Positions 1-64,000 of a stretch of 64,000 nt of DNA are shown here, piece after piece. The stretch is taken from the NCBI RefSeq assembly GCF_001517935.1, contig NZ_LOQF01000008.1:1-64000 (forward strand), in the 5' to 3' direction. The notes beneath the pieces are model-generated. The model saw only the letters and a program-made list of their open reading frames with translations, was not told the DNA's origin and ran no database searches. The number at the start of each line of letters is the position of its first letter. Position 1 is the stretch's first letter. Source of the stretch: Sneathia sanguinegens. Lineage in GTDB: Bacteria; Fusobacteriota; Fusobacteriia; Fusobacteriales; Leptotrichiaceae. A program made the translations under genes and the position numbers.

Positions 1-52
1 TTTACTAAAGGATCTTTTTTACAACTACTATTTATTTCTAATTGTCTTATTA

Positions 53-165
53 AAACTTGGTGGCAAAGCTATAGGGGTACACCTAGCAACATACCGAACC
101 TAGAAGTTAAGCCTATATACGCCTAAAATACTCAGTAATGGGGAAGATTGGTAACTGCCAAGTTT
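53..165 (+). rRNA. rrf: 5S ribosomal RNA
   Basis: The universally conserved 5S core is present on this strand (CCGAAC followed by AGAAGTTAAGC, about 97-117). The ends form the expected terminal helix: AAACTTGG at 53-60 pairs with CCAAGTTT at 158-165, giving about 113 nt. The first 52 bases look like the 23S-5S spacer, so the rest of the rRNA operon probably lies just upstream. Exact mature ends are approximate. Confidence 0.93.
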
Positions 166-173
166 GTTTTGAC

Positions 174-199
174 AGGAGTTTTATGACTCCTTTTTTTTT
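174..199 (+). terminator. rRNA operon terminator
   Basis: A 6-bp stem AGGAGT/ACTCCT (174-179 with 186-191) and a 6-nt loop are followed by a run of T, directly after the 5S gene. This is a standard intrinsic terminator. Confidence 0.85.
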
Positions 200-239
200 A
201 CCTTTTATCTTTAAAAATATTGCGTATATCTCAAATCTA

Positions 240-268
240 TTGTTAATACTTAATTTATTTGATATATT
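240..268 (+). promoter_or_regulatory. Promoter of the LytTR gene
   Basis: TTGTTA (240-245), a 17-nt spacer and TATATT (263-268) lie about 18 nt before the start codon and between the rRNA terminator and a strong GAGGAGG ribosome site. Motif match only. Confidence 0.55.
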
Positions 269-285
269 AATATCGAGGAGGTAAG

Positions 286-726
286 ATGAAAGTAGAAATT
301 TCAATTGATCAAAAATATTCTAATCCTAAAGTTGTAATTTATTGTAATGAATACACAAGTGATATACAAAATATATATGAGAGAATATTATCATCAGCTA
401 CTAAGAAAATATTAGCAATTAAAGATGATAAGACGTATTTATTAGACTTTGATGAGATAGTTAGAGCATATGCTTTAGATAAAAAAGTATTTGTAAGTAC
501 TATGAAAGACACATATGAAATTCGTGAGAGAATCTATGAGCTAGAGGAAAAATTATTCTTGGAAAAGTTTATTAGAATTTCAAGAAGCGAAATTATTAAT
601 TTAGATTATATAGAAAAATTAGATTTATCGTTTATAGGGACAATTTCTGTAGAATTAAAAAATGGTGAATATTCATATGTTTCTAGAAGAAAATTAAAGA
701 CTTTTAAAACATTACTTGGATTGTAA
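286..726 (+). CDS. LytTR-family transcriptional regulator
   Basis: A 146-residue protein whose C-terminal two thirds (about 50-146) match the LytTR DNA-binding fold. Hallmarks include an I-x-R-S-E-I-I-N-L-D-Y-I-like strand after FIRISRS and the closing VSRRKLKTFK segment. No receiver domain precedes it, so it is the stand-alone type. It is followed after 9 bp by a DUF3021 membrane protein. This pairing is common in Firmicutes, where the membrane partner is thought to modulate the regulator and the pair is often autoregulated. The start is chosen from GAGGAGG at 274-280. The regulon is not visible here. The family call is firm and the physiological role unknown. Confidence 0.85.
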   Translation: MKVEISIDQKYSNPKVVIYCNEYTSDIQNIYERILSSATKKILAIKDDKTYLLDFDEIVRAYALDKKVFVSTMKDTYEIRERIYELEEKLFLEKFIRISRSEIINLDYIEKLDLSFIGTISVELKNGEYSYVSRRKLKTFKTLLGL

Positions 727-735
727 GGAGGTATT

Positions 736-1167
736 ATGAAAAAGTATATAGATAGTTTTTTAATTGGTGTTGGTATAGGGAGTTTAATTGAAGCAATAAT
801 ATCAATATTTTTACATATTAATATCGTTGGTGTTTCTTCATTTGTTGACAGTGTACCTTCAGGGTATGCAAAAATTATTCAATGTATATTTTATGGAGGT
901 TTTGGTATTGTTGGACTTTTAACTAGTAAAATTTACAAATTAAAAATACATTTAGTATTAAAAACAATTTTACAATTAATGGGCTTAATAGTATATTTTA
1001 TTATTGTAGGAAAATATTTAAAATGGTTAAGTATAAAAAATTTATGGTTCTCATTATTGGTATTTGTTATTATATACTTAGTAATTTGGATTGCAATATA
1101 TATTGAAAGAAAAAAAGAAGTAGATATGATAAATATGTGCTTAAAGAAAAAGAAGGAAGGTAAATAA
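736..1167 (+). CDS. DUF3021 family membrane protein
   Basis: A 143-residue integral membrane protein with four predicted hydrophobic segments (about 5-27, 44-63, 74-94 and 103-123) and a Lys-rich cytoplasmic tail. Size, topology and position directly after a LytTR regulator match DUF3021, whose members are LytTR partners of unknown biochemical activity. A ribosome site AAGGAGG (725-731) lies at the end of the upstream gene, so the two are co-transcribed and probably translationally linked. It is likely to sense or hold the regulator at the membrane (inference). Confidence 0.8.
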   Translation: MKKYIDSFLIGVGIGSLIEAIISIFLHINIVGVSSFVDSVPSGYAKIIQCIFYGGFGIVGLLTSKIYKLKIHLVLKTILQLMGLIVYFIIVGKYLKWLSIKNLWFSLLVFVIIYLVIWIAIYIERKKEVDMINMCLKKKKEGK

Positions 1168-1175
1168 CCTTCCTT
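1153..1175. terminator. Bidirectional terminator between convergent genes
   Basis: Perfect 8-bp stem AAGGAAGG/CCTTCCTT (1153-1160 with 1168-1175) with a 7-nt loop that contains the stop codon of the DUF3021 gene. Flanking A and T runs allow use in both directions. Confidence 0.75.
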
Positions 1176-1599
1176 ATTTTCTTTTCCATATAACAGTTCT
1201 ACCTAATAGTTTGATACCAGCTACATAACCATGTACTTTTAAAGTATTGTGATTTTCTAATTTTAAAGAACAATAATATGTTTTACCTGTTTCAGGATCG
1301 TAAATTGCTCCATTTTCAAAACTGTCATTGTTTTTATCGTATGTAAAACTACTTATTATTGTTATACCAACAATATCTCTATTTCTTTTAGACTTATCAG
1401 GATTTTTATCATCTTTTTTAGGATGTGTCATTCCAATAATATTTCCATATAATTTATTGTTTGCTTCAAAGATTTTAATAGTTGCAACATTTCCACTTTT
1501 AGCTGCTTGTGATTTCCAAATACCTAAATAATCACTTTTGGCTGCAAATGAAAAAAATGTTGTTGCGATTAATGAAATAAATAAAATAGTTTTTTTCAT
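1174..1599 (-). CDS. Secreted DUF2147 family protein
   Basis: A 141-residue protein with a clear signal peptide (MKKTILFISLIATTFFSFA, cleavage near AAK). The mature part has the DUF2147 pattern: G-I-W-K near the start, N-K-L-Y-G-N-I-I-G, a Lys/Asp-rich loop, N-G-x-I-Y-D-P-E-T-G-K-x-Y and a closing V-H-G-Y. Members are small periplasmic lipocalin-like beta proteins of unknown function. It is a single gene with its own promoter (1623-1651) and an AGGAGG ribosome site (1605-1610 region). Confidence 0.85.
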   Translation of the reverse strand: MKKTILFISLIATTFFSFAAKSDYLGIWKSQAAKSGNVATIKIFEANNKLYGNIIGMTHPKKDDKNPDKSKRNRDIVGITIISSFTYDKNNDSFENGAIYDPETGKTYYCSLKLENHNTLKVHGYVAGIKLLGRTVIWKRK

Positions 1600-1622
1600 T
1601 TTTACCTCCTCATTCTATGGTA

Positions 1623-1651
1623 ATTATAACACAAGTTATATTTAAAATCAA
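1623..1651 (-). promoter_or_regulatory. Promoter of the DUF2147 gene
   Basis: On the minus strand, TTGATT (1646-1651), a 17-nt spacer and TATAAT (1623-1628) lie 24 bp upstream of the start codon. Close to consensus. Confidence 0.7.
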
Positions 1652-1800
1652 CTTAGGCTACTTATGTAGTTTATGCACTAATGTCTAATTATTTTTATAT
1701 TATTAATATTTAATTTAATATATTAAAGGCGAAAATGTATAAATTAAGTGAATTTGTTAAAAAATAATTAAATTAAAAATGATGGTTAATATTTTTTAAT
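1652..1800. other. AT-rich spacer upstream of the duplicated block
   Basis: A/T-rich DNA with no open frame, RNA gene or convincing promoter. One partial palindrome-like run (TTGTTAA at about 1754-1760) resembles half of the operator described downstream but lacks its other half. I see nothing else in it. Confidence 0.5.
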
Positions 1801-1817
1801 AGATGAAATAAGAAAGC

Positions 1818-1835
1818 TTGTTAAAAGATTAACAA
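1818..1835. promoter_or_regulatory. Candidate Rex operator, upstream copy
   Basis: The perfect inverted repeat TTGTTAA-N4-TTAACAA (spacer AAGA) is the consensus reported for the redox repressor Rex in clostridia. Rex binds when NADH is low and releases DNA when NADH is high. It lies 32 bp upstream of the -35 box. Rex itself is not encoded in this window. Confidence 0.75.
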
Positions 1836-1867
1836 TAAGTAAATAAAGGTTTTGCAGTAAAAGTTGT

Positions 1868-1896
1868 TTGAAAATGTTGATTTTTAGGTTTAAAAT
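1868..1896 (+). promoter_or_regulatory. Upstream pdh promoter, copy 1
   Basis: TTGAAA (1868-1873), a 17-nt spacer and TAAAAT (1891-1896). The predicted start near 1903 lies only a few bases before the hairpin at 1907-1944. Confidence 0.6.
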
Positions 1897-1906
1897 TAAT
1901 ATATAG

Positions 1907-1948
1907 AGGATAATATATAGCTATGATTATTCCATATATATCCTTTTT
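1907..1948 (+). terminator. Hairpin with T run between the two promoter copies
   Basis: AGGATA (1907-1912) pairs with TATCCT (1939-1944). A bulged A is followed by five more A-T pairs (1914-1918 with 1934-1938), and five T follow (1944-1948). It looks like a weak intrinsic terminator or attenuator for RNA begun at the first promoter. The stem is mostly A-T. Confidence 0.5.
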
Positions 1949-1984
1949 CTCTTATCATGTTTTTTACTAGATGAAATAAAAGGC

Positions 1985-2002
1985 TTGTTAAAAGATTAAC
2001 AA
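1985..2002. promoter_or_regulatory. Candidate Rex operator, downstream copy
   Basis: TTGTTAA-AAGA-TTAACAA, identical to the copy at 1818-1835 although the surrounding block has diverged. It lies 32 bp upstream of the proximal -35 box, the same geometry as in the first copy. Preservation of all 18 bases suggests selection on the site. Confidence 0.75.
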
Positions 2003-2034
2003 TAAGTAAATAGAGGGTTTATTGTAAAGATTGT

Positions 2035-2063
2035 TTGACATTATTGATTTTTGGGTTTAAAAT
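2035..2063 (+). promoter_or_regulatory. Proximal pdh operon promoter
   Basis: TTGACA (2035-2040), a 17-nt spacer and TAAAAT (2058-2063). The predicted start is near 2070, giving a leader of about 22 nt that contains AGGGGGAAG just before the pdhA start. Confidence 0.8.
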
Positions 2064-2091
2064 TAATATATAGTGTATAAAGGGGGAAGTT

Positions 2092-3057
2092 ATGGAAATT
2101 ACAAAAGAAAAGCTACTTGAAATGTTTGTTCACATGCAAGATGCAAGAAACTTTGATATGAAAATTAATCAACTTGTTAGAAGAGGATTTGTTCAAGGTA
2201 TGACACACTTCTCGGTTGGAGAAGAAGCTGCAGGGATAGCTGTAACTGCTTCAATGACAGATAAGGATATTCTTTTTACTACTCATAGGGGACATTCTCA
2301 ATGTATAGGTAAAGGAATGGATATTAATAAGATGATGGCAGAATTAGCTGGAAAAGTTACAGGTGTATCAAAAGGTAAAGGTGGATCTATGCACCTTGCT
2401 GATATACAAAAAGGAAATTATGGTACTAATGGTATAGTTGGTGGAGGATTTGCCTTAGCTGTAGGTGCTGCTTTTACACAAAAGAAGAAAAAAACAGGAA
2501 ATTTTGTAGTTGCAATTTGTGGGGATGGTTCAACAAATGAAGGATCATTTCATGAATCAGTTAATATGGCAGCAACATGGCATTTACCAGTAATATTCTT
2601 TATTATAAATAATAAATATGGAATAAGTATGGATATACACCATGCTACTAATACACCACATTTATATACTAGAGCAGATGCTTATGGTATATTAGGTCTA
2701 TATGAAAAAGATGGAAATGATGTTGTTAAAGTATATAACGAATTTCAAAAAGCAATAGATCATGTAAAAAGTGGAAAAGGACCTGTTATAATGGAAGTTG
2801 AATCATATAGATGGTTTGGTCATTCAACAGCAGATGCAGGGGTATACAGAACAAAAGAAGAAGTTGACGAATGGAAAAAAAGAGATCCATTAAAAAAGTT
2901 TTCAGAATATTTAATTGAAAATAAGGTGGCAACACAAGAAGAATTAAGCAAACTAGAAGAAGAATCAAAACAAAGAATAGCGGATGCTGTAGAATATGCA
3001 AAAAATAGTCCTGATCCAACACTTGATGTAGCATTCGAAGATGTTTTTGCAGATTAA
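2092..3057 (+). CDS. pdhA: Pyruvate dehydrogenase E1 component, alpha subunit
   Basis: The 321-residue alpha subunit of a heterotetrameric thiamine-diphosphate 2-oxoacid dehydrogenase, cytoplasmic. It decarboxylates pyruvate and reductively acetylates a lipoyl group. Visible motifs are the TTHRGHSQCIGKG region, the GDGSTNEGSFHES start of the TPP/Mg motif and its closing IINNKYGIS, and the RWFGHSTADAG phosphorylation-loop region. It is first in the operon pdhA-pdhB-pdhC-pdhD-lplA-PNPOx, 11 bp before pdhB. Acetoin dehydrogenase E1 alpha is close in sequence. The absence of acetoin genes and the presence of LplA favour pyruvate, but substrate cannot be settled by reading. Confidence 0.9.
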   Translation: MEITKEKLLEMFVHMQDARNFDMKINQLVRRGFVQGMTHFSVGEEAAGIAVTASMTDKDILFTTHRGHSQCIGKGMDINKMMAELAGKVTGVSKGKGGSMHLADIQKGNYGTNGIVGGGFALAVGAAFTQKKKKTGNFVVAICGDGSTNEGSFHESVNMAATWHLPVIFFIINNKYGISMDIHHATNTPHLYTRADAYGILGLYEKDGNDVVKVYNEFQKAIDHVKSGKGPVIMEVESYRWFGHSTADAGVYRTKEEVDEWKKRDPLKKFSEYLIENKVATQEELSKLEEESKQRIADAVEYAKNSPDPTLDVAFEDVFAD

Positions 3058-3068
3058 ATAGGGGGAAA

Positions 3069-4067
3069 ATGATGGAAACAAAATTAATGTCTTATAGAGA
3101 AGCAATTAATCTTGCTATGAGTGAAGAAATGAGAAGAGATGAAGATATATATTTAATGGGTGAGGATGTAGGAATCTATGGTGGAGATTTCGGAACATCA
3201 GTAGGTATGTTTAAGGAATTTGGACCAGATAGAGTAATAGATACACCAATTTCTGAAGCAGCTATTGCAGGTTGTGCTATAGGATCTAGTATTACAGGGC
3301 TTAGACCAATAGTAGACTTAACATTTATGGATTTTATAACAATAGCATTAGATGCAATTGTCAATCAAGGAGCTAAGTTGAGATATATGTTTGGTGGTCA
3401 AGGTATAAAAGTGCCAGTAACAATTAGATGTGCTTCAGGTTCAGGTATAGGATCAGCAGCTCAACATTCACAAGCATTAGAAAGTTGGCTTTGTCATATA
3501 CCGGGTATAAAAGTTGTAGCACCAGGAACAGTATCAGATGCAAAAGGGCTATTAAAATCATCTATTAGAGATAATAATATAGTAATATTTATAGAACCAA
3601 AGGCTGAATATGGTAGAAAAGCAGAAGTACCTTTAGATCCAGATTATACTATACCTTTAGGTAAAGGAGAAATAAAAAGAGAAGGTAAGGATTTAACAAT
3701 CGTATCTTATGGAAGAATGTTAGAAAGAGTCTTACAAGCTGCAGATGAAGTTAAGAAAGAAGGAATTAGTGTAGAAGTTGTAGACCCAAGAACTTTAGTT
3801 CCATTAGATAAAGAAATAATAATAGAGTCAGTTAAAAAGACAGGTAAATTAATGCTAGTAAATGATGCATACAAGACAGGTGGCTTTATAGGTGAAATTT
3901 CTGCAATGGTATCTGAATCAGATGCCTTTGATTATTTGGATTCGCCAATATATAGACTTGCTGGAGAAGATGTACCTATACCTTATGCAAGAGTATTAGA
4001 AGTACAAATGATACCAAGTGTCGAAGATATTAAGAAAAAAATACACGATATTATGAATAAACAGTAG
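3069..4067 (+). CDS. pdhB: Pyruvate dehydrogenase E1 component, beta subunit
   Basis: The 332-residue partner of the alpha subunit. The N-terminal half has the typical YREAINLAMSEEM start, the LMGEDVGIYGG TPP-contact segment and the PISEAAIAG motif. The C-terminal transketolase-like domain carries SYGRMLERV and VVDPRTLVPLD. The start may be at 3069 or at the next codon (both ATG). The ribosome site is AGGGGG just upstream. It forms the alpha2beta2 E1 with the preceding gene. As with E1 alpha, an acetoin-type role is the main alternative. Confidence 0.9.
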   Translation: MMETKLMSYREAINLAMSEEMRRDEDIYLMGEDVGIYGGDFGTSVGMFKEFGPDRVIDTPISEAAIAGCAIGSSITGLRPIVDLTFMDFITIALDAIVNQGAKLRYMFGGQGIKVPVTIRCASGSGIGSAAQHSQALESWLCHIPGIKVVAPGTVSDAKGLLKSSIRDNNIVIFIEPKAEYGRKAEVPLDPDYTIPLGKGEIKREGKDLTIVSYGRMLERVLQAADEVKKEGISVEVVDPRTLVPLDKEIIIESVKKTGKLMLVNDAYKTGGFIGEISAMVSESDAFDYLDSPIYRLAGEDVPIPYARVLEVQMIPSVEDIKKKIHDIMNKQ

Positions 4068-4077
4068 GAGGAGAAAA

Positions 4078-5100
4078 ATGGAAGAAAAATTAAGAGCTAC
4101 TCCTGCAGCTAGAAATATGGCAAAAAAAATGCAAGTAGATTTATCAATGATATCAGGAACAGGAGCGAAAGGAAGAATACATAAAGAAGATGTAATGATG
4201 TTTATGGAAAATGAAAGACCTAGAATAACACCACTAGCTAAAAAAATTGCAGAAATTAATAATATAGACTATACTAAAATAAAGGGTAGTGGCTTTAGAT
4301 CAAAAATAATGAAAGAAGATATCTTAGCTTTAATGAATAAAGAAAAGCCTGCAGAAGTTAAGAAAGAAAAAGAAGAAGTTATTACTAAACCTGTAGAAAA
4401 TAGTAATATAATACCAATGTCTGCAATGAGAAAAGTTATTGCAAAAAGAATGTCAGAAAGCTATTTCTTAGCACCAACATTTACCTTGAATTATGAAATA
4501 GATATGACAGAGTTAAAGGCACTAAGAGCAAAATTAATAGAACCTATTAAAGAAAAAACAGGTTTAAAATTAACATATACAGATTTAATTTCTATGGCAG
4601 TTATAAAGACATTACAAAAACCTGAACATAAATTTGTTAATGCTTCATTAACACCAGATGTTAAAAATATTGAATTACATGATTATGTAAATTTATCAAT
4701 GGCAGTAGGTTATGATGAAGGTTTATTAACACCAGTATTAAAAAATGCTGATAAAATGAGTTTAACAGAAATAGTTGTAGGCTTAAAAGATTTAGCAAAA
4801 AGAGCCTTAGAAATGAAATTGAAACCTGATGAAATGAGTGGTAGTACATTTACTATTAGTAACATAGGAATGTATGGTGTTGATAGTTTTAATCCAATAA
4901 TTAATCAACCCAATTCAGCAATTTTAGGAGTATGTGCAACGGTAGATAAACCAGTTGTAAGAGATGGACAAATAGTAATAAGACCTATGATGAATTTATG
5001 CTTGACTATAGATCATAGATTAGTTGATGGTTTAGCTGGTGCTAAATTTATGCAAGATTTAAAGAAATTATTAGAAAATCCAATTATGATGTTAGTGTAA
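4078..5100 (+). CDS. pdhC: Dihydrolipoamide acetyltransferase (E2) without a lipoyl domain
   Basis: The 340-residue E2 core enzyme that transfers acetyl from lipoamide to CoA. Domains in order are a first peripheral-subunit-binding domain (about 6-42, ATPAARNMAKK...GAKGRIHKEDV), a second (about 50-86, ITPLAKKIAE...GFRSKIMKEDI), a charged linker, and the catalytic domain (about 115-340) with the active-site motif DHRLVDG near the C-terminus. The swinging lipoyl domain that normally opens an E2 is missing. The gap to pdhB is only 10 bp, so no exon-sized piece is lost upstream. The lipoyl domain sits instead on the next gene product. A similar split is, as I recall, known in some streptococci. 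Confidence 0.9.
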   Translation: MEEKLRATPAARNMAKKMQVDLSMISGTGAKGRIHKEDVMMFMENERPRITPLAKKIAEINNIDYTKIKGSGFRSKIMKEDILALMNKEKPAEVKKEKEEVITKPVENSNIIPMSAMRKVIAKRMSESYFLAPTFTLNYEIDMTELKALRAKLIEPIKEKTGLKLTYTDLISMAVIKTLQKPEHKFVNASLTPDVKNIELHDYVNLSMAVGYDEGLLTPVLKNADKMSLTEIVVGLKDLAKRALEMKLKPDEMSGSTFTISNIGMYGVDSFNPIINQPNSAILGVCATVDKPVVRDGQIVIRPMMNLCLTIDHRLVDGLAGAKFMQDLKKLLENPIMMLV

Positions 5101-5114
5101 AGGGGAGAAAAAAT

Positions 5115-6812
5115 ATGGCGACAGAAGTAATCATGCCAAAACTTGGTGTTGATATGCAAGAAGGACAAATACTAGAATGGAAGAAAAAAGAGGGCGATGA
5201 AGTAAAAGAAGGAGAAATTCTTCTTGAAATTATGTCTGATAAAACAAATATGGAATTAGAAGCTGAAGTTTCAGGAACTTTATTGAAAATATTAAGAAAA
5301 GATGGTGAAACAGTTCCAGTAACAGAAGTAATAGCATATATAGGTAAAAAAGGTGAGGTTATAAATCCAGAAGGAGCTAATAAGGAAACAGAAGTTAAAG
5401 AAGAAAAAGTGGAAAAAGAAACAAAAGCTTCAAAAGACTATGATATAATAGTTATAGGTGGAGGACCAGCAGGATATTATTGTGCAATTAGAGCAGCTCA
5501 ATTGGGAGCTAAGGCTTTGGTAATAGAAAAAATTGAAGTTGGTGGAACTTGCTTAAATAGAGGATGTATACCAACAAAAACATATCTAAAGAATGCAGAA
5601 ATAATAGAAAATATACAACACGCTAAAAAAAGAGGTATAATATTAAAGGATGAAAAATATACTGTTGATATGGATAAAACAGTTGATGTAAAAAATAACG
5701 TAGTTAAGACATTAACTAATGGTATTAAAGGCTTATTCAGAAGCTATGGTATAGATTGTATAAATGGTATAGGTAAAGTACAAAAAGATAAGACAGTATT
5801 AGTTAATGATAAGAAATTTACAGCTGATAAGATAGTTATAGCTACAGGATCTAAAGTAAGTAAAATAAATATACCAGGTATAGAAAGTAAATTAGTTTTA
5901 ACAAGTGATGATATACTTGAATTAAGACAAGTACCAGAAACATTAGGAATCATAGGTGGAGGAGTTGTAGGAGTTGAATTAGCTCAAGCCTTCAATTCAT
6001 TCGGTTCAAATGTAACAATTATTGAAATGTCTGATAGATTAGTTCCATCATGTGATGAAGAAGTTTCACAAGTATTGAGAAAATCACTTGAAAGTAAAGG
6101 AATAAAGATATTAACATCAAGTAGATTAAATTCTATTGAAGAAAAAGAAGGAAGATTAACACTTAAATTAGAAGGTAAAGAAGATGTAGTTGTTGATAAA
6201 GCACTATTATCAATAGGAAGAGTTCCAGAATTAACAGGTACTGAAGATTTAGGTCTTGAACTTGAAAGAGGTAGAATAAAAGTTAATGAATATATGGAAA
6301 CTAATATAGAAGGAATTTATGCACCTGGAGATGTAAATGGTATTAAAATGTTAGCTCATGCAGCATTTAGAATGGGAGAATTGGTTGCAGAAAATGCAAT
6401 GCAAGGAAATAAGAGAAAAATAAAATTAGCTTCTACTCCTGCAGCTGTATATACAATGCCAGAAATAGGTATGGTTGGATTGACAGAAACACAAGCTAGA
6501 GAAAAATATGATATTTCTGTAGGTAAATTCAACTTTGCAGGTAATGGTAGAGCTATAGCTTCAGATGAAACAACAGGTTTTGTAAAAGTAATTGCAGATA
6601 AGAAATATGGAGAAATATTAGGAGTACATATTATAGGTCCAGCAGCTGCAGAAATAATAAATGAAGCAGCTACATTAGTAGAAATGGAAATTACTGTAGA
6701 TGAAGTAGCTAAAACTATACATGGACATCCAACATTCTCAGAAGCTTTATATGAAGCTTGTCTTGATGTCTTAGGAGAAGCTATACATTTACCAAAAAAG
6801 ATAAATAAATAG
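5115..6812 (+). CDS. pdhD: Dihydrolipoamide dehydrogenase (E3) with N-terminal lipoyl domain
   Basis: A 565-residue flavoprotein. Residues 1-80 form a lipoyl domain with the modifiable lysine K43 in SDKTNME. A short Lys/Glu linker (about 85-107) follows, then a full E3: FAD motif IGGGPAGYYCAIRAA, redox disulfide GGTCLNRGCIPTK, NAD motif IGGGVVGVELAQ, second FAD motif IEGIYAPGDV, and the C-terminal HGHPTFSEAL dimer/active-site segment. It reoxidises dihydrolipoamide with NAD+, the step that couples the complex to NADH level. Because E2 has no lipoyl domain, this domain is probably the substrate shuttle for the whole complex (inference). Confidence 0.93.
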   Translation: MATEVIMPKLGVDMQEGQILEWKKKEGDEVKEGEILLEIMSDKTNMELEAEVSGTLLKILRKDGETVPVTEVIAYIGKKGEVINPEGANKETEVKEEKVEKETKASKDYDIIVIGGGPAGYYCAIRAAQLGAKALVIEKIEVGGTCLNRGCIPTKTYLKNAEIIENIQHAKKRGIILKDEKYTVDMDKTVDVKNNVVKTLTNGIKGLFRSYGIDCINGIGKVQKDKTVLVNDKKFTADKIVIATGSKVSKINIPGIESKLVLTSDDILELRQVPETLGIIGGGVVGVELAQAFNSFGSNVTIIEMSDRLVPSCDEEVSQVLRKSLESKGIKILTSSRLNSIEEKEGRLTLKLEGKEDVVVDKALLSIGRVPELTGTEDLGLELERGRIKVNEYMETNIEGIYAPGDVNGIKMLAHAAFRMGELVAENAMQGNKRKIKLASTPAAVYTMPEIGMVGLTETQAREKYDISVGKFNFAGNGRAIASDETTGFVKVIADKKYGEILGVHIIGPAAAEIINEAATLVEMEITVDEVAKTIHGHPTFSEALYEACLDVLGEAIHLPKKINK

Positions 6813-6828
6813 AAGAGGGTAAAAATAA

Positions 6829-7821
6829 ATGAAGTATATAGTTAGTAAAACGAATGATACACATTTTAATATGGCAATGGAAGAATATTGCTTTAAAAAA
6901 TTAACAGATGAAGAAGAAATTTTTATACTGTGGATAAATCAACCATCAATAATTATAGGTAAACATCAAAATGCAATAGAAGAAATTAATGCAGAATATG
7001 TAAGAGAAAATAATATTTGTGTTGCAAGAAGAGTTTCAGGTGGAGGAGCAGTTTACCACGATTTAAATAATCTAAATTATACTATTATTTCTTCAAAAGT
7101 AGGAAATGAAGCTTTTGATTTTAAAACTTTTTCACAACCAGTTATAAATGTACTAAAAAAATTAGGAGTTAATGCTGAATTTACAGGAAGAAATGATATA
7201 CAAATAGATAATAAAAAGATTTGTGGAAATGCACAAGCATATTTCAATGGTAGAATGATGCATCATGGTTGTCTTTTATTTGATGTAGATTTAACAGTTT
7301 TAACAAAAGCTCTTAAGGTATCTAAGGATAAAATAGAATCAAAAGGAATAAAATCAGTAAGAAGTAGAGTTACTAATATATTGAATGAATTACCTAAAAA
7401 GATTACTATAAAGCAATTTATGGATATGATATTAGAAGAAATGAAGAGTACCAAAAAAGATTTTACTGAATATGTATTTACAGAAAAACAATTAGAAGAA
7501 ATAAAGCATGCAAGAGATACAAAACAAGCCACATGGGATTGGGTATACGGCAAGGCTCCAGACTATAATATAAAAAGAGGGGTTAAGTATCAATCTGGTA
7601 AAATTACAACATATGCAGATGTACAAGGATCAATTATTAAAAATATTAAAATATATGGAGATTTCTTTGGTATTAAGGATGTTGATGATATTGAAAAAGT
7701 TTTGATAGGTAGAAGATATACTTACAAGGATGTACTAGAAGCTTTAAAAGACATTGATATATCAAAATATTTCTTAGGTATAACAAAAGAAGAAGTAGCT
7801 AAAGCAATATGTGAGATATAG
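6829..7821 (+). CDS. lplA: Lipoate-protein ligase A
   Basis: A 330-residue enzyme that activates free lipoate with ATP and attaches it to lipoyl lysines. Visible motifs are WINQPSIIIGKHQN near the start, the lipoate-binding RRVSGGGAVYHD loop (about 67-78), GRNDIQIDNKKICGNAQ and the C-terminal accessory domain that follows about residue 245. It lies 16 bp behind pdhD, so the enzyme that arms the complex is co-expressed with it. No lipA or lipB is nearby, which fits scavenging of external lipoate, though the rest of the genome is not visible. Confidence 0.93.
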   Translation: MKYIVSKTNDTHFNMAMEEYCFKKLTDEEEIFILWINQPSIIIGKHQNAIEEINAEYVRENNICVARRVSGGGAVYHDLNNLNYTIISSKVGNEAFDFKTFSQPVINVLKKLGVNAEFTGRNDIQIDNKKICGNAQAYFNGRMMHHGCLLFDVDLTVLTKALKVSKDKIESKGIKSVRSRVTNILNELPKKITIKQFMDMILEEMKSTKKDFTEYVFTEKQLEEIKHARDTKQATWDWVYGKAPDYNIKRGVKYQSGKITTYADVQGSIIKNIKIYGDFFGIKDVDDIEKVLIGRRYTYKDVLEALKDIDISKYFLGITKEEVAKAICEI

Positions 7822-7832
7822 GAGGAGTTATA

Positions 7833-8225
7833 ATGAAATTAACAGAAGAAATGAAAAAAATGTTTTCTGAACAATTACCAATAATAGCAACTGTAAATGA
7901 AGACTTGACTGCTAATGTAGGTCCTAAAAGATCAGGAAGAATTTATGATGATGAAACTATAGTTTTTAATGAAAATACAGCTGGAAGAACAGAAAAAAAC
8001 ATAGAAAGAACAGGTAATGTTACAATAATAGTAGTAGATCGTGAAAAATTAGATGGTTATAGATTTATTGGAAAGGCAAAAGTATATAAAGAAGGAAAGT
8101 ATTACGAAGAAGCTAAAAAATGGGCTGAAGGTAAAATGGGAGTTCCAAAAGCTGTAACAGTAATAAAAATTGAAAGAATAGATACTTTAAAATCAGGTCC
8201 TACAGCTGGACAAGAAATTAAATAA
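7833..8225 (+). CDS. Pyridoxamine 5'-phosphate oxidase-family flavin-binding protein
   Basis: A 130-residue protein with the split-barrel PNPOx-like fold. The pattern is LPIIATVNEDLTANVGPKRSG at the start, a central TERTGNVTIIV-like strand and a G-K-A-x-V-Y strand. Small members bind FMN or F420, and the substrate cannot be assigned. It lies 11 bp after lplA and is the last gene before a strong terminator (8233-8263), so it belongs to the pdh operon. A link to lipoyl or flavin chemistry is possible but not shown. Confidence 0.75.
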   Translation: MKLTEEMKKMFSEQLPIIATVNEDLTANVGPKRSGRIYDDETIVFNENTAGRTEKNIERTGNVTIIVVDREKLDGYRFIGKAKVYKEGKYYEEAKKWAEGKMGVPKAVTVIKIERIDTLKSGPTAGQEIK

Positions 8226-8232
8226 TTATATT

Positions 8233-8263
8233 AAAAATAGCTAGTTGGTTACTAGCTATTTTT
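8233..8263 (+). terminator. pdh operon terminator
   Basis: Perfect 13-bp stem AAAAATAGCTAGT/ACTAGCTATTTTT (8233-8245 with 8251-8263) with a 5-nt loop, ending in T. Confidence 0.85.
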
Positions 8264-8273
8264 ATGATATAAT
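8245..8273 (+). promoter_or_regulatory. glpX promoter
   Basis: TTGGTT (8245-8250), a 17-nt spacer and TATAAT (8268-8273). The -35 box lies in the loop of the preceding terminator. Confidence 0.55.
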
Positions 8274-8337
8274 ATAAAAAAAATATGGAGAAAATATACA
8301 TTTAGTAAAGTGATAGACCTTTAAAAATGGAGGAAAA

Positions 8338-9360
8338 ATGAAAAGAGAATTAGCATTAGAATTTGCTAGAGTTACTGAAGCTGCTGCATTAGCAGCATAT
8401 AAATGGATAGGTAGAGGTAATAAGGAAGCAGCCGATCAAGCTGGTGTTGATGCCATGAGAACTATACTTAATAGAATTAAGATAGATGGAGAAATTGTTA
8501 TAGGTGAAGGAGAAATAGATGAAGCACCTATGCTATATATTGGTGAAAAAGTAGGCTTAAAAGACAACAATGTTAATTATGAAAAGGTGGATATAGCAGT
8601 AGATCCAATAGAAGGTACAAGAATGACAGCACTTGCTCAATCAAATGCTTTAGCAGTATTAGCTGTTGCTAAAGGAGGAACATTTTTAAAAGCTCCTGAT
8701 ATGTATATGGAAAAATTAATAGTAGGACCTGAAGCTAAGGGTTTGATAGATTTATCAAAACCACTTATAGAAAATATTGAGATAGTAGCAAAGGCTAAGA
8801 ATAAGAAGATAACAGATCTAATGATAGTTGTATTAGATAAGCCAAGACATAAGGAAATAATAAAGGATTTACAAGAAAAAGGTATAAAGGTATATGCCTT
8901 ACCTGATGGAGATGTTGCAGGGTCAATATTAACATGTATGCCAGATTCAGAAGTTGATATGCTATATGGCATAGGTGGAGCTCCCGAAGGTGTTATATCT
9001 GCTGCTGTAATAAAAGTTATGGGTGGAGATATGCAAGCAAGGCTTAAATTAAGATCAGAAGTTAAAGGAATATCACTTGAAAATGATAAAATTTCTAATT
9101 TTGAAAAAGTAAGATGTGAAAAAAGAGGTTTACATGTAGGTGATGTTTTAACATTAAAAGATTTAGTTAATACAGATGAAATAATCTTTTCAGCAACTGG
9201 AGTAACTAGTGGAGATTTACTTGAAGGTGTTAGAAGAAAGGGAGATATAGCCAGAACTCAAACCTTATTAGTTAGAGGTTCATCTAAAACAATTAGATAT
9301 ATTAATTCGATACATAATTTAAATTATAAGGATCCAAATATAACTCATTTATTAAAATAG
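8338..9360 (+). CDS. glpX: Fructose-1,6-bisphosphatase, class II
   Basis: A 340-residue GlpX-type FBPase. Metal-binding motifs of the lithium-sensitive phosphatase superfamily are visible: IGEGEIDEAPML and VDPIEGTRMTALAQSNA. Further conserved parts are LPDGDVAGSILTCMP and YGIGGAPEGVISAAVIK. It hydrolyses fructose-1,6-bisphosphate in gluconeogenesis. It is monocistronic between two terminators with its own promoter. The ribosome site is GGAGG, 5 bases before ATG. Confidence 0.95.
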   Translation: MKRELALEFARVTEAAALAAYKWIGRGNKEAADQAGVDAMRTILNRIKIDGEIVIGEGEIDEAPMLYIGEKVGLKDNNVNYEKVDIAVDPIEGTRMTALAQSNALAVLAVAKGGTFLKAPDMYMEKLIVGPEAKGLIDLSKPLIENIEIVAKAKNKKITDLMIVVLDKPRHKEIIKDLQEKGIKVYALPDGDVAGSILTCMPDSEVDMLYGIGGAPEGVISAAVIKVMGGDMQARLKLRSEVKGISLENDKISNFEKVRCEKRGLHVGDVLTLKDLVNTDEIIFSATGVTSGDLLEGVRRKGDIARTQTLLVRGSSKTIRYINSIHNLNYKDPNITHLLK

Positions 9361-9385
9361 GAAAGTTTTAAAGCTTTCCCTTTTT
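9360..9385 (+). terminator. glpX terminator
   Basis: GGAAAG/CTTTCC stem (9360-9365 with 9374-9379), an 8-nt loop, then C and five T. It begins on the last base of the glpX stop codon. Confidence 0.8.
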
Positions 9386-9387
9386 AA

Positions 9388-9416
9388 TTGTAAGAAATAA
9401 TTAAATAGTGTATAAT
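9388..9416 (+). promoter_or_regulatory. Promoter of the mnmA-to-FNT gene run
   Basis: TTGTAA (9388-9393), a 17-nt spacer and TATAAT (9411-9416), 25 bp upstream of mnmA. No other clear promoter or terminator was noticed before 23.1 kb. Confidence 0.7.
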
Positions 9417-9435
9417 AAAAATAAAAACGGAGTAA

Positions 9436-10524
<1,089 letters not shown>

Positions 10525-10535
10525 GAGATGGTTTT

Positions 10536-12326
10536 ATGTTCTGGGATTTTTTGTTGGGAAAAAAGAAGGAAGAAAAAGGAAAAGAAAAGATAGTTGAAAA
10601 AATAAAAATAAATGATGATAATGGAGAATTAATAGAAGTAGATAAAAAGAAATGGCTGGAAGATTTAGAACAATTTTTAGCATCTAATGCAAGTCTTAAT
10701 AAAAAATATGATAAATTAGAACTTGCAATAAGTTATGGAGTTTCTAAAGATGTTGTGACATATTGCTTAAGATTATATAGTAAATATCCTCAAGATCAAA
10801 GATGTGCTAGTCTACTTTTTCAATGCTATGAAAAAAATGGATTATATTCGGATGCAATAGATGTATATGAAAAATATTCAAAAAATGGGAATTCTTTGAC
10901 TTATGCAATGTATTATGAAATGGCACTTGCTCAAGAACAAATTGGTGATATTCAAGGTATGGAAAAGAGCTTATTTTTTTCTATATCTTTAAATAAGAAT
11001 TACACTAAGGCCTTGTATAAACTTAAGGAATTGGTAAAGAAACAATATGATTCAGAAGATTATTTGAAGTGGTTGCAAGAACAAGCAGCCGTTCTTAATT
11101 CGTGGTTTTTATATAAAGAAATAGGAGATATATATTACAAAAATAATAATTTAGATAAATGCATAGAAAATTATCTTAAGAGTTTACAATTTCATTTAAC
11201 AGATGACCATTTATATGAAGTGGCAAAATTTTTATTAATTAATAATAGATATGTAGATTTTGAAAATTATATTTTACCTTTATATGACATTTCAACTAAT
11301 GAAGAAAAAATTCATCAAATTATATTAAATTTTTATTTTAAAGATAATCAATGTGATAAAGGTCTTAATTTATTATATCAATTGTACGAAAGACAAAATT
11401 TAAATGAAAATTTCTATATTTATGAAAAGCAATTTTTAAAGAAAAAATTAAAAAATGAAAGCTTAGCAAAGTATAATTCATATTTGAAAAAAGATTCATG
11501 GGGAAAGACAAAGAGTTTACTTTTAAAAGAACCGATATATAATATGCTATTTAAGGAAGAAAAAGACAAAAAAAATGGGAAGACTATACTTATTTTACCC
11601 TTTGTTTTAAATACTAAATTTAAATTACAAGATAAAATAATAGATATTTCAAAAAATATACATTTATACCTAAATGAAAAAATTGATATATTAACAAATC
11701 TAAGAAGTGCTAGTGTATTTTTATATGATGATTTAGGTGTGAAGCTTATAAGAAATGAATATAGTACAGAGTATTTCGAAAGATTAAAAAAGGGTATTTC
11801 TAATTTAGATATGATATTAACAGGGCAATTGAATGTGAAAGATGAGCTAGGTTCTTTTGAGTTTAAAATTTTTACCTATGATTTGAATGCTAAGCAAAGA
11901 ATTGAAAGATTTAAAATTGACACAAGTTGTGAAACTTTCAATCAAGCTATTAATAAATTTTTTAATTCTACACTTGAAGTATTATCAAATGAAAAAATAA
12001 ATAAAAAAGATATAGAAGATAAAAAATTTATGGAGTATTATTCAGACTATATTGATATAATATTAAATGTTTTTGGATATAATAAATATAGAGTATATGA
12101 AGCTGATAAAATTTTAAGATACTATTTAAAAGAAACAAATATTAATGAAAATACGCTTAATATAGCCTTATCATTAATAAAAAAGATATCTAGTGCCTTA
12201 CCAATAATAAAGGAAAGATATAATGCAAAAATTTATGAAATAATATCAAAAGGTACTTATTCTGAAAAAGTTTTTGAAAAATTTTATCTAGTGTTTGGAG
12301 ATAAAAATGAAGAAAATTCTATATAA
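10536..12326 (+). CDS. TPR-like repeat protein of unknown function
   Basis: A 596-residue protein without signal peptide or membrane segment, hence cytoplasmic. A Lys/Glu-rich N-terminus (about 8-45) is followed by helical repeats of TPR type (about 60-300, for example DAIDVYEKYSKNG, EIGDIYYKNNNLDKCIENY). The C-terminal half (about 340-596) opens with a beta-rich stretch (KTILILPFVLNTKF) reminiscent of proteins that report on stored strings, but I recognise no family. It lies 11 bp after mnmA and overlaps the next gene by 20 bp, so it is co-expressed with translation genes. Function unknown. Confidence 0.7.
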   Translation: MFWDFLLGKKKEEKGKEKIVEKIKINDDNGELIEVDKKKWLEDLEQFLASNASLNKKYDKLELAISYGVSKDVVTYCLRLYSKYPQDQRCASLLFQCYEKNGLYSDAIDVYEKYSKNGNSLTYAMYYEMALAQEQIGDIQGMEKSLFFSISLNKNYTKALYKLKELVKKQYDSEDYLKWLQEQAAVLNSWFLYKEIGDIYYKNNNLDKCIENYLKSLQFHLTDDHLYEVAKFLLINNRYVDFENYILPLYDISTNEEKIHQIILNFYFKDNQCDKGLNLLYQLYERQNLNENFYIYEKQFLKKKLKNESLAKYNSYLKKDSWGKTKSLLLKEPIYNMLFKEEKDKKNGKTILILPFVLNTKFKLQDKIIDISKNIHLYLNEKIDILTNLRSASVFLYDDLGVKLIRNEYSTEYFERLKKGISNLDMILTGQLNVKDELGSFEFKIFTYDLNAKQRIERFKIDTSCETFNQAINKFFNSTLEVLSNEKINKKDIEDKKFMEYYSDYIDIILNVFGYNKYRVYEADKILRYYLKETNINENTLNIALSLIKKISSALPIIKERYNAKIYEIISKGTYSEKVFEKFYLVFGDKNEENSI

Positions 12327-12828
12327 TTTAGCAACTTTAGCTTTACTTATCTTTTTGATTTTAAAATTGTTAGTTGATTATTGTAAAGTTCCAAGCATAT
12401 ATATAACTGTAGGAGGAATTGTATTAACATTGCTCTATTGCATATATTTTTCAAAAAAATACACGATTATGAGATTCAATTTAAAAGGTCTTTGCTTGCT
12501 AATTTTAGTATATAATAGCTTAATTACAGTGGCTATCAATGCTTCAACAGTAGTAAGCAATTTGGTGATATTTAATGATAAATTTATGTATATGGTTATT
12601 TTAGCAAAATGGTCATATTTGATATCTACTTTCTATTTTGCATATAGAGCATATGTAAGTAAAAAACATAGATGTTTGGCAACTATATATATCTTGGTAG
12701 CATATTTTAATATTTTAGAAATGTTTTTGTCTATTGAGGCAGTATTAGAATTTTTAGCAGTTATTTTGGATTATGGACTTGGAAAATATGGCAGAATTAA
12801 TAATATACAAAAAAAGATTGATAAGTAA
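12307..12828 (+). CDS. Hypothetical membrane protein
   Basis: About 173 residues with five hydrophobic segments (roughly 5-24, 32-50, 59-82, 95-115 and 121-148) and a basic C-terminus. The ATG at 12307 is preferred to a TTG at 12295 because GGAG at 12297-12300 is correctly spaced for it. It overlaps the TPR gene by 20 bp and the alanine racemase gene by about 41 bp, so translation is coupled. I recognise no family. Confidence 0.6.
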   Translation: MKKILYNLATLALLIFLILKLLVDYCKVPSIYITVGGIVLTLLYCIYFSKKYTIMRFNLKGLCLLILVYNSLITVAINASTVVSNLVIFNDKFMYMVILAKWSYLISTFYFAYRAYVSKKHRCLATIYILVAYFNILEMFLSIEAVLEFLAVILDYGLGKYGRINNIQKKIDK

Positions 12829-13660
12829 TTTGAAAAAAATAAGAGAATATTCATCTAATAATATTTATGTTTTAAAAGCAAATGCTTATGGTATGGGCAT
12901 AGAAAATATAGCAAAAATCTTGTTAGAAGAAGGTGAGAATTTTTTTGCTGTTAGTAATATTGAAGAAGCTTTAAAAATTAGAAAATTAGATGCTAAGTGT
13001 AGAATTATGATTTTAGGAGATGTAGATAAAAAAGATCTTGAATTAGTTAAAAAATATATTTTTGAGCCTACCTTATTTTCAGAAAAACAAATAAAAAAAT
13101 ATAAAGACATAGCTGTACATTTGTCTTTTAATACAGGACTTAATAGATTAGGTTTTGATAAATTAGTAGATTTTCCTAAAATTTTGAGTGTATATTCACA
13201 TATTTCTGATGCCTTTAATGAAAAAAGAGTAAAAGAACAAATAGAAAAATTTGAAGCTTTTGCAAGACATTATCCAAATATACCTAAACACCTATTTTCA
13301 ACTGAAACCTTGTTAAAATATGGTAAAAAATATGAATATTGTAGAATAGGTATGGGACTTTATGGTTTTAATGAAGGTTTTTTAAAAGTTGCTTATCTAA
13401 AGGTTAAAGTTTTGCAACAAAGGTTAGTAAAAAAAGGCGAGTATATATTTTATGGTAGTTCTAATAAAGCAAAAAAAGATATGCAAATAGCGATATTAGA
13501 ATTAGGATATAAGGATATTAATATACAAAATGCTTGTATGGACATGATGTATATGCCAATAGACAAAAAATTAGCAGATTATGTGTACATCGATATACAA
13601 TCAGAAAAACAATTAGCTAGTTTATCGACACTTATAAAAAGAAGGATAATAGATAAATAA
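12788..13660 (+). CDS. alr: Alanine racemase, unusually short
   Basis: A PLP enzyme interconverting L- and D-alanine for peptidoglycan. The PLP lysine is K30 in VLKANAYGMG. Also visible are NTGLNRLGF in the barrel and RIGMGLYGF closing the barrel. The C-terminal domain is compressed: LELGYKD (Y241, possibly the catalytic Tyr) is followed almost at once by NACMDMMYMP, where family members usually have about twenty or more residues between. Total length is about 290 residues against the usual 360-380. The ATG at 12788 gives the normal N-terminus, and an ATG at 12773 is possible. No frameshift is apparent. It is the only such gene in the window. Confidence 0.8.
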   Translation: MAELIIYKKRLISNLKKIREYSSNNIYVLKANAYGMGIENIAKILLEEGENFFAVSNIEEALKIRKLDAKCRIMILGDVDKKDLELVKKYIFEPTLFSEKQIKKYKDIAVHLSFNTGLNRLGFDKLVDFPKILSVYSHISDAFNEKRVKEQIEKFEAFARHYPNIPKHLFSTETLLKYGKKYEYCRIGMGLYGFNEGFLKVAYLKVKVLQQRLVKKGEYIFYGSSNKAKKDMQIAILELGYKDINIQNACMDMMYMPIDKKLADYVYIDIQSEKQLASLSTLIKRRIIDK

Positions 13661-14946
13661 TGATAAAAGAAGATATAATAGACATATTAGAAGCGGTAAT
13701 AGATGATGAAAAATATAGTAATATAGAAATTAATTATAAATTTAATCATAATAAATATACAAGGGAACAAAAGAATTTTATAAAAAATATAGTTAGTGTA
13801 GTTTTAAAAAATTTAATCTACCTTGACTATATTTTAGATAAATTTACAAAGCATATTAGTAAAAGAAGAATAAGACATTTATTAAGACTATCTTTGACAC
13901 AGATAATTTTTACAAAAGCAGATAATAAAGGAGTAGTTTATGAAGCAAATGAAATAGCTAAGAATATAAATGAATATCAAGCTAAGTTTGTTAATTCTAC
14001 TCTAAAGAAAATAATAGTAAAGCTGCCAGAACTTAATAAAGAAATAGAAGATAATAAATTGTGGGATAAAAAGTATTCATATCCAAAGGACATTTTCCAA
14101 AAAATAAAAATAGATTATGAACAAGAATATTTAGAAATATTAAAAGCATTGAAAAAAAGGACTTATTTGTCAATTAGATTAAATCAAGATTTAGTTAATG
14201 TTGACGAATTTTGCTTGGCTAATAAAGATGAAATTCTATTTAGAGTAGATAGTGTAATTTATTTGAAATCAAATAAATGTTTGGAAAAATTACAAGAAAA
14301 TGAATATTTTATTCAAGATGCAGCTTCTTATTTAGTAGCTAAAAATGTAAATGCAAAAAAAGAAGATGTGGTATTAGATGCTTGTAGTAGTCCAGGTGGT
14401 AAAGCTTTATGTATAATGAATATACAAAAGCCTAAAAAGTTAATAGCTACTGATATATATGAACATAAAATAGATTTGCTTAATAGTGTGAAAGAGAAAT
14501 ATGGTTTTGAAAATATGAAAGTAGAGTTAAAGGATGCTACGAAGGCAAATAATTTTGAAAAAGAAATGTTTGATAAAATTTTATTAGATGTTCCTTGTTC
14601 AGGTTTAGGAGTTTTAAAAAGAAAACCTGAAAAACTATATAGAGTTAAGTTGGCAGATATAAAAGCCTTAAAGAAAATACAGAAAAAAATAGTAGAAATG
14701 AATTTACCTTATCTAAAAATTGGAGGAGAATTAATATATAGCACTTGTACCATAACAAAAAATGAGAATACAAATAATATTAAATATATATTAGAAAAAT
14801 ATCCTTTTCTTGAAGTTTGTCCCTTAGAAATACCAAAACAAATTCATTATATTAAAGATGAAATTGGAGGTATTTATTTAGATTATAGAAATGAATTTCT
14901 TGATAATTTCTATATTATTAAATTAAGGAAGAAAAATGGAAATTAA
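13660..14946 (+). CDS. rsmB: 16S rRNA (cytosine-967-C5)-methyltransferase RsmB
   Basis: A 428-residue SAM-dependent methyltransferase acting on 16S rRNA C967. An N-terminal NusB-like helical domain (about 1-130) is followed by the Rossmann domain with DACSSPGGKA (motif I, SAM), LLDVPCSGLGVLKRKPE (motif IV with one conserved Cys) and YSTCTITKNEN (motif VI with the catalytic Cys). Its ATG overlaps the alr stop codon by one base (TAATG). It overlaps the next gene by 11 bp. Confidence 0.92.
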   Translation: MIKEDIIDILEAVIDDEKYSNIEINYKFNHNKYTREQKNFIKNIVSVVLKNLIYLDYILDKFTKHISKRRIRHLLRLSLTQIIFTKADNKGVVYEANEIAKNINEYQAKFVNSTLKKIIVKLPELNKEIEDNKLWDKKYSYPKDIFQKIKIDYEQEYLEILKALKKRTYLSIRLNQDLVNVDEFCLANKDEILFRVDSVIYLKSNKCLEKLQENEYFIQDAASYLVAKNVNAKKEDVVLDACSSPGGKALCIMNIQKPKKLIATDIYEHKIDLLNSVKEKYGFENMKVELKDATKANNFEKEMFDKILLDVPCSGLGVLKRKPEKLYRVKLADIKALKKIQKKIVEMNLPYLKIGGELIYSTCTITKNENTNNIKYILEKYPFLEVCPLEIPKQIHYIKDEIGGIYLDYRNEFLDNFYIIKLRKKNGN

Positions 14947-16636
14947 TGTTGATAAAGATGTTGAAGAAATTCTTTTTAAATTAAAAAAAATGGGACAGGC
15001 CTATATTGTTGGAGGCTATATTAGAGATAAATTGTTGGGTATAGAAAGCAAAGATATTGATATAGCAACAGATATAGATAAAAAAATAATATTAGAACTT
15101 TTTTCTGAATATAAACCTATAATTAATTCTGAAAAATATCAATTAATATCTTTTAAGCATAAAGATAAGAGATATGAAATTACAAGATTAAGGGAAGATA
15201 AAGGTATTTTTGATGGAAGAAATCCTAAGGAAATAAATTTTATTGATGATATAAAAGTAGATTTAAAAAGAAGAGATTTTACAATAAATGCTTTTGCCTA
15301 TAATGGAATAAAACTTATCGATATATTTTTAAGTTATCAAGATTTAAATAATAAGATAATAAGAGTTATAGGTGAACCAGAACAAAGGTTAAAGGAAGAT
15401 AGAATTAGAATTTTAAGGGCCTTCAGATTTGTTGCAAAGTGCAATTTTGATTTAGAGGATAATTTAAAAAAAGCAATAGAAGCTTTGGCTCGGGATAAAA
15501 ATCTTTTTTCTTTTTTTTCAAAAGATAGACTTTTACTAGAATTTAATAAAATTATAGTATTACCATATGCTGATAAGGCTTTGGAGTTAATGTTTTCATT
15601 GAATATTTTGAAGCATTTTATTCCTATTTTTTCTAATCTTACTTTTAATAAAGAAGTATTTAAAATGATTTGTGAAAAATATAAGTATATGTTGAGGGTA
15701 TATAAGAATATTGATTTAGAATTGGCATATACTGTTCTTTTTTCATTTTCAGGAAAGAAAAAATTAAACTATGAAAGATCTTATGAAAAGGATAGTATAG
15801 TCTACTATGAAGATTTTAAAAATACTTTTAAATTTTTTACTATAAATAATGTTAAAAATTTGATATATTATCATAATATTATAGATAAGAAACTTTCTTT
15901 AATAATGTTAAAAAGAATGTTACTAGATTTGGTTAATAATAAGACAGTTTGTAAATTATTTAATCTAATAATGATTTTATATAAATTAGATATAGAGAAT
16001 ATACTTAAAATTCTATATAATATACAAAGACTATATATGGCAGAAGAACCAGTATTTTTATCAGATTTAGATTTAGACAATGTTGATTTATATAATTTAG
16101 GCTTGAATAATAAAAAGTTTATAGAAATGAAAATGTGGGCGTTTTCTGCAGTATTAAAAGGTAAAATAGCAAATTATAAATATGATATTTTACTATATAT
16201 TTTAGATAAATATGCTAAACATAAAAAATTATTATATGAAAAGAGTTCAGGAGCAGTAGTTTATAGAAAATATGAAGGAAAATATCAATTTTTGATAATA
16301 CAGGGAATAAATGAAAAAAGTTTTGGTTTTCCTAAGGGACATATAGAGCAAAATGAAACAGAAGAACAAGCGGCAATAAGAGAAACAAAGGAGGAAACAA
16401 ATATAGACATTGCTATAAATACAAAATATAAGCAGAGATTAAAATATATATTAGGTGAAAATACATATAAAGAGGTAAGTATCTTTGTAGCAGAGGCTAT
16501 TAATTATGATATTTTAATCGACAAAAAGGAATTAGTTTTTGCTGAATGGCTAGATTATAAACAAGCTATGAAGACTTTAACTTTTTCATCACAAAGAAAT
16601 ATTTTGAAAAAAGCTATGCTTTATATTTATAATTAA
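14936..16636 (+). CDS. cca: tRNA CCA-nucleotidyltransferase fused to a Nudix hydrolase
   Basis: A 566-residue fusion. Residues 1-400 are a class II nucleotidyltransferase: the head has VGGYIRDKLLG and the metal-binding DIDIATD. Also present are RRDFTINAFAY and the RLKEDRIRILRAFRFVAK helix. This is the family that adds or repairs CCA tails (poly(A) polymerase is the alternative). Residues about 436-566 are a Nudix domain. It opens SSGAVVYR and carries FPKGHIE and a Nudix box G-x5-E-x7-RE-x2-EE-x-N, with Asn in place of the usual Gly. The FPKGH start resembles diadenosine-polyphosphate hydrolases. Both domains look intact and read through in one frame. Confidence 0.85.
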   Translation: MEINVDKDVEEILFKLKKMGQAYIVGGYIRDKLLGIESKDIDIATDIDKKIILELFSEYKPIINSEKYQLISFKHKDKRYEITRLREDKGIFDGRNPKEINFIDDIKVDLKRRDFTINAFAYNGIKLIDIFLSYQDLNNKIIRVIGEPEQRLKEDRIRILRAFRFVAKCNFDLEDNLKKAIEALARDKNLFSFFSKDRLLLEFNKIIVLPYADKALELMFSLNILKHFIPIFSNLTFNKEVFKMICEKYKYMLRVYKNIDLELAYTVLFSFSGKKKLNYERSYEKDSIVYYEDFKNTFKFFTINNVKNLIYYHNIIDKKLSLIMLKRMLLDLVNNKTVCKLFNLIMILYKLDIENILKILYNIQRLYMAEEPVFLSDLDLDNVDLYNLGLNNKKFIEMKMWAFSAVLKGKIANYKYDILLYILDKYAKHKKLLYEKSSGAVVYRKYEGKYQFLIIQGINEKSFGFPKGHIEQNETEEQAAIRETKEETNIDIAINTKYKQRLKYILGENTYKEVSIFVAEAINYDILIDKKELVFAEWLDYKQAMKTLTFSSQRNILKKAMLYIYN

Positions 16637-16637
16637 A

Positions 16638-17201
16638 ATGAGAGATAAAATTTTTGTAGGTTTAGTTCACTATCCAGTATATAATAAAAATCATGAAATT
16701 GTAGCTACTTCAGTTACAAATTTTGATATACATGATATTTCAAGAACAAGTAGAACTTATGATATAAATAAATACTATATCATAACTCCAGTAGAGTCAC
16801 AAAAAGAATTAACAAAAAGAATAATGGGGTATTGGCAAGAAGGTGATGGTATAGGTTTTAACAAGGATAGAAATGAGGCTTTTGAAAATACAAGACTTGT
16901 TTCTAGTATAGAAGAAGCAATGAAAAATATAGAAGAATTAACAGGTAAAAAACCTAAAATAGTTACGACTTCAGCTAAAATTCATAAAAATAGTATAAGT
17001 TTTTCGGATATGAGTAAGCATATTTTAGAAATAGAAGATCCGATATTACTTTTATTTGGTACAGGGTTTGGTCTTATTGATGAGGTTATGGAAAAGTCAT
17101 ACAAAATAATTGAACCTATAAGGGCAAATACAAAATATAATCATTTATCAGTTAGAGCAGCAGTTAGTATAATATTAGATAGATTGTTAGGAGAAAATTA
17201 A
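16638..17201 (+). CDS. SPOUT-fold RNA methyltransferase (COG4752 type)
   Basis: A 187-residue protein. The C-terminal half has the SPOUT trefoil-knot pattern: PILLLFGTGFGL near residue 135, and NHLSVRAAVSIILDRL at the end, as in TrmD/TrmH-type enzymes. The N-terminus FVGLVHYPVYNK is characteristic of the small COG4752 group found in Gram-positives and fusobacteria. It probably methylates tRNA or rRNA, but the target is not known to me. It starts 1 bp after the CCA-Nudix stop codon with no clear ribosome site, so it is translationally coupled. Confidence 0.75.
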   Translation: MRDKIFVGLVHYPVYNKNHEIVATSVTNFDIHDISRTSRTYDINKYYIITPVESQKELTKRIMGYWQEGDGIGFNKDRNEAFENTRLVSSIEEAMKNIEELTGKKPKIVTTSAKIHKNSISFSDMSKHILEIEDPILLLFGTGFGLIDEVMEKSYKIIEPIRANTKYNHLSVRAAVSIILDRLLGEN

Positions 17202-17202
17202 A

Positions 17203-17595
17203 ATGGTAGGTATAGTAATAATAAGTCATTGCAATAAAATGTGTGAAAATTTAATAAATTTTTTAGATGTATTTAAGACAAGTGATTTTGAATTAGTTAA
17301 TGGTTCAGATGAAAATGTAAAATTTGGTACAACTAAAGACTATGTAGTTAAAGCTATAAAAAAAGCAAATAAAGGGCAAGGAGTTCTTATTTTATTAGAT
17401 TTAGGAAGTTCTATAGATTGTGCTATGCAAGCAAAAAAAGAAGTTGAAAAGGAAATAAGAGTTGAAATAGCGGATGCACCTTTAGTTGAAGGAGCAATTT
17501 CTGCAGTAGCAGGGAATGATGAAAGTATTGATTTAGAAACTTTGAGAAAAATTGCAGAAGATAGTAGAAATTTCAGAAAGGTTAAGAATGATTAA
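17203..17595 (+). CDS. dhaM: DhaM-like PTS phosphotransferase domain protein
   Basis: A 130-residue EIIA-mannose-fold protein like the first domain of DhaM, which passes phosphate from HPr to the DhaL-ADP subunit of dihydroxyacetone kinase. It has GIVIISHC with the phospho-accepting His9, VLILLDLGSSIDCAMQA and APLVEGAISAVAG. DhaK and DhaL are not adjacent and not in this window, but PTS enzyme I is encoded 2.5 kb downstream in the same run. It may therefore serve a kinase elsewhere or have a regulatory role. It overlaps the next gene by 8 bp. Confidence 0.8.
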   Translation: MVGIVIISHCNKMCENLINFLDVFKTSDFELVNGSDENVKFGTTKDYVVKAIKKANKGQGVLILLDLGSSIDCAMQAKKEVEKEIRVEIADAPLVEGAISAVAGNDESIDLETLRKIAEDSRNFRKVKND

Positions 17596-18211
17596 AAAAA
17601 TCTTAAATGGTAAAAAGATGAAGATATCTCAAAATATACTTGTAACATATTTAATATTCTTATATATGTTGATACCAAGTATAGGGATATATTTTATTTT
17701 TAACTTTATTATTTTAAGAAAAGCAAATTTAATATTTTTGTTAGTACCACTTATATATTTTTCAATATATGAACTTTTACAAAAAATATTATATAAAAAA
17801 ATAAAAATTAACAAAAATGTAATTATTTCCTTTTTTGTATTAGTTTTAATAGTTAGAATACCTTTTTCATATATATTTTTACCTATAAGCTTAATACTTC
17901 TTTTGAGAGAATTAAAAATTAAGGATTCTATATTTGTAGCTATGGAATTGGTGAAAAATAATATATTTAGGATACTTTTTACATATTTTGCACATATTTT
18001 TATATTGTCAATAGTGTTTTCTGCGTATTTTATTATAAAAATAAATTTTTTTGAAAATATAATTTTAACAAATAACGAAGTATACAAGTATATACTAAAA
18101 AATAGTATGGTTTTGTCATATTTTTCTCCCCTTATTTTTGCAATTAGTTCATTTTTGCTATATAAAAATTTGGAACAAAATGATATAATTAGGGGTGGGA
18201 TAAATGGATAA
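17588..18211 (+). CDS. Hypothetical membrane protein
   Basis: About 207 residues, extremely rich in Ile, Leu, Phe and Lys, with five or six hydrophobic segments (roughly 15-35, 38-60, 72-105, 125-150 and 175-195). The ATG at 17588 is chosen because it overlaps the DhaM stop and follows AGAAAGG. An upstream in-frame alternative start has no ribosome site. It overlaps rimM by 8 bp. No family recognised. A long antisense frame here is a composition effect. Confidence 0.55.
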   Translation: MIKKILNGKKMKISQNILVTYLIFLYMLIPSIGIYFIFNFIILRKANLIFLLVPLIYFSIYELLQKILYKKIKINKNVIISFFVLVLIVRIPFSYIFLPISLILLLRELKIKDSIFVAMELVKNNIFRILFTYFAHIFILSIVFSAYFIIKINFFENIILTNNEVYKYILKNSMVLSYFSPLIFAISSFLLYKNLEQNDIIRGGING

Positions 18212-18692
18212 TAGTACATACTATATTGGTAAGATAACAAGTACACATAAATTAGCAGGTTCTGTTAAGGTTAGTACAAAATTTATGGACTTAGTGAGTC
18301 TTGTTGATAAAAATGTTTTAATTTCTAAGGGAACAGATATTAAAGTTCTAAAAATAGAAAAAATTGAAAATGCTAATAAATCTCGAGCTATTTTTACTTT
18401 TTCTAATGTAGATAATATAGATGATGCAAAAAAAATTGTAGGATATAATATAGACATTAGAAAAGATCTAATACCAGATTATGAAGAAGAAAAATCTATA
18501 ATAGGTTATCAAGTTTATGAAAATTCTTGTAATATAGGACAAGTAATAGATATTTTAGAAACAGCTGCACATGATATTTTGATTGTAGAAGGTGAGAAAG
18601 AAATAATGATACCTTTTATAGACATATTCGTAAAAGAAATAGACGATGAAAAAGAGCAAATAAAAGTTGAACTTATAGAGGGTATGAGATGA
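18204..18692 (+). CDS. rimM: Ribosome maturation factor RimM
   Basis: A 162-residue 30S maturation factor. The N-terminal barrel opens with YYIGKITSTHKLAGSVKVST, matching the family's G-x-I-x-x-x-H-G-x-x-G-x-V pattern with Leu for one Gly. The C-terminal PRC barrel is marked by IIGYQVYE and by EIMIPFIDIFVKEID. It overlaps trmD by 4 bp (ATGA), the usual rimM-trmD arrangement. Confidence 0.92.
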   Translation: MDNSTYYIGKITSTHKLAGSVKVSTKFMDLVSLVDKNVLISKGTDIKVLKIEKIENANKSRAIFTFSNVDNIDDAKKIVGYNIDIRKDLIPDYEEEKSIIGYQVYENSCNIGQVIDILETAAHDILIVEGEKEIMIPFIDIFVKEIDDEKEQIKVELIEGMR

Positions 18693-19411
18693 AAATAAGC
18701 ATATTAACTTTATTTCCGGAACTTTTTGACCTATACTTATCACAAACAATTTTAAAAAGGGCGGTTGAAAATAATTATTTAGAATTTGAACTAATAAATA
18801 TTAGAGATTATTCTACAAATACATATCATCAAGTCGATGATACACCTTATGGTGGAGGTGCAGGAATGCTACTTAAGCCAGAACCTTTTTTCAAATATTT
18901 TTTTGAACAAAAAGAAAAAGGAAGAAAACCTTATGTGATTTTTGTTAGTCCACAAGGTAAGGCTTTAAATCAAGAAAAAATAAATGAATTGAAGGAAAAG
19001 GAAGACATAGTTTTAATATCAGGAAGATATGAAGGCTTAGATCAAAGAGTAATTGATAGATATGTAGATGAAGAAATAAGTATAGGAGATTTTGTTTTAA
19101 CAAGTGGGGATTTACCAGCTTTATGTATTTTGGATTCTATTGCTAGGCAAGTAGACGGAGTTATTACAGAAGAATCATATAAAACAGATTCTTTCTTTAA
19201 TGGACTTTTAGGGTTTCCACAATATACAAAACCAAGTAAATTAGGACGCCACGAAGTTCCAGCAGTTTTATTAAGCGGTAATCATAAGGAAATAGAAAAT
19301 TATAGATTTATTGAAAGTGTTAAGAAGACTATAAAAAATAGACCGGATTTGATTGCAAAAAAATTGCAAGAAGATGATGAATTTAGAAAAATGATAGAGG
19401 ATTTATTATGA
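18689..19411 (+). CDS. trmD: tRNA (guanine-37-N1)-methyltransferase TrmD
   Basis: A 240-residue SPOUT enzyme that makes m1G37 in tRNAs, preventing frameshifting. Hallmarks are ISILTLFPELFDLY at the start, DDTPYGGGAGMLLKPEP, SGRYEGLDQRVIDRYVDEE and IGDFVLTSGDLPALCILDS forming the knot, and LLGFPQYTKP. It is 4 bp overlapped with rimM upstream and with the ankyrin gene downstream. The usual rplS partner is absent. Confidence 0.95.
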   Translation: MKISILTLFPELFDLYLSQTILKRAVENNYLEFELINIRDYSTNTYHQVDDTPYGGGAGMLLKPEPFFKYFFEQKEKGRKPYVIFVSPQGKALNQEKINELKEKEDIVLISGRYEGLDQRVIDRYVDEEISIGDFVLTSGDLPALCILDSIARQVDGVITEESYKTDSFFNGLLGFPQYTKPSKLGRHEVPAVLLSGNHKEIENYRFIESVKKTIKNRPDLIAKKLQEDDEFRKMIEDLL

Positions 19412-20055
19412 AAAAAATTTTGATAGTATTGCTTTTGTTACCCTGGCTTTCTTTCTCTAAGGATTATATCTTTGAGTATAATAAAAATATTGAAAAAGAA
19501 AAAGAAATAACAAAATTATTTAATGCTATTAAAACAAAAAATAACATATATGCCAAAATGTTATTAGAAAAAAAGAAGAAAGAAAATTCAAAGTCATATA
19601 ATATTCCCTGGGACATTGAAAAAGATGAAAATATTGATCCCAATATTAAGGATGTGCAAGGGTATACCCCAGTTATTATCGCATGTATGTATGATAATCT
19701 TGAAATACTAGAGTTCTTGATAAAACAAGGAGCAAATTTAAATTGTTCTCATCCCATTTTGGGTAAAACTATGTTAGCAACAGCTATAGCATATAATTCA
19801 ACAAAGGTAGCTATTTACCTTATAACTCATCATAAAGAAATGATTAATCAAGCTAGTCAATCTGATGGTTGGTTAGCAATAGAAGAGGCAGTTTTGAAAG
19901 AAAATAAGGAAGTATTATTAGAATTATTGAAAAATGGTGCTGATATAAGGAAAAAAGATAAAAGAGGAAATAATGCATATGATTTAGCAACAAGACATGG
20001 TAAGGGAGCTATAGTTAAAATATTAAGAGATTATGAATTAAGTAAATCAAAATAG
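19408..20055 (+). CDS. Secreted ankyrin-repeat protein
   Basis: A 215-residue protein with a signal peptide (MKKILIVLLLLPWLSFS). The mature region has a charged stretch (about 20-70), then about three to four ankyrin repeats (about 78-210). Recognisable repeat pieces are GYTPVIIACMYDNLEILEFLIKQ, EAVLKENKEVLLELLKNGAD and GNNAYDLATRHGKGAIVKIL. It is probably a periplasmic protein-binding scaffold. Its ATG overlaps the trmD stop, so a secreted protein is translationally coupled to a tRNA methyltransferase, and the reason is unclear. Confidence 0.8.
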   Translation: MKKILIVLLLLPWLSFSKDYIFEYNKNIEKEKEITKLFNAIKTKNNIYAKMLLEKKKKENSKSYNIPWDIEKDENIDPNIKDVQGYTPVIIACMYDNLEILEFLIKQGANLNCSHPILGKTMLATAIAYNSTKVAIYLITHHKEMINQASQSDGWLAIEEAVLKENKEVLLELLKNGADIRKKDKRGNNAYDLATRHGKGAIVKILRDYELSKSK

Positions 20056-20066
20056 GAGGATATGTA

Positions 20067-21776
20067 ATGATAAGATTGACAGGAATAGGTGCTTCTGAAG
20101 GAATATCTCTAGGAAAAGCACTTATTTATACAGATGATAAAATAGATTTAGAATCTTTAAAACAATCTAGTTTATCGGTTGAAGCAGAATTAATTAAATT
20201 AAATGATGGTGTTACAAAGACAAAATCTCAACTTTTAGCAATTAGAGAAAGAGTAAGAGAAAAATTAGGAGAAGATAAGGCCTCAATATTTGATGCACAT
20301 ATTGAATTATTAGAAGATGAAGATCTTCAAGATGGTATAAAAGAAAGAATTACTTCACAATCAATGAGTGCCGCATATGCAATATATGAAGGAATAGAAG
20401 AAACATGTAAGATTTTATCACAATTAGATGATGCCTATTTGAAAGAAAGAGTTAGCGATTTAAAAGATATTTGTAAAAGATGGATAAAAAATACTTTAGG
20501 AATGAGAATAAAAGATTTATCTATTTTAGAACCAAATACTATAGTTATAACAGAAGATTTAACACCTTCTGATACAGCTCAATTAGACCTTGACCATTGT
20601 GCTGGATTTATAACTGAAGTAGGTGGAAAAACAGCTCACTCAGCTATTATGGCAAGATCTCTTGAAATACCAGCAGTTGTTGGTGTTAAAAATATTGTAC
20701 AAACAGTAAAAGATGGGGAATTCTTAGTTTTAGACGGTGAAAGAGGACTAATATACCTATCTCCAACAGAAGAAGTTATTGAAGCATATAAAAGTAAGAA
20801 AAAAGCATATATAAAAGAAAAAGAAGAACTTAAAAAAATAAAAGATTTACCTGCTATAACAGCTTGTGGAGAAAGAACTGTTAAAGTTATGGGTAATATA
20901 GGTAAACCTGAAGATATAGATGCAGTAATAGCTGCAGGTGGTGAAGGTGTAGGACTTTATAGAACAGAATTCCTATTTATGAATTCAGATCACTTGCCAA
21001 CAGAAGATGAACAATATAGAGCATATAGAATAGTTGCTGAAAAATTAAAAGGTAAGCCTGTTACAATCAGAACAATGGATATAGGTGGAGATAAGGAATT
21101 ACCATACTTAGATTTACCAAAGGAAATGAATCCATTCTTGGGTTATAGAGCAATAAGAATTTCATTAACACATAAAGATATGTTTAAGACTCAATTGAGA
21201 GCTATATTAAGAGCAAGTGCATATGGAAAAATAAAAATAATGTATCCTATGGTTTGTTCTATAAATGAAATAAGAAAATCTAATGAAATTTTGAAAGAAT
21301 GTATGAAAGAATTAGATGAAATAGGTAAGGTATATGACAGAAATATAGAAGTTGGTATAATGGTTGAAACACCATCAACAGCAATGATAGCTTATAAATT
21401 TGCAAAAGAAGTTGACTTCTTCTCAATAGGAACTAATGATTTAACACAATATTTCTTAGCAGTAGATAGAGGAAATGAAAAAGTTTCTGCATTGTATAGT
21501 GCATATAATCCTGCAGTATTAGAAGCTATACAAAAAGTAATAGATGCAGGACATGATAGAGGAATTACTGTAAGTATGTGTGGTGAATTTGCAGGAGATA
21601 GAAAAGCAACAGAAATACTATTAGGTATGGGTCTTGATTCATTCTCTATGAGTGCAGGATCAATATTAGCAGTTAAGAAAAAAATTAGAGATTTAAAATA
21701 TGAAGATGCTAAAAAATATAGAGATATAATTTTAAGTAAAAATACTCCGGAAGAAGTTATAGATGCACTTAATTAG
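20067..21776 (+). CDS. ptsI: Phosphoenolpyruvate-protein phosphotransferase (PTS enzyme I)
   Basis: A 569-residue first enzyme of the sugar phosphotransferase system, moving phosphate from PEP to HPr. The phospho-His is H191 in GGKTAHSAIMAR. The PEP-binding barrel has GEGVGLYRTEFLFMN, TIRTMDIGGDKELPYL, GIMVETPSTAM, FFSIGTNDLTQY and MCGEFAGD with the proton-donor Cys. Full length. The ribosome site is GGAGG at 20053-20057. HPr is not adjacent. Together with the upstream DhaM it points to PTS-driven phosphorylation in this run. Confidence 0.96.
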   Translation: MIRLTGIGASEGISLGKALIYTDDKIDLESLKQSSLSVEAELIKLNDGVTKTKSQLLAIRERVREKLGEDKASIFDAHIELLEDEDLQDGIKERITSQSMSAAYAIYEGIEETCKILSQLDDAYLKERVSDLKDICKRWIKNTLGMRIKDLSILEPNTIVITEDLTPSDTAQLDLDHCAGFITEVGGKTAHSAIMARSLEIPAVVGVKNIVQTVKDGEFLVLDGERGLIYLSPTEEVIEAYKSKKKAYIKEKEELKKIKDLPAITACGERTVKVMGNIGKPEDIDAVIAAGGEGVGLYRTEFLFMNSDHLPTEDEQYRAYRIVAEKLKGKPVTIRTMDIGGDKELPYLDLPKEMNPFLGYRAIRISLTHKDMFKTQLRAILRASAYGKIKIMYPMVCSINEIRKSNEILKECMKELDEIGKVYDRNIEVGIMVETPSTAMIAYKFAKEVDFFSIGTNDLTQYFLAVDRGNEKVSALYSAYNPAVLEAIQKVIDAGHDRGITVSMCGEFAGDRKATEILLGMGLDSFSMSAGSILAVKKKIRDLKYEDAKKYRDIILSKNTPEEVIDALN

Positions 21777-21796
21777 TATGAAAGAAGGTAATATAT

Positions 21797-22348
21797 ATGA
21801 AAAAAGTTGCATTGACATTAGTTAGTGATTTTGAAATAGTAGAAGCAATGGCTCCTTTAGATATGTTAAGAAGAGCTGGTATATATGTAGATGTAATATC
21901 AGTTGAAAATAAGGATTATGTAAAAAGTGCGATTAATGTTGAAATAAAGGTAGACAAAAAGTTAAAGGATGTAGATTTATCAAATTATGATTTAGTTATT
22001 TTACCTGGAGGACCAGGAACAAAGAATTACTATGACCATAAGGAAGAATTATTGGATAAGGTAAAGGAAAATTACAATAATAAGAAAATGGTTTCAGCAA
22101 TTTGTGCGGGGCCTTCTGTCTTAGCTAATTTAGGAATATTAGAAGGTAGAAAAGCTATATCTTTCCCTAGTTTTCAACATGTCTTAGTAGAAAATAAGGC
22201 AGAATTAGTAAATGAACAAGTTGTTGTATCAGATAATGTTATTACAGGTCGTGCAGCAGCTGCATCAATTGATTTTGGATTAAAACTTGTTGAAATGTTA
22301 GAAGGTAAAGAAAAAAGAGCTGAAGTTGAAAAAGCAATAGTATATTAG
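21797..22348 (+). CDS. DJ-1/PfpI family protein
   Basis: A 183-residue protein of the class I glutamine-amidotransferase-like superfamily. It has VALTLVSDFEIVEA with the acidic residue near the nucleophile, LVILPGGPGTKNY, the nucleophile elbow SAICAGPSVLANLG (Cys near residue 103), and ITGRAAAASIDFGLKLVE. Relatives include DJ-1, YajL and ThiJ chaperone/glyoxalase-type proteins, and substrate assignment is unsafe. It lies 20 bp after ptsI and 8 bp before the FNT gene. Confidence 0.88.
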   Translation: MKKVALTLVSDFEIVEAMAPLDMLRRAGIYVDVISVENKDYVKSAINVEIKVDKKLKDVDLSNYDLVILPGGPGTKNYYDHKEELLDKVKENYNNKKMVSAICAGPSVLANLGILEGRKAISFPSFQHVLVENKAELVNEQVVVSDNVITGRAAAASIDFGLKLVEMLEGKEKRAEVEKAIVY

Positions 22349-22356
22349 GAGATGAT

Positions 22357-23112
22357 ATGAAAACAATATCGGAATTATTAGAATATGTAATAGAGGCTGG
22401 AAAGCATAGAGAAGAAAAGAATCTATTACAATTAGCAATACTTGCAATATTATCAGGAATATTCATTGCCCTAGGAGCAGTAGGTAATATTTTTGTTAGT
22501 TCAGATATATTTTTTACAAATATAAATTTAGCTAAATTCTTGGGAGCTTGTGTGTTTCCAGTAGGATTAATAGCAATAATTTTGCTTAAATTTGAACTTT
22601 TTACAAGCAATTGTATGATGACTATAGCAGTTATAGAAAAGAAAATGAAGTTAAGTAAAATGTTTAAAATACTATTTATAGTATGGATATTTAATCTTGT
22701 TGGTGGAGTAATAATAGCATTTATTACATATAAAACAGGTACATTTAATGAAAATTCTATAAAAGTTTTACAAGTATATGCCCATCATAAGGTTACGACT
22801 GGTGCAGTAGATATGATTTTAAAAGGAGTAATGTGTAATATTTTAGTTTGTACAGCTTCTCTTTTAGGTTATATTGCTAAGGATGGGATTTCTAAAATTT
22901 TTGGTATTTGGTTTCCAATAATGCTATTTATTCTTTTGGGTTATAGCCATGTTGTAGCTAATATGCTATATTTACCACTATCATATATGTATGGCTTTGA
23001 AGGTGTTACTATACAAGCCATATTGTATAATTTTCTATTTGTTACAATAGGTAATTTTATTGGTGGTGGAATAATAGTAACTATGGGACTATGGTATGCA
23101 AATAAAAAATAA
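22357..23112 (+). CDS. Formate/nitrite transporter family channel
   Basis: A 251-residue inner-membrane protein with six hydrophobic segments. FNT hallmarks are the LSGIFIALGAVGN helix 1, FELFTSNCM at the broken helix 2, GYSHVVANMLYLP (the pore-His region, broken helix 5) and GNFIGGGIIVTMG at the end. It probably exports formate or a related small monovalent acid made during pyruvate fermentation, in line with the pdh and PTS genes of the window. It is last in the run and followed by a strong palindrome. Confidence 0.88.
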   Translation: MKTISELLEYVIEAGKHREEKNLLQLAILAILSGIFIALGAVGNIFVSSDIFFTNINLAKFLGACVFPVGLIAIILLKFELFTSNCMMTIAVIEKKMKLSKMFKILFIVWIFNLVGGVIIAFITYKTGTFNENSIKVLQVYAHHKVTTGAVDMILKGVMCNILVCTASLLGYIAKDGISKIFGIWFPIMLFILLGYSHVVANMLYLPLSYMYGFEGVTIQAILYNFLFVTIGNFIGGGIIVTMGLWYANKK

Positions 23113-23114
23113 TA

Positions 23115-23138
23115 AAGGGGCTTTTTAAAAAGCCCCTT
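23115..23138. terminator. Bidirectional terminator between FNT and the barrel gene
   Basis: Perfect 24-bp palindrome AAGGGGCTTTTT/AAAAAGCCCCTT between convergent genes. It lacks a long T run after the stem, so strength is uncertain. Confidence 0.7.
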
Positions 23139-24465
23139 AATATATAATACCTAAATTGGATTTTATCTTTTTATTTATATTACTTTTAAAATCTTTATTA
23201 TAAATTTCTTGTTGATATGAAAGACTTGAATGTATATTGAATTTTTCATTTATTTTTTCATCAAATCCGAATTCACATTCCATGTTAATACTATTTAGAT
23301 ATTTAGCATAATCTAAATAAATATTTAATTTTTCATAAAAATTTTTGTGTTCAACTTTCATACCAAATCGTGTGTCAAAAATATGTTTGTTTATTTTTGG
23401 CATAGTAATATCTAAACTATTAGTAAATTTATTTTGATGATAATAATGATATATTTGTTGCACTTGTGGAGTAATAGAAACCATATTATAATTAAATTTT
23501 TTATTAATTCCAGTTTCAAAAGAAAGACTAGTAGCAAAAGCTGTAGAATTAGCATATTGACCATCATGAGAAGTCATATTTCTATTAAATCCAGAAATTT
23601 GTGCTAATGCATCATAATATATTCCATTTGAAAAACTTTTAGTATGATTAATACCAATACCAAACATTGTAGCAAGAGTGTCAGATACATAGAAACCATT
23701 TTTTTTATCTTTTAATATTTCTAATTTATTACCATCGCCAAATTTTGAAGTTTCATAACCTCTTGAATTTTCTAGTCCAAATGCTAAAAATATTCCAGTT
23801 GAACTATTATTATATACTTTATCTATTCCAATATTTAAATTTTGTATTATTGATTTTTTGAAAAAAGTATTATTTTTTGATTTTTGTTGATATTTTAAGC
23901 CTATATTTTTAATGAAAATAGTTTTAAAATAATTTGGAAATTTGCTTTCATTATATTCTGTCGTATATCTACCCCATAAATTATATTTATTATTTAATTT
24001 TATTTTATTTATCTTTCTATTGTCAAAATCACTAATACTAGATTTTAAAAGATCGATATTTGTATCTATTAGAGCAGGTTTTAGTTGAACATCATTGTTT
24101 GCATCTATAGTATCGGCGTAGAATTTTTTACCAGTACTAAATCTTATAAATCCATTTTTGCTTCCAATGAAGTAATTCCATGTTTTATTTAATGGTATAT
24201 GCTCAATTTCTTTTATTCCATTGATTTTATATTTTTTATTATCATGTTTTATCTCAAGGATATAATTATCATCGCTTAGACCATTATTAATTATTTTAAA
24301 TTTAAAAATCATAAACTGATTATCGATATATTCTACAGGTATGTCAGTATAATCTTTGTCAGTAATTATATATGTTTTTCCATTTGCAAAAAATTTGAAT
24401 TTTAATTCTTTACTAAAAGTAAACATTGAACAAAATAAGAAAAAAAACATTAAAAATTTTCTCAT
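23137..24465 (-). CDS. Autotransporter-type outer-membrane barrel protein
   Basis: A 442-residue protein with a signal peptide (MRKFLMFFFLFCSMFTFS). A beta-rich N-terminal part (about 20-150) is followed by a barrel-like region (about 155-442) with alternating strands and Gly turns such as GFYVSDTLATMFGIG and YYDALAQISGFNRN. It ends in Tyr, like many outer-membrane barrels. The pattern resembles the pertactin-type autotransporter domain, but there is no large passenger. Its start follows a terminator of the upstream operon, and TATAAT at 24486-24491 may be its -10 box. Specific function unknown. Confidence 0.6.
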   Translation of the reverse strand: MRKFLMFFFLFCSMFTFSKELKFKFFANGKTYIITDKDYTDIPVEYIDNQFMIFKFKIINNGLSDDNYILEIKHDNKKYKINGIKEIEHIPLNKTWNYFIGSKNGFIRFSTGKKFYADTIDANNDVQLKPALIDTNIDLLKSSISDFDNRKINKIKLNNKYNLWGRYTTEYNESKFPNYFKTIFIKNIGLKYQQKSKNNTFFKKSIIQNLNIGIDKVYNNSSTGIFLAFGLENSRGYETSKFGDGNKLEILKDKKNGFYVSDTLATMFGIGINHTKSFSNGIYYDALAQISGFNRNMTSHDGQYANSTAFATSLSFETGINKKFNYNMVSITPQVQQIYHYYHQNKFTNSLDITMPKINKHIFDTRFGMKVEHKNFYEKLNIYLDYAKYLNSINMECEFGFDEKINEKFNIHSSLSYQQEIYNKDFKSNINKKIKSNLGIIY

Positions 24466-24490
24466 AAAAATAACTCCTTTTTGGTATTAT

Positions 24491-24514
24491 AAAAGATAGG
24501 AGTTTTCTCCTATC
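24491..24514 (-). terminator. Terminator of the Nudix-to-M24 operon
   Basis: On the minus strand an 8-bp stem GATAGGAG/CTCCTATC (24495-24502 with 24507-24514) with a 4-base loop, then TTTT. It overlaps the stop codon of the M24 peptidase. Confidence 0.75.
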
Positions 24515-25589
24515 CAATAAATATCAATTCTCTTGGTGATTTTGTTATTCTTTCATGACCATCTTTTGTAATTAAAATGTCATCTTCTATTCTAACACCA
24601 CAGAAATTTTCTATATAAATACCTGGTTCAACTGTCATAACCATATTTTCTTGTAACTTGTCATCACAAATCTTTGAACAATAAGGAGGTTCGTGTACTT
24701 CTAAACCAAAGCTATGTCCTAAGCTATGACCGAAGTATTTGTCCATATCTCCATTTTCTTTAAAATATTTTCTAACAGCTAAATCAACACTAGAACCTAT
24801 TACACCAGGTTTTAACATTTCTATACCCATAGTTTGACCTTGATAAACTAAATCATAAATTCTTTGTTGTTCAGGACTAATAGAAGCTTTATCCCCAAAG
24901 AAAATAGTTCTTGTCATATCTGATGCATAACCATTGTAATAACAACCAAAATCCATAGTGATAAATTCATTTCTTTTAATTTTTTTATCACTTGCAACAC
25001 CATGAGGCATTGAAGATCTGTAGCCACTTGCAACGATAGTTTCAAAAGATTTGTCTTCAGCACCATTTAATCTTTGAATATATTCTAAATGAGCAGCAAT
25101 TTCTTTTTCACTTATACCTTCTTTAATTATTTTTAAAGTTTCTTTGAAAGCAATATCAGTTATACTTGCAGCTTTTTTTAGATATTCTATTTCTTTTTCA
25201 CTTTTTACTTGTCTTGCATTTAGCATTTCATTACCAGCAGGAACTAATTCTACATTAGGTAAAGCCTTAGAATACATTTGATATTCTGCATAAGGCATAG
25301 CCAAATCATCAAAACCTAATCTTTTTATATTATGCTTTTCAATTCCTTCAATAATATGATCTATAGCTCTTCTTTCTATACGGACAAATTCAAAACCATA
25401 AGGTTTAGTTTGCATAGTAGCTTGTTCAACATATCTAAAATCAGAATAGAAATATTTTTTTTCCTTTGTTATTAAAGCTTGACCAGTAGTTCCAGTGAAG
25501 CCAGTAAAATATCTTTTATTAAAATAATCAGTTAATAAAAGACCATCAACATTTAAAGTATTAAAAATTTTTTTAATTTTATCGTTCAT
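24510..25589 (-). CDS. M24 family Xaa-Pro aminopeptidase/dipeptidase
   Basis: A 359-residue creatinase-fold metallopeptidase. The N-terminal domain (about 1-120) begins LNVDGLLLTDYFNKRYFTGF. The pita-bread domain has all five dimetal ligands: Asp in TMDFGCYYNG, Asp in SDMTRT, His in GHSLGHSFGLEVHEPP, Glu in VEPGIY and Glu in GVRIEDD. It cleaves N-terminal residues before proline in the cytoplasm. PepP versus PepQ specificity is not resolved. It lies 11 bp after the YgjP-like gene. Confidence 0.92.
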   Translation of the reverse strand: MNDKIKKIFNTLNVDGLLLTDYFNKRYFTGFTGTTGQALITKEKKYFYSDFRYVEQATMQTKPYGFEFVRIERRAIDHIIEGIEKHNIKRLGFDDLAMPYAEYQMYSKALPNVELVPAGNEMLNARQVKSEKEIEYLKKAASITDIAFKETLKIIKEGISEKEIAAHLEYIQRLNGAEDKSFETIVASGYRSSMPHGVASDKKIKRNEFITMDFGCYYNGYASDMTRTIFFGDKASISPEQQRIYDLVYQGQTMGIEMLKPGVIGSSVDLAVRKYFKENGDMDKYFGHSLGHSFGLEVHEPPYCSKICDDKLQENMVMTVEPGIYIENFCGVRIEDDILITKDGHERITKSPRELIFIG

Positions 25590-25600
25590 TGTTTCTCCTT

Positions 25601-26269
25601 CTATAATATTTTATTTAATTTTTTATTAATTTCTTTGTAATTTTTAAAATATTTATCAATGTAGTTATAGAAATCCTTACTGTGATTTGGATGAGTTAAA
25701 TGTGCAATTTCATGTATTACAACAGAATCAATTTCTAATTGACTTTTTTTCATTAAATCTATATTTAAACTAATTTTTCTTTTACTAGGAATGCAAAGTC
25801 CCCATTTACCCTTCATACTTGTTATTCTAAGATTAACTGCTTCATTTTTAGTAAGGGTTAAATAAAAATTAAGTCTGTCTTGAAATAATTTTTTTGCCTT
25901 TGGATAATAGAGCTTGTTATATATGAATTCTTTAATATTAGTTGAATTAGTATATATTTCAATTATATTTTCATTGATATTAATAGTTTCATTAATACTA
26001 TTAAAAATTCTTAAAGTATAAAGTTTTCCAAAATAAAGAATAAGTGAATTGTCACAATAAAGTTCCAATTCATTTTTTATTTTTGTGTAGTTTTGCATTA
26101 ATTTCTTATTTTTTTCTATCCAAGCTCTTTTTGAAATAATAAAATTCTCTATTTGGCTTTCATGTAAATGAAGTGGTGCAGAAATATATACACTTCCATC
26201 AGGTCTAATTCTTAAATTAATATTTTTTATTTTCTTTCTTTCTACATCATAATCCAGTATTTTCATCAT
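25601..26269 (-). CDS. YgjP-like zinc metalloprotease (DUF45)
   Basis: A 222-residue protein of the YgjP/SprT-like group. It has NINLRIRPDGSVYISAP at the N-terminus, the MKGKWGLC motif, and the zinc-binding HEIAHLTHPNHSKDFY (HExxH plus a downstream His). Family members are predicted cytoplasmic zinc proteases of unknown substrate. The start overlaps the upstream membrane gene by 23 bp. Confidence 0.85.
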   Translation of the reverse strand: MMKILDYDVERKKIKNINLRIRPDGSVYISAPLHLHESQIENFIISKRAWIEKNKKLMQNYTKIKNELELYCDNSLILYFGKLYTLRIFNSINETININENIIEIYTNSTNIKEFIYNKLYYPKAKKLFQDRLNFYLTLTKNEAVNLRITSMKGKWGLCIPSKRKISLNIDLMKKSQLEIDSVVIHEIAHLTHPNHSKDFYNYIDKYFKNYKEINKKLNKIL

Positions 26270-26666
26270 TTAATTCACTTTCAAGTAAGAGTTTAAGTTC
26301 AGGTTGAAGACTAAAAAATTTATTTAAAAAATTTTCAAAATTATATTCATTATATTTTTTTATTAAGGATATTATTTTTATAGCATGTTTGTATTCCCTA
26401 ATATTTACCATTGTATTTTCAGTATAGATACTAATATCAAGATCAATAATTGCAGATTTGTTTGTGCTTTTTTCTGTTATTATTCTCATAGTATTAATTT
26501 TCATAATTTTAGCATCTTTGAAATTAATAACATATTTATTATTTAAAATAGCTAGATCCTTATTAATAACTAAATTTTCTTTAGCATTCATTTTTGCATA
26601 AACATATATTAGATAAATAATATATATTGAAATACATGATAAAAGAAATATAAATACAAAGGTCAT
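26247..26666 (-). CDS. Small membrane-anchored hypothetical protein
   Basis: A 139-residue protein with one N-terminal transmembrane helix (about 2-24, FVFIFLLSCISIYIIYLIYVY), then a soluble, probably cytoplasmic domain ending in an acidic tail. It overlaps its neighbours on both sides (4 bp upstream, 23 bp downstream), so it is a translationally coupled operon member. No family recognised. Confidence 0.6.
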   Translation of the reverse strand: MTFVFIFLLSCISIYIIYLIYVYAKMNAKENLVINKDLAILNNKYVINFKDAKIMKINTMRIITEKSTNKSAIIDLDISIYTENTMVNIREYKHAIKIISLIKKYNEYNFENFLNKFFSLQPELKLLLESELNDENTGL

Positions 26667-27172
26667 TTTAATTCTCCTAAAAAATATTTTATTGAAAATA
26701 TAGTCTTCATATCTAGAGCGATTTCTAATGCTTGATTTATAGGCAATTTAACAAGATCTAAATCTTCACCAAAATCTAAATGTTGTTCTTTTGGAATAGC
26801 TCCTTTTTTTAGTTTTATTGCATAAAAATATAGCTTTTCTGTTGAATAACCAGGGCTTACATATTGAGGATTTTTAAGGGAAATTATTTTTTCTACATCA
26901 GTTTTAAGAAAACCAGTTTCTTCATTAAATTCTCTGTAGCAAGCTTCTAATGGACTTTCTCCTTTTTCTATTAAGCCAGCAACGATTTCTAATAATTTTT
27001 TATCTGCTCCTGGTCTATATTGAGAAACTAAATATATATTTTCTAAACTATTATCAAAAACAGCTACACAAATAGCATCTTGTTTTACCAAATATTCAAG
27101 TGTAATTCCAGTTGTAGGATGTATTTTAGTATCACCTTTTAAAAATTTAAAATTATCTTTAATAGCTTTCAT
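26663..27172 (-). CDS. Nudix hydrolase, ADP-ribose pyrophosphatase type
   Basis: A 169-residue Nudix enzyme. The Nudix box GLIEKGESPLEACYREFNEE, continuing TGF, is intact. Upstream YLVSQYRPGADKKLLEIVAG matches the ADP-ribose pyrophosphatase subgroup, as does the downstream YVSPGYSTEKLYFYAI. It probably hydrolyses ADP-ribose or related nucleotide sugars. It is first in the operon, with a promoter at 27196-27224. Confidence 0.88.
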   Translation of the reverse strand: MKAIKDNFKFLKGDTKIHPTTGITLEYLVKQDAICVAVFDNSLENIYLVSQYRPGADKKLLEIVAGLIEKGESPLEACYREFNEETGFLKTDVEKIISLKNPQYVSPGYSTEKLYFYAIKLKKGAIPKEQHLDFGEDLDLVKLPINQALEIALDMKTIFSIKYFLGELK

Positions 27173-27195
27173 ATCTTTTTCCTTTCTATAATTGA

Positions 27196-27224
27196 ATTTT
27201 ACTATATCTAAAATTTTTAGTCAA
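27196..27224 (-). promoter_or_regulatory. Promoter of the Nudix-YgjP-M24 operon
   Basis: On the minus strand, TTGACT (27219-27224), a 17-nt spacer and TAAAAT (27196-27201). Confidence 0.7.
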
Positions 27225-27256
27225 ATACTTATATTATAGATATTTTTTAGTATTTT

Positions 27257-27265
27257 TGGTATAAT
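27257..27265 (+). promoter_or_regulatory. Extended -10 promoter of the MFS-mutS-alaS run
   Basis: TGG followed by TATAAT (27260-27265), an extended -10 box 23 bp before the MFS start. There is no clear -35 box. Confidence 0.5.
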
Positions 27266-27288
27266 TAAATGAATGAATAGGAGTTTGA

Positions 27289-28560
27289 ATGGAGAAAATT
27301 ATTTTATCAATTATTATGATAATAACAACAGGAATTATTGTTCAAATATTAGCAAAAAAATATAAATTAAATAAGAATCAATTAGTAATATTTTGGATGT
27401 TAGTATTTTTTTGGACAAGTATAAGTACTATAAGAGCATATAGAAAGCTATATGTAGTAGCACCTATTGAATTAGGTGGACTTGGGCAAAGTGCAATACT
27501 TGCTGCACAAGTAACTTCAGCATATGGGTTAATAAGCTGTATAATAAGATTACCTTTGTTTTTTTTGACGGATATTTTACAAAAAAGAAAAATTTTTATA
27601 CAAATAGCAATATTTTGTATAATGTTAACTTCATTTTCTGTATATTTGAAACCTAGCGTAAACACACTTTATTACTCATCTTTAGCAATGGGGCTTTGTG
27701 CTTCAATGCTTGCAATATTCAATGTAATGTTTTCTGAAACTTTTTCAGAAAGTAATGCTTCGGTATCGGCTTCTATTTTATCAGTTGCTCCTTTATTAGC
27801 AGAATTTTTAGCAGCACCGATTCAATATATAGGGACTTATTCACAGGTGAAGATGTATAGTCTTTTATGGTTGTTTTCAGGTTTGCTTGCAATAATTACA
27901 TTTACATTAAGTATATTTATAAAAGAAATTAAAACAAATTCTAAGTTTACGAAAGAAAAGGTTAGCTTGGTTTTAGCAAATAAGAAATTTTTAATAATTT
28001 GTTTTGTTGCAATTATAATTTCCTTTGTTAAATTTTCAACAAGTGGACCTAATATGATAGTTTATGCAAGTAAATATTTGCATATGCCTTCAATAATGCT
28101 TGCATATCTTGATACAATGTTTGCGACACCTCAACTTATTGCAAGTGTTTTGGTTGGGACATATTTTAAAGATAAATTTGGTATAGAAAAAACTCTACTC
28201 TTAAGTCTTTCAAGTTTTCTTCTATTTTATTTGATAATAATATTTACAAATAATCCATATTTAGCATTCTTTGGCTATATTTTCAATGGATTTGGTTATG
28301 GAGGAACATATATTTCACTTATGTCTATAGCTTTACAATATTTTGAACAAAAAAATAGAAACATTAGCATGGGAATTTTTCAAGGCTTCTTTGCTTTTGG
28401 AATATTTTTTGGAGATAGAGTGTATATCTGGTTAGCAAAGGCTCTTAAGGTTAATCCAAAGAATATTTTTATTTTAGTTACAATAGTTACAATTATTAGT
28501 ATTATAATAGTATTTATTAAATTAGTTATGAAACAAGGTGTAAAAAATGTCGAAAATTGA
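27289..28560 (+). CDS. Major facilitator superfamily transporter
   Basis: A 423-residue protein with about twelve hydrophobic helices. It has a short charged loop after the second to third helix (DILQKRKIF, the MFS loop 2-3 region) and a longer basic loop around residues 205-225 separating the two halves. Substrate unknown, since no subfamily motif is clear. It overlaps mutS by 14 bp, an unusual but apparently stable coupling. Confidence 0.75.
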   Translation: MEKIILSIIMIITTGIIVQILAKKYKLNKNQLVIFWMLVFFWTSISTIRAYRKLYVVAPIELGGLGQSAILAAQVTSAYGLISCIIRLPLFFLTDILQKRKIFIQIAIFCIMLTSFSVYLKPSVNTLYYSSLAMGLCASMLAIFNVMFSETFSESNASVSASILSVAPLLAEFLAAPIQYIGTYSQVKMYSLLWLFSGLLAIITFTLSIFIKEIKTNSKFTKEKVSLVLANKKFLIICFVAIIISFVKFSTSGPNMIVYASKYLHMPSIMLAYLDTMFATPQLIASVLVGTYFKDKFGIEKTLLLSLSSFLLFYLIIIFTNNPYLAFFGYIFNGFGYGGTYISLMSIALQYFEQKNRNISMGIFQGFFAFGIFFGDRVYIWLAKALKVNPKNIFILVTIVTIISIIIVFIKLVMKQGVKNVEN

Positions 28561-31129
28561 TAGTACAACTCCACTTATGAAACAATATCATGAAATAAAA
28601 GATAAATATAAAAATGAAATATTGTTATATAGACTTGGAGATTTTTATGAAATGTTTTACAATGATGCCATAATAGCATCTAAAATTTTAGGTTTAACCC
28701 TAACTAAAAGGAATAGAGAAAAAGGAGTAGATGTTCCTTTAGCAGGAGTTCCTTATCATAGTGTAGCAGGATATATCTCAAAATTAGTTGATGCAGGATA
28801 TAAGGTAGCTATTTGTGAACAAGTAGAAGATCCTAAACAAGCAAAGGGAATAGTTAAAAGAGAGGTCATAAAAGTAATTACACCAGGAACAATAATAGAT
28901 GTAGATAATCTTGAGGCTAGTTCAAATAACTATATTGCCTGTGTTATTATAGAAAATAATAAAGCATATATATCATATATAGATATTACAACAGGAGTAT
29001 TTAATGCAAGTATTGTAGAAGCTAAAAATATTTCTTCATACATATATATGCTTGATATAAAAGAAATACTTATGACAAAATATACGAGTTTAAGTCTTGA
29101 ACAATATTTGGAAGGCAAAAATTTAAGTACTACTATAATTGAAAAACCTAAAAATAGTGTTGAATTTTTAACAGATTTCTTTTCTATAACTTCTCTTGAT
29201 AGTTTTGGAATAACAGATAAATTGTTAATCGATTGCTGTGCAAGTCTTCTTGAGTATATATTAGAAACACAAATAAGTATAGAAATAAATATACCTAAAA
29301 TAAATATGCTACATAATACAAATTATGCTAATATAAATTTAAGTAGTTCAAAAAATTTGGAATTATTGAAAAATCAAAGAGATAAATCTACTTATGGTAG
29401 TTTACTTTGGGTTTTAGATAAATGTAAAACAGCCATGGGGAGTAGATTACTTAAGGAATATTTAAATTATCCATTAATAGATATTGAAAAAATAAAAGAA
29501 AGACAAAAAGATGTTAAGTACCTTATAGATAATATGCTTCTTAGAGAAGATATAAGAGACTGCTTAGCACAAACATATGATTTGCAAAGAATAGTTAGTA
29601 AAATAATATTTGGTAATGAAAATGGTAAAGATATTAGGGCCTTGTATTCTACTTTTAAAAATTATAAAAAGATTTATGAATTATGGAAAGAAAAATTTAA
29701 AAATGTAGATATTAGTTTTTTAGATATATTAGCAAAGGAAATAGATAGATATTTGATTGATGATCCTCCCTTTTCAGTTAGAGAAGGAGGTATGATAAGA
29801 GAAGATTTCAATGATGAAATAAAAGAATTGAATATGATACTAAAACATGGTAAAGACTATTTGCTAGATATAGAAAATAGAGAAAAAAATAGTACAGGCA
29901 TAAAATTTTTGAAGATAAAATATAATAAATTATTTGGATATTTTATTGAAGTATCAAAATCAAGCGTTTCAGATGTTCCAGATAGATATATTAGAAAACA
30001 AACTTTATCTAATTGTGAAAGATATATAACAGAAGAACTTAAAGAATATGAAGATAAAATAATTAATGCTAGAGCAAAATTAGTGGAATTGGAGTATAAT
30101 ATATTTAAGTCATTATCTAATTTAATTAAAGATAAAAAGGAAGAATTGGGGGAACTTGCTAATATAGTTGCATACATAGATGTAATTGCAAGTTATGCTT
30201 ATGTTAGTGTTACAAATTCTTATTGTAAACCTGAATTTAATGATAAGGGAGAAATACATATTTTAAATGGGAGACATCCTATAGTAGAACAATTAATTAA
30301 TACACAATTTATTGAAAATGATGTACATTTTACAAAAAATAAGAATTTTATCATTTTAACTGGGCCTAATATGGCAGGGAAATCAACATATATGAAGCAA
30401 ATAGCATTAATTTGTATTTTAGCTCAAATAGGTATGTTTGTTCCTGCTAAATCTGCTAATTTGTCTATAATAGATAAATTTTTAACTAGAATTGGAGCAT
30501 CAGATGACATATTAACAGGGCAAAGTACATTTATGGTAGAAATGAGTGAGGTATCTCAAATTTTGAATACAGCAACAGAAAAAAGTTTGATTATATTAGA
30601 TGAAGTTGGTAGAGGTACTTCAACCTACGACGGCTTAGCCATAGCCACTGCAATTTCTTCATATATACATGATAAAATAAAGGCAAAAACAATATTTGCA
30701 ACACATTATCATGAATTGAATGAATTAGAAAATGAATATGAAAGAATAATAAATTATAGAATTAATGTAGAAGAAAAAAATTCAAAAGTTCTTTTTTTAA
30801 GAACTATTTCAAAAGGATCTGCAGATAAATCTTATGGAACTTATGTTGCAAAATTAGCTGGTTTACCTAAGATAGTTTTACAAGATTCAAAGAAAATTTT
30901 GAATAAATTAGAAAAAAGAAATACTCTTATTCAAAAAAATGAGAATATAGGTCAATTATCTCTTTTTGATAATCCAAGCTATGTTGAAAAAATAGATGAG
31001 GATAAGAGAAATGAAGAATTAGAAGAATTAAAAAATGAAATAACACAAATAGATATTAACAATTTAACACCACTTAAGGCATTAAATATTTTACAAGAAT
31101 TAAAAGAATTTATTAATAATTTAGATTGA
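28547..31129 (+). CDS. mutS: DNA mismatch repair protein MutS
   Basis: An 860-residue mismatch sensor. The N-terminus carries the mismatch-contact motif RLGDFYEMFYNDA (Phe-x-Glu), then connector, lever and clamp domains. The ATPase has Walker A TGPNMAGKSTYMKQ, GASDDILTGQSTFMVEM, Walker B LIILDEVGRGTSTYDG and the ATHYHEL switch. The C-terminal tail contains QLSLFDNP, a beta-clamp-binding-type motif. The start is ATG at 28547, inside the end of the MFS gene. mutL is not adjacent. Confidence 0.96.
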   Translation: MSKIDSTTPLMKQYHEIKDKYKNEILLYRLGDFYEMFYNDAIIASKILGLTLTKRNREKGVDVPLAGVPYHSVAGYISKLVDAGYKVAICEQVEDPKQAKGIVKREVIKVITPGTIIDVDNLEASSNNYIACVIIENNKAYISYIDITTGVFNASIVEAKNISSYIYMLDIKEILMTKYTSLSLEQYLEGKNLSTTIIEKPKNSVEFLTDFFSITSLDSFGITDKLLIDCCASLLEYILETQISIEINIPKINMLHNTNYANINLSSSKNLELLKNQRDKSTYGSLLWVLDKCKTAMGSRLLKEYLNYPLIDIEKIKERQKDVKYLIDNMLLREDIRDCLAQTYDLQRIVSKIIFGNENGKDIRALYSTFKNYKKIYELWKEKFKNVDISFLDILAKEIDRYLIDDPPFSVREGGMIREDFNDEIKELNMILKHGKDYLLDIENREKNSTGIKFLKIKYNKLFGYFIEVSKSSVSDVPDRYIRKQTLSNCERYITEELKEYEDKIINARAKLVELEYNIFKSLSNLIKDKKEELGELANIVAYIDVIASYAYVSVTNSYCKPEFNDKGEIHILNGRHPIVEQLINTQFIENDVHFTKNKNFIILTGPNMAGKSTYMKQIALICILAQIGMFVPAKSANLSIIDKFLTRIGASDDILTGQSTFMVEMSEVSQILNTATEKSLIILDEVGRGTSTYDGLAIATAISSYIHDKIKAKTIFATHYHELNELENEYERIINYRINVEEKNSKVLFLRTISKGSADKSYGTYVAKLAGLPKIVLQDSKKILNKLEKRNTLIQKNENIGQLSLFDNPSYVEKIDEDKRNEELEELKNEITQIDINNLTPLKALNILQELKEFINNLD

Positions 31130-31144
31130 TGAAGGAGTATAAAA

Positions 31145-33721
31145 ATGACAGGAAATGAATTGAGAAAAAGTTTTATAGAATTTTTTAAAAGTAAACAACA
31201 TCAACACTTCGAAAGTGCTTCTTTAGTTCCAGAAGATAAGACTTTACTTTTAACAGTTGCAGGTATGGTTCCTTTTAAAAAGTTCTTTTTAGGGGAAAAG
31301 AAAGCACCAACAAAAAGAGTAACAACTTATCAAAAATGTATAAGAACAAATGACTTAGAAAATGTTGGTAAAACACCAAGACACCATACTTTTTTTGAAA
31401 TGTTGGGTAATTTCTCTTTTGGAGACTATTTCAAAAGGGAAGCTATTAGTTGGTCTTGGGAATATATTACAGAAGTTTTAAAAATAGATAAAAATAGACT
31501 ATATGTTTCTGTGTATAAGACTGATGATGAAGCATATAACATATGGAAAGATGAAATAGGTATAGATCCTTCACATATAGTTAGATTAGGTGATGAAGAT
31601 AATTGGTGGGCAGCAGGACCTATAGGTTCTTGTGGACCTTGTAGTGAAATTTACTATGACACTTTAAATATGGGAAAAAATAATGAAGAAATTAATTGTA
31701 AACCTGGAGATGAAGGAGATAGATTTTTAGAAATATGGAATTTGGTATTCACTGAATGGAATAGAAAAGAAGATGGTAGTCTAGTTCCATTACCTGAAAA
31801 GAATATAGATACTGGTGCAGGTCTTGAAAGAGTAGCTTCTGTTGTTCAACATAAATCTAATAATTTTGATACAGATATATTTGAAAAAATAATAAAATCA
31901 ATAAAGGAAACAATAAATCTTACTGATAAGGATTCAACAGCAATAAAAATTATAGCCGACCATGTTAGAGCAGCAACTTTTTTAATTTGTGACGGAGTAT
32001 TACCTTCAAATGAAGGAAGAGGTTATATATTAAAGAAATTAATAAGAAGAGCTTATGGAGCAGGAAGTATTGCAAATAAGGAAATATTTGATAAGGGGCA
32101 AAGTTTTCTATATAAAATAGTAGATTCTGTAGTTGAAACTATGGAAGAAGCTTATCCTGAATTAGTTGATAAAAAAGAAGAAATAAAAGAAGTAATAAAA
32201 TATGAAGAAGAAAAATTTGCTAAGACATTAAAAGCAGGTACAGAATTACTTTTAGATGATATAAATAAGGGTATAAAAATAGATGGAAATACAACCTTTA
32301 AATTATATGATACCTTTGGTTTCCCATTTGAATTAACAAAATTGGTTTGTGAACAACATGGCATAGAAGTTTCTGAAGAAGAATTTAATAAAAAATTGGA
32401 AGAACAAGTTCAAAGATCAAAGAGTTCAAGAGTAGTTATGAGTGATATGATAAAAGATGAATTTATATCTAATTTCTATAAGCAACATGGAGAAACTAAA
32501 TTTACTGGTTATGAAACTTTAAAAGATAGAGCTACAATTTTACATATTTCTAAAAAAGATGCTGATACTTATCAATTAATTTTAGATAAAACACCATTTT
32601 ATGCTGCACAAGGTGGACAAGTAAGTGACCAAGGAATAATATATAATGATAGTTTTAAAGCAACAGTTAAAGATTTAATAAAAAAATCAGATATATTCAT
32701 ACACTATGTTACAATTGAAGGTGAAATACCTAATGTCGGTGATATGGTTGAATTAGAAGTAGATAAAGATTTTAGATCAAAAACTATGAGAAACCATACA
32801 GCAACTCATATTTTACATAGAGCAGTAAAAGAAATTTTAGGAGATCATGTTAATCAAGCAGGGTCATTAGTTTATGATAAAGGTTTGAGATTTGATTTTA
32901 CTTATGGTAAGGCAATAGATAATGAAACTTTAAGAAAAATTGAAAGAAGAGTTAATGAAATAATACAAAATAATAATAAGTTGACAGTTACTTATACTAC
33001 AAAGGAAAAAGCAGATGAAATGGGAGCTATAGCCTTATTTGATGAAAAATATAGAGATATTGTCAGGGTAGTAGATATAGTTGGTTATTCAGCAGAATTA
33101 TGTGGAGGAACACATTGCCCTAGCACAGGAGTGATAGGTTCATTCTATATTGTTTCAGAACAAGCAAAGGCTAGTGGGGTTAGAAGAATAGAAGCTGTAA
33201 CAGGATTTGGTGCTTATGATTATGCTAATGAAAATAGAGATTTATTGCATAATTTAGCTAATGAATGTAAGACAGATATAAACCAATTAGAAGATACGAT
33301 TAAAAAGAATTTGGAAAAGAATACTGAATTAGAAAATGAAGTAGAAATATTAAAGGATGAATTAATAAGTCATAGAATATTAGATATTATACAAGATAAA
33401 AAAGTTATAAAAAATATAAATGTAGTATCTAAGGTTATTAAAGCAAATATAAAAGATTTGAAAAAATATGTAGATAAAATAAAGGAAAAACTTGATAATT
33501 CAATAGTTCTATTAGCTGCAGTTGAAGATGGAAGAATAGGCTTTGCTTGTGGAGTTACAAAAGAGTTAACAAAAGAATATAAAGCTGGAGATATAGTTAA
33601 GACTGTAGCCAAAATTACAGATGGTAATGGTGGAGGAAAACCAGACTTTGCTCAAGCTGGTGGAAAAGATGTAAGTAAGTTGAGTGAAGCTATGGGAGAA
33701 GTATTCAATAATTTATTATAA
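31145..33721 (+). CDS. alaS: Alanine-tRNA ligase
   Basis: An 858-residue class II synthetase. The catalytic core has LVPEDKTLLLTVAGMVPFK and RHHTFFEMLGNFSFGDYFK (motif 2 region), and GGGK-type C-Ala sequences at the end. The editing domain zinc motif is visible as NHTATHILHRAV (HxxxH) and CGGTHCPSTG. Full length. It lies 15 bp after mutS with GAAGGAG as ribosome site. Confidence 0.96.
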   Translation: MTGNELRKSFIEFFKSKQHQHFESASLVPEDKTLLLTVAGMVPFKKFFLGEKKAPTKRVTTYQKCIRTNDLENVGKTPRHHTFFEMLGNFSFGDYFKREAISWSWEYITEVLKIDKNRLYVSVYKTDDEAYNIWKDEIGIDPSHIVRLGDEDNWWAAGPIGSCGPCSEIYYDTLNMGKNNEEINCKPGDEGDRFLEIWNLVFTEWNRKEDGSLVPLPEKNIDTGAGLERVASVVQHKSNNFDTDIFEKIIKSIKETINLTDKDSTAIKIIADHVRAATFLICDGVLPSNEGRGYILKKLIRRAYGAGSIANKEIFDKGQSFLYKIVDSVVETMEEAYPELVDKKEEIKEVIKYEEEKFAKTLKAGTELLLDDINKGIKIDGNTTFKLYDTFGFPFELTKLVCEQHGIEVSEEEFNKKLEEQVQRSKSSRVVMSDMIKDEFISNFYKQHGETKFTGYETLKDRATILHISKKDADTYQLILDKTPFYAAQGGQVSDQGIIYNDSFKATVKDLIKKSDIFIHYVTIEGEIPNVGDMVELEVDKDFRSKTMRNHTATHILHRAVKEILGDHVNQAGSLVYDKGLRFDFTYGKAIDNETLRKIERRVNEIIQNNNKLTVTYTTKEKADEMGAIALFDEKYRDIVRVVDIVGYSAELCGGTHCPSTGVIGSFYIVSEQAKASGVRRIEAVTGFGAYDYANENRDLLHNLANECKTDINQLEDTIKKNLEKNTELENEVEILKDELISHRILDIIQDKKVIKNINVVSKVIKANIKDLKKYVDKIKEKLDNSIVLLAAVEDGRIGFACGVTKELTKEYKAGDIVKTVAKITDGNGGGKPDFAQAGGKDVSKLSEAMGEVFNNLL

Positions 33722-33743
33722 ATATGTAATGTAAGGAGGAGTT

Positions 33744-35750
33744 TTGAAAAAAATAATATTTTTGAATTTAATAATTGCAACAGTAAGTATGTCTAATGCT
33801 ACATCAGGCTTTATTGAAGGAATATATGATGGAAAATATGAAGATAGCTATAATATTAAAGAAACAGGATTAAGCACAGAAATTAATTTGAAAAATGAAG
33901 GAGTATCATTAGGAGCAACACTTAAGATGAAAGATGTATCTGTTCCAATTAAAGAACATACATTAGTTAATAGTATTTTTGATAATTCAAATATATTTAT
34001 TAAGTATAAAACTCCTAAATTTAAAGGCATAGGTGGATATTTTAAGGGAACATTGAAACCAAAAGTAAAGAGAGAAAATGAATACTTATCATTTAAGACT
34101 AGCGTAGCTGAATTAGAAGGGGAAGCGAATTATGAATTTTTACCTGATTCTAAAATAGCTTTTAATTCTAAAACTGAATTTCCTTTTACAGGTAATGATA
34201 TTTTAACAACGAATAAGTTGTACCTTGAAGGGAAAGATATTAAAAATCTAAAAAATATTAAGGCTAGTATAGAATTGAAAAATTCATACCATAAAACAAG
34301 TGCCTTAAGATATTTAAGCATTAATAGTGAAGGAGAATATGATGCAACTCCTAAGTTTAAATTAAATGGTAAAACAGATTTTAGATATCAATTTAATAAT
34401 ACATCTAAAGTCAAAAATATATTAACAGATGAAGATTTTGAACTTAATCCAAAGGATTATGAACATTCATATACTTTAGATACAAGTTATTTAACATTAA
34501 ATGATAGATTAGAGTTAACAGGTGGAATATTTTTTCAACATATTTATTTTAATTCAGTATCTATAACATCAGATGAAATAAGCAAGATATATAAGTATAA
34601 AGATAAAAATACTGATATTTCTACTGTTTTATTTGATAGTTTAAAAAATATACAATTTGATGAAGAAGAAAAAGATTTTTTAAATAAACATAAAGAAGAA
34701 TATGAAAATTATAAAAAAGTAGCCAAAATAGCTAGAGAAAAATATGAAGAGGGACAAAAAGATTTAGGAAAATCAAGAGAAAAAGCCTTTAAAAATATTA
34801 TAGAAATGGAAAAAATTATTTTAGAAAATGAAAAAGTAAGAAAAATAGTTTATGAAAATTTGAATAAAATTAAAAATGGAGCTAATGAAAATAAAACACT
34901 TGAAGAAGTTCTTAATGAAATTAAATATAAATTTTATCCAAGTATGACAGTGCTTGATTTAGAAAATTATCAAGAAAGACCTGCAACAACATATGAAATT
35001 ATTACAAACTTTATAAATAAAAAATTAGGATTAAATGATATGGAAGCAAGAAATATATATCCAAAAATTGCTCCGTTTATTGGAAGTATAAAGGAATATA
35101 AAGCAAAAAAAGATAACTTAAAAATTAAAATATCAAGTGATTATAAAATATATTCGCTTTTAACTACACTATGCAATAAATGGAGAGAAGAACCAAATGG
35201 ATATATAAAAAAGCAAACTTTAATTGAAAAATTATGGAATCAAATATTTAATGATTCAGGATCTTCAAAATTATTAATAGATAATCTTGTAAATAAAACT
35301 ATTTCTAATTTTTCAAAATTAGGTTTTGGTGTTCCTGCACATGACTTTAATTATGGAATTAAATTAGGGGCGAAGTATAAGATTATGGATGAATTGACAT
35401 TTAGTGCAAATGGAATGTTTGCAGGTAATACAAGATTATCTTTTGAAAAATATACAAAGGGCTATGTTAAATTAGAAAGTGGTATTAAATATGATTATAC
35501 AGAGGATGAGGATAATATTACTGTATCGCCAGAATTTAATGCAATAGCTAAGTTATATAATATTGAAAAAAGTTGTGATGCAGAATTAATTTTATCTCCA
35601 AAATTAAGTGCAGTATCAACACCTATTGATAATTTGAAAATTAATGGAGAAATAGAAATACCAATTAAATTTGATAATAAAGGTGGTAAAAAATTCAATT
35701 ATAGTAATACAGCAATAAAAACTAAATTTAATATTAAATATGTGTGGTAA
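33744..35750 (+). CDS. Outer-membrane barrel protein with a large helical insert (paralogue A)
   Basis: A 668-residue protein with a TTG start. AGGAGG lies just upstream and only this start gives the signal peptide (KKIIFLNLIIATVSMSNA). Framework: a repeat of short beta strands (about 25-275), an insert of about 250 mostly helical and charged residues (about 275-525, Lys/Glu-rich), then strands again to the C-terminal FNIKYVW. The first and last parts resemble the proteins at 37425-39341 and 40254-41642: the NEGVSLGATLKMKDV pattern, IKYKTPKFKGIGGYFKG, and the ending with a final Trp. It is probably an outer-membrane protein with an exposed helical loop. It lies between alaS and ruvX. Confidence 0.7.
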   Translation: MKKIIFLNLIIATVSMSNATSGFIEGIYDGKYEDSYNIKETGLSTEINLKNEGVSLGATLKMKDVSVPIKEHTLVNSIFDNSNIFIKYKTPKFKGIGGYFKGTLKPKVKRENEYLSFKTSVAELEGEANYEFLPDSKIAFNSKTEFPFTGNDILTTNKLYLEGKDIKNLKNIKASIELKNSYHKTSALRYLSINSEGEYDATPKFKLNGKTDFRYQFNNTSKVKNILTDEDFELNPKDYEHSYTLDTSYLTLNDRLELTGGIFFQHIYFNSVSITSDEISKIYKYKDKNTDISTVLFDSLKNIQFDEEEKDFLNKHKEEYENYKKVAKIAREKYEEGQKDLGKSREKAFKNIIEMEKIILENEKVRKIVYENLNKIKNGANENKTLEEVLNEIKYKFYPSMTVLDLENYQERPATTYEIITNFINKKLGLNDMEARNIYPKIAPFIGSIKEYKAKKDNLKIKISSDYKIYSLLTTLCNKWREEPNGYIKKQTLIEKLWNQIFNDSGSSKLLIDNLVNKTISNFSKLGFGVPAHDFNYGIKLGAKYKIMDELTFSANGMFAGNTRLSFEKYTKGYVKLESGIKYDYTEDEDNITVSPEFNAIAKLYNIEKSCDAELILSPKLSAVSTPIDNLKINGEIEIPIKFDNKGGKKFNYSNTAIKTKFNIKYVW

Positions 35751-35755
35751 TAGTT

Positions 35756-36175
35756 ATGAAATATATAGGAATTGATTATGGAGATACAAGAATAGGAATT
35801 TCAACTTGTGATACACTTGAGATATTGGCTACAGGTTATTGTACAATTAATAGACAAAAAGAAGATGCAATAAAAAAAATATTAGAAATTTGTAAAGAAG
35901 AAGGTAGTTATGAATTAGTGGTAGGGAAACCTTTAAGACTTAATGGAAATAGTGAAATACAAGTTGAAAAAGTTGAGAAATTTGTAAATGAATTAAAAAA
36001 GCAAGAAGATAAAATAAATATATATTTTGTAGATGAAAGATATACTACTAAACAAGCAGAGTATTATTTAAATAATTTTTCTAAAAAAAATGGAAAAAAG
36101 AAAAGACAAGTAGTAGATATGCTTGCAGCAACTATTATACTTCAAACATTTTTAGATAGAAAGAAAAAAATTTAA
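35756..36175 (+). CDS. ruvX: Putative pre-16S rRNA nuclease / Holliday junction resolvase RuvX (YqgF)
   Basis: About 139 residues. RNase H-like fold with YIGIDYGDTRIGIS (catalytic Asp), VVGKPLRLNGN, YFVDERYTT (catalytic Glu) and the C-terminal VDMLAATIILQ (Asp). It processes the 5' end of 16S rRNA. The ATG at 35756 gives the canonical N-terminus, and the in-frame GTG at 35744 lies inside the upstream gene. It follows the outer-membrane protein gene by 5 bp. Confidence 0.88.
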   Translation: MKYIGIDYGDTRIGISTCDTLEILATGYCTINRQKEDAIKKILEICKEEGSYELVVGKPLRLNGNSEIQVEKVEKFVNELKKQEDKINIYFVDERYTTKQAEYYLNNFSKKNGKKKRQVVDMLAATIILQTFLDRKKKI

Positions 36176-36178
36176 TAA

Positions 36179-36207
36179 TTGAAAAAAAATAAAAAAACAA
36201 GTAAAAT
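36179..36207 (+). promoter_or_regulatory. Promoter of the secreted TPR gene
   Basis: TTGAAA (36179-36184), a 17-nt spacer and TAAAAT (36202-36207), right after the ruvX stop. Confidence 0.65.
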
Positions 36208-36230
36208 TGTTGTATACAAGGAGGGATATT

Positions 36231-37343
36231 ATGAATAAAAAAATAGCAATAATAACTATATTTACTACATTCCTTTCATTTGCTGGACCTAAGGCAGATT
36301 TAGAAAAGGCATTAAATTTATTGGATAATGGGAAAGTTGTAGAAGCTTTCACGATATTGAAAAATAGTAAAAATGTAGAAGGGGAAGAGGAAGCATTTGA
36401 AAGAATAAATTATATGTTGGGAACTAGAGCTGATATTACTCCTGAGCAAAAAGAAATGTATCTAAAAAAAGCAAGCTCTGATCCAAAATCTAAGGGGCAA
36501 TATGCAGTATTAGCTAATGAATTACTAGCTAAAGAAGCTAAAAACCCAAAAGAAAAATTAGTGTATTTAAACTTATTAAGGGATAGACTAGGTGATGATT
36601 TAGACATTTTTGCTGATTTAGCTTTTAATTATTATAAGGAAAGAGATATAGAAAATTATAGTAAAATTATAAAAGAAGCTGAAAGTAAGAAGGCAGAATT
36701 TAGAGATCAATTTTATTATGTTTTAGGTAAAGAATTTTTGGAACAAAATGAAGAAAACCAAGGAATAGCTATGCTTAATAAAGCGGCGGTTTCAGATTTT
36801 AATAATATAAAAGCACAAGTTTGTTTAGTTTTTGCAAAATTTTATCTTTTACATAAAGATGTTGAAACAGCTAAAATGTATTTGATAACTTCAGAAGCAT
36901 TTACACCAAATGATGCAGATTTAATTAGTACCATAGCAAGAATATATTCAGAAGATATAAAGGATACAAAAAAAGCTATAAAAGAATATGAAAAAGCTTT
37001 AAATATTGAAAAAGATAATATTGAATATATTAAAGCTCTATTATTAGAATCAATAGCAGCTAAAGATGTTGAAAGAATTAATAAATATTCAGAAATGTTA
37101 AAGAAAGCTCAAGGTAATTATGGAGTAGCACAATTCTTATACATGGAACATAAGTATGATGAAGCAATAAAATATGCAAATAAATCATTGGAAGAAGGAA
37201 CAAAAGAAGCAGATGTGTTATTAACTGTAATTTATATGGCAAATCATAAATTAGACTTAGCAGAACAACATGCAAAAGAAGCATTAAAAAATAATTTGTT
37301 AATAGCAAAAGAATTATTAAAAGAAATTGAAAAAATGAAATAA
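36231..37343 (+). CDS. Secreted TPR-repeat protein
   Basis: About 370 residues with a signal peptide (MNKKIAIITIFTTFLSFA). The mature part is all-helical TPR-like repeats, for example YYVLGKEFLEQNEENQGIAML, AIKEYEKALNIEKDN and DEAIKYANKSLEEG. It is probably a periplasmic scaffold for envelope assembly. The start is ATG at 36231 after AAGGAGGG. It has its own promoter and terminator. Confidence 0.8.
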   Translation: MNKKIAIITIFTTFLSFAGPKADLEKALNLLDNGKVVEAFTILKNSKNVEGEEEAFERINYMLGTRADITPEQKEMYLKKASSDPKSKGQYAVLANELLAKEAKNPKEKLVYLNLLRDRLGDDLDIFADLAFNYYKERDIENYSKIIKEAESKKAEFRDQFYYVLGKEFLEQNEENQGIAMLNKAAVSDFNNIKAQVCLVFAKFYLLHKDVETAKMYLITSEAFTPNDADLISTIARIYSEDIKDTKKAIKEYEKALNIEKDNIEYIKALLLESIAAKDVERINKYSEMLKKAQGNYGVAQFLYMEHKYDEAIKYANKSLEEGTKEADVLLTVIYMANHKLDLAEQHAKEALKNNLLIAKELLKEIEKMK

Positions 37344-37368
37344 GGGCAATGTGATATTGTCCTTTTTT
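37343..37368 (+). terminator. Terminator of the TPR gene
   Basis: AGGGCAAT/ATTGTCCT stem with one G-T pair (37343-37350 with 37356-37363, 5-nt loop) followed by TTTTTT. Confidence 0.75.
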
Positions 37369-37383
37369 ATTATATAAAGCAAG

Positions 37384-37415
37384 AAAAAACCCTAAAGTTA
37401 AAAACTTTAGGGTTT
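37384..37415 (-). terminator. Terminator of the 638-residue outer-membrane protein gene
   Basis: Perfect 12-bp stem AAACCCTAAAGT/ACTTTAGGGTTT (37387-37398 with 37404-37415, 5-nt loop) followed on the minus strand by a T run. Confidence 0.85.
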
Positions 37416-37424
37416 AATGAACTA

Positions 37425-39341
37425 TTACCAAGAATATTTAATATTTAAACCAGTCTTGAAAGTTGTGCTTGAATAAGCGAATTTTCTTTTGTTATAAATA
37501 TTATCATCATTTAATAAACCACCATCTTTTGGTGTAGTGTATTCAGTTATTACATGTTTAAATTCAATAGGTAATTCAACTAATCCAGCAATTTCTAAAT
37601 TCTTAATTGGAGTATAAGCAATAGAAGCTTTAGGATTTAAGTTTAATTTAGCACTAAGGAATTTATTCTTATTTCTAGCATCCAAATTATCAACTGAACC
37701 TGAAATATTAAATTCTGGAACAACAGTTATGTTCTTAACTGGAGTATAAACATATTTAACACCAGAATCTAATCTAATATATCCAGTTATATCATAACCA
37801 TCTATTTTATCTTCTTCATTATCTTCAAAGTTTTGAACATAAGTTCCACCTAAAACTGTACCAGCAGTTATTTCTAAATTATTAATTGGTCTATAAGCTA
37901 CACCAAGTTTTGTACCAAAGTAAGCTTTTTCAGTTATGGCGTTTTGTCTTTTATCATTTTTTAACTTATTTAATTTTGAATCTGTTTTATCATCATAGTT
38001 ATTTTCTTTTATTTTCTTTAAAAGAGCTTCAATCTTAGTGATACAGTCTTTTGCGTCCTTTTCTATACTATCATTAGTTGCTGGAACAACCGCATTCGTA
38101 TTATCCCCTGCAGGTGTACTAGTAGATCCTGCAGCAGGCGTATTAGTTGTTGCTGAAGCAGGTGTTGTATTATTTTTCTTTATTTTTTCATTTAACTTAG
38201 TTAAATCATCATTTAATTCTGTGTCATCTTTAAAGTATTTTAATATTTCACTATCAATTTCAGTCTTACAATCATTTTTTATGTTATCTAATTTTGTTTT
38301 CAAATCATTTAGCTTATTAACATATTCATGCACATCTCCTACTTGTACAGTATGTCCACCAGTATGTACATGTTGTCCTAAAAGTGATGCTTTTAAATCT
38401 AATTTATTTTCTAGCATAGTATATTTTGCTTCAAATTCATAAGCTTGTGAATAGCTATTAGCTACTGTTAGTTTTTCATCATCATTCTTTAAGATATTCT
38501 TTGTAGTTTGTCCATCATTATCATCAGATGGTAAGTATAAGAAATCTGCATGAGCAGTAAGTGTTAAATTCTTAACATCTTTGTAATCTCCAACAAGTCC
38601 ACCTTTTACATATTTTAATGGAGAACTTGTATCTTGATTATTTGAAGCATTGAAAATAGAATAATCATTTTTAATTTCTAAATAAGCATCTAAGTCTTTA
38701 ATTACACCAGTTTCACCTTTAGCAGTTAATTTGTGAACTGAGAACATCTTATCTCCATATGTTCCTTCACTTGGTTTGTATAAAGGTAAGTGAGTAGAAG
38801 AATTTAAATTAAGATTAATTGTATCTAAAATGTATGATCCTTCTAATTCAACTAAAGCTTCACCTGCAAAACTTGCTTTGTCATTTTTATCCTTACTTAC
38901 TTTAGGAATGAAACCTAATTTAGCTGAAGATTTAATATTCATAAATTCAGGTATTTGGTATTTAAGATATACATTTGAATCTTCAGAAAATTTATATCCT
39001 GCTTTATCTTTAGTTGGATAAAGTTCAACATCTTTTCCCATAAATTCAGCACCAAAACTTAAACCTATTTTATTTAAAGTAACTTCAGTTTTAACACCTA
39101 AATCAGTTTTAAAACTAGGCTTTGTAGAACCATCTTTTTCTGATTTATAAGTTTTCTTAGGAGTAGAAGCAGTATTAGAACTACCAGTACTAGGTGTTGT
39201 TATTTCTTTATCTTCTAACTCCTTTTGTGTAGTTTCGACTTTTAAGTTATTATTATTAATAAATTCAACATGACCAGAAACAGAACTAGCCATTGAATAA
39301 AGTGATGCAACTATAGTTGCCAACATAATTGTTTTTTTCAT
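37425..39341 (-). CDS. Outer-membrane barrel protein with low-complexity insert (paralogue B)
   Basis: A 638-residue protein with a signal peptide (MKKTIMLATIVASLYSMAS). It has two regions not seen in the 462-residue paralogue: a Ser/Thr/Pro/Lys-rich N-terminal stretch (about 30-80), and an insert at about 335-467 made of helical segments around an Ala/Thr/Pro run (about 395-430). Outside these it follows the same strand pattern (LGVKTEVTLNKIGLSFGAE, VYLKYQIPEF, TPIKNLEIAGLVELPIEF) and ends LNIKYSW. It is probably a surface-exposed porin-like or adhesive protein. A -10 box TATAAT lies at 39380-39385. Confidence 0.72.
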   Translation of the reverse strand: MKKTIMLATIVASLYSMASSVSGHVEFINNNNLKVETTQKELEDKEITTPSTGSSNTASTPKKTYKSEKDGSTKPSFKTDLGVKTEVTLNKIGLSFGAEFMGKDVELYPTKDKAGYKFSEDSNVYLKYQIPEFMNIKSSAKLGFIPKVSKDKNDKASFAGEALVELEGSYILDTINLNLNSSTHLPLYKPSEGTYGDKMFSVHKLTAKGETGVIKDLDAYLEIKNDYSIFNASNNQDTSSPLKYVKGGLVGDYKDVKNLTLTAHADFLYLPSDDNDGQTTKNILKNDDEKLTVANSYSQAYEFEAKYTMLENKLDLKASLLGQHVHTGGHTVQVGDVHEYVNKLNDLKTKLDNIKNDCKTEIDSEILKYFKDDTELNDDLTKLNEKIKKNNTTPASATTNTPAAGSTSTPAGDNTNAVVPATNDSIEKDAKDCITKIEALLKKIKENNYDDKTDSKLNKLKNDKRQNAITEKAYFGTKLGVAYRPINNLEITAGTVLGGTYVQNFEDNEEDKIDGYDITGYIRLDSGVKYVYTPVKNITVVPEFNISGSVDNLDARNKNKFLSAKLNLNPKASIAYTPIKNLEIAGLVELPIEFKHVITEYTTPKDGGLLNDDNIYNKRKFAYSSTTFKTGLNIKYSW

Positions 39342-39453
39342 AATTTATCCTTTCTTAATAAAGTGGTCTATTTTCTTTTATTATACAACTTTTTTTAAAA
39401 AAAGAATAGTTTAAAATTGACTTATCATCATATATTTAAAATTTTAAATGATA

Positions 39454-40068
39454 CTAATGTATGTTAATATCGGAAGTTAACCCGATACCATGTGAGTTTC
39501 CATAATTGAAAAGTTTTAAACCTATTACAAAATGTACATGAGAATTAACTATATTTTTTTGGTTAATTTCAATAGAGCTAAGATATATAGGTTTAAAATT
39601 GTTGGTACTTGATAGATTGGTTCCAACTTTTATCTTTATTTTACTATTCTTTATATTTTTTACATATTCTAAACCTAGTTCATTTAATGAACTATTATCA
39701 AAATATATAGTAGATGATATATAGCCTTTGAGTTGCTTTCCATACTTAGCTGTAATTGAAAGATATCCTATATTATTGTAGCCTATAATAGGTTTGATTT
39801 CTAAATCATCTATATTAAAATTTACACCAGCAAAAGCATCTATATTTGTAATATGCTTTTTCTTCAAATTTTTTGAGTTTTTTATTTCAATTTTATCAAA
39901 CCTGATTTTTGAAAAAAAGTTCATATATTTTAAACCTAAGGAATTGGAGTATAAAAGTTTTGTATTTTTAGCTATGGTATAATTCAAATATATATCATTG
40001 TTTAAATTAAGCTCTAAATTTGCAAAACTACAAAATGGTACGAATAGAAATAAAAAAAATTTTTTCAT
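39454..40068 (-). CDS. Small outer-membrane beta-barrel-like protein
   Basis: About 204 residues from the ATG at 40068, chosen because AAAGGAG precedes it and it opens with the signal peptide MKKFFLFLFVPFCSFA. A longer frame starting at 40131 would bury the signal. The mature part of about 188 residues has alternating polar/apolar strands and Asn-rich turns, the size of an eight- to ten-strand barrel, but it ends in His rather than an aromatic residue. It matches no family I know. Confidence 0.6.
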   Translation of the reverse strand: MKKFFLFLFVPFCSFANLELNLNNDIYLNYTIAKNTKLLYSNSLGLKYMNFFSKIRFDKIEIKNSKNLKKKHITNIDAFAGVNFNIDDLEIKPIIGYNNIGYLSITAKYGKQLKGYISSTIYFDNSSLNELGLEYVKNIKNSKIKIKVGTNLSSTNNFKPIYLSSIEINQKNIVNSHVHFVIGLKLFNYGNSHGIGLTSDINIH

Positions 40069-40192
40069 AAATTCTCCTTTTTTTAGATGATAAGTCAAAA
40101 ATATATATATCTTTAGGATATATCTTGACATTTATGAAAAAAAGGGTACAAATATATAGATAAATGAATTTCACAATTTTTTAAAGAAAATG

Positions 40193-40216
40193 GCAAGCCC
40201 CCTTGCTGTTTTTTTT
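40193..40216 (+). terminator. Plus-strand hairpin with T run
   Basis: GCAAG/CTTGC (40193-40197 with 40202-40206) with a CCCC loop, followed by eight T (40209-40216). It faces away from both neighbouring genes, which are on the minus strand, so it would end an otherwise unannotated transcript. Confidence 0.6.
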
Positions 40217-40221
40217 ATTTT

Positions 40222-40244
40222 AAAAAAAGCACACCGAAGTGTGC
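40222..40244 (-). terminator. Terminator of the 462-residue outer-membrane protein gene
   Basis: GCACAC/GTGTGC stem (40229-40234 with 40239-40244) with a TTCG tetraloop on the minus strand, then seven T. Confidence 0.88.
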
Positions 40245-40253
40245 CAATTAAAA

Positions 40254-41642
40254 CTATTTCCATTCATATTTTAAATTCAAATTAGGTTTAACAGAGAAGC
40301 TCTTGTATTTGAAGTTGTGTTTTGCATCAGTTACATTATATCCTTCAAAATTAACTGGAACTTCAACTGAAGCAGTGAAAGTTAAGTCAGTAATAGGTTT
40401 GTAATTTAAATTAACCTTTGGACCTATAGTTAAGAAAGATAAAGCCTTATTATTATGTAATTTTCTAGGTTCTGTTGGTTTATGAGTATCATCATTTGTT
40501 TTATAATCTAAAGTAGTATTGAATCCATGTTTAGTATAGATACCTAATTCTGGAGTTATACTTAATTTATTATTTATATCAAAAGTATATCCAACCTTAG
40601 TATCTAGAGCTAATAATAGAGTTCTAAATTCATTGAATTTACTAATATATCCACCTAAAGTAGTTTTAGCTTCTAAAGCTAATTTGTCATTTAAAGCCTT
40701 ATATTCAACTTTAAAATCAACTGAAGGAACAACAGATACTTGAGCTTTATTGTCCTTTGTAGTATGCATTAGGTTTAAATATCCAGCACCAGTTAATGTT
40801 AAATGATCAAAACCAGTGTATTTAGCTTCTAAGCTGTATGCATGAGCGTATTTACCATTACCTTCTTTAAGTTCTTTCTTTCCATAATCAGTTCCATCTT
40901 GTTTAGCATTAGCTTCAACATTAGCCTTTTCATATAGATCTTTGTTACCTAAGAAAGTGTCTTTATAATCTAATTCGTTAGCTTTGATTGCAGCTAAGAA
41001 TTGAGCATTAGCAGTTAATTCTAATTTGTCAATTGGGCTGTATGATAATTTACCTTTACCAGATACTTTTTTAACATCAACATAGCTGTGGTTTAAAGCT
41101 AATTCTGCATCTATACCTTTAACCTTTAAAATATCTCCCTTAGCATAAACTTTTTGAGTAGACATTGCGCTTGCTTTATATGTATTTGTATCTGCTTTGA
41201 ATGGGAATTCTGTTTCAGAGTCAAAACCTAAATTTATATCTTTTAATTTATATTCAACATTAGCTTCTAATTTTGTTTTACCTTTTAAAGCGTAATTATC
41301 TTCTAATTCAGGATCAAATGTTCCTTTAACAAAAGTTTTTAAACCTTTGAAATCAGGTAATTGATATTTTACATAAACACTTGATTTATCTGCAAATTTT
41401 TTAGTTGTAAGTTTTAAATCTATTCCATTTGCATTGTTGTAAATAAGGTCTTCAGCCTTTATTTCTCCACCAAAACTTAAACCTAAGTTTTTGATTTCAA
41501 TGTCAGATTTAACACCAAGTTTTTTAATTTGGAATTTAGTGTTGTCAAATTCATTTTCATTAAAGAATTCAACATTACCTTTTGTTGCTGCAAATGCAGT
41601 CATTGTAGCGATTAAGCTAGTTAAAATTAATGTCTTTTTCAT
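40254..41642 (-). CDS. Outer-membrane barrel protein, compact form (paralogue C)
   Basis: A 462-residue protein with a signal peptide (MKKTLILTSLIATMTAFA). Strand pattern: KLGVKSDIEIKNLGLSFGGE, VYVKYQLPDFKGLKTFVKG, FDSETEFPF, LTGAGYLNLMHTT, KVNLNYKPITDLTFTASVEV, ending LNLKYEWK. It is the shortest of the set and shows the bare framework to which the other two add inserts after the LTGAGYLNL-like strand. It is strongly terminated and has a leader with AAGGAG and a -10 TATAAT at 41683-41688, fitting an abundant outer-membrane protein. Function (porin versus adhesin) not determined. Confidence 0.72.
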   Translation of the reverse strand: MKKTLILTSLIATMTAFAATKGNVEFFNENEFDNTKFQIKKLGVKSDIEIKNLGLSFGGEIKAEDLIYNNANGIDLKLTTKKFADKSSVYVKYQLPDFKGLKTFVKGTFDPELEDNYALKGKTKLEANVEYKLKDINLGFDSETEFPFKADTNTYKASAMSTQKVYAKGDILKVKGIDAELALNHSYVDVKKVSGKGKLSYSPIDKLELTANAQFLAAIKANELDYKDTFLGNKDLYEKANVEANAKQDGTDYGKKELKEGNGKYAHAYSLEAKYTGFDHLTLTGAGYLNLMHTTKDNKAQVSVVPSVDFKVEYKALNDKLALEAKTTLGGYISKFNEFRTLLLALDTKVGYTFDINNKLSITPELGIYTKHGFNTTLDYKTNDDTHKPTEPRKLHNNKALSFLTIGPKVNLNYKPITDLTFTASVEVPVNFEGYNVTDAKHNFKYKSFSVKPNLNLKYEWK

Positions 41643-41682
41643 GTTTTTTCTCCTTTAAAAGATTGTTTTATCTTCTAATACA

Positions 41683-41688
41683 ATTATA
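41683..41688 (-). promoter_or_regulatory. -10 box upstream of paralogue C
   Basis: TATAAT on the minus strand 40 bp before the start. The -35 region (TTTGCG at 16-nt spacing) is poor, so the promoter is only suggested. Confidence 0.4.
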
Positions 41689-41843
41689 TATTGAAATAGT
41701 AATTCGCAAAGAAAATACAAATAAAAAAAACTAAACTTTTTTAACCTAAAATATTTTATCCTTATGTTCTTTTTAAATATAAAGGGAATTTTTGGTAAAT
41801 ACTTTTTTAAACAAAAAAATAAAGAAATGTATTTAATAAAAAC

Positions 41844-41872
41844 TTGTCAGTATTGAATAAATGTGATATAAT
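41844..41872 (+). promoter_or_regulatory. rpmB promoter
   Basis: TTGTCA (41844-41849), a 17-nt spacer and TATAAT (41867-41872) with an extended TGA just before the -10. Confidence 0.85.
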
Positions 41873-41905
41873 AGAAATCTAGTAATAATGTCAGGAGGTA
41901 CTAAT

Positions 41906-42172
41906 ATGCGTGTATGTGAAGTTTTCGGTAAAAGAACTAGCCATGGTAATTTAGTTAGCCATTCACACAAAGCAACTAAGAGAATTTGGAAGCCTAATTT
42001 GCAAGTTATGACTTTAACTATTAATGGGCAAGAAATTAAAGTTAGAGTTTGCACAAAAGCTATGAAGACTTTAAAGGGAAAGAATTCTGATCAAGTTAGA
42101 AAAATTTTAATTAAGAATAAAGAAAATCTAAGTCAAAGATTATCTAAAGTCTTATTTTCAGAAGCAGAGTAA
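41906..42172 (+). CDS. rpmB: 50S ribosomal protein L28
   Basis: 88 residues. The N-terminal half is typical L28: MRVCEVFGKRTSHGNLVSHS, KRIWKPNLQ, VRVCTKAMKTLKG. After about residue 58 a further basic, mostly helical tail of about 30 residues makes it longer than many L28 proteins. The ATG at 41906 follows AGGAGG, and an upstream ATG at 41888 gives a non-family N-terminus. Monocistronic. Confidence 0.95.
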   Translation: MRVCEVFGKRTSHGNLVSHSHKATKRIWKPNLQVMTLTINGQEIKVRVCTKAMKTLKGKNSDQVRKILIKNKENLSQRLSKVLFSEAE

Positions 42173-42202
42173 TCTAGCTTATTGACTCTGTTTCTAAATG
42201 TT

Positions 42203-42234
42203 AAAAAGCTGGAAAATTTTATTCCAGCTTTTTT
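42203..42234 (+). terminator. rpmB terminator
   Basis: AAAAAGCTGGAA/TTCCAGCTTTTT stem (42203-42214 with 42222-42233) with a 7-nt loop and T run. Confidence 0.9.
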
Positions 42235-42250
42235 GGTTTAGGAGGTGAAG

Positions 42251-43519
42251 ATGAAAGAATATATTAAATATGTATCTTTAAATGTTTTAGGAACTCTTGG
42301 AATGTCTTTGTATATATTTGCAGACACCTTGTTTATTTCAAGGGGTATAGGAGTTAATGGCTTAGCATCGCTTAATGTTGTTATACCAGCTTATACCCTT
42401 ATTAATGCTATTAGTATAATGCTAGCAGTTGGAGGTTCAGTCTGTTTTTCAAGATCAAGAAAGTTAAAAAAAGAAATTTTTACTCTTACGATGTTGCTGG
42501 GTGCTTTTATATCTTTTTTTATGGTTCTTATTGGTGCAAGTTTTTCGTCATATTTTGTTAGAATTTTGGGAGCAAATAGTGAAATTTTCGATATAACGAA
42601 TGTGTACTTTAGGGTCATATATATTTTTTCGCCTTTTTTTATTTTTAGTAGTATACTTAATTTTTTTGTTAAAAATGATTCGAATCCTAAACTTGCTATG
42701 CAGGCTATGCTTGTTGGAACCTTATTTAATATTGTACTAGATTATATTTTAATATTTCCTTTTAAACTAGGAATGTTTGGAGCAGTAATGGCTACTTGTG
42801 CCTCACCATTGATAAGTATTATTATATTGTATAAACATTGCTATAAGTCTAAAAATTTGAAATTTAGTAGAAGAATTGCTTATCTTAAACCACACTTCAT
42901 TTTATTTACAGGTTTTCCAATGTTTTTATCTGAGCTTAGTGGGGGTCTTGTAATACTTGTTTTTAATCTTATTATTTTCAAGCTTAAGGCTAATGTTGGT
43001 ATTGCAGCTTATGGCATAGTTACAAATTTAGGGATAATTGTTACCGCTATTTACAATGGAATAGCCCAAGGAGTCCAACCTTTACTTACAAAATACTATG
43101 CTGTGAAAAAATATGACACAGTTAAAAAATTATCAAAATATACTAATATATTGTTAATTGTTTTATCGGTAACTATATATGCGTTTTTAGTTTTATTTAG
43201 AAAAAATATAATATTAATGTTTAACCCGGAAAGATCAAAAGCTTTACAAGAATTAGCAACTGAAGCTTTGATACTATACTTCACATCGATTTTATTTTCT
43301 GGTTTGAATATTTTTGGACAAATAAAGTTACTATGTACGAAACAAGTAAAATTTGCTAGATTAATTTCTATATTAAGAGGCATAATAGTGATTTTTCCCT
43401 TTACAGAAATATTAAAGATTTTATTTAAAATAACAGGAGTTTGGCTTACAATACCTGTTGTGGAGCTTGTTACTTGTTTAGTTTTGTTTTTCATCATGAC
43501 AGATTTTTGTAAAGAATAA
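42251..43519 (+). CDS. MATE family multidrug/sodium antiporter
   Basis: About 422 residues and twelve hydrophobic helices. The N-terminal helix-loop (MSLYIFADTLFISRGIGVNGLASLNVVIP) matches MepA-type MATE exporters, as does the second-half equivalent (VGIAAYGIVTNLGIIVTAIYNGIAQGVQPLL). It exports cationic compounds in exchange for Na+ or H+. The ATG at 42251 is 5 bases after AGGAGG, while a GTG at 42245 is too close. Substrate unknown. Confidence 0.85.
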   Translation: MKEYIKYVSLNVLGTLGMSLYIFADTLFISRGIGVNGLASLNVVIPAYTLINAISIMLAVGGSVCFSRSRKLKKEIFTLTMLLGAFISFFMVLIGASFSSYFVRILGANSEIFDITNVYFRVIYIFSPFFIFSSILNFFVKNDSNPKLAMQAMLVGTLFNIVLDYILIFPFKLGMFGAVMATCASPLISIIILYKHCYKSKNLKFSRRIAYLKPHFILFTGFPMFLSELSGGLVILVFNLIIFKLKANVGIAAYGIVTNLGIIVTAIYNGIAQGVQPLLTKYYAVKKYDTVKKLSKYTNILLIVLSVTIYAFLVLFRKNIILMFNPERSKALQELATEALILYFTSILFSGLNIFGQIKLLCTKQVKFARLISILRGIIVIFPFTEILKILFKITGVWLTIPVVELVTCLVLFFIMTDFCKE

Positions 43520-43571
43520 AGTTTAATTTTTTGAATATATTCAAGAAAAAGCCTATAATTTTTAAAAAAAG

Positions 43572-43600
43572 TTGCTTTTTTTAAATAATTAAGGTAAAAT
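43572..43600 (+). promoter_or_regulatory. Promoter of the HU-like gene
   Basis: TTGCTT (43572-43577), a 17-nt spacer and TAAAAT (43595-43600). Confidence 0.65.
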
Positions 43601-43629
43601 ATTTATAACGAGGGAAAGGAGCTGTAGCA

Positions 43630-43905
43630 ATGAACAAGAAAGAATTTATTTCAGTTTATTCTGAAAAACTAGGAGAAACTAAGAAAAGGTCCGAAGAGTT
43701 AATTAATGGGTTTTTAGAATTAATTCAAAATAATTTAAAAAAAGGAAAAAATATTCAATTTATTGGGTTTGGAACATTTTTATCAAAGGATATGCCAGAA
43801 AGAAATGGAGTTAATCCATCTAGTGGAGAAAAAATTAAAATAAAAGCTAGAAAAGTTATAAAGTTTAAAGTAGGAAAGAATTTACAAAAAACAATAAATT
43901 TATAG
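43630..43905 (+). CDS. hup: HU-family DNA-binding protein
   Basis: 91 residues. Two N-terminal helices (MNKKEFISVYSEKL...) are followed by IQFIGFGTF, an arm with ERNGVNPSSGEKIKIKA, and IKFKVGKNLQKTI. This is a nucleoid protein that bends DNA. The arm differs from the usual R-x-G-R-N-P-x-T-G (here R-N-G-V-N-P-S-S-G), so binding properties may differ. Monocistronic with its own promoter and terminator. Confidence 0.88.
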   Translation: MNKKEFISVYSEKLGETKKRSEELINGFLELIQNNLKKGKNIQFIGFGTFLSKDMPERNGVNPSSGEKIKIKARKVIKFKVGKNLQKTINL

Positions 43906-43912
43906 ATCATAT

Positions 43913-43950
43913 AAAAAACACTAAAGCTATGAATAACCTTAGTGTTTTTT
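43913..43950. terminator. Bidirectional terminator of hup and sppA
   Basis: Perfect 12-bp stem AAAAAACACTAA/TTAGTGTTTTTT (43913-43924 with 43939-43950) and a 14-nt loop between convergent genes. Confidence 0.8.
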
Positions 43951-43954
43951 TGTT

Positions 43955-45694
43955 TTAATATTTTAATTTATTTAAGCTAGTATTGAAATAAAGTGGTGTT
44001 AGACTATTATTTTGTATAAATAGTAGCTTTTTATATATATTATCATAAATATCTAATTTAGTATTTGAATTAAATATAGATTTTGCAAAATCTAAATAAT
44101 TGCTATAATCCATTTTAGTATTTATTTGTGTTACATTGTAATCGGTAAGATTACATTCTTTTGCAACTATATCTATAACTTCGTCAAGACTAGCTATATC
44201 ATCAATAAGTCCTATTTTTTTAGCCTCATCACCTAACCAAATACGACCTCCAGCTAAAGGTTCTAATTTTTCATCAGGTATATTTCTTGCTACACTAACT
44301 CTATGTTTGAATTCAGTATAAACATCTTGTAAAATATTTTGCAAATGTGTTCTATCATCATCAGTTAGTGAATAACTTGGATCATAAATTCCAGCATATT
44401 TTCCTTTTTGTATTACTTGACTATTTATATTAAACTTATTGAAAGCCTTATCAAATTTTGGCAATAAAGAAACAACTCCTATAGAACCAGTAATTGTAGC
44501 TTCATTAGCGAAAATTTTCTTTGCACTTGTTGCTATATAGTAACCTCCAGAAGCAGCTACATCTGATAAAGAAGCATAAATAGGTATATGATAAGTATCA
44601 GTATATCTTTTTATTAATTTGTGTATCATTTCTGCTTCTAATGCACTACCACCAGGAGAATTTATACGAAGGATAACAGCTTTAATATTTTTATTTTTTT
44701 CTATTTGTTCAAATTTATTTCTAACATTTTTTTCTGAAAGTGTTAAATCAGATAAATCCTCATTTGATGAAGTAATATTTCCTTCTAAAGGAACGATTGC
44801 TATTGTATTTTTGCTATTATTTTCCATATCTTGCTGTGCAATATCAGATAAACTAATAGTATTATCATCAGTTGCATTTAATTTTTCCATTAGCATATCA
44901 TAATCCATTATTTCATCTATCAAGCCATAATCTTTTGCAGTATAAGGACTTATAGAATCATATTTTCCATCTAAAATATTATTTTTGAAAGTATTAATAT
45001 CTAACTTTCTATTTTTTGAAATATTAAGGGCAAAATTATTAAGTCTATTATCAAAAACCCTTGTTAAATCACTTCTTAATTCATCAGACATTTTGTTTAA
45101 ATAATATTGTTCACCAAATGATTTGTGTGATCCAACATGAATAGCTTCTACTTTTACACCATATTTATCAAAAATATCTTTGAAATATAGTTGGCTAGAA
45201 TAATAGCCATTTAGTGAAAGCCTTGCACTAAGTGTATTTGGCATAACAATCTTGTCAGCAACACTAGCAAGTCTATATGTTACATTGTCGATATTGCTAC
45301 CATAAGCATAAATTTTTTTATTAGACATAGGGAATTTTTTTAAAATTTTCATAAATTCTTCTATTTGTGAAGGACTTAATCTTAAAGTATCAAGATTAAT
45401 AATTAAAGCTTCTACATTTTTATTAAGTCTAATATTATTAAGTGAGTTAATTACAGTGTTAAAATTAATATTATCTTCATTAAAAAAAGCAAGTGTTGGA
45501 TTATTTTCTTCTTTTACCTTATCTATATCAAATACAACATATTTGTAATTAGAAATTACGGGTTTTTGATTTGATTTTAAGCTAGATTTAGATAAAATTA
45601 TTAGGCTGATTATAAAGAATATTGCAACACAATAAACAATTTTTAAATTAAAGATTATAAAAGCTAAAATATTTTTTAATATTTTTTTTAACAT
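43955..45694 (-). CDS. sppA: Signal peptide peptidase SppA, 67-kDa type
   Basis: A 579-residue membrane serine protease that digests cleaved signal peptides. One N-terminal transmembrane helix (about 15-35) is followed by two tandem S49 domains. The catalytic Lys is in the N-terminal repeat (GSHKSFGEQY) and the catalytic Ser in the C-terminal repeat (SDVAASGGYYIA), as in the E. coli Ser/Lys dyad. INSPGGSALEAE and the ITGSIGVV strand are also visible. It is last gene of a six-gene overlapping operon and overlaps mnmA2 by 7 bp. Confidence 0.93.
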   Translation of the reverse strand: MLKKILKNILAFIIFNLKIVYCVAIFFIISLIILSKSSLKSNQKPVISNYKYVVFDIDKVKEENNPTLAFFNEDNINFNTVINSLNNIRLNKNVEALIINLDTLRLSPSQIEEFMKILKKFPMSNKKIYAYGSNIDNVTYRLASVADKIVMPNTLSARLSLNGYYSSQLYFKDIFDKYGVKVEAIHVGSHKSFGEQYYLNKMSDELRSDLTRVFDNRLNNFALNISKNRKLDINTFKNNILDGKYDSISPYTAKDYGLIDEIMDYDMLMEKLNATDDNTISLSDIAQQDMENNSKNTIAIVPLEGNITSSNEDLSDLTLSEKNVRNKFEQIEKNKNIKAVILRINSPGGSALEAEMIHKLIKRYTDTYHIPIYASLSDVAASGGYYIATSAKKIFANEATITGSIGVVSLLPKFDKAFNKFNINSQVIQKGKYAGIYDPSYSLTDDDRTHLQNILQDVYTEFKHRVSVARNIPDEKLEPLAGGRIWLGDEAKKIGLIDDIASLDEVIDIVAKECNLTDYNVTQINTKMDYSNYLDFAKSIFNSNTKLDIYDNIYKKLLFIQNNSLTPLYFNTSLNKLKY

Positions 45695-46728
45695 TCTATT
45701 AGTCCACCTCCAATTAATTTATTTTCATAAAAGATAACTATATGTTGACCTTTTGAATTTTGAGCATTTTTAATTTCATATTTAAAATAGAGTTTCCCAT
45801 CTAAAAAGAATAAATAACCATATAGTCCTTTTGAAGAAAATCTAGGTTGAACAAAAACTCTTTTATTTAATATATCTGTTAAATTTACATGAAAAATATA
45901 ATTCGTGATTTGTATGCTATCTATCATTAATTTTTCATATGGACCAAGGACAATTTCATTAGTTTTTGGCAAAATTTTAAGTATGAAAATGGGATAAGGA
46001 AGTTTAAGACCTAACTTTCTTCTTTGCCCCACTGTATAGAGCTGATATCCTTTATGTTTACCTAAGATTTTTCCACTTTCATCAATAAAATTCCCTTCCT
46101 TAGTATCAAGATTTTTTTGTAAAAAAGGAATATATCCATCTTGTGCAAAACAAATACCAGTACTATCTTTTTTATCGTGTGTGATTATATTATTTTTTTT
46201 AGCAAGTTCTCTAATTTCAGATTTTGGTGTTTTTCCTAAAGGAAAGAGCATTTTTGATAAATCTTCTTTTGACAAGCGATAAAGCATATAGCTTTGATCT
46301 TTTACAGTATCTACATATGTTAGAAGACCATCTTCACTTTTTATAGCATAATGCCCAGTAGCTACATAATCAAAATTTAATTCTTTAGCTAAGTCTAGAA
46401 GTGTTCTAATTTTCACCTTTTCATTGCAAATAACACAAGGATTAGGAGTTCTTCCCTTTTTATATTCTTCAATAAAGGTAGTTATAATTTCTTTTTTAAA
46501 TTTATCTTCAACATTAATTACATAATGTGGAATTCCTAATTGAAAACAAACAATTCTAGCATCATTTATATCATCCAAGGAGCAACAGGTTTTATTTTTA
46601 CTATTACTTAATTCATCGGATAAATGTTTTATACTAACACCTATAACTTCGTAACCTTGTTCTTTTAATAAAAGAGCAGCAACAGAACTATCAATGCCAC
46701 CACTCATACCAACTATAACTTTTTTCAT
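45688..46728 (-). CDS. mnmA: MnmA-family tRNA 2-thiouridylase, second copy
   Basis: A 346-residue PP-loop protein: VGMSGGIDSSVAALLL, NPCVICNEKVKIRTLL, ATGHYAI, KDQSYMLYRLS, DSTGICFAQDGY, YTVGQRR. All MnmA catalytic elements are retained, but two extra cysteines occur early (KTCCSLDD) and the first catalytic site reads C-V-I-C, so it is clearly diverged from the copy at 9442. Fusobacteria and some Firmicutes carry two such genes, and the second may have a different tRNA target or sulfur donor. It overlaps lrgB by 4 bp. Confidence 0.88.
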   Translation of the reverse strand: MKKVIVGMSGGIDSSVAALLLKEQGYEVIGVSIKHLSDELSNSKNKTCCSLDDINDARIVCFQLGIPHYVINVEDKFKKEIITTFIEEYKKGRTPNPCVICNEKVKIRTLLDLAKELNFDYVATGHYAIKSEDGLLTYVDTVKDQSYMLYRLSKEDLSKMLFPLGKTPKSEIRELAKKNNIITHDKKDSTGICFAQDGYIPFLQKNLDTKEGNFIDESGKILGKHKGYQLYTVGQRRKLGLKLPYPIFILKILPKTNEIVLGPYEKLMIDSIQITNYIFHVNLTDILNKRVFVQPRFSSKGLYGYLFFLDGKLYFKYEIKNAQNSKGQHIVIFYENKLIGGGLIEC

Positions 46729-47423
46729 GATAGGATTACTCTAAGTATTAAAGGAGCTACTAAAATTACATAAAGTCCAGTAAGTCCTATTGATAAACCA
46801 GCCATAGCACCAGTTTCCTTATCCATTTCTATTGCTTTACTTGTACCAACAGCATGAGCTGCAGAACCTAAGCTAACACCTATGGCTACTTTGTCATCAA
46901 CATTAAGCATCTTATAAATTCCAGGACCCAAAGTAGCACCTGTTATACCTGTGACTATTACTAAAATTACTGTTATAGGAATTATACCATGAACATTTTC
47001 AGTAAGTCCTACGGCTATTGCAGTCGTTACAGATTTTGGCATAAAGGAAGCTATTATTTCAGGCTTGTAGGCAAATAATTTACAAATATAGCCAACAAGT
47101 AGACAATTTATTGTGTTTCCTACAATAATACCAGTAATAATAGATAAAAAATGTTTTTTTAACAAATGCAAATTTTTATGCAAGGGTATTGCTAGAGCTA
47201 CGGTTGCCGGTGTTATTAATGTAGTGAATATTGATCCACCAATATTGTATGTTTCATAAGGTATATTAAAAAATTTTAATATAGCTATAATTAATACTAT
47301 AGATATTAGTATAGGATTAAGTATAGCTGAATTAGTTTTAACAAACAATTTTACTGCTAGTACATAAATAAGTATAGTAAGCATAATTCCGAACATTTGA
47401 TTGTTTATTAAAATACTAAGCAT
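46725..47423 (-). CDS. lrgB: LrgB/CidB family membrane protein
   Basis: About 232 residues with seven or more hydrophobic helices. LrgB signatures are ITPATVALAIPLHKNL, MPKSVTTAIAVGLTE, TGITGATLGPGIYK and LGSAAHAVGTSKAIE. With LrgA it forms the holin/antiholin-like pair linked to autolysis, pyruvate uptake and overflow metabolism. The ATG at 47423 follows GGAGG and overlaps lrgA by 8 bp. The longer frame to 47477 has no ribosome site. Confidence 0.92.
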   Translation of the reverse strand: MLSILINNQMFGIMLTILIYVLAVKLFVKTNSAILNPILISIVLIIAILKFFNIPYETYNIGGSIFTTLITPATVALAIPLHKNLHLLKKHFLSIITGIIVGNTINCLLVGYICKLFAYKPEIIASFMPKSVTTAIAVGLTENVHGIIPITVILVIVTGITGATLGPGIYKMLNVDDKVAIGVSLGSAAHAVGTSKAIEMDKETGAMAGLSIGLTGLYVILVAPLILRVILS

Positions 47424-47778
47424 CTTCGCCTCCTTCAAATCTATTTTTAACAAATTCAACAATTTTAACTGTAACAATTAGTGAGAATATGGTTGTAAAT
47501 ATGGCTATAAGAAAAAAACTTAGCCAAATTTCTTTTATAAAATTGAATTTTGACATTATTCCAACTCCAGCAGGAACAAATAAGATACCTAAATTTTCTA
47601 ATAAAAATTCTCCAACTTTTTCAATTTTTTTCATTTTTAAGAACTTCAATTCTAAAAAGATAAATAAAATTATCATTCCAATAACACTTCCGGGAATAGG
47701 TAATTTTAAACCTTTAGATAAAAGCTCTCCTATAAGTGAGAATATTAAAATATACATAATCTCCTTATAAACATTCAT
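47416..47778 (-). CDS. lrgA: LrgA/CidA family holin-like membrane protein
   Basis: About 120 residues with four hydrophobic helices. The family motif KLPIPGSVIGMIILF and the third-helix LGILFVPAGVGIM are clear. It partners LrgB. The start is uncertain: ATG 47778 has GGAG 12 bases upstream, and ATG 47790 or 47796 would overlap the receiver-domain gene further. In firmicutes lrgAB responds to extracellular pyruvate and redox state, which would suit this organism (family knowledge, not shown here). Confidence 0.88.
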   Translation of the reverse strand: MNVYKEIMYILIFSLIGELLSKGLKLPIPGSVIGMIILFIFLELKFLKMKKIEKVGEFLLENLGILFVPAGVGIMSKFNFIKEIWLSFFLIAIFTTIFSLIVTVKIVEFVKNRFEGGEDA

Positions 47779-47782
47779 TTTT

Positions 47783-48151
47783 TTAATCATCTCCATTCAA
47801 AACATTATCTATAGCATTTATTAATTCGTTTTTTGTGAAAGGTTTGCAAAGACAGGCTTTTGCACCAGCTTCAAGACCTTCTGCAATATATACATCCAAA
47901 AACATCATAGAGCTACATATTATTATATTTGCATTTTTATCATAAGATAAAATTTTTTCTATAGAACCAAAACCATCGAGTATGGGCATGTTTATATCCA
48001 TTGTAACAATGTCAGGCTTATATACTATATATTTTTTATAAGCATCAAGTCCATTGTTAGCTTCAATAATATTAAAATTATATTCTTCTAAAATATTTTT
48101 AATTATTTGTCTAAAATATTGACTATCATCTACAACTAAAGCACTTTTCAT
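47783..48151 (-). CDS. Stand-alone response-regulator receiver domain (CheY-like)
   Basis: A 122-residue protein with a single receiver domain and no output. The acidic pocket is in ALVVDDSQ, the phospho-acceptor is Asp in IVTMDINMPILDGFG (near residue 52), the switch Ser is in IIICSSMM, and the Lys is in CLCKPFT. No histidine kinase or chemotaxis gene is nearby. It overlaps the HAD gene by 4 bp and sits just before lrgA, so it may act on a partner in this operon or elsewhere. Confidence 0.88.
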   Translation of the reverse strand: MKSALVVDDSQYFRQIIKNILEEYNFNIIEANNGLDAYKKYIVYKPDIVTMDINMPILDGFGSIEKILSYDKNANIIICSSMMFLDVYIAEGLEAGAKACLCKPFTKNELINAIDNVLNGDD

Positions 48152-48957
48152 AAATTAAAAACCTCTTCAATTTTTTTTGCAACAGCATCAGAATGACTAT
48201 CGTCTATAATCTCTTTTTCGGGTAATAAATCTTTTAATTCTTGCAAGGCATTAGCCATTATAAAGCTATTTTTAAATAATTTCAACATAGAATAGTCATT
48301 TAAACCATCACCGAAGGCAATAACTTCATCAGGATTTATACCATCTTTTTCTAAAAGTTTCAAACTTGCATTAGCTTTATTAGCTGAAATATCAAAGATT
48401 TCTAAGGAATTTTCACTAACAAAATCTATATTTGCATCCTTTGAAATATTTTCTTTTAAAACTTCACGAATCTTTTTTAAATTTTCAAAAGAGCCTATAA
48501 AAAAAAGTTTATTAAAGTCTTTCTTTTTAAATTCTTCTATATCTATTACTGTAGCACCAAAAGTTTTATCTACTCTTCTTTTTGAATAAAAATCCTTATA
48601 TTCTTCAGAAATAACAAACCAATCTGTTCCAGAATAGCCATTTATGAATATTTCTTTTCCATATTTCTTGTAATCCAAATTAAGAATAAAATCTTTACAT
48701 TTTTTATTTAATGTTACTGAATAGATTTCTTTACCTTTTTCATCAATTATTCTAGCACCATTAGTTGTAATAAGAGAAAGAGAGTGTGAAAATTGATCTG
48801 CAATTAATCTTGCTCCTCTTTCTACACGACCAGTAGCTATGTATAGCTTATACCCCTTATCTAAGAATTTATTAATAACATTCTTAGTATATGTGCTAAG
48901 AAAATGATCTTTATTTAATAAAGTTCCATCCAAATCAGTAACAACTGCTTTAAACAT
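48148..48957 (-). CDS. Cof-type HAD family phosphatase
   Basis: A 269-residue HAD IIB hydrolase: VVTDLDGTLLNKD (nucleophile Asp and acid Asp), TTNGARI, a C2 cap domain (about 85-185), and AFGDGLNDYSMLK near the C-terminus (metal Asp). These cytoplasmic enzymes dephosphorylate sugar phosphates, flavin or PLP precursors, and specificity is not readable. It is first in the operon, with an extended -10 promoter at 48984-48995. Confidence 0.88.
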   Translation of the reverse strand: MFKAVVTDLDGTLLNKDHFLSTYTKNVINKFLDKGYKLYIATGRVERGARLIADQFSHSLSLITTNGARIIDEKGKEIYSVTLNKKCKDFILNLDYKKYGKEIFINGYSGTDWFVISEEYKDFYSKRRVDKTFGATVIDIEEFKKKDFNKLFFIGSFENLKKIREVLKENISKDANIDFVSENSLEIFDISANKANASLKLLEKDGINPDEVIAFGDGLNDYSMLKLFKNSFIMANALQELKDLLPEKEIIDDSHSDAVAKKIEEVFNL

Positions 48958-48986
48958 TTAATCACTCCTTTAAATATATATGGAAT

Positions 48987-48995
48987 ATTATAGCA
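48987..48995 (-). promoter_or_regulatory. Extended -10 promoter of the HAD-to-sppA operon
   Basis: On the minus strand TGC directly precedes TATAAT (48987-48992), 30 bp upstream of the HAD start. The -35 box is poor. Confidence 0.55.
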
Positions 48996-49231
48996 TAAAT
49001 TAAAGTGAAAAGTTAAGGTTGTAATGAAAGTATTAAATAAAGTGAAAATATTAACTATATTTTTACATAAATTAAATTTTGTGAAAAAAATATAGAATAA
49101 AAACTTTATACACATATATCTTTTCTTCTTTTATATAAAAAAGGTAAAGACATAGACAGTAAAAGTCCAAGCATAAATAAAATTTATGGTACTATTAATA
49201 AAATATATTTAAAAAACTTTTTAAAAAATAG
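48996..49231. other. AT-rich divergent intergenic spacer
   Basis: A/T-rich DNA between the divergent HAD and outer-membrane-protein operons. I see no RNA gene, repeat or further palindrome in it. Confidence 0.4.
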
Positions 49232-49237
49232 TATAAT
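49232..49237 (+). promoter_or_regulatory. -10 box of the surface-protein operon
   Basis: TATAAT 31 bp before the 49268 start codon. No good -35 box, and several A/T tracts lie upstream. Confidence 0.45.
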
Positions 49238-49267
49238 TAAGTGAAAAATCTTGAAAGGAGATAGGGA

Positions 49268-51280
49268 ATGAAAAATAAAAAGATATGTTTTTTAGCAGTG
49301 CTATTATCGATGGCTTCTTATGCTTACGAGGCAAGCGTAGAAACAGGAGTTAAGGTTAATAGTAGTTTTGCACCCAAATATGAAACCACAGGTTATGAGT
49401 TAAATCTTTTGAAATTTAATATTAAACCGTTAAAAGAATTAGAATTTGGTGTTGATATTAAATCTGCAAGAAAAGATTTCTCAATTAATGATTATGATAA
49501 GGATATAAAGCACATATATAATTGGAAAAAAAGAGACGCAAATCATGATGTCATGTTGAAATTTTTAATTAATAATGAAAATAATTTGACTAAGGATTTA
49601 AAATTGACAAATAATTTTCAATATTATTTAGATGATTTTTGGATAAAGAAAAATTATTCAAAAGATGGGACAATAAAAGAAGAAGTAAAAACTGAATATT
49701 TAGAAGATGATGGAACAAAACAAGCTTTAGGAAATACAGTATTTAGTACAAATATTTCAGGAAAAGTTAAAAATACAGAAATAGATTCAAAAATTGAATA
49801 TAAGGCAAATCAATTTCATAGATTTGATAAAGATGAAGCATATTTTAAAGTAAATAGTAAAACTGATACAAAATTAAATGATAAATATGCTTTAAATAGT
49901 GAATACAATTTTGACATAGATCTTAATGCAGCAAGTAGACCATTTGATGCACTTGATACAGAATTAGATGAATTTCCTGATTTCCATTCGGGAGATTATG
50001 TAACAAAATTTGATCAAAAATTTAATTTTGGTTTTAAATACTCTGAAAATAAGAATAATTATGGTTTGAAATTAGAAATGAAACATCATGCAGAATATTC
50101 TAAGGGTCAAAAGAAAGAAGATCCATATAAAACTTTCTATAATATTTTAGATCCAAAACTTATTTTAAGTGCTAGTAATAATGTTGATTTAAAAGTAGGT
50201 AAATTAGTTTTTGATAATAGCTTAGGAAATTTAATAGAAGCAAGAATGACAAAATATTTACCAGATGAAAGTAGAAAAGAAAACTATGAACTAGCATTAA
50301 AATATGAACCAAGTTTAAAATCTAAATTAAAATATATGTATAATAAAAATAAGGATGATTTAGAACTAGATACAAGTTTAGAATATTTTCCAAGTTTTCT
50401 TTTATACCCAACAAATATAAATGCAGATGTTGTTCCGCATAATTTCAAACTTGGTTTTAAAACAAAATATGTTAGAAAATTAAATGATAAACAAGATGTT
50501 AGTTTTGATTTTGATAATAAACTAAGTAAAATAGTAAAATTTTCTGATAGTAAAGAAAATGAACCTAAAAATAATATTGAATCTAAATTGAACATAAAAT
50601 ATACAAATAAAGAAATAAAAGATTTGAATTTGAGTGTAAATTTAAATAATGAATTCAAAGAAGATACAATTAAAAAAGTAAAAATTTTACACCCTAATAA
50701 TACAAGTAATAAATTGAATTTAAGCATAGAAACAGAATATAAAGGGCTTAAAGATTTAGTATTTATTAATAAATTAAAATATAAAAATAGTTTAGCACTT
50801 AATCATGTAACAAGACCAGATGATAAAAATGTTTTAACATATTTAATAAATTCTTTGGAATTTGATAGTTCTGTAGAATATACAAAAAAAATTAGTGATA
50901 AATTGACCTTAAAGAGTGGCTTAGATGTACTTGCAAAATTTGATACCCTATTACTTAGAAGTGAAAAAATGTATAACTATAATACAAATGATATAGAAAA
51001 AACAAAAGAAAAACCTATGTTAAGTGATGCAGTTAATAATAAATATAATTTAGGAGGAAGTTTTGAATTAAAGCCTAAAGTTAGTGTTGTATATATGCCA
51101 ATAAAAAACTTAGAATTAAGTTCAGGATTTGAAATTTCTACTCTTTTTGAAAAGAAAGTAATAGATTTGATAAAGGATGAAAAAAGACCAGATGAAGGCT
51201 TATTTGGACCAATAGATAAGAAATTTGAATTTAGAAAATTAAAACCAAGCTTAACATTAAATTTGAAGTATAAATGGTAG
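49268..51280 (+). CDS. Outer-membrane barrel protein (paralogue D)
   Basis: A 670-residue protein with a signal peptide (MKNKKICFLAVLLSMASYAYE). The mature chain is a long series of short amphipathic strands separated by Lys/Asp/Asn-rich turns, enough for a large barrel of twenty or more strands. The C-terminal section (KPKVSVVYMPIKNLELSSGFEI and the ending LTLNLKYKW) matches the ends of the proteins at 33744, 37425 and 40254, so it belongs to the same paralogous family, but its middle is beta-rich rather than helical. It is first gene of a three-gene surface operon, 8 bp before the protease. Confidence 0.72.
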   Translation: MKNKKICFLAVLLSMASYAYEASVETGVKVNSSFAPKYETTGYELNLLKFNIKPLKELEFGVDIKSARKDFSINDYDKDIKHIYNWKKRDANHDVMLKFLINNENNLTKDLKLTNNFQYYLDDFWIKKNYSKDGTIKEEVKTEYLEDDGTKQALGNTVFSTNISGKVKNTEIDSKIEYKANQFHRFDKDEAYFKVNSKTDTKLNDKYALNSEYNFDIDLNAASRPFDALDTELDEFPDFHSGDYVTKFDQKFNFGFKYSENKNNYGLKLEMKHHAEYSKGQKKEDPYKTFYNILDPKLILSASNNVDLKVGKLVFDNSLGNLIEARMTKYLPDESRKENYELALKYEPSLKSKLKYMYNKNKDDLELDTSLEYFPSFLLYPTNINADVVPHNFKLGFKTKYVRKLNDKQDVSFDFDNKLSKIVKFSDSKENEPKNNIESKLNIKYTNKEIKDLNLSVNLNNEFKEDTIKKVKILHPNNTSNKLNLSIETEYKGLKDLVFINKLKYKNSLALNHVTRPDDKNVLTYLINSLEFDSSVEYTKKISDKLTLKSGLDVLAKFDTLLLRSEKMYNYNTNDIEKTKEKPMLSDAVNNKYNLGGSFELKPKVSVVYMPIKNLELSSGFEISTLFEKKVIDLIKDEKRPDEGLFGPIDKKFEFRKLKPSLTLNLKYKW

Positions 51281-51288
51281 GAGGTAAA

Positions 51289-54200
51289 ATGAGAGTAAAT
51301 AATAAAAGCATAGCTATATTTTTTGGTCTAATAGCTCTTAGTAGTTGTAGTAGTTTAAAAAAGGTAAATAATGCTGATAAAGCAAATAAATTAGAAGTTA
51401 AATATTTTAAACCTGAATATGATATTAATGAGGGTGTTAATGAAATAGTCAGCGAAATAAAAAAACAACCTGTAGACAGACTTAAAAATATTACAGCTAA
51501 AAATTTTGAAATAAAAAATTTAGATAAAATGTATGATAAAGAAGTAATATATTTAAATAATGATAGTTTAGATAAAAATATATCAATTGTTAAAATATAT
51601 AACAAAAAGCCTAGTTTGGTGTATAAAAAAGGAAGTAAAGGTTACGAAACTTTAGTTGGTGTAGAAAAAACAGGTGGAGAACTTTTCCCAGATAAGCCAG
51701 AATTAAAAAATGAAAAATATAAGGTAGTTACAGATAAGGATAGAAATAATGTCTATGTTCAAGTAAGAGATAATATTACAGGAAAAACAAAAGATATTAG
51801 ATTAGATAATAAGGTTTTAATTGAAGAAAGACCTAGTGAAATATCAGATAATATTAGATATGAAGATTTGAAAAAATTGAATAAGGATAAAAGAGTTAAG
51901 TATAAGATTAATACCTTAGATAATCCTTTTGAAGATGTAGCAGATGCAGAAAAACAAATAGTAAATGGTTATGAATTTTATGATTATAAAAATTATTTTA
52001 AACCAGATAAATACTATGATGAAGATGATTTGGCTGGAGTTAAAAGAGTTGACTTAATTGATCATATTGATGGTTTGAAAGATAAAGAATATAAAAGAAA
52101 TATAGATTTTGGAATAAAATTAGGAGATTTCAAAGATGATTATTCAAAACTTTTAGCAGATCTTAGTAAAAGAAGCCTTAAATTAACAGAAGATGGTAAG
52201 GTTATAGGAGGTTTTGATGAATATTTATCACAAAAAATAGAAAAATATAGTGAAGCAGAACCTCAAACTGGAAAAGTAAGTTTTGTAACTGAAATTTTAG
52301 ATAAGGATAAAAATGTAGGTTTACATAATGTAGTAAGAAAAATATTACAAGATGGAAAAGTAGTTTTTCAAAAGAAAGAAAAAGCTTTTGTAAGCTTTGA
52401 TGGAGTAAATGTTGCAGTAGCAGACGGAACTTTTTTTGATTTATCACCAGAAGTTGAAAAAAGAGTTTATAGAGGTACGGTAAAAGCTGATGATAAGGTT
52501 AAGGATTTTGTAAAAGAAGCTACAGATGAAAAAGAAAGAAAAAAAGCTCTACAACACTTATTAAGACAACATGGTGCAACAGTAATAGGAGCTATGATAG
52601 ATGAATCAGTTTTAGGAGATGCTTTTTATTGGACAGGTGCTATAACTGATACTCTTTGCAAGATTGGAGAAAAAGGAAATTTACCAGACTTTATACCAGA
52701 TTATCAAGCTTTAAATAAATTTATTGGAAATCTTTTATCAAAGTATGCAGATAAGTATTCACCAGAAATGACAAATTATTTAGCGGATAAAGTAAAAGCT
52801 GCTGCTGAAAAATTGGATGAAATAACAAATGTAGTAATAGATGCAAAGATAGCAGATGCTAATAAAAAAGAAATGTACAAAACTATGTATCCAGAATTAG
52901 CTCGTCTATTAAAAGAAGTTTATGGTATGCCAGAATTAGATAAATTAAAATTCTCTAAGTTGCATTTCACAACTATTAGTGTTGCTTCTGGAGATGAGCA
53001 TATAAAAACAAGTGATACTGCTAAAAATTTATCATCTATATTAGATTTGAATAAAAATATTAAGGCAATCAATATGTCTTATGGTTCAAACTATAATGTA
53101 GAAGAATATTTAGAATTAAGTAAATTAAAGCAAGAAGATTTTGAAAAAGGAGCAAAAGCATATAATACAGATGCATATTTCAGAAATGCAGTTTTATCAT
53201 GGTTAAAATCAGATGATGAAAAATCAGAACAAAATATGAAAGATTACTATAATGGTTATTTAGGAATACCTAGTGTATATAAATATTTTGCTTCAAGAAA
53301 TCAAATTAGTGCAAGTGACTATAAAAAACTTGTAGATTTGAGATTATTAACACTAAAAAGTGTCTTAAAAGAAGCACCTGAAATAACTGCTGCAAATCAT
53401 GATATTCTTTTTGTTAGATCAGCTGGAAATACTTATTCTTATGCTCAAATAGATTTAGCAAATTATGATAAAAATGGTAAAAAAATAGCTTATCATGATC
53501 CAAACTATAAATATAGTAATGATTTTGCTTCATTGCCAACATATATGAATGAAGTAGAAAAAGAAAAGGCAAGAGAAGAAGGAAAGGAATATAAATATAA
53601 CTATAACTATAGAAAAAATTTATTAGGTTCAGTTGGAGTTGTACCAAAGACATCAAGTTATGGATATGAAGCAACTGAAGATATTTCAAATGCTTGGGCA
53701 CTATACACAGATAAATTTAACTATAAGCGTTTAAGAGCTTTTGGAATAGGAATGTTGTCAGAATATAATTTCTTAATTAAGGAATTAAATAATATAGTAA
53801 GAAATCCTGAAAAATATCCTAAAGGATATAAAGAAGAAATAGTATCTAGAATTAAAGCTGTAGATAAAATGGTTGCAGAACATCAAGATATGGAAAAAGA
53901 TGATACAAGATATTCATTTTCAAGAGCAGGAAAAGCTATGTTATGGACTATGGCAGCTGACGGATCATATGTTTATACAAAGAGATTAACAAATGAAGAA
54001 AAGCAATATAGCGATGGAGAAGATATAGGTAGTGATATAGCATTTGGATCATCATTCTCAGCACCTAGAATGACAGCAGTAGCTGGTATGATAGCTGAAA
54101 AATTTCCATGGATGAGTGCACATGATATAAAAACAAGTATGTTGACAACAGCTATAGATGATTATAGATTGAATTTTATAGATTTAAATAAAGAAAAAGG

Positions 54201-56466
54201 AAAGAAAGATGAAAATCCAACTGAAAATCCAAATAAGACACCGAATATAAAAATTGAAGAAATAGGACTATATGGTGTAGATGAAAATATAGGTTGGGGA
54301 ATAATGGATAAGGAAGCAGCCCTAGATGGACCAGCAAGATTTGTAAAAGCATTAACACATGAAGTTGGTCAAGAAAACTTTGTTGCAAATGTACCATATG
54401 GAACATTTACTTTTGGAAATAGTATACAAGGGGCCTTTGATCCTATAAAACACATGTCATCAAGAAAATATATAACTTTAGAACAAGCAAATAGTCTTGT
54501 AGTAACAGCACAATTTAAAAATGAAGAAATATTAGATCCTAAATTTCTTGAAACACATGAAAATGTTAAAAGAGTTTTAGAAAGAACTAAAGTAACACCA
54601 CAACAAATAGTAAATGAATTAAGACCTAAGATAAAGAAATATTTGCCAAGTTTGAGCTTTGAAGAAAGAGAATTATTCCAAAGTGCAGGTTTAGAAAAAT
54701 TAGGAAAAGGTACTTTGATTTTATCAGGTAATAATACTTATACAGAACCAACATATGTAAAAGAAGGAACTTTGGTTGTGCAAGGTGTTCAAAATTCAGA
54801 TGTTATAGTTTCTGAAAATGCAAAATTGAAATTAGATTCAGAATATATTGAAAAAGGAAATTTAGCAAGAGTAATGTTAGGACTTGAACCTTTAAAAGGT
54901 GGAATTTACGCTAATGTAAAAAATAAAGGGCAACTATACTCATATTCAAACAAGGATAATATATTAGGTACATATATACCATATGAAAATTCATTGACTC
55001 GTATAGCAAATGGGGCAAGATTAAGTGTTGATAAATTAGATTTATCAAATATTTCACATTTTGATATAGACTTATTTAGAAAATATCAAATGATGACATT
55101 TGACTTAAAAGAAGTTAAGAAATTTGAAGATTATAATGACGATGATACGAAAGAAAGTAATGAAAAAACAGAAGATACTTTCAATAAAAAATTAATTTTT
55201 GTTGCCAAAGATGTAAGTGATGCTGATGTTTCTAAAATAACATTTGGAGAAGAAAGTGTAAGTTCAGGGCTTAAAATGATTACAGAATTAAAGAAGGAAA
55301 ATAATAAGAATATTGTAAAAATTTGGCTTGAAAGAAAAGAACATATATTTGATCCATTAAATGATAAAAAAGAAAATGAAGGACCAAAAGTACAAACATT
55401 ATCAACAAAATTGAAGAAATTTATAGTTTCTAAAATGAATAAAAAACTTAGTGATAAAGAATTAAATGAATTGAATATACAATTAGATAATTTGGAAATT
55501 GCCGATGACGAAGATGTAGAAACTTTAGATGGAAATATATTAGTAGATTCTATGACTTTAGGTTTAGAAAATTTAAATATTAGAAATAGAGCAATCTTAG
55601 ATACTGTAGAAAAAAATACAAATAAATCATTTGAAACTTTTGCAAGTGTACAAACAGATACTAAAATTAGAAAAGAAGATAAAAGAAATATTATTACTAC
55701 AGTTACAAATCTTTTTGCAGGTGTAGGTAAAGAATTTAGAAGCAAAATTTCAAAACATAACATAGCTATAGCATTAAATTACACAAATTCTAAATTAAAA
55801 GATTTAAGTTTTAAAGCAGGATTGAAAAAAGAAAATGTCTTAGGAGATGTTAATGTAAATGGAGCAGGTCTTGCAATGATTAATACTAATGATTTTAAAT
55901 TTGGTTTATCAACAAATACTATAATATCTGCAGATTATTTAGATAAACATATTTCAAGAAAATTATTAGATAAGGATGTTAAAGATACAAGAAGTTCTGA
56001 TTTCCTAGTAGATATTAATAATATAGTAGCATATAAATATGAAAAAGATGTAAATAATAAGGTAAGCTTAGGTATTAAACCATATATTGGTTTGGATGTA
56101 CCAGTATATATTAAAGGTTATTACAATGAAAATAGTGAATTTGGATATAATTCTGAAATGGAAGTATTTGTTAAACCAAGCATGACTTTAGGAACAAAAT
56201 TCAATGTAAGATATGATAAAGATTTAGATATAAGCATTTATGCAGATTATACAAAATATCTTGTAGATACAACTTTAAAATCAAAGGGTGAATTAAAGGG
56301 ATATAAATTTGTAAATGATATTTCAGGAGTTAAATTAACTGATAATATAGTTAACTTTGGGTTGAATGTAAACAAAAAAATTGGTAATTTAACTTTAGGA
56401 TTTGGATATAAAAATAGAAATATAAAAAATAATGCACTATCTACAATGTTTAGATATGAATTTTAG
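51289..56466 (+). CDS. Lipoprotein-type subtilisin autotransporter
   Basis: About 1725 residues. The ATG at 51289 follows AGGAGG. The N-terminus has a lipobox, L17-S18-S19-C20, so it is probably lipid-anchored during export. A pro-region of about 350 residues is followed by an S8 protease: Asp near 379 (VAVADGTFFD), His428 (QHGATVIGAM), oxyanion Asn714 (SAGN) and Ser922 (GSSFSAPRM). Distances between these are much larger than in subtilisin. A beta-helix-type passenger with the repeat GTLILSGNNTY...GTLVVQG begins near 1140. The last 270 or so residues form an autotransporter barrel ending MFRYEF. NalP and SphB1 share the lipobox/S8/barrel plan. It probably processes surface proteins; target unknown. 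Confidence 0.85.
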   Translation: MRVNNKSIAIFFGLIALSSCSSLKKVNNADKANKLEVKYFKPEYDINEGVNEIVSEIKKQPVDRLKNITAKNFEIKNLDKMYDKEVIYLNNDSLDKNISIVKIYNKKPSLVYKKGSKGYETLVGVEKTGGELFPDKPELKNEKYKVVTDKDRNNVYVQVRDNITGKTKDIRLDNKVLIEERPSEISDNIRYEDLKKLNKDKRVKYKINTLDNPFEDVADAEKQIVNGYEFYDYKNYFKPDKYYDEDDLAGVKRVDLIDHIDGLKDKEYKRNIDFGIKLGDFKDDYSKLLADLSKRSLKLTEDGKVIGGFDEYLSQKIEKYSEAEPQTGKVSFVTEILDKDKNVGLHNVVRKILQDGKVVFQKKEKAFVSFDGVNVAVADGTFFDLSPEVEKRVYRGTVKADDKVKDFVKEATDEKERKKALQHLLRQHGATVIGAMIDESVLGDAFYWTGAITDTLCKIGEKGNLPDFIPDYQALNKFIGNLLSKYADKYSPEMTNYLADKVKAAAEKLDEITNVVIDAKIADANKKEMYKTMYPELARLLKEVYGMPELDKLKFSKLHFTTISVASGDEHIKTSDTAKNLSSILDLNKNIKAINMSYGSNYNVEEYLELSKLKQEDFEKGAKAYNTDAYFRNAVLSWLKSDDEKSEQNMKDYYNGYLGIPSVYKYFASRNQISASDYKKLVDLRLLTLKSVLKEAPEITAANHDILFVRSAGNTYSYAQIDLANYDKNGKKIAYHDPNYKYSNDFASLPTYMNEVEKEKAREEGKEYKYNYNYRKNLLGSVGVVPKTSSYGYEATEDISNAWALYTDKFNYKRLRAFGIGMLSEYNFLIKELNNIVRNPEKYPKGYKEEIVSRIKAVDKMVAEHQDMEKDDTRYSFSRAGKAMLWTMAADGSYVYTKRLTNEEKQYSDGEDIGSDIAFGSSFSAPRMTAVAGMIAEKFPWMSAHDIKTSMLTTAIDDYRLNFIDLNKEKGKKDENPTENPNKTPNIKIEEIGLYGVDENIGWGIMDKEAALDGPARFVKALTHEVGQENFVANVPYGTFTFGNSIQGAFDPIKHMSSRKYITLEQANSLVVTAQFKNEEILDPKFLETHENVKRVLERTKVTPQQIVNELRPKIKKYLPSLSFEERELFQSAGLEKLGKGTLILSGNNTYTEPTYVKEGTLVVQGVQNSDVIVSENAKLKLDSEYIEKGNLARVMLGLEPLKGGIYANVKNKGQLYSYSNKDNILGTYIPYENSLTRIANGARLSVDKLDLSNISHFDIDLFRKYQMMTFDLKEVKKFEDYNDDDTKESNEKTEDTFNKKLIFVAKDVSDADVSKITFGEESVSSGLKMITELKKENNKNIVKIWLERKEHIFDPLNDKKENEGPKVQTLSTKLKKFIVSKMNKKLSDKELNELNIQLDNLEIADDEDVETLDGNILVDSMTLGLENLNIRNRAILDTVEKNTNKSFETFASVQTDTKIRKEDKRNIITTVTNLFAGVGKEFRSKISKHNIAIALNYTNSKLKDLSFKAGLKKENVLGDVNVNGAGLAMINTNDFKFGLSTNTIISADYLDKHISRKLLDKDVKDTRSSDFLVDINNIVAYKYEKDVNNKVSLGIKPYIGLDVPVYIKGYYNENSEFGYNSEMEVFVKPSMTLGTKFNVRYDKDLDISIYADYTKYLVDTTLKSKGELKGYKFVNDISGVKLTDNIVNFGLNVNKKIGNLTLGFGYKNRNIKNNALSTMFRYEF

Positions 56467-56475
56467 GAGATTAAT

Positions 56476-58344
56476 ATGAAAAATAAGATAAGTTTATTTG
56501 CACTATTATTAACTATTAGTTCATTTTCAGCTAATAAATTACCTGTGAACATTGATTTTGATGTAAATACGGGTTACAGTTTTGAAAAGGTAACAAAGAA
56601 AGAGTTTGATGAAGTTGGTTTAGGTAATTTAGTAAAAGGAGATTTGAAAATTTATAAATCAACTCTTGGTGCAAATTTAGGTGTAAGTAAAAGTTTTAAT
56701 ACAAAATATAAAAAATTTAAAGTCGAAGTTGGTGGAGGAATAGGAGCTACATTAGCTTTTGATACATATAATAATTTTTCGCAAATTAGAGAAAATGATA
56801 AAGAAGAAGAAAGCTTAATAGCTCTTGAAAAAAAATTAGACAATCTTAATTTTGCTTCTGTAAGAAGTGAAAAAGCCTTTGAAAAATTTTCAACTGAATT
56901 TTCATTAGCATTTAAAAGCGTTAGAGATGTAGAATATAGGCTATTAAAAGAAAGAGAAGAACTTTTTAAATTGAATCGTCAAATTAAAGAAAGAACAAAA
57001 TATAAAGAAGTATATAAGGATGAAAAAGATAGACAAGATTTAAAAAGAATGTATGTTGAAATTGAAAAGCAATTGAAGGAAAAAGTAAAAGAACGAAATC
57101 AATTAAATGCAGAATTAAATGAATATATAAATCAACATCCTGAAATTGCTAAAGAAAACTTAATTAAGGATAAAGGATATTCAGAAAAATTAGAAAAACT
57201 TAGAAAAAAAATAGAAGAAACTGATCATTGTTTTACGGTAGCTGTAGCTATTAGTGTTGATGAACATATAGTAGATAATCTAGATGGTGATACAAGTAAG
57301 TATGAAGAAAAAAAGGTGGAATCAGAAAAAAGAATAAAAGAATTAGAAGCAAAAAGAGAAAAAGTAGAAAATGCATATAAAGAAAAATATGGTACATATA
57401 ATAAACCTGATATAGTTACAAGAGTTGAAGAAAAAATAAAAGAAGAAGATGAAAGTGAAGAAAATGAAGTACCTAATTTAGTTAAGCATTTTAAAAATTC
57501 TGATGGAACTTTTGATTTTACAAAAGATCCACCTGTAGTGAATGATGATGAATCAATTAGAGATGATGATAAAAAAGAAGATCCATCTAAAGTTGAAGTA
57601 CCTACTGATAAAATACATACAGGTAAAGAAGAGGGGGATAGAAAGAAATTACCACCTACTGATTCTACTGAACCAAAAGCACAGTCTGTAGGAAAAGTTA
57701 CAGAAGAAGTGCAAGAGCTAATAAAACCTATAGATGATAATAGCGAAGGAAATTCAAATGAATCTGATAATGAAGAAGAACATAAATCTGAAGATGAAAA
57801 TACTAATGAAGAAGATAATGATGAAAATAAAAAAGAAGCAAGTGAGGATGAAGATACTTTTGAATTTTTAACAGAAGAAGACATAGGTGCTGAAAAAACA
57901 AAATGGGAAACTGCTACAGAAAATTATGATGAATTAAAGAAAGAATATGAAGAAAAGAGAAAAAAAATTGGAAGTAATGCAAAAGCAATAGATGAATTAG
58001 CAATGGCAATAGCAACTAATAAATTGAGTTATGAATTTTCAACTTATGCTAGCACTAAATTTGAATATAAGTTTAATGATGAAGTTGAAATAGTACTTGG
58101 TTTAGATTTAGGTTTAAGTATAGCTAATAATAGAATTTATTCTTATGCAAAATATTTACAAGATGTAAATGCAGTAGTTGATAAAAAGCAATATTTAATT
58201 CAAAATAATTTAAAACATGTAAAAGTAAATCCTTTATTTAAATTTAATGTTATTGGAAGATATAAAAACTTTAATTTAGGTGTTTATGGAATGCAAACAA
58301 ATAATACAACTTTAGGATTTACTGTAGGTTATAGATTTAAATAA
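56476..58344 (+). CDS. Outer-membrane protein with long coiled-coil and acidic insert
   Basis: A 622-residue protein with a signal peptide (MKNKISLFALLLTISSFSA). Strands at about 22-100 (VGGGIGATLAFD) and 515-622 (ending LGFTVGYRF-K) look like two parts of one barrel. Between them lie a Lys/Glu-rich coiled coil (about 105-330) and a very acidic, Asp/Glu/Asn-rich disordered stretch (about 330-490), then another short coil. The gene lies 9 bp after the autotransporter protease, so the two are co-expressed. The exposed insert is a plausible protease substrate or adhesive stalk. No family recognised. Confidence 0.65.
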   Translation: MKNKISLFALLLTISSFSANKLPVNIDFDVNTGYSFEKVTKKEFDEVGLGNLVKGDLKIYKSTLGANLGVSKSFNTKYKKFKVEVGGGIGATLAFDTYNNFSQIRENDKEEESLIALEKKLDNLNFASVRSEKAFEKFSTEFSLAFKSVRDVEYRLLKEREELFKLNRQIKERTKYKEVYKDEKDRQDLKRMYVEIEKQLKEKVKERNQLNAELNEYINQHPEIAKENLIKDKGYSEKLEKLRKKIEETDHCFTVAVAISVDEHIVDNLDGDTSKYEEKKVESEKRIKELEAKREKVENAYKEKYGTYNKPDIVTRVEEKIKEEDESEENEVPNLVKHFKNSDGTFDFTKDPPVVNDDESIRDDDKKEDPSKVEVPTDKIHTGKEEGDRKKLPPTDSTEPKAQSVGKVTEEVQELIKPIDDNSEGNSNESDNEEEHKSEDENTNEEDNDENKKEASEDEDTFEFLTEEDIGAEKTKWETATENYDELKKEYEEKRKKIGSNAKAIDELAMAIATNKLSYEFSTYASTKFEYKFNDEVEIVLGLDLGLSIANNRIYSYAKYLQDVNAVVDKKQYLIQNNLKHVKVNPLFKFNVIGRYKNFNLGVYGMQTNNTTLGFTVGYRFK

Positions 58345-58350
58345 TAAAAT

Positions 58351-58384
58351 ATGCACTCAATCTTATATAGATTGGGTGCATTTT
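58351..58384. terminator. Terminator at the end of the surface operon
   Basis: TGCACTCAATC/GATTGGGTGCA stem with one T-G pair (58352-58362 with 58370-58380), then TTTT. An A run on the other side allows use by the convergent nadN gene. Confidence 0.75.
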
Positions 58385-58397
58385 AAAATAATTGATT

Positions 58398-60194
58398 TTA
58401 TTGTTTTTTAACTTCATTATTTTTATCAAAATGGAAAATAACATTTGAATCAGTATAAGTTTTAAAGTCTTTATGAAGTTGTATAAATTTAATTAAGCTT
58501 TCAGCATCAGGCAAGAATGTATCTTCTCCACCTCTTGTTTTATCAATTTCACCGAAAGTCTTATAACCATCTTTACCTTTAGCAACATAAGCATTTGTAC
58601 CTACTGTATACATTTTATCATCTTGTATAGGTTCCCAAACACCAGTTTCTTCATTTTGAACTTCCATTTTAATTACTCTTTTACCATTTGCATCTTTGTA
58701 TTGATTAGCTTCATATCTCATACCAGCAGCATAAGGGAAAGCACCTGTTGAACCACCAACTAAAGCAAAGTCAAGAGCATCTTCTATAACTTGTTTAACT
58801 TCTGATCCTTTCATCTTTAATAGATATAAAGTGTTACCAAATGGAAGCAATGCATATGCATCGTTATAAGTCATTTCACCTAATTTAATGTCTTGTCTAA
58901 CTCCACCAGCATTTTGTATAGTCATATCTATATGTGATTGTTTTCCAAAACTTCTCATTTGAGTTAACATTGTTTCTGCAACAAATCTAGTAGCTATAGA
59001 TCCCTTAGGGTTAGCGGTATTAGGTATTCTATTTGCAGAACCACCAGGCATAACATTACCAGAAATTACACCTACAACCTTATCTCCTAGTAATTTCTTT
59101 TCTTTTTTGAATTTTTCTAATATTAAAGAAGCTTTAGGATCTGCTTTTGCTATCTTAAAGTATTTTGTATTAGCTAAAGTATTTAATATTTGTTCTCTTT
59201 CTTCACCAGTAGGGATATATTTATTACCATTTGCATCTTTTCTTTGGAATGTTGAATCTAAGTGATAAGGAATAACAGGTGTTCCCTTTATACTTTCAAC
59301 AATACCATCTTTTGAAAATTTAATATCAAGATTTCCTATTAATTTTGAATATTCCCAACCTTCTACAACATAAACAGGTTCTCCATTAGGACTTGTGAAT
59401 TTTGTAGGATATTCTGAAATTACTGGAAGACCAAATTTTCTCATTTCATCATTACCAAATAGGTAGTGAGTATCTCCAGTTATTATAATATCTATTCCTG
59501 TAACTTTTTTTGCAATTTCAAAATTTTTGATTGCTCCAGCATGAGAAAGTAATATTATTTTATTAACTCCTTGCTTTTTCAATATGTCAGCATATTTTTG
59601 AGCAGTTTTAATTTCGTCATAAAATTTGATATCTGGACCAGGACTTGAAGATTCCTTAGTCTTTCTAACAACATCTATACCTATTATACCAACTTTTTCT
59701 CCATTTATTTTTTTAATAGCATAAGGCTTCCAATATCCTTCTAATATACTACCTTTATCAGGAACTACATTAGCAGATATGATAGGTATTTTTAAATAAT
59801 CTAAGAACTTTTTAAGACCTTCATTACCTGCATCAAATTCATGATTACCTAGTGTGAAGTAATCAAATTTTGTTAAATTCATCATTTGAGCATCAGCAGA
59901 TCCTCTAAATAATGTGAAATACAAAGTACCTGTTATAGCATCTCCAGCATGAAGTACTAGAGTATGTTTTCTAGTCTTTCTAAATTCGTTTATAAAATGA
60001 ACAACTTCAGGGTATCCACCTATTTTAACATTAGTTGGTTTACCATCAATGTTAAATTTTAATTCACTAGGTTCAAGGTGTGAATGATGATCGTTAATGT
60101 GAACAATGCTAAGGTTAAGTGGATAGTGCTTAGCAGCTAATGTGTATGATGTTGCTAATGGCAACAAAGCCATAAGTAATAGATTTTTTTTCAT
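58398..60194 (-). CDS. nadN: NadN-like periplasmic NAD 5'-nucleotidase
   Basis: A 598-residue protein with a signal peptide (MKKNLLLMALLPLATSYTLAA). The metallophosphatase domain has VHINDHHSHLEP, VLHAGDAITGTLYFTLF, TLGNHEFDAGNEGL, LLSHAG and ITGDTHYLF. The C-terminal 5'-nucleotidase domain carries the substrate region with QNAGGVRQDI and YALLPFGNTLYLL. The GTLYFTLF-GSADA and ELxFN-like N-terminal details match Haemophilus NadN, which cleaves NAD to NMN and then to nicotinamide riboside for uptake. UshA-type general nucleotidase is the alternative. It is 16 bp behind the gene at 60211. Confidence 0.88.
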   Translation of the reverse strand: MKKNLLLMALLPLATSYTLAAKHYPLNLSIVHINDHHSHLEPSELKFNIDGKPTNVKIGGYPEVVHFINEFRKTRKHTLVLHAGDAITGTLYFTLFRGSADAQMMNLTKFDYFTLGNHEFDAGNEGLKKFLDYLKIPIISANVVPDKGSILEGYWKPYAIKKINGEKVGIIGIDVVRKTKESSSPGPDIKFYDEIKTAQKYADILKKQGVNKIILLSHAGAIKNFEIAKKVTGIDIIITGDTHYLFGNDEMRKFGLPVISEYPTKFTSPNGEPVYVVEGWEYSKLIGNLDIKFSKDGIVESIKGTPVIPYHLDSTFQRKDANGNKYIPTGEEREQILNTLANTKYFKIAKADPKASLILEKFKKEKKLLGDKVVGVISGNVMPGGSANRIPNTANPKGSIATRFVAETMLTQMRSFGKQSHIDMTIQNAGGVRQDIKLGEMTYNDAYALLPFGNTLYLLKMKGSEVKQVIEDALDFALVGGSTGAFPYAAGMRYEANQYKDANGKRVIKMEVQNEETGVWEPIQDDKMYTVGTNAYVAKGKDGYKTFGEIDKTRGGEDTFLPDAESLIKFIQLHKDFKTYTDSNVIFHFDKNNEVKKQ

Positions 60195-60210
60195 AAAACC
60201 TCCATTTATT

Positions 60211-60870
60211 TTATTTACAATTTATTTGTTTGTACGAATTTAATATTTCTTCTTTTGTAGAAAATTCATATGAATTTCTTGAAGCGTTATATAAATAAGC
60301 AAAATTATCTATAACCATATTTTCTTTATTATCTTCTAAAAGATTTATTAATTTTGAGTATTCAACTCTCATATTTTTAGAACTAGTTAGAAGTAAAATT
60401 CTTCTATGATCTAATTCTGTATGTTTACCTTTTAGATTTAAAATTTTAGATAACATATTTTTTCTTGAATTATATAAGTAAACATTCTTTATTTCGTATT
60501 CTTTAATTAAATTTAGAATTTTTTCTTTTGTTTCTTGATTTTCATCTACAAAAATGTGCACATTCGGATTTATAGTAGAATTAGCAAGTACACAAACTTG
60601 TATAGCCTTTTTAGCTATTTCAAATTCTTCATTTTTTATACCAGTTATATCGATATAAAAACAATGTTTAGGAACTAATTGTTCGTCAGTTTTTAAAACA
60701 TCATGTAGCATATAGTCAATTTTTTCCACTTTGTAAGCCGTAACTTTATCTAATTTAAAAGTCTTTTTAATATTATTTGCACGACTTAAAGCTAAATCAT
60801 TAATCAATTTGCAACTATTAGAAAAAGTCACAGTTGCTAGAATAGAAGCAATTAAAAAAGATTTTTTCAT
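60211..60870 (-). CDS. Secreted protein of unknown function
   Basis: A 219-residue protein with a signal peptide (MKKSFLIASILATVTFSNS). A Cys follows at once but the preceding residues do not form a good lipobox. The rest is an alpha/beta mix with no family I know. Segments such as HCFYIDITGIKN, NVHIFVDENQETKE and HRRILLLTSSK alternate as in a Rossmann-like fold. It is co-transcribed with the NadN-like nucleotidase downstream, so a role in NAD or nucleotide scavenging is possible (inference only). Confidence 0.6.
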   Translation of the reverse strand: MKKSFLIASILATVTFSNSCKLINDLALSRANNIKKTFKLDKVTAYKVEKIDYMLHDVLKTDEQLVPKHCFYIDITGIKNEEFEIAKKAIQVCVLANSTINPNVHIFVDENQETKEKILNLIKEYEIKNVYLYNSRKNMLSKILNLKGKHTELDHRRILLLTSSKNMRVEYSKLINLLEDNKENMVIDNFAYLYNASRNSYEFSTKEEILNSYKQINCK

Positions 60871-60898
60871 TGTTTTTCCCCCTCAATTTAGTTAATAT

Positions 60899-60926
60899 AG
60901 TGTACCTTATTAAAAATAAATGTCAA
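60899..60926 (-). promoter_or_regulatory. Promoter of the 60211-nadN pair
   Basis: On the minus strand, TTGACA (60921-60926), a 16-nt spacer and TACACT (60899-60904). The -35 box overlaps the T run of the upstream terminator. Confidence 0.6.
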
Positions 60927-60952
60927 AAAAAAATCTCTAAAACTAGAGATTT
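60925..60952 (-). terminator. Terminator of the tsaD-DUF4912 operon
   Basis: On the minus strand a 9-bp stem AAATCTCTA/TAGAGATTT (60931-60939 with 60944-60952) with a 4-nt loop, then a long T run. Confidence 0.85.
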
Positions 60953-61692
60953 CTTTCTGATGAGCCTAACTTAGACGAACCTAAAGTGCGTATATTAGCT
61001 TTTTCCGAAGAACCAAAACGAATATTCTTATTTTCATAAAAGCTAGAATCTAAATACATGTTGTCTAATATTTCTGATATGTATTCAGAATTATTAGGTA
61101 AATTTTCTTTATTATACTTATTCATAAATATTTGACCATTAAGCCAATATGGTAAACCCCAAACAGTAGCAAGTCTATTAGAAACTTTACCACTAGGTGA
61201 AATAACTGTTGTAGATTTTGCTACAGTGAAGAAATGGTTTTCTGGATTGAAAAATCCAAGTAGAGCATGATATTTTTTATCAGCTTCTACATTTAGTATG
61301 TAATATGAACCAAATCTTGAAATATTATGTATTTTTCTAAATAATTGACCATTTTTATATAAAAGTATACTTGCTTGATCGAAAACATTAAAATTCTTTT
61401 TTAAATGTTCAAAAGTATCTTCTCTTATTTCCCAATAAGCATAAAGAGTAGTAATATTTTTTGGTAATAAAGCTATTTCATTTGTATAATATCTATTAGG
61501 TAGAGGAGCTTTATCGAAAAATTTGTCAGTACCCTTACTATATTTTGTCTTTAAAAATTCTTCATTATTAACATTTTTAATTTCTTTATCATATTTAAGA
61601 TAAAGTTTCTTTAAATAACCAGGTTTTCTTCTAACCCTAACTGGTATAGATTGGATAAGCTTTGTGCTATAGTAATTTCTACTAGTTCTCAT
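60943..61692 (-). CDS. DUF4912 domain protein
   Basis: About 249 residues. The central region has the DUF4912 pattern, LLPKNITTLYAYWEIREDTFE, then SRFGSYYILNVEADKKYHALLGF and VISPSGKVSNR. This domain is found in fusobacteria and some thermophiles, with unknown function. The N-terminus is very basic (Arg/Lys-rich). The C-terminus has a repeated G-S-S motif (RFGSSEK, LGSSKLGSSER). The ATG at 61692 follows GGAGGG. A longer frame would overlap tsaD. It is co-transcribed with tsaD. Confidence 0.78.
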   Translation of the reverse strand: MRTSRNYYSTKLIQSIPVRVRRKPGYLKKLYLKYDKEIKNVNNEEFLKTKYSKGTDKFFDKAPLPNRYYTNEIALLPKNITTLYAYWEIREDTFEHLKKNFNVFDQASILLYKNGQLFRKIHNISRFGSYYILNVEADKKYHALLGFFNPENHFFTVAKSTTVISPSGKVSNRLATVWGLPYWLNGQIFMNKYNKENLPNNSEYISEILDNMYLDSSFYENKNIRFGSSEKANIRTLGSSKLGSSERNL

Positions 61693-61702
61693 TTTTTCCC
61701 TC

Positions 61703-62710
61703 CTACGAAGTCTTATGAAATTCCTTTGTAGATGTAGCATCTAAATTTTCTTCTTTTTTTATAGTATGATGTTTTAACATATAATAAGCAGCTGCGGCTA
61801 TCATGGCACCATTGTCAGTACAATATTCCATTTTAACTGGGAAATTAATTTCTACATCTTTTAATTCATCACAAGTGTATAGCACTTGTCGTAAATATTT
61901 GTTTGCAGAAACACCTCCAGCTATTGCAACAGTTTTTGAATTTGTGTCTTTAACAGCTTTAACTATTTTTCTTCTTAAATGTTCTATAGCAGTAGTTTGA
62001 AAAGATTTTGCTATATCTCCAATATTAATTTCTATATTTTTCATTTTACATTGATTTACATAATTAGTTACAAAAGTTTTAATACCACTAAAACTTAAAT
62101 TGTAGTCTTTAATATTTGGCTGAGGTATATCAAGTGTTACATTAGCATTAAGAGCAGCTTTTTCTATTTCTGGACCTCCTGGATAATGTAAGCCAATAAT
62201 TCTTGCCACTTTATCATAAGCTTCACCAATAGCATCATCTAAAGTTTCGCCCATTAATTTTAAATTATGATTTTCATCCATATGATAGATGCTAGTGTGA
62301 CCACCAGAAGCAGCAACTGTTATAGCAGGTAATTTAACCTCATTTTCAATAAAAGTTGAATAAATATGACCGTCTAGATGATTTATTGGTATAAGAGGTA
62401 TATTGTGTCTATAACTTAAACCTTCTGCAAAAAGTAAGCCAACAAGCAAAGAACCAATTAAACCGGGTCTATTAGTAACTGCAATGTAGTCTATATCTTT
62501 CATTGTCATATTTGCTTTTTCCAAGCATTGATAAAAAACATATGTAATATTTTCGATGTGATGTCTTGAAGCTATTTCAGGAACAACACCACCATAGAGT
62601 TTGTGTATAGGTATTTGTGTAGCTATAATGTTGCTATAAACTTTTGTTCCATCTTCTACAATAGCTATAGAAGTTTCATCACATGAACTTTCTATTCCTA
62701 ATATCTTCAT
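61703..62710 (-). CDS. tsaD: tRNA threonylcarbamoyladenosine synthase subunit TsaD
   Basis: A 335-residue ASKHA-fold enzyme completing t6A37 in ANN-decoding tRNAs. The start is MKILGIESSCDETSIAIV. Metal ligands are in SRHHIENI, followed by NRPGLIGSLLVG, the nucleotide-binding VAASGGHTSIY, GGVSANKYLR and YCTDNGAMIAAA with the final metal Asp. Full length. It has a strong promoter at 62741-62769. Confidence 0.96.
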   Translation of the reverse strand: MKILGIESSCDETSIAIVEDGTKVYSNIIATQIPIHKLYGGVVPEIASRHHIENITYVFYQCLEKANMTMKDIDYIAVTNRPGLIGSLLVGLLFAEGLSYRHNIPLIPINHLDGHIYSTFIENEVKLPAITVAASGGHTSIYHMDENHNLKLMGETLDDAIGEAYDKVARIIGLHYPGGPEIEKAALNANVTLDIPQPNIKDYNLSFSGIKTFVTNYVNQCKMKNIEINIGDIAKSFQTTAIEHLRRKIVKAVKDTNSKTVAIAGGVSANKYLRQVLYTCDELKDVEINFPVKMEYCTDNGAMIAAAAYYMLKHHTIKKEENLDATSTKEFHKTS

Positions 62711-62740
62711 AATTATCTCATTTCTTTCTTGTATATAAAA

Positions 62741-62769
62741 ATTATAACCTATTTATATGAAATTTTCAA
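62741..62769 (-). promoter_or_regulatory. tsaD promoter
   Basis: On the minus strand, TTGAAA (62764-62769), a 17-nt spacer and TATAAT (62741-62746), 30 bp before the start codon. Confidence 0.8.
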
Positions 62770-62943
62770 TAAAAAAAAGTTTATATACTAGCTAAATAAA
62801 AGTGAAATGAATATGAATAAAAGTAAATGCTTATGGAAAATATTTATAACCTTAATATAGTCGTATATAGTTGTAATATATTTACAATAAATTAATATAA
62901 TTAAAAAAATTCAAAGAAAAATAAAAAAATGTAGCAAAAAAGC

Positions 62944-62973
62944 TTGCTTTTATAATGGGGGGGGGTATATACT
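62944..62973 (+). promoter_or_regulatory. Adhesin promoter containing a nine-G tract
   Basis: Nine consecutive G (62957-62965) directly follow a TATAAT (62951-62956). Two readings are possible. In the first, TTGCTT (62944-62949) and TATACT (62968-62973) are the -35 and -10 boxes, with the G tract inside an 18-nt spacer, so losing one G gives the ideal 17. In the second, the TATAAT is the -10 box (no good -35) and transcription starts in or next to the G tract. Either way tract length should affect expression. The AGGAGG ribosome site is at 62980-62985. Confidence 0.65.
62957..62965 (+). repeat. Homopolymeric G tract
   Basis: Nine G in a row in a very AT-rich region. No other G or C run of this length was noticed in the window. 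Confidence 0.97.
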
Positions 62974-62994
62974 ATGGTTAGGAGGTAGTTACTT

Positions 62995-64000
62995 ATGAAT
63001 ATTGAAGTAAATTTGAAAAAATTCAAAACAACTATAAAGAAAAAAAGAAAAATAACATTAGCGTTGATGTTAAGTTTTTTGATGACAGGGACTATTGGTT
63101 TTGCTGAAACACCAACAGTAGAAGAACTACAACAAAAGATACAAGAATTACAAATTAAAATAGAACAACTAGAAGTAAAGAATAAAGAAATGGAAAATAG
63201 ATTTAAATTTGAAGCAGTTATAGCTGGAAAAGGAGCAAAAATTGGAGGTTATGAAGTTCCAAATGAAAAAATTAGAGGCATAGCTATAGGGCAAGAAGCT
63301 ACAATAGATGCACAAGGTGGGAATGATGAGGATTATAGTATTGCAATAGGTAGAAAAGCTAGAGTTACATCTAATGGGTTAGATTTTAGTAGTATAGCAT
63401 TAGGTGATGGTGCTTATGTACTTAATGGAAGTGGAAAACAAGAATGGGCTTTAAGCTTTGATAGCGATAATTGGGATGTAGTAAAAGGTTTTTTTAATGT
63501 TACAGTTAATGGGCTAAAAAAAAGTAGTAGGATTCCAGGAGGCATTGCAATAGGGACGGATGCATATGCAAGGACTGGTAGTATACAAATAGGATCTCAT
63601 ACATACGAAGGTAAAATGGGAGGTATTGAAGTAATTAAAAATAATGATGAAACTTCAAATGATACTAATCGGCAAGCAAATATTGTTAATATGACAACAA
63701 TAGGAACAAACTCTTACCAAAAAGCAGCTATGGGAACTATGGTTGGAGCGTACAATATATCTACTGGAAATTTTGATGGTAGTGGAGGATTTAATAGTTT
63801 CAGTTATGGTGCACAAAATTTTGGATCTAGTGTATTTGGGACATTGAATAGTATAAAATCAAAAGGTAAAAATGGTACATCAGGTGTAGCTAATAGTATT
63901 GTTGGTATAGCAAATATTACTGAAAATGCTAATGGATCATTAGTCTTTGGGGCTGGGAACGTTATTAAAAATTCAAACGAATATTTAAGTTTAACCGATA
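62995..64000 (+). CDS. YadA-like trimeric autotransporter adhesin, 3' end outside the window
   Basis: The frame is open from ATG 62995 to the window end (335 codons, partial). An extended, very basic signal sequence (about 1-37, with KKKRKITLALMLSFLMTGTIGFA near its end) is typical of large type V secreted proteins. A short heptad coiled coil follows (about 40-68, VEELQQKIQELQIKIEQLE). After it come left-handed head-type repeats: GIAIGQEA, SIAIGRKA, SIALGDGAY, GIAIGTDAYA, SIQIGSHTY. It should trimerise, with an anchor domain beyond the window. AGGAGG lies 9 bases before the ATG. Likely a host-binding adhesin whose expression may vary with the G tract upstream. Confidence 0.88.
   Translation, partial: MNIEVNLKKFKTTIKKKRKITLALMLSFLMTGTIGFAETPTVEELQQKIQELQIKIEQLEVKNKEMENRFKFEAVIAGKGAKIGGYEVPNEKIRGIAIGQEATIDAQGGNDEDYSIAIGRKARVTSNGLDFSSIALGDGAYVLNGSGKQEWALSFDSDNWDVVKGFFNVTVNGLKKSSRIPGGIAIGTDAYARTGSIQIGSHTYEGKMGGIEVIKNNDETSNDTNRQANIVNMTTIGTNSYQKAAMGTMVGAYNISTGNFDGSGGFNSFSYGAQNFGSSVFGTLNSIKSKGKNGTSGVANSIVGIANITENANGSLVFGAGNVIKNSNEYLSLTD

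What the first reader, a model, noticed from the sequence alone, without database searches (positions are those of the whole stretch)
51289..56466. Lipid-anchored subtilisin autotransporter with greatly expanded catalytic domain
Seen: lipobox at C20, S8 residues at about D379, H428, N714 and S922, passenger repeat, C-terminal barrel. The His-to-Ser distance is about 494 residues and Asn-to-Ser about 208, against 157 and 66 in subtilisin, and the Asp motif reads D-G-T rather than D-S/T-G. Known: NalP and SphB1 are lipidated S8 autotransporters that process other surface proteins. Inferred: a maturase or sheddase for this surface, with large insertions that may bind substrates.
Basis: partly seen in the sequence, partly recalled or inferred. 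Interest (0 to 1): 0.7.

Follow-up and report, generated by a model that had tools for sequence, protein, structure and literature searches.

The report
Enlarged surface protease with partner gene
This gene encodes a fat-anchored protein-cutting enzyme on the bacterial surface whose cutting domain carries unusually large inserts, and it was always found next to a gene for a probable outer-membrane partner, which suggests a small dedicated surface-processing system.

Summary
Window 51289-56466 (+) encodes a 1725-aa type Va autotransporter with a lipobox at C20, a peptidase S8 domain, one PATR repeat and a C-terminal barrel. D379, H428, N714 and S922 are invariant in all five family members found. 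A forced global profile alignment puts them on the D/H/N/S of ordinary Leptotrichiaceae S8 autotransporters; the local alignment covers only the Ser region. His-Ser spacing is 494-653 in the five, against 170-198 in ordinary relatives.

Two points change the picture. Lipidation is ordinary here: most short S8 autotransporters of the family also carry a lipobox. And the gene is one of four paralogues in its genome, each directly downstream of a ~690-aa probable outer-membrane barrel gene (U). A fifth pair lies in another genome. In 98 Fusobacteriota genomes full-length U and the enlarged protease occur only together, five of five. Three of the five cassettes carry a third gene (D).

Most likely it is an active, surface-tethered processing protease; U and D are the first candidate targets or docking partners. 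That step is inference. Structure prediction failed for lack of an admissible alignment. New variant of a known kind.

The parts
49209..49237 (+). promoter-like site TTAAAA-17-TATAAT, 30 bp before gene U
   Evidence: such sites are no more frequent than in shuffles, so only its position speaks for it
49268..51280 (+). gene U: 670 aa, signal peptide, probable outer-membrane beta-barrel ending in ...YKW; neighbour of the protease in 5 of 5 loci
   Evidence: barrel nature inferred (no Pfam family over cut-off; AF2 uninformative)
51289..56466 (+). enlarged lipobox-bearing S8 autotransporter, 1725 aa
51289..51348 (+). signal peptide and lipobox LSSC, Cys20 the expected acylation site
   Evidence: L-x-S-C in 5 of 5 members
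51484..52383 (+). N-domain, residues 66-365, between lipid anchor and catalytic domain; no Pfam match over its cut-off
52423..52425 (+). catalytic Asp379
52570..52572 (+). catalytic His428
52624..52968 (+). insertion I1, residues 446-560 (115-235 aa among members, 22% mean pair identity)
53077..53079 (+). Ser597 of NMSYG, equivalent of the subtilisin Ser125 strand
53101..53382 (+). insertion I2, residues 605-698 (93-95 aa in all members, 39%)
53428..53430 (+). oxyanion-hole Asn714
53449..53904 (+). insertion I3, residues 721-872: I3a 65 aa in all members and 48% identical, I3b variable
54052..54054 (+). catalytic Ser922 (GSSFSAP)
54691..54780 (+). PATR repeat, residues 1135-1164
55699..56463 (+). 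C-terminal autotransporter barrel (Pfam 1471-1707, to the terminal F)
56476..58344 (+). gene D: 622 aa, signal peptide, charged and probably coiled-coil middle, short barrel-like end
   Evidence: present in 3 of 5 cassettes; coiled coil and barrel are inferred by eye
58351..58381 (+). terminator-like hairpin after gene D (13 pairs, then UUUU)
   Evidence: -18.3 kcal/mol, z -7.5; missed by the consensus scan; lies between convergent genes and could serve both

Best explanation
A catalytically competent, lipid-anchored type Va autotransporter protease of family S8 that stays at the cell surface and processes neighbouring surface proteins. Steps: Sec export; acylation at Cys20; passage and barrel insertion through the autotransporter route; the PATR stem and lipid hold the protease outside (all inferred from anatomy and from the known type Va route). 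The S8 core is kept while three insertions at fixed places and a 300-aa N-domain surround it (shown by alignment). Length and sequence of insertion I1 differ most among paralogues, so each of the four cassettes may have its own target (inferred). The U protein, found beside the protease in 5 of 5 loci, is the leading candidate for target or docking partner (inferred), and D an optional second one.
For: Triad and oxyanion Asn invariant in 5 of 5 members that are 35-53% identical. Global hhalign to 12 ordinary relatives, E 4.7e-46, with D379, H428, NMSYG, AGN714 and S922 on the canonical positions. S8, PATR and barrel families hit in 5 of 5. Lipobox in 5 of 5. Operon layout: gaps of 8 and 9 bp, a promoter-like site and a strong hairpin at the ends. 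Full-length U and the enlarged protease occur in the same 2 of 98 genomes, always adjacent. U and protease identities correlate over the 10 locus pairs, Pearson 0.96, Spearman 0.78 (pairs are not independent, and C2-C7 drives much of it). The enlarged proteases form one group, support 100/99. Precedent: lipidated NalP and SphB1 cleave other surface proteins (PMC9977779 and PMC9289746, passages seen).
Against: No substrate is shown. The local hhalign covers only residues 877-1054 and the Pfam match starts at profile position 88, so Asp and His rest on conservation and on an alignment forced to be global. The AF2 model is useless (pLDDT 36). Co-inheritance does not tell target from partner from hitch-hiking. 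D is absent at 2 of 5 loci. The same-genus genome G001 has no enlarged protease, so the function is dispensable in a close relative.
Confidence: 0.45

Rival explanations
1. It is a host-directed surface protease like fusolisin: it degrades host or mucosal proteins for peptides or immune evasion, and U is a pore or receptor that takes up products.
For: Nearest named relative by sequence is fusolisin, described as damaging host tissue and inactivating immune effectors (PMC4214739, abstract and passages). Small genome of a presumably fastidious host-associated bacterium (size; habits from PMC13393775 passages; species inferred).
Against: Insertions around the active site and four diverged paralogues suggest selective rather than broad cleavage. 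U resembles no TonB-dependent or other uptake family in Pfam.
Confidence: 0.32
2. U is an accessory for outer-membrane passage or surface display of this oversized lipidated passenger, in the manner of Slam or of an extra assembly factor.
For: Strict 5 of 5 adjacency with U first in the operon; full-length U found nowhere without the protease.
Against: The protease has its own barrel. A Pfam scan of 5 U members shows no Slam or other transport family over cut-off. Ordinary lipobox-bearing S8 autotransporters of the family do without U.
Confidence: 0.13
3. It is a non-catalytic S8 scaffold used as adhesin or binder.
For: Large insertions; the short S8 autotransporters of the same genus seem to have lost the catalytic Asp.
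Against: D, H, N and S are all invariant in 5 of 5 members although overall identity is 35-53%.
Confidence: 0.08

Closest known systems
Fusolisin family (NCBIfam NF033865; PDB 8axg)
   Same: Fusobacterial S8 autotransporter; Ser region, GWG motif and PATR stem align
   Different: About 115 kDa against 1725 aa; published triad D141-H175-S397 (PMC4214739, passage) against 379-428-922; score far below the NCBIfam cut-off; no U gene seen in the passages read
NalP and SphB1 (lipidated subtilase autotransporters)
   Same: Lipidated, S8 passenger, type Va barrel (PMC9977779, PMC9289746, passages)
   Different: Here four paralogues in cassettes with a U gene; large insertions and an N-domain; function untested. 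A direct sequence comparison with NalP or SphB1 was not made
Ssp of Serratia (PMC9977779)
   Same: Three insertions at the active-site mouth, with deletion variants of which some kept some protease activity (passages); profile match to 8e7f, E 2.6e-21 (that 8e7f is Ssp is assumed from its molecule name)
   Different: Ssp insertions are two hairpins and a loop; here about 90-235 aa each
S8 proteases with a PA-domain insertion (C5a peptidase, tomato subtilase 3)
   Same: Large domain inserted in an S8 core (named in PMC9977779, passage)
   Different: No PA family match up to E 0.1 in 5 of 5 members

Membership tests
Peptidase family S8 (subtilase) | Profile match over curated cut-off | tested here: met
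   PF00082 52.7 bits against 21.8; 5 of 5 members match
Peptidase family S8 (subtilase) | Asp-His-Ser triad and oxyanion Asn in order | tested here: met
   invariant in 5 of 5 and aligned to canonical positions, at sequence level only
Peptidase family S8 (subtilase) | Triad assembled in one fold | tested here: inconclusive
   AF2 from a single sequence, pLDDT 36
Type Va autotransporter | C-terminal barrel (PF03797) after a PATR/beta-helix stem | tested here: met
   5 of 5 members match; the window member alone scores 23 bits against a cut-off of 26
Lipidated autotransporter (NalP/SphB1 type) | Lipobox | tested here: met
   lipobox in 5 of 5; acylation itself not testable here
Lipidated autotransporter (NalP/SphB1 type) | Cleaves other surface proteins | not testable with these tools
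   needs a deletion and surface proteomics
Fusolisin equivalog NF033865 | Score over 999 bits | tested here: not met
   103.7 bits
Slam translocon (considered for U) | Pfam match to a Slam or other known translocon family | tested here: not met
   no such family among hits up to E 0.1 in 5 U members, save one member's weak Autotransporter hit, E 0.043

The most novel reading that the evidence does not exclude
A modular surface-processing system: a lipidated protease with a customised, insertion-shrouded active site, paired with its own large outer-membrane protein (U) and sometimes a second one (D), and duplicated into four parallel cassettes whose specificities differ through the hypervariable insert I1.
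Probability: 0.28. Interest if true: 0.62.

Novelty: new variant of a known kind. Interest (0 to 1): 0.42.

Why it matters
If true, a very small genome devotes about 34 kb (from the coordinates) to four parallel sets of surface protease plus cognate outer-membrane protein. That would give a tractable case of how a processing protease is matched to its target, and a possible source of surface variation in a little-studied host-associated bacterium.

Tried and rejected
Structure prediction of residues 341-1061 (pLDDT 36.1) and of mature U (pLDDT 29.5), both from single sequences: uninformative, not used; no fold search was run on them. Relatives in genome contigs and viral contigs: none. PA domain as the insertion: not found. 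Phase variation by homopolymer: no A/T run over 8 and no G/C run of 6 or more in the region scanned, 48901-58700; the four 8-A tracts lie in U (50884) and D (56828, 57204, 57960), none in the protease. Consensus promoter scan: 59 sites against 66.8 in shuffles, so not evidence in itself. Literature: three searches with Sneathia among the terms (one search listed no Sneathia paper among its 15) and passages of PMC13393775 and PMC3535699 show no mention of these proteases; only that library was searched.

The first choice of ordinary relatives kept 12 of 23 loci because my Ser pattern missed GSSFATP and the like; re-measured 8 of the 11 dropped ones, with the same spacing range; 3 stayed unmeasured. 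The profile alignment and the tree used only the 12.

Full report
What is there. The gene at 51289-56466 (+) encodes 1725 aa: signal peptide with lipobox at C20, an N-domain (66-365), an S8 domain stretched over about 366-1050, a PATR repeat at 1135-1164 and a C-terminal barrel.

Is it more than chance? The window's genome (G000, 1.29 Mb, 32 contigs) holds 7 S8 genes. Four are enlarged paralogues: the window gene and one each on contigs C2, C7 and C11, 1670-1809 aa as translated. A fifth is in G002, another genus of the same family (1680 aa). In the alignment of these five, 242 of 1725 window positions are invariant, among them C20, D379, H428, S597, N714 and S922. Global hhalign of this family against 12 ordinary Leptotrichiaceae S8 autotransporters gives E 4.7e-46 and places all of these (C20 lies outside the aligned part) on the canonical D, H, substrate-strand Ser, Asn and Ser; the local alignment covers only the Ser region, 877-1054. 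Thus Ser is very well supported, Asn and the substrate strand lie inside the Pfam match (565-973), Asp and His rest on conservation and a forced global alignment, and the three-dimensional site is not shown. AF2 without an alignment failed.

How enlarged? Ordinary relatives have H-S 170-198 (20 of 23 loci measured) and N-S 70-81 (12 loci); the five have 494-653 and 202-245. The extra residues fall in three places. I1 (446-560) follows His, is 115-235 aa long and only 22% identical. I2 (605-698) is 93-95 aa in all members. I3 (721-872) starts with 65 aa that are fixed in length and 48% identical, then varies. None of these, nor the N-domain, matches a Pfam family over its cut-off. Insertions at the active-site mouth are published for Ssp (PMC9977779, passages), and PA domains are known in others, so enlargement as such is not new; its size and the fixed plan are what stand out.

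A lipobox is ordinary here. It was seen in 5 of 5 enlarged proteins, in 4 of 4 short S8 autotransporters of the same genus (by eye in F_C15, where the script's pattern took an earlier Cys), in 11 of 12 ordinary relatives (read by eye) and in 9 of the 11 others of that set. In those 11 ordinary ones a run of Gly follows shortly after the Cys; the enlarged ones have an N-domain instead.

The unit is a cassette. In 5 of 5 loci the gene directly upstream encodes a secreted protein of 670-811 aa (U), 30-55% identical between loci. Profile searches over 98 Fusobacteriota genomes find full-length U in exactly the 2 genomes, and at exactly the 5 places, that hold the enlarged protease (U at E up to 1e-10; protease, full length); with a looser limit over 33 family genomes only two weak partial matches are added. 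A third gene, D, follows in 3 of 5 loci; it is absent at C11 and beside the G002 gene, with weak partial matches elsewhere. Identities of U and protease run in parallel over the 10 locus pairs (Pearson 0.96, Spearman 0.78), and C2-C7 is the closest pair in both trees, as expected if cassettes were duplicated whole. Intergenic gaps of 8 and 9 bp, a promoter-like site before U and a strong hairpin after D suggest one operon. That U is a barrel is inferred from its signal peptide, terminal aromatic residue and weak similarity to other probable outer-membrane proteins of the window; neither Pfam nor AF2 confirms it.

Mechanism. I think it most likely that this is an active surface protease tethered by lipid, whose cleft is partly walled by its insertions, acting on proteins beside it. 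U, co-inherited without exception in what was searched, is the first candidate for target or docking partner; four cassettes with divergent I1 would be four specificities. A host-directed, fusolisin-like role with U as an uptake pore is nearly as likely. Nothing here tests substrates.

Where it comes from. Size, 26.4% GC in the window and family composition fit Sneathia sanguinegens (26.7-27.2% GC; genus 1.25-1.35 Mb; PMC13393775, passages), with G001 (one contig of 1,330,224 bp) perhaps S. vaginalis and G002 perhaps Caviibacter (1.22 Mb, PMC5093955, passages). This is inference. PMC13393775 speaks of four putative autotransporter adhesins and its main text holds no 'subtilisin', 'subtilase' or 'serine' (passages only).

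Verdict. New variant of a known kind: S8 autotransporters and lipidated ones are known; the fixed three-insert plan and the strict pairing with U I have not found described in the searches made, of which I read listings and passages only.

Noticed in passing
L012:5686-8688, L013:4604-7483, L011:10470-13430, L014:4758-7430: The four short S8 autotransporters of this genus keep His, Asn and Ser but show no Asp in the aligned catalytic column; a V-H/N-x-F-E stretch lies nearby. They may be degenerate or use another acid.
   Followed up: partly
window 33744-35750, 37425-39341, 40254-41642: Three related probable outer-membrane proteins, weakly similar to U; two have long low-complexity or helical inserts.
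   Followed up: partly
L011:5237-13430: On contig C11 an enlarged protease and a short S8 autotransporter stand tail to tail, 64 bp apart.
   Followed up: no
L051:3817-6252: U of G002 has a proline-rich insert with repeated PPAPPLP; one U member matches formin FH1 in Pfam, E 0.00039, presumably this one.
   Followed up: no
window 56476-58344: Gene D has a strongly acidic low-complexity stretch between a helical-looking region and a short barrel-like end; its middle differs greatly between the three copies.
   Followed up: no

Follow-up and report, generated by a model that had tools for sequence, protein, structure and literature searches.

Nine consecutive G residues between −35 and −10 of a trimeric autotransporter adhesin gene in Sneathia sanguinegens: a putative phase-variation switch

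The adhesin gene and its promoter

The window, i.e. the whole 64,000-nucleotide stretch of the S. sanguinegens draft genome analyzed here, has a GC content of 26.4% and breaks off within an adhesin gene (Table 1). A domain search of the gene product identified YadA_stalk (PF05662, 4.1e-19) in two stretches of the protein and YadA_anchor (PF03895, 2.3e-6) at its C-terminus, in residues 746‒800 of 854. Since stalk repeats and anchor occur together, the product is a YadA-like trimeric autotransporter adhesin (TAA), classified as an adhesin by its domain content, and the same two domains mark it as surface-exposed, as are the products of porA-type switches. The gene upstream is divergent, and we take it to be tsaD from reading the sequence. 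No relatives of the adhesin were found in viral contigs, and the promoter pattern described below had one match there, in an unrelated contig.

The promoter region consists, in order, of TTGCTT, TTATAAT, nine G residues, TATATACT, AGGAGG, and the ATG start codon. Direct reading places the tract exactly where the preliminary description had located it, with its end 29 bp 5′ of the ATG of what that description correctly called a YadA-like adhesin gene. Its statement that (G)9 is very unlikely by chance in such AT-rich DNA also holds: other G or C runs in the window reach 5 at most, and dinucleotide shuffles of the window give an expectation of 0.01, with one such tract in 100 shuffles.

The distances from the −35-like hexamer to the tract and from the tract to TATACT add up to 9 bp, so that nine G residues give a spacer of 18 bp. 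By the same arithmetic, a spacer of 17 bp would result with G8 for TATACT and with G10 for TATATA. A sum of 9 bp is the commonest value in Streptobacillus moniliformis (24/39), and the 2-bp offset between the tract and the −10 is also found at one S. vaginalis locus (L158) and four Streptobacillus loci (L165, L175, L180, and L226). In the relatives, the position of TTGCTT with respect to the tract is filled by TTGAAA, TTGACA, or TTCAAA. An automatic −35 picker gave TTTATA for the window, and TTGCTT was taken instead by its position relative to the paralogues. A consensus promoter scan did not list the window promoter because its −35 matches the consensus at only three of six positions. As in porA-type switches, the homopolymer thus lies between −35 and −10, as judged from the geometry of the window promoter, with its weak −35, and from the paralogues and relatives.

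Table 1 Features of the adhesin locus (window coordinates).
Feature	Position	Strand	Basis and remarks
Presumed tsaD, divergent neighbor	61703..62710	−	ORF, relatives found; upstream limit of the intergenic region
−35-like hexamer TTGCTT	62944..62949	+	Direct reading; weak, 3/6 vs consensus; 7 bp from tract
TATAAT 5′ of tract	62951..62956	+	Judged spacer, not −10; no −35 15‒19 bp upstream; orthologue without TATAAT
(G)9 in promoter spacer, proposed slippage switch	62957..62965	+	Position kept in S. vaginalis orthologue and paralogous promoters
−10 region TATATACT	62966..62973	+	TATACT 62968‒62973 (spacer 18) or TATATA 62966‒62971 (spacer 16)
Shine-Dalgarno AGGAGG	62980..62985	+	Direct reading
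TAA gene, 854 aa	62995..64000, past window end	+	ORF; end near contig position 65559

Tract promoters in Sneathia, Streptobacillus, and their family

The genome-wide work consisted of pattern searches. The genus of the window is represented by the S. sanguinegens draft itself (G000, 1.29 Mb) and a single-contig genome of 1,330,224 bp that is most likely S. vaginalis (G001), and S. moniliformis by a chromosome of 1,662,578 bp (G030). On both strands of the S. sanguinegens draft, only six runs of at least 8 G were found, five of which are immediately followed by a −10-like sequence (TATATACT in the window, TACAAT, TAGAAT at two sites, and TGTTACTAT) with a TTG hexamer 6‒9 bp 5′ of the tract. The sixth (G000:C15:8900-8907; L011:3401) is a G8 at the position of the ribosome-binding site, 3 bp before the ATG of an ORF of 219 aa that has no Pfam match, and is possibly a translation-level switch. 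The genome contains 15 YadA anchors. Two more of its TAA promoters, in the region G000:C6:20342-23517 (L145), have interrupted G-runs (GGTGGGGGG and AAAGTGGGGG) between a perfect TTGACA and TAGTAT, which are possibly worn or locked former switches. Several draft contigs, e.g., C2, C10, C15, C17, and C18, terminate in long stretches of T or A. The assembly may therefore break off at homopolymers, so that additional tract promoters could be missing from it.

The layout that recurs, TTGNNN followed after 6‒10 bp by G8‒13 and a TANNNT-like −10, stands at TAA and other surface-protein genes of S. sanguinegens, S. vaginalis, and S. moniliformis, with 36 sites in the last. Of the 13 runs in S. vaginalis, 12 are in promoters, mostly those of TAAs, and 11 of the 20 TAA anchors are encoded behind a promoter tract. 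In S. moniliformis, 36 of the 40 runs have a perfect TTGACA 6‒10 bp 5′ and end at a TATAAT- or TATACT-like hexamer; the total spacers measure 15‒22 bp (mode 19). At least 13 of the 24 TAA anchors of this species are behind such a tract, a minimum because the coordinate rule misses some. Where both hexamers are perfect, spacing remains as the sole visible fault that could be tuned, as expected of a switch. Across 33 genomes of the family, GGGGGGGGTANNNT (G8 followed by TANNNT) matched 95 times, compared with 5 times for the reversed pattern, and the matches are mostly in Streptobacillus and Sneathia. The TATANT version occurs outside the family in only five other genomes of the phylum, with one match each. 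We rejected a chance run or assembly noise because the pattern comes back in independent genomes, among them the single contig of S. vaginalis and the complete chromosome of S. moniliformis.

Among the 56 first genes behind tracts in three genomes, 24 encode YadA_stalk, 20 YadA_anchor, 17 YadA_head, and 4 Pertactin/AC_1 domains. Others encode classical autotransporters or belong to small exported families that have no Pfam hit. The tract promoters apparently form a surface-protein regulon.

Several further arrangements were observed in these genomes. In all three species (G000:C10:11727 (L010); G001, L156:16115; G030, L166:6523), the tract is followed first by the gene for a small exported protein of ~170‒210 aa and then by that for a very large TAA. 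The two genes apparently form an operon, and the small protein is a possible TAA accessory protein. In the Leptotrichia-like genomes G009‒G015 (L245, L247, L248, and L250‒L253), G8‒G11 stands directly before TATAAT or TACAAT without TTGACA, and a similar TTAATTTTTATTTAATTTT...AAAATCAAA stretch is located upstream in its place. G8‒G10 runs also occur inside or near signal-peptide coding sequences in S. moniliformis (L171:766 and L184:3311) and in G031 (L213), G002 (L242), and G019 (L263), and those of Streptobacillus belong to an ITGPRYR-type exported family. Their position suggests that, in addition to the promoter class, there is phase variation at the level of translation by frameshift.

S. 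vaginalis also has poly-T tracts of 14‒20 T, a few bp before TAAAAT, at TAAs and at a paralogous exported family (MKKTLLLTSLVASMVAMAGTTGSVEAYNENEATF; G001 L266‒L291, e.g., L268:1502 and L272:1502). The number of T residues ranges from 15 to 19 among near-identical copies, and these tracts are likely a second class of switch. Upstream of many surface-protein genes are twin direct boxes, GTTAANWAA, ~65 bp apart, of which the proximal one lies ~55 bp before the −10 (e.g., G001:C1:1015724-1015797 and G000:C10:11776-11847). Many promoters of the G and T classes share these boxes, which matched 36 times in S. vaginalis, compared with 2 times for the reversed pattern, and they are a possible site for a shared regulator.

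Tract length and alternative readings of the promoter

For the pairwise comparison of tract sites, at least 80% of the bases had to be identical on each of the two near flanks. Run length was unequal in 8 of 10 such near-identical pairs, by 1‒3 G. Gapped comparison revealed G9 against G11 in S. moniliformis paralogues that are identical at 150 of 150 bases on the 3′ side, and G11 against G10, G10 against G11, and G10 against G9 in otherwise almost identical pairs from different species. Such cross-species pairs have had time to diverge and thus yield no switching rate. Judged from these alignments, few parts of these promoters change as fast as the tract. Together with the recurrent layout, the differing lengths among near-identical promoters support the phase-variation reading offered in the preliminary description. 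At the window locus itself, the two genomes compared have the same tract length of nine. mutS and mutL are present in all five genomes tested, and we therefore rejected the idea that the long runs arose because mismatch repair was lost; slippage is not boosted in this way.

We consider it highly probable that the G9 tract is a slipped-strand phase-variation switch of the porA/uspA1 type, located in the sigma-70-type promoter of the TAA gene. One G more or less lengthens or shortens the spacer by one base pair and rotates the two hexamers by ~34 degrees relative to each other; such a change alters sigma-70 promoter strength. In the proposed mechanism, slippage during replication would add or remove single G residues in the spacer, and the distance and rotation between −35 and −10 would change with them. 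Depending on tract length, RNA polymerase would then use the promoter efficiently or inefficiently, and a cell population would become mixed for expression of the YadA-like TAA. We infer slippage within a strain, a change in transcription with tract length, and an effect on adhesion or immune exposure.

The preliminary description had left two choices for the −10, either TATACT, with the tract in the spacer behind TTGCTT, or the TATAAT directly 5′ of the tract. From the latter, transcription would start in or beside the G-run, and the tract would act via start-site choice, RNA polymerase slippage on the run, or the mRNA 5′ end. This TATAAT is a perfect hexamer abutting the tract, and the leader would keep the Shine-Dalgarno sequence. 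However, it has no −35-like hexamer 15‒19 bp upstream and is not conserved: in S. vaginalis, the orthologue (identified as reciprocal best hit, 56% identical along the full length) has G9 and a −35-like TTCAAA at the same places and lacks the TATAAT, and so do the paralogues, whose −10 is 3′ of the tract. Since the orthologue keeps G9 without the upstream hexamer, the choice is settled in favor of a tract within the −35/−10 spacer, which is also the layout of the relatives. We thus rejected TATAAT as the −10, and a start from it is very improbable.

Even within the spacer, the tract might act without reversible switching, its length being fixed in practice and simply setting promoter strength. 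The nine G residues of both Sneathia orthologues, the intact MutS and MutL, and the interrupted, presumably locked tracts of some S. sanguinegens TAA promoters are in line with such a stable spacer. On the other hand, most near-identical promoter pairs differ precisely in tract length, and runs of 8‒14 G are in the range prone to slip in other bacteria, so that a fixed length seems very unlikely to us. The tract might also tune the spacing and helical phase to an upstream regulator site, in an opc/fim-like manner, rather than RNA polymerase contact as such. Many Sneathia tract promoters do have the GTTAANWAA pair, with ~65 bp between the boxes and a constant distance to the −10, but the window promoter has no clear pair, and GTTAA is not enriched in Streptobacillus, yet consensus hexamers flank the tract there. 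This role, too, has a very low probability in our assessment.

Relation to known switches and biological meaning

Surface multigene families with a repeat-containing promoter for each gene are known in mycoplasmas (vlp of Mycoplasma hyorhinis and vlhA of M. gallisepticum). Their repeats are poly-A or GAA and their products lipoproteins, whereas the family described here has poly-G and TAAs, likewise with its own repeat promoter at each gene. A trimeric autotransporter with a switch of the kind proposed here is UspA1 of Moraxella catarrhalis. Its adhesin gene also has a poly-G tract, and its mRNA level tracks tract length, being low at 8‒10 G and high at 11‒12 G, a 21-fold difference (PMC7302503). 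uspA1 is one locus, whereas Leptotrichiaceae have many loci with one promoter layout. In porA of Neisseria meningitidis, poly-G lies between −10 and −35 (PMC7864442); as here, the tract is in the promoter spacer of an outer-membrane protein gene, and spacer length is the control variable, as we propose for the present tract. While porA is a single porin gene of a betaproteobacterium, the genes in the present case are TAAs among many paralogous surface genes of Fusobacteriota. In Treponema pallidum, promoter poly-G tracts stand at the putative outer-membrane-protein genes tprE/G/J/L and tp0126 (PMC7864442), i.e. at several such genes of one genome, as in our genomes. T. pallidum has fewer such loci in a GC-rich host genome, whereas in Streptobacillus perfect consensus hexamers frame the tract.

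The single promoter is therefore of a known type (porA/uspA1). Our literature search for phase variation or slipped-strand mispairing in Sneathia, Streptobacillus, Fusobacterium, and Leptotrichiaceae, which covered sources outside subscription journals, found no relevant paper; the paper on the S. amnii genome refers to YadA and Hia proteins and not to phase variation. The extent, with dozens of loci of the same layout in Streptobacillus and with most Sneathia tract promoters at TAAs, appears undescribed, and priority is not certain.

Since putative switches of this type also stand at several more TAA and exported-protein genes of S. sanguinegens, and in large numbers in S. vaginalis and S. 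moniliformis, combinatorial surface variation is implied. Sneathia and Streptobacillus probably turn surface coats on and off by gain or loss of single G residues. A broader reading, to which we give somewhat less than even weight, is that these small, host-adapted Leptotrichiaceae run a stochastic surface program, in which dozens of adhesin, autotransporter, and exported-protein genes of Sneathia and Streptobacillus would be switched privately. Poly-G in the spacer would serve as the switch, joined in Sneathia by poly-T upstream of a TAAAAT −10, and through the GTTAANWAA twin boxes of Sneathia, control by a common regulator would be superimposed on the individual switches.

In the Streptobacillus set, the hexamers are at consensus and it is mainly the G-run that varies, so that these promoters form a natural series in which spacer length can be related to sigma-70 promoter strength. 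Sneathia has been associated with bacterial vaginosis and preterm birth (PMC3535699, PMC11895484), and S. moniliformis is a cause of rat-bite fever (PMC5093955). G-tract length is a concrete readout that can be counted in metagenomic reads from patients. If the tracts switch, one clone would be a mix of surface types, which bears on adhesion studies, strain comparison, and antigen choice.
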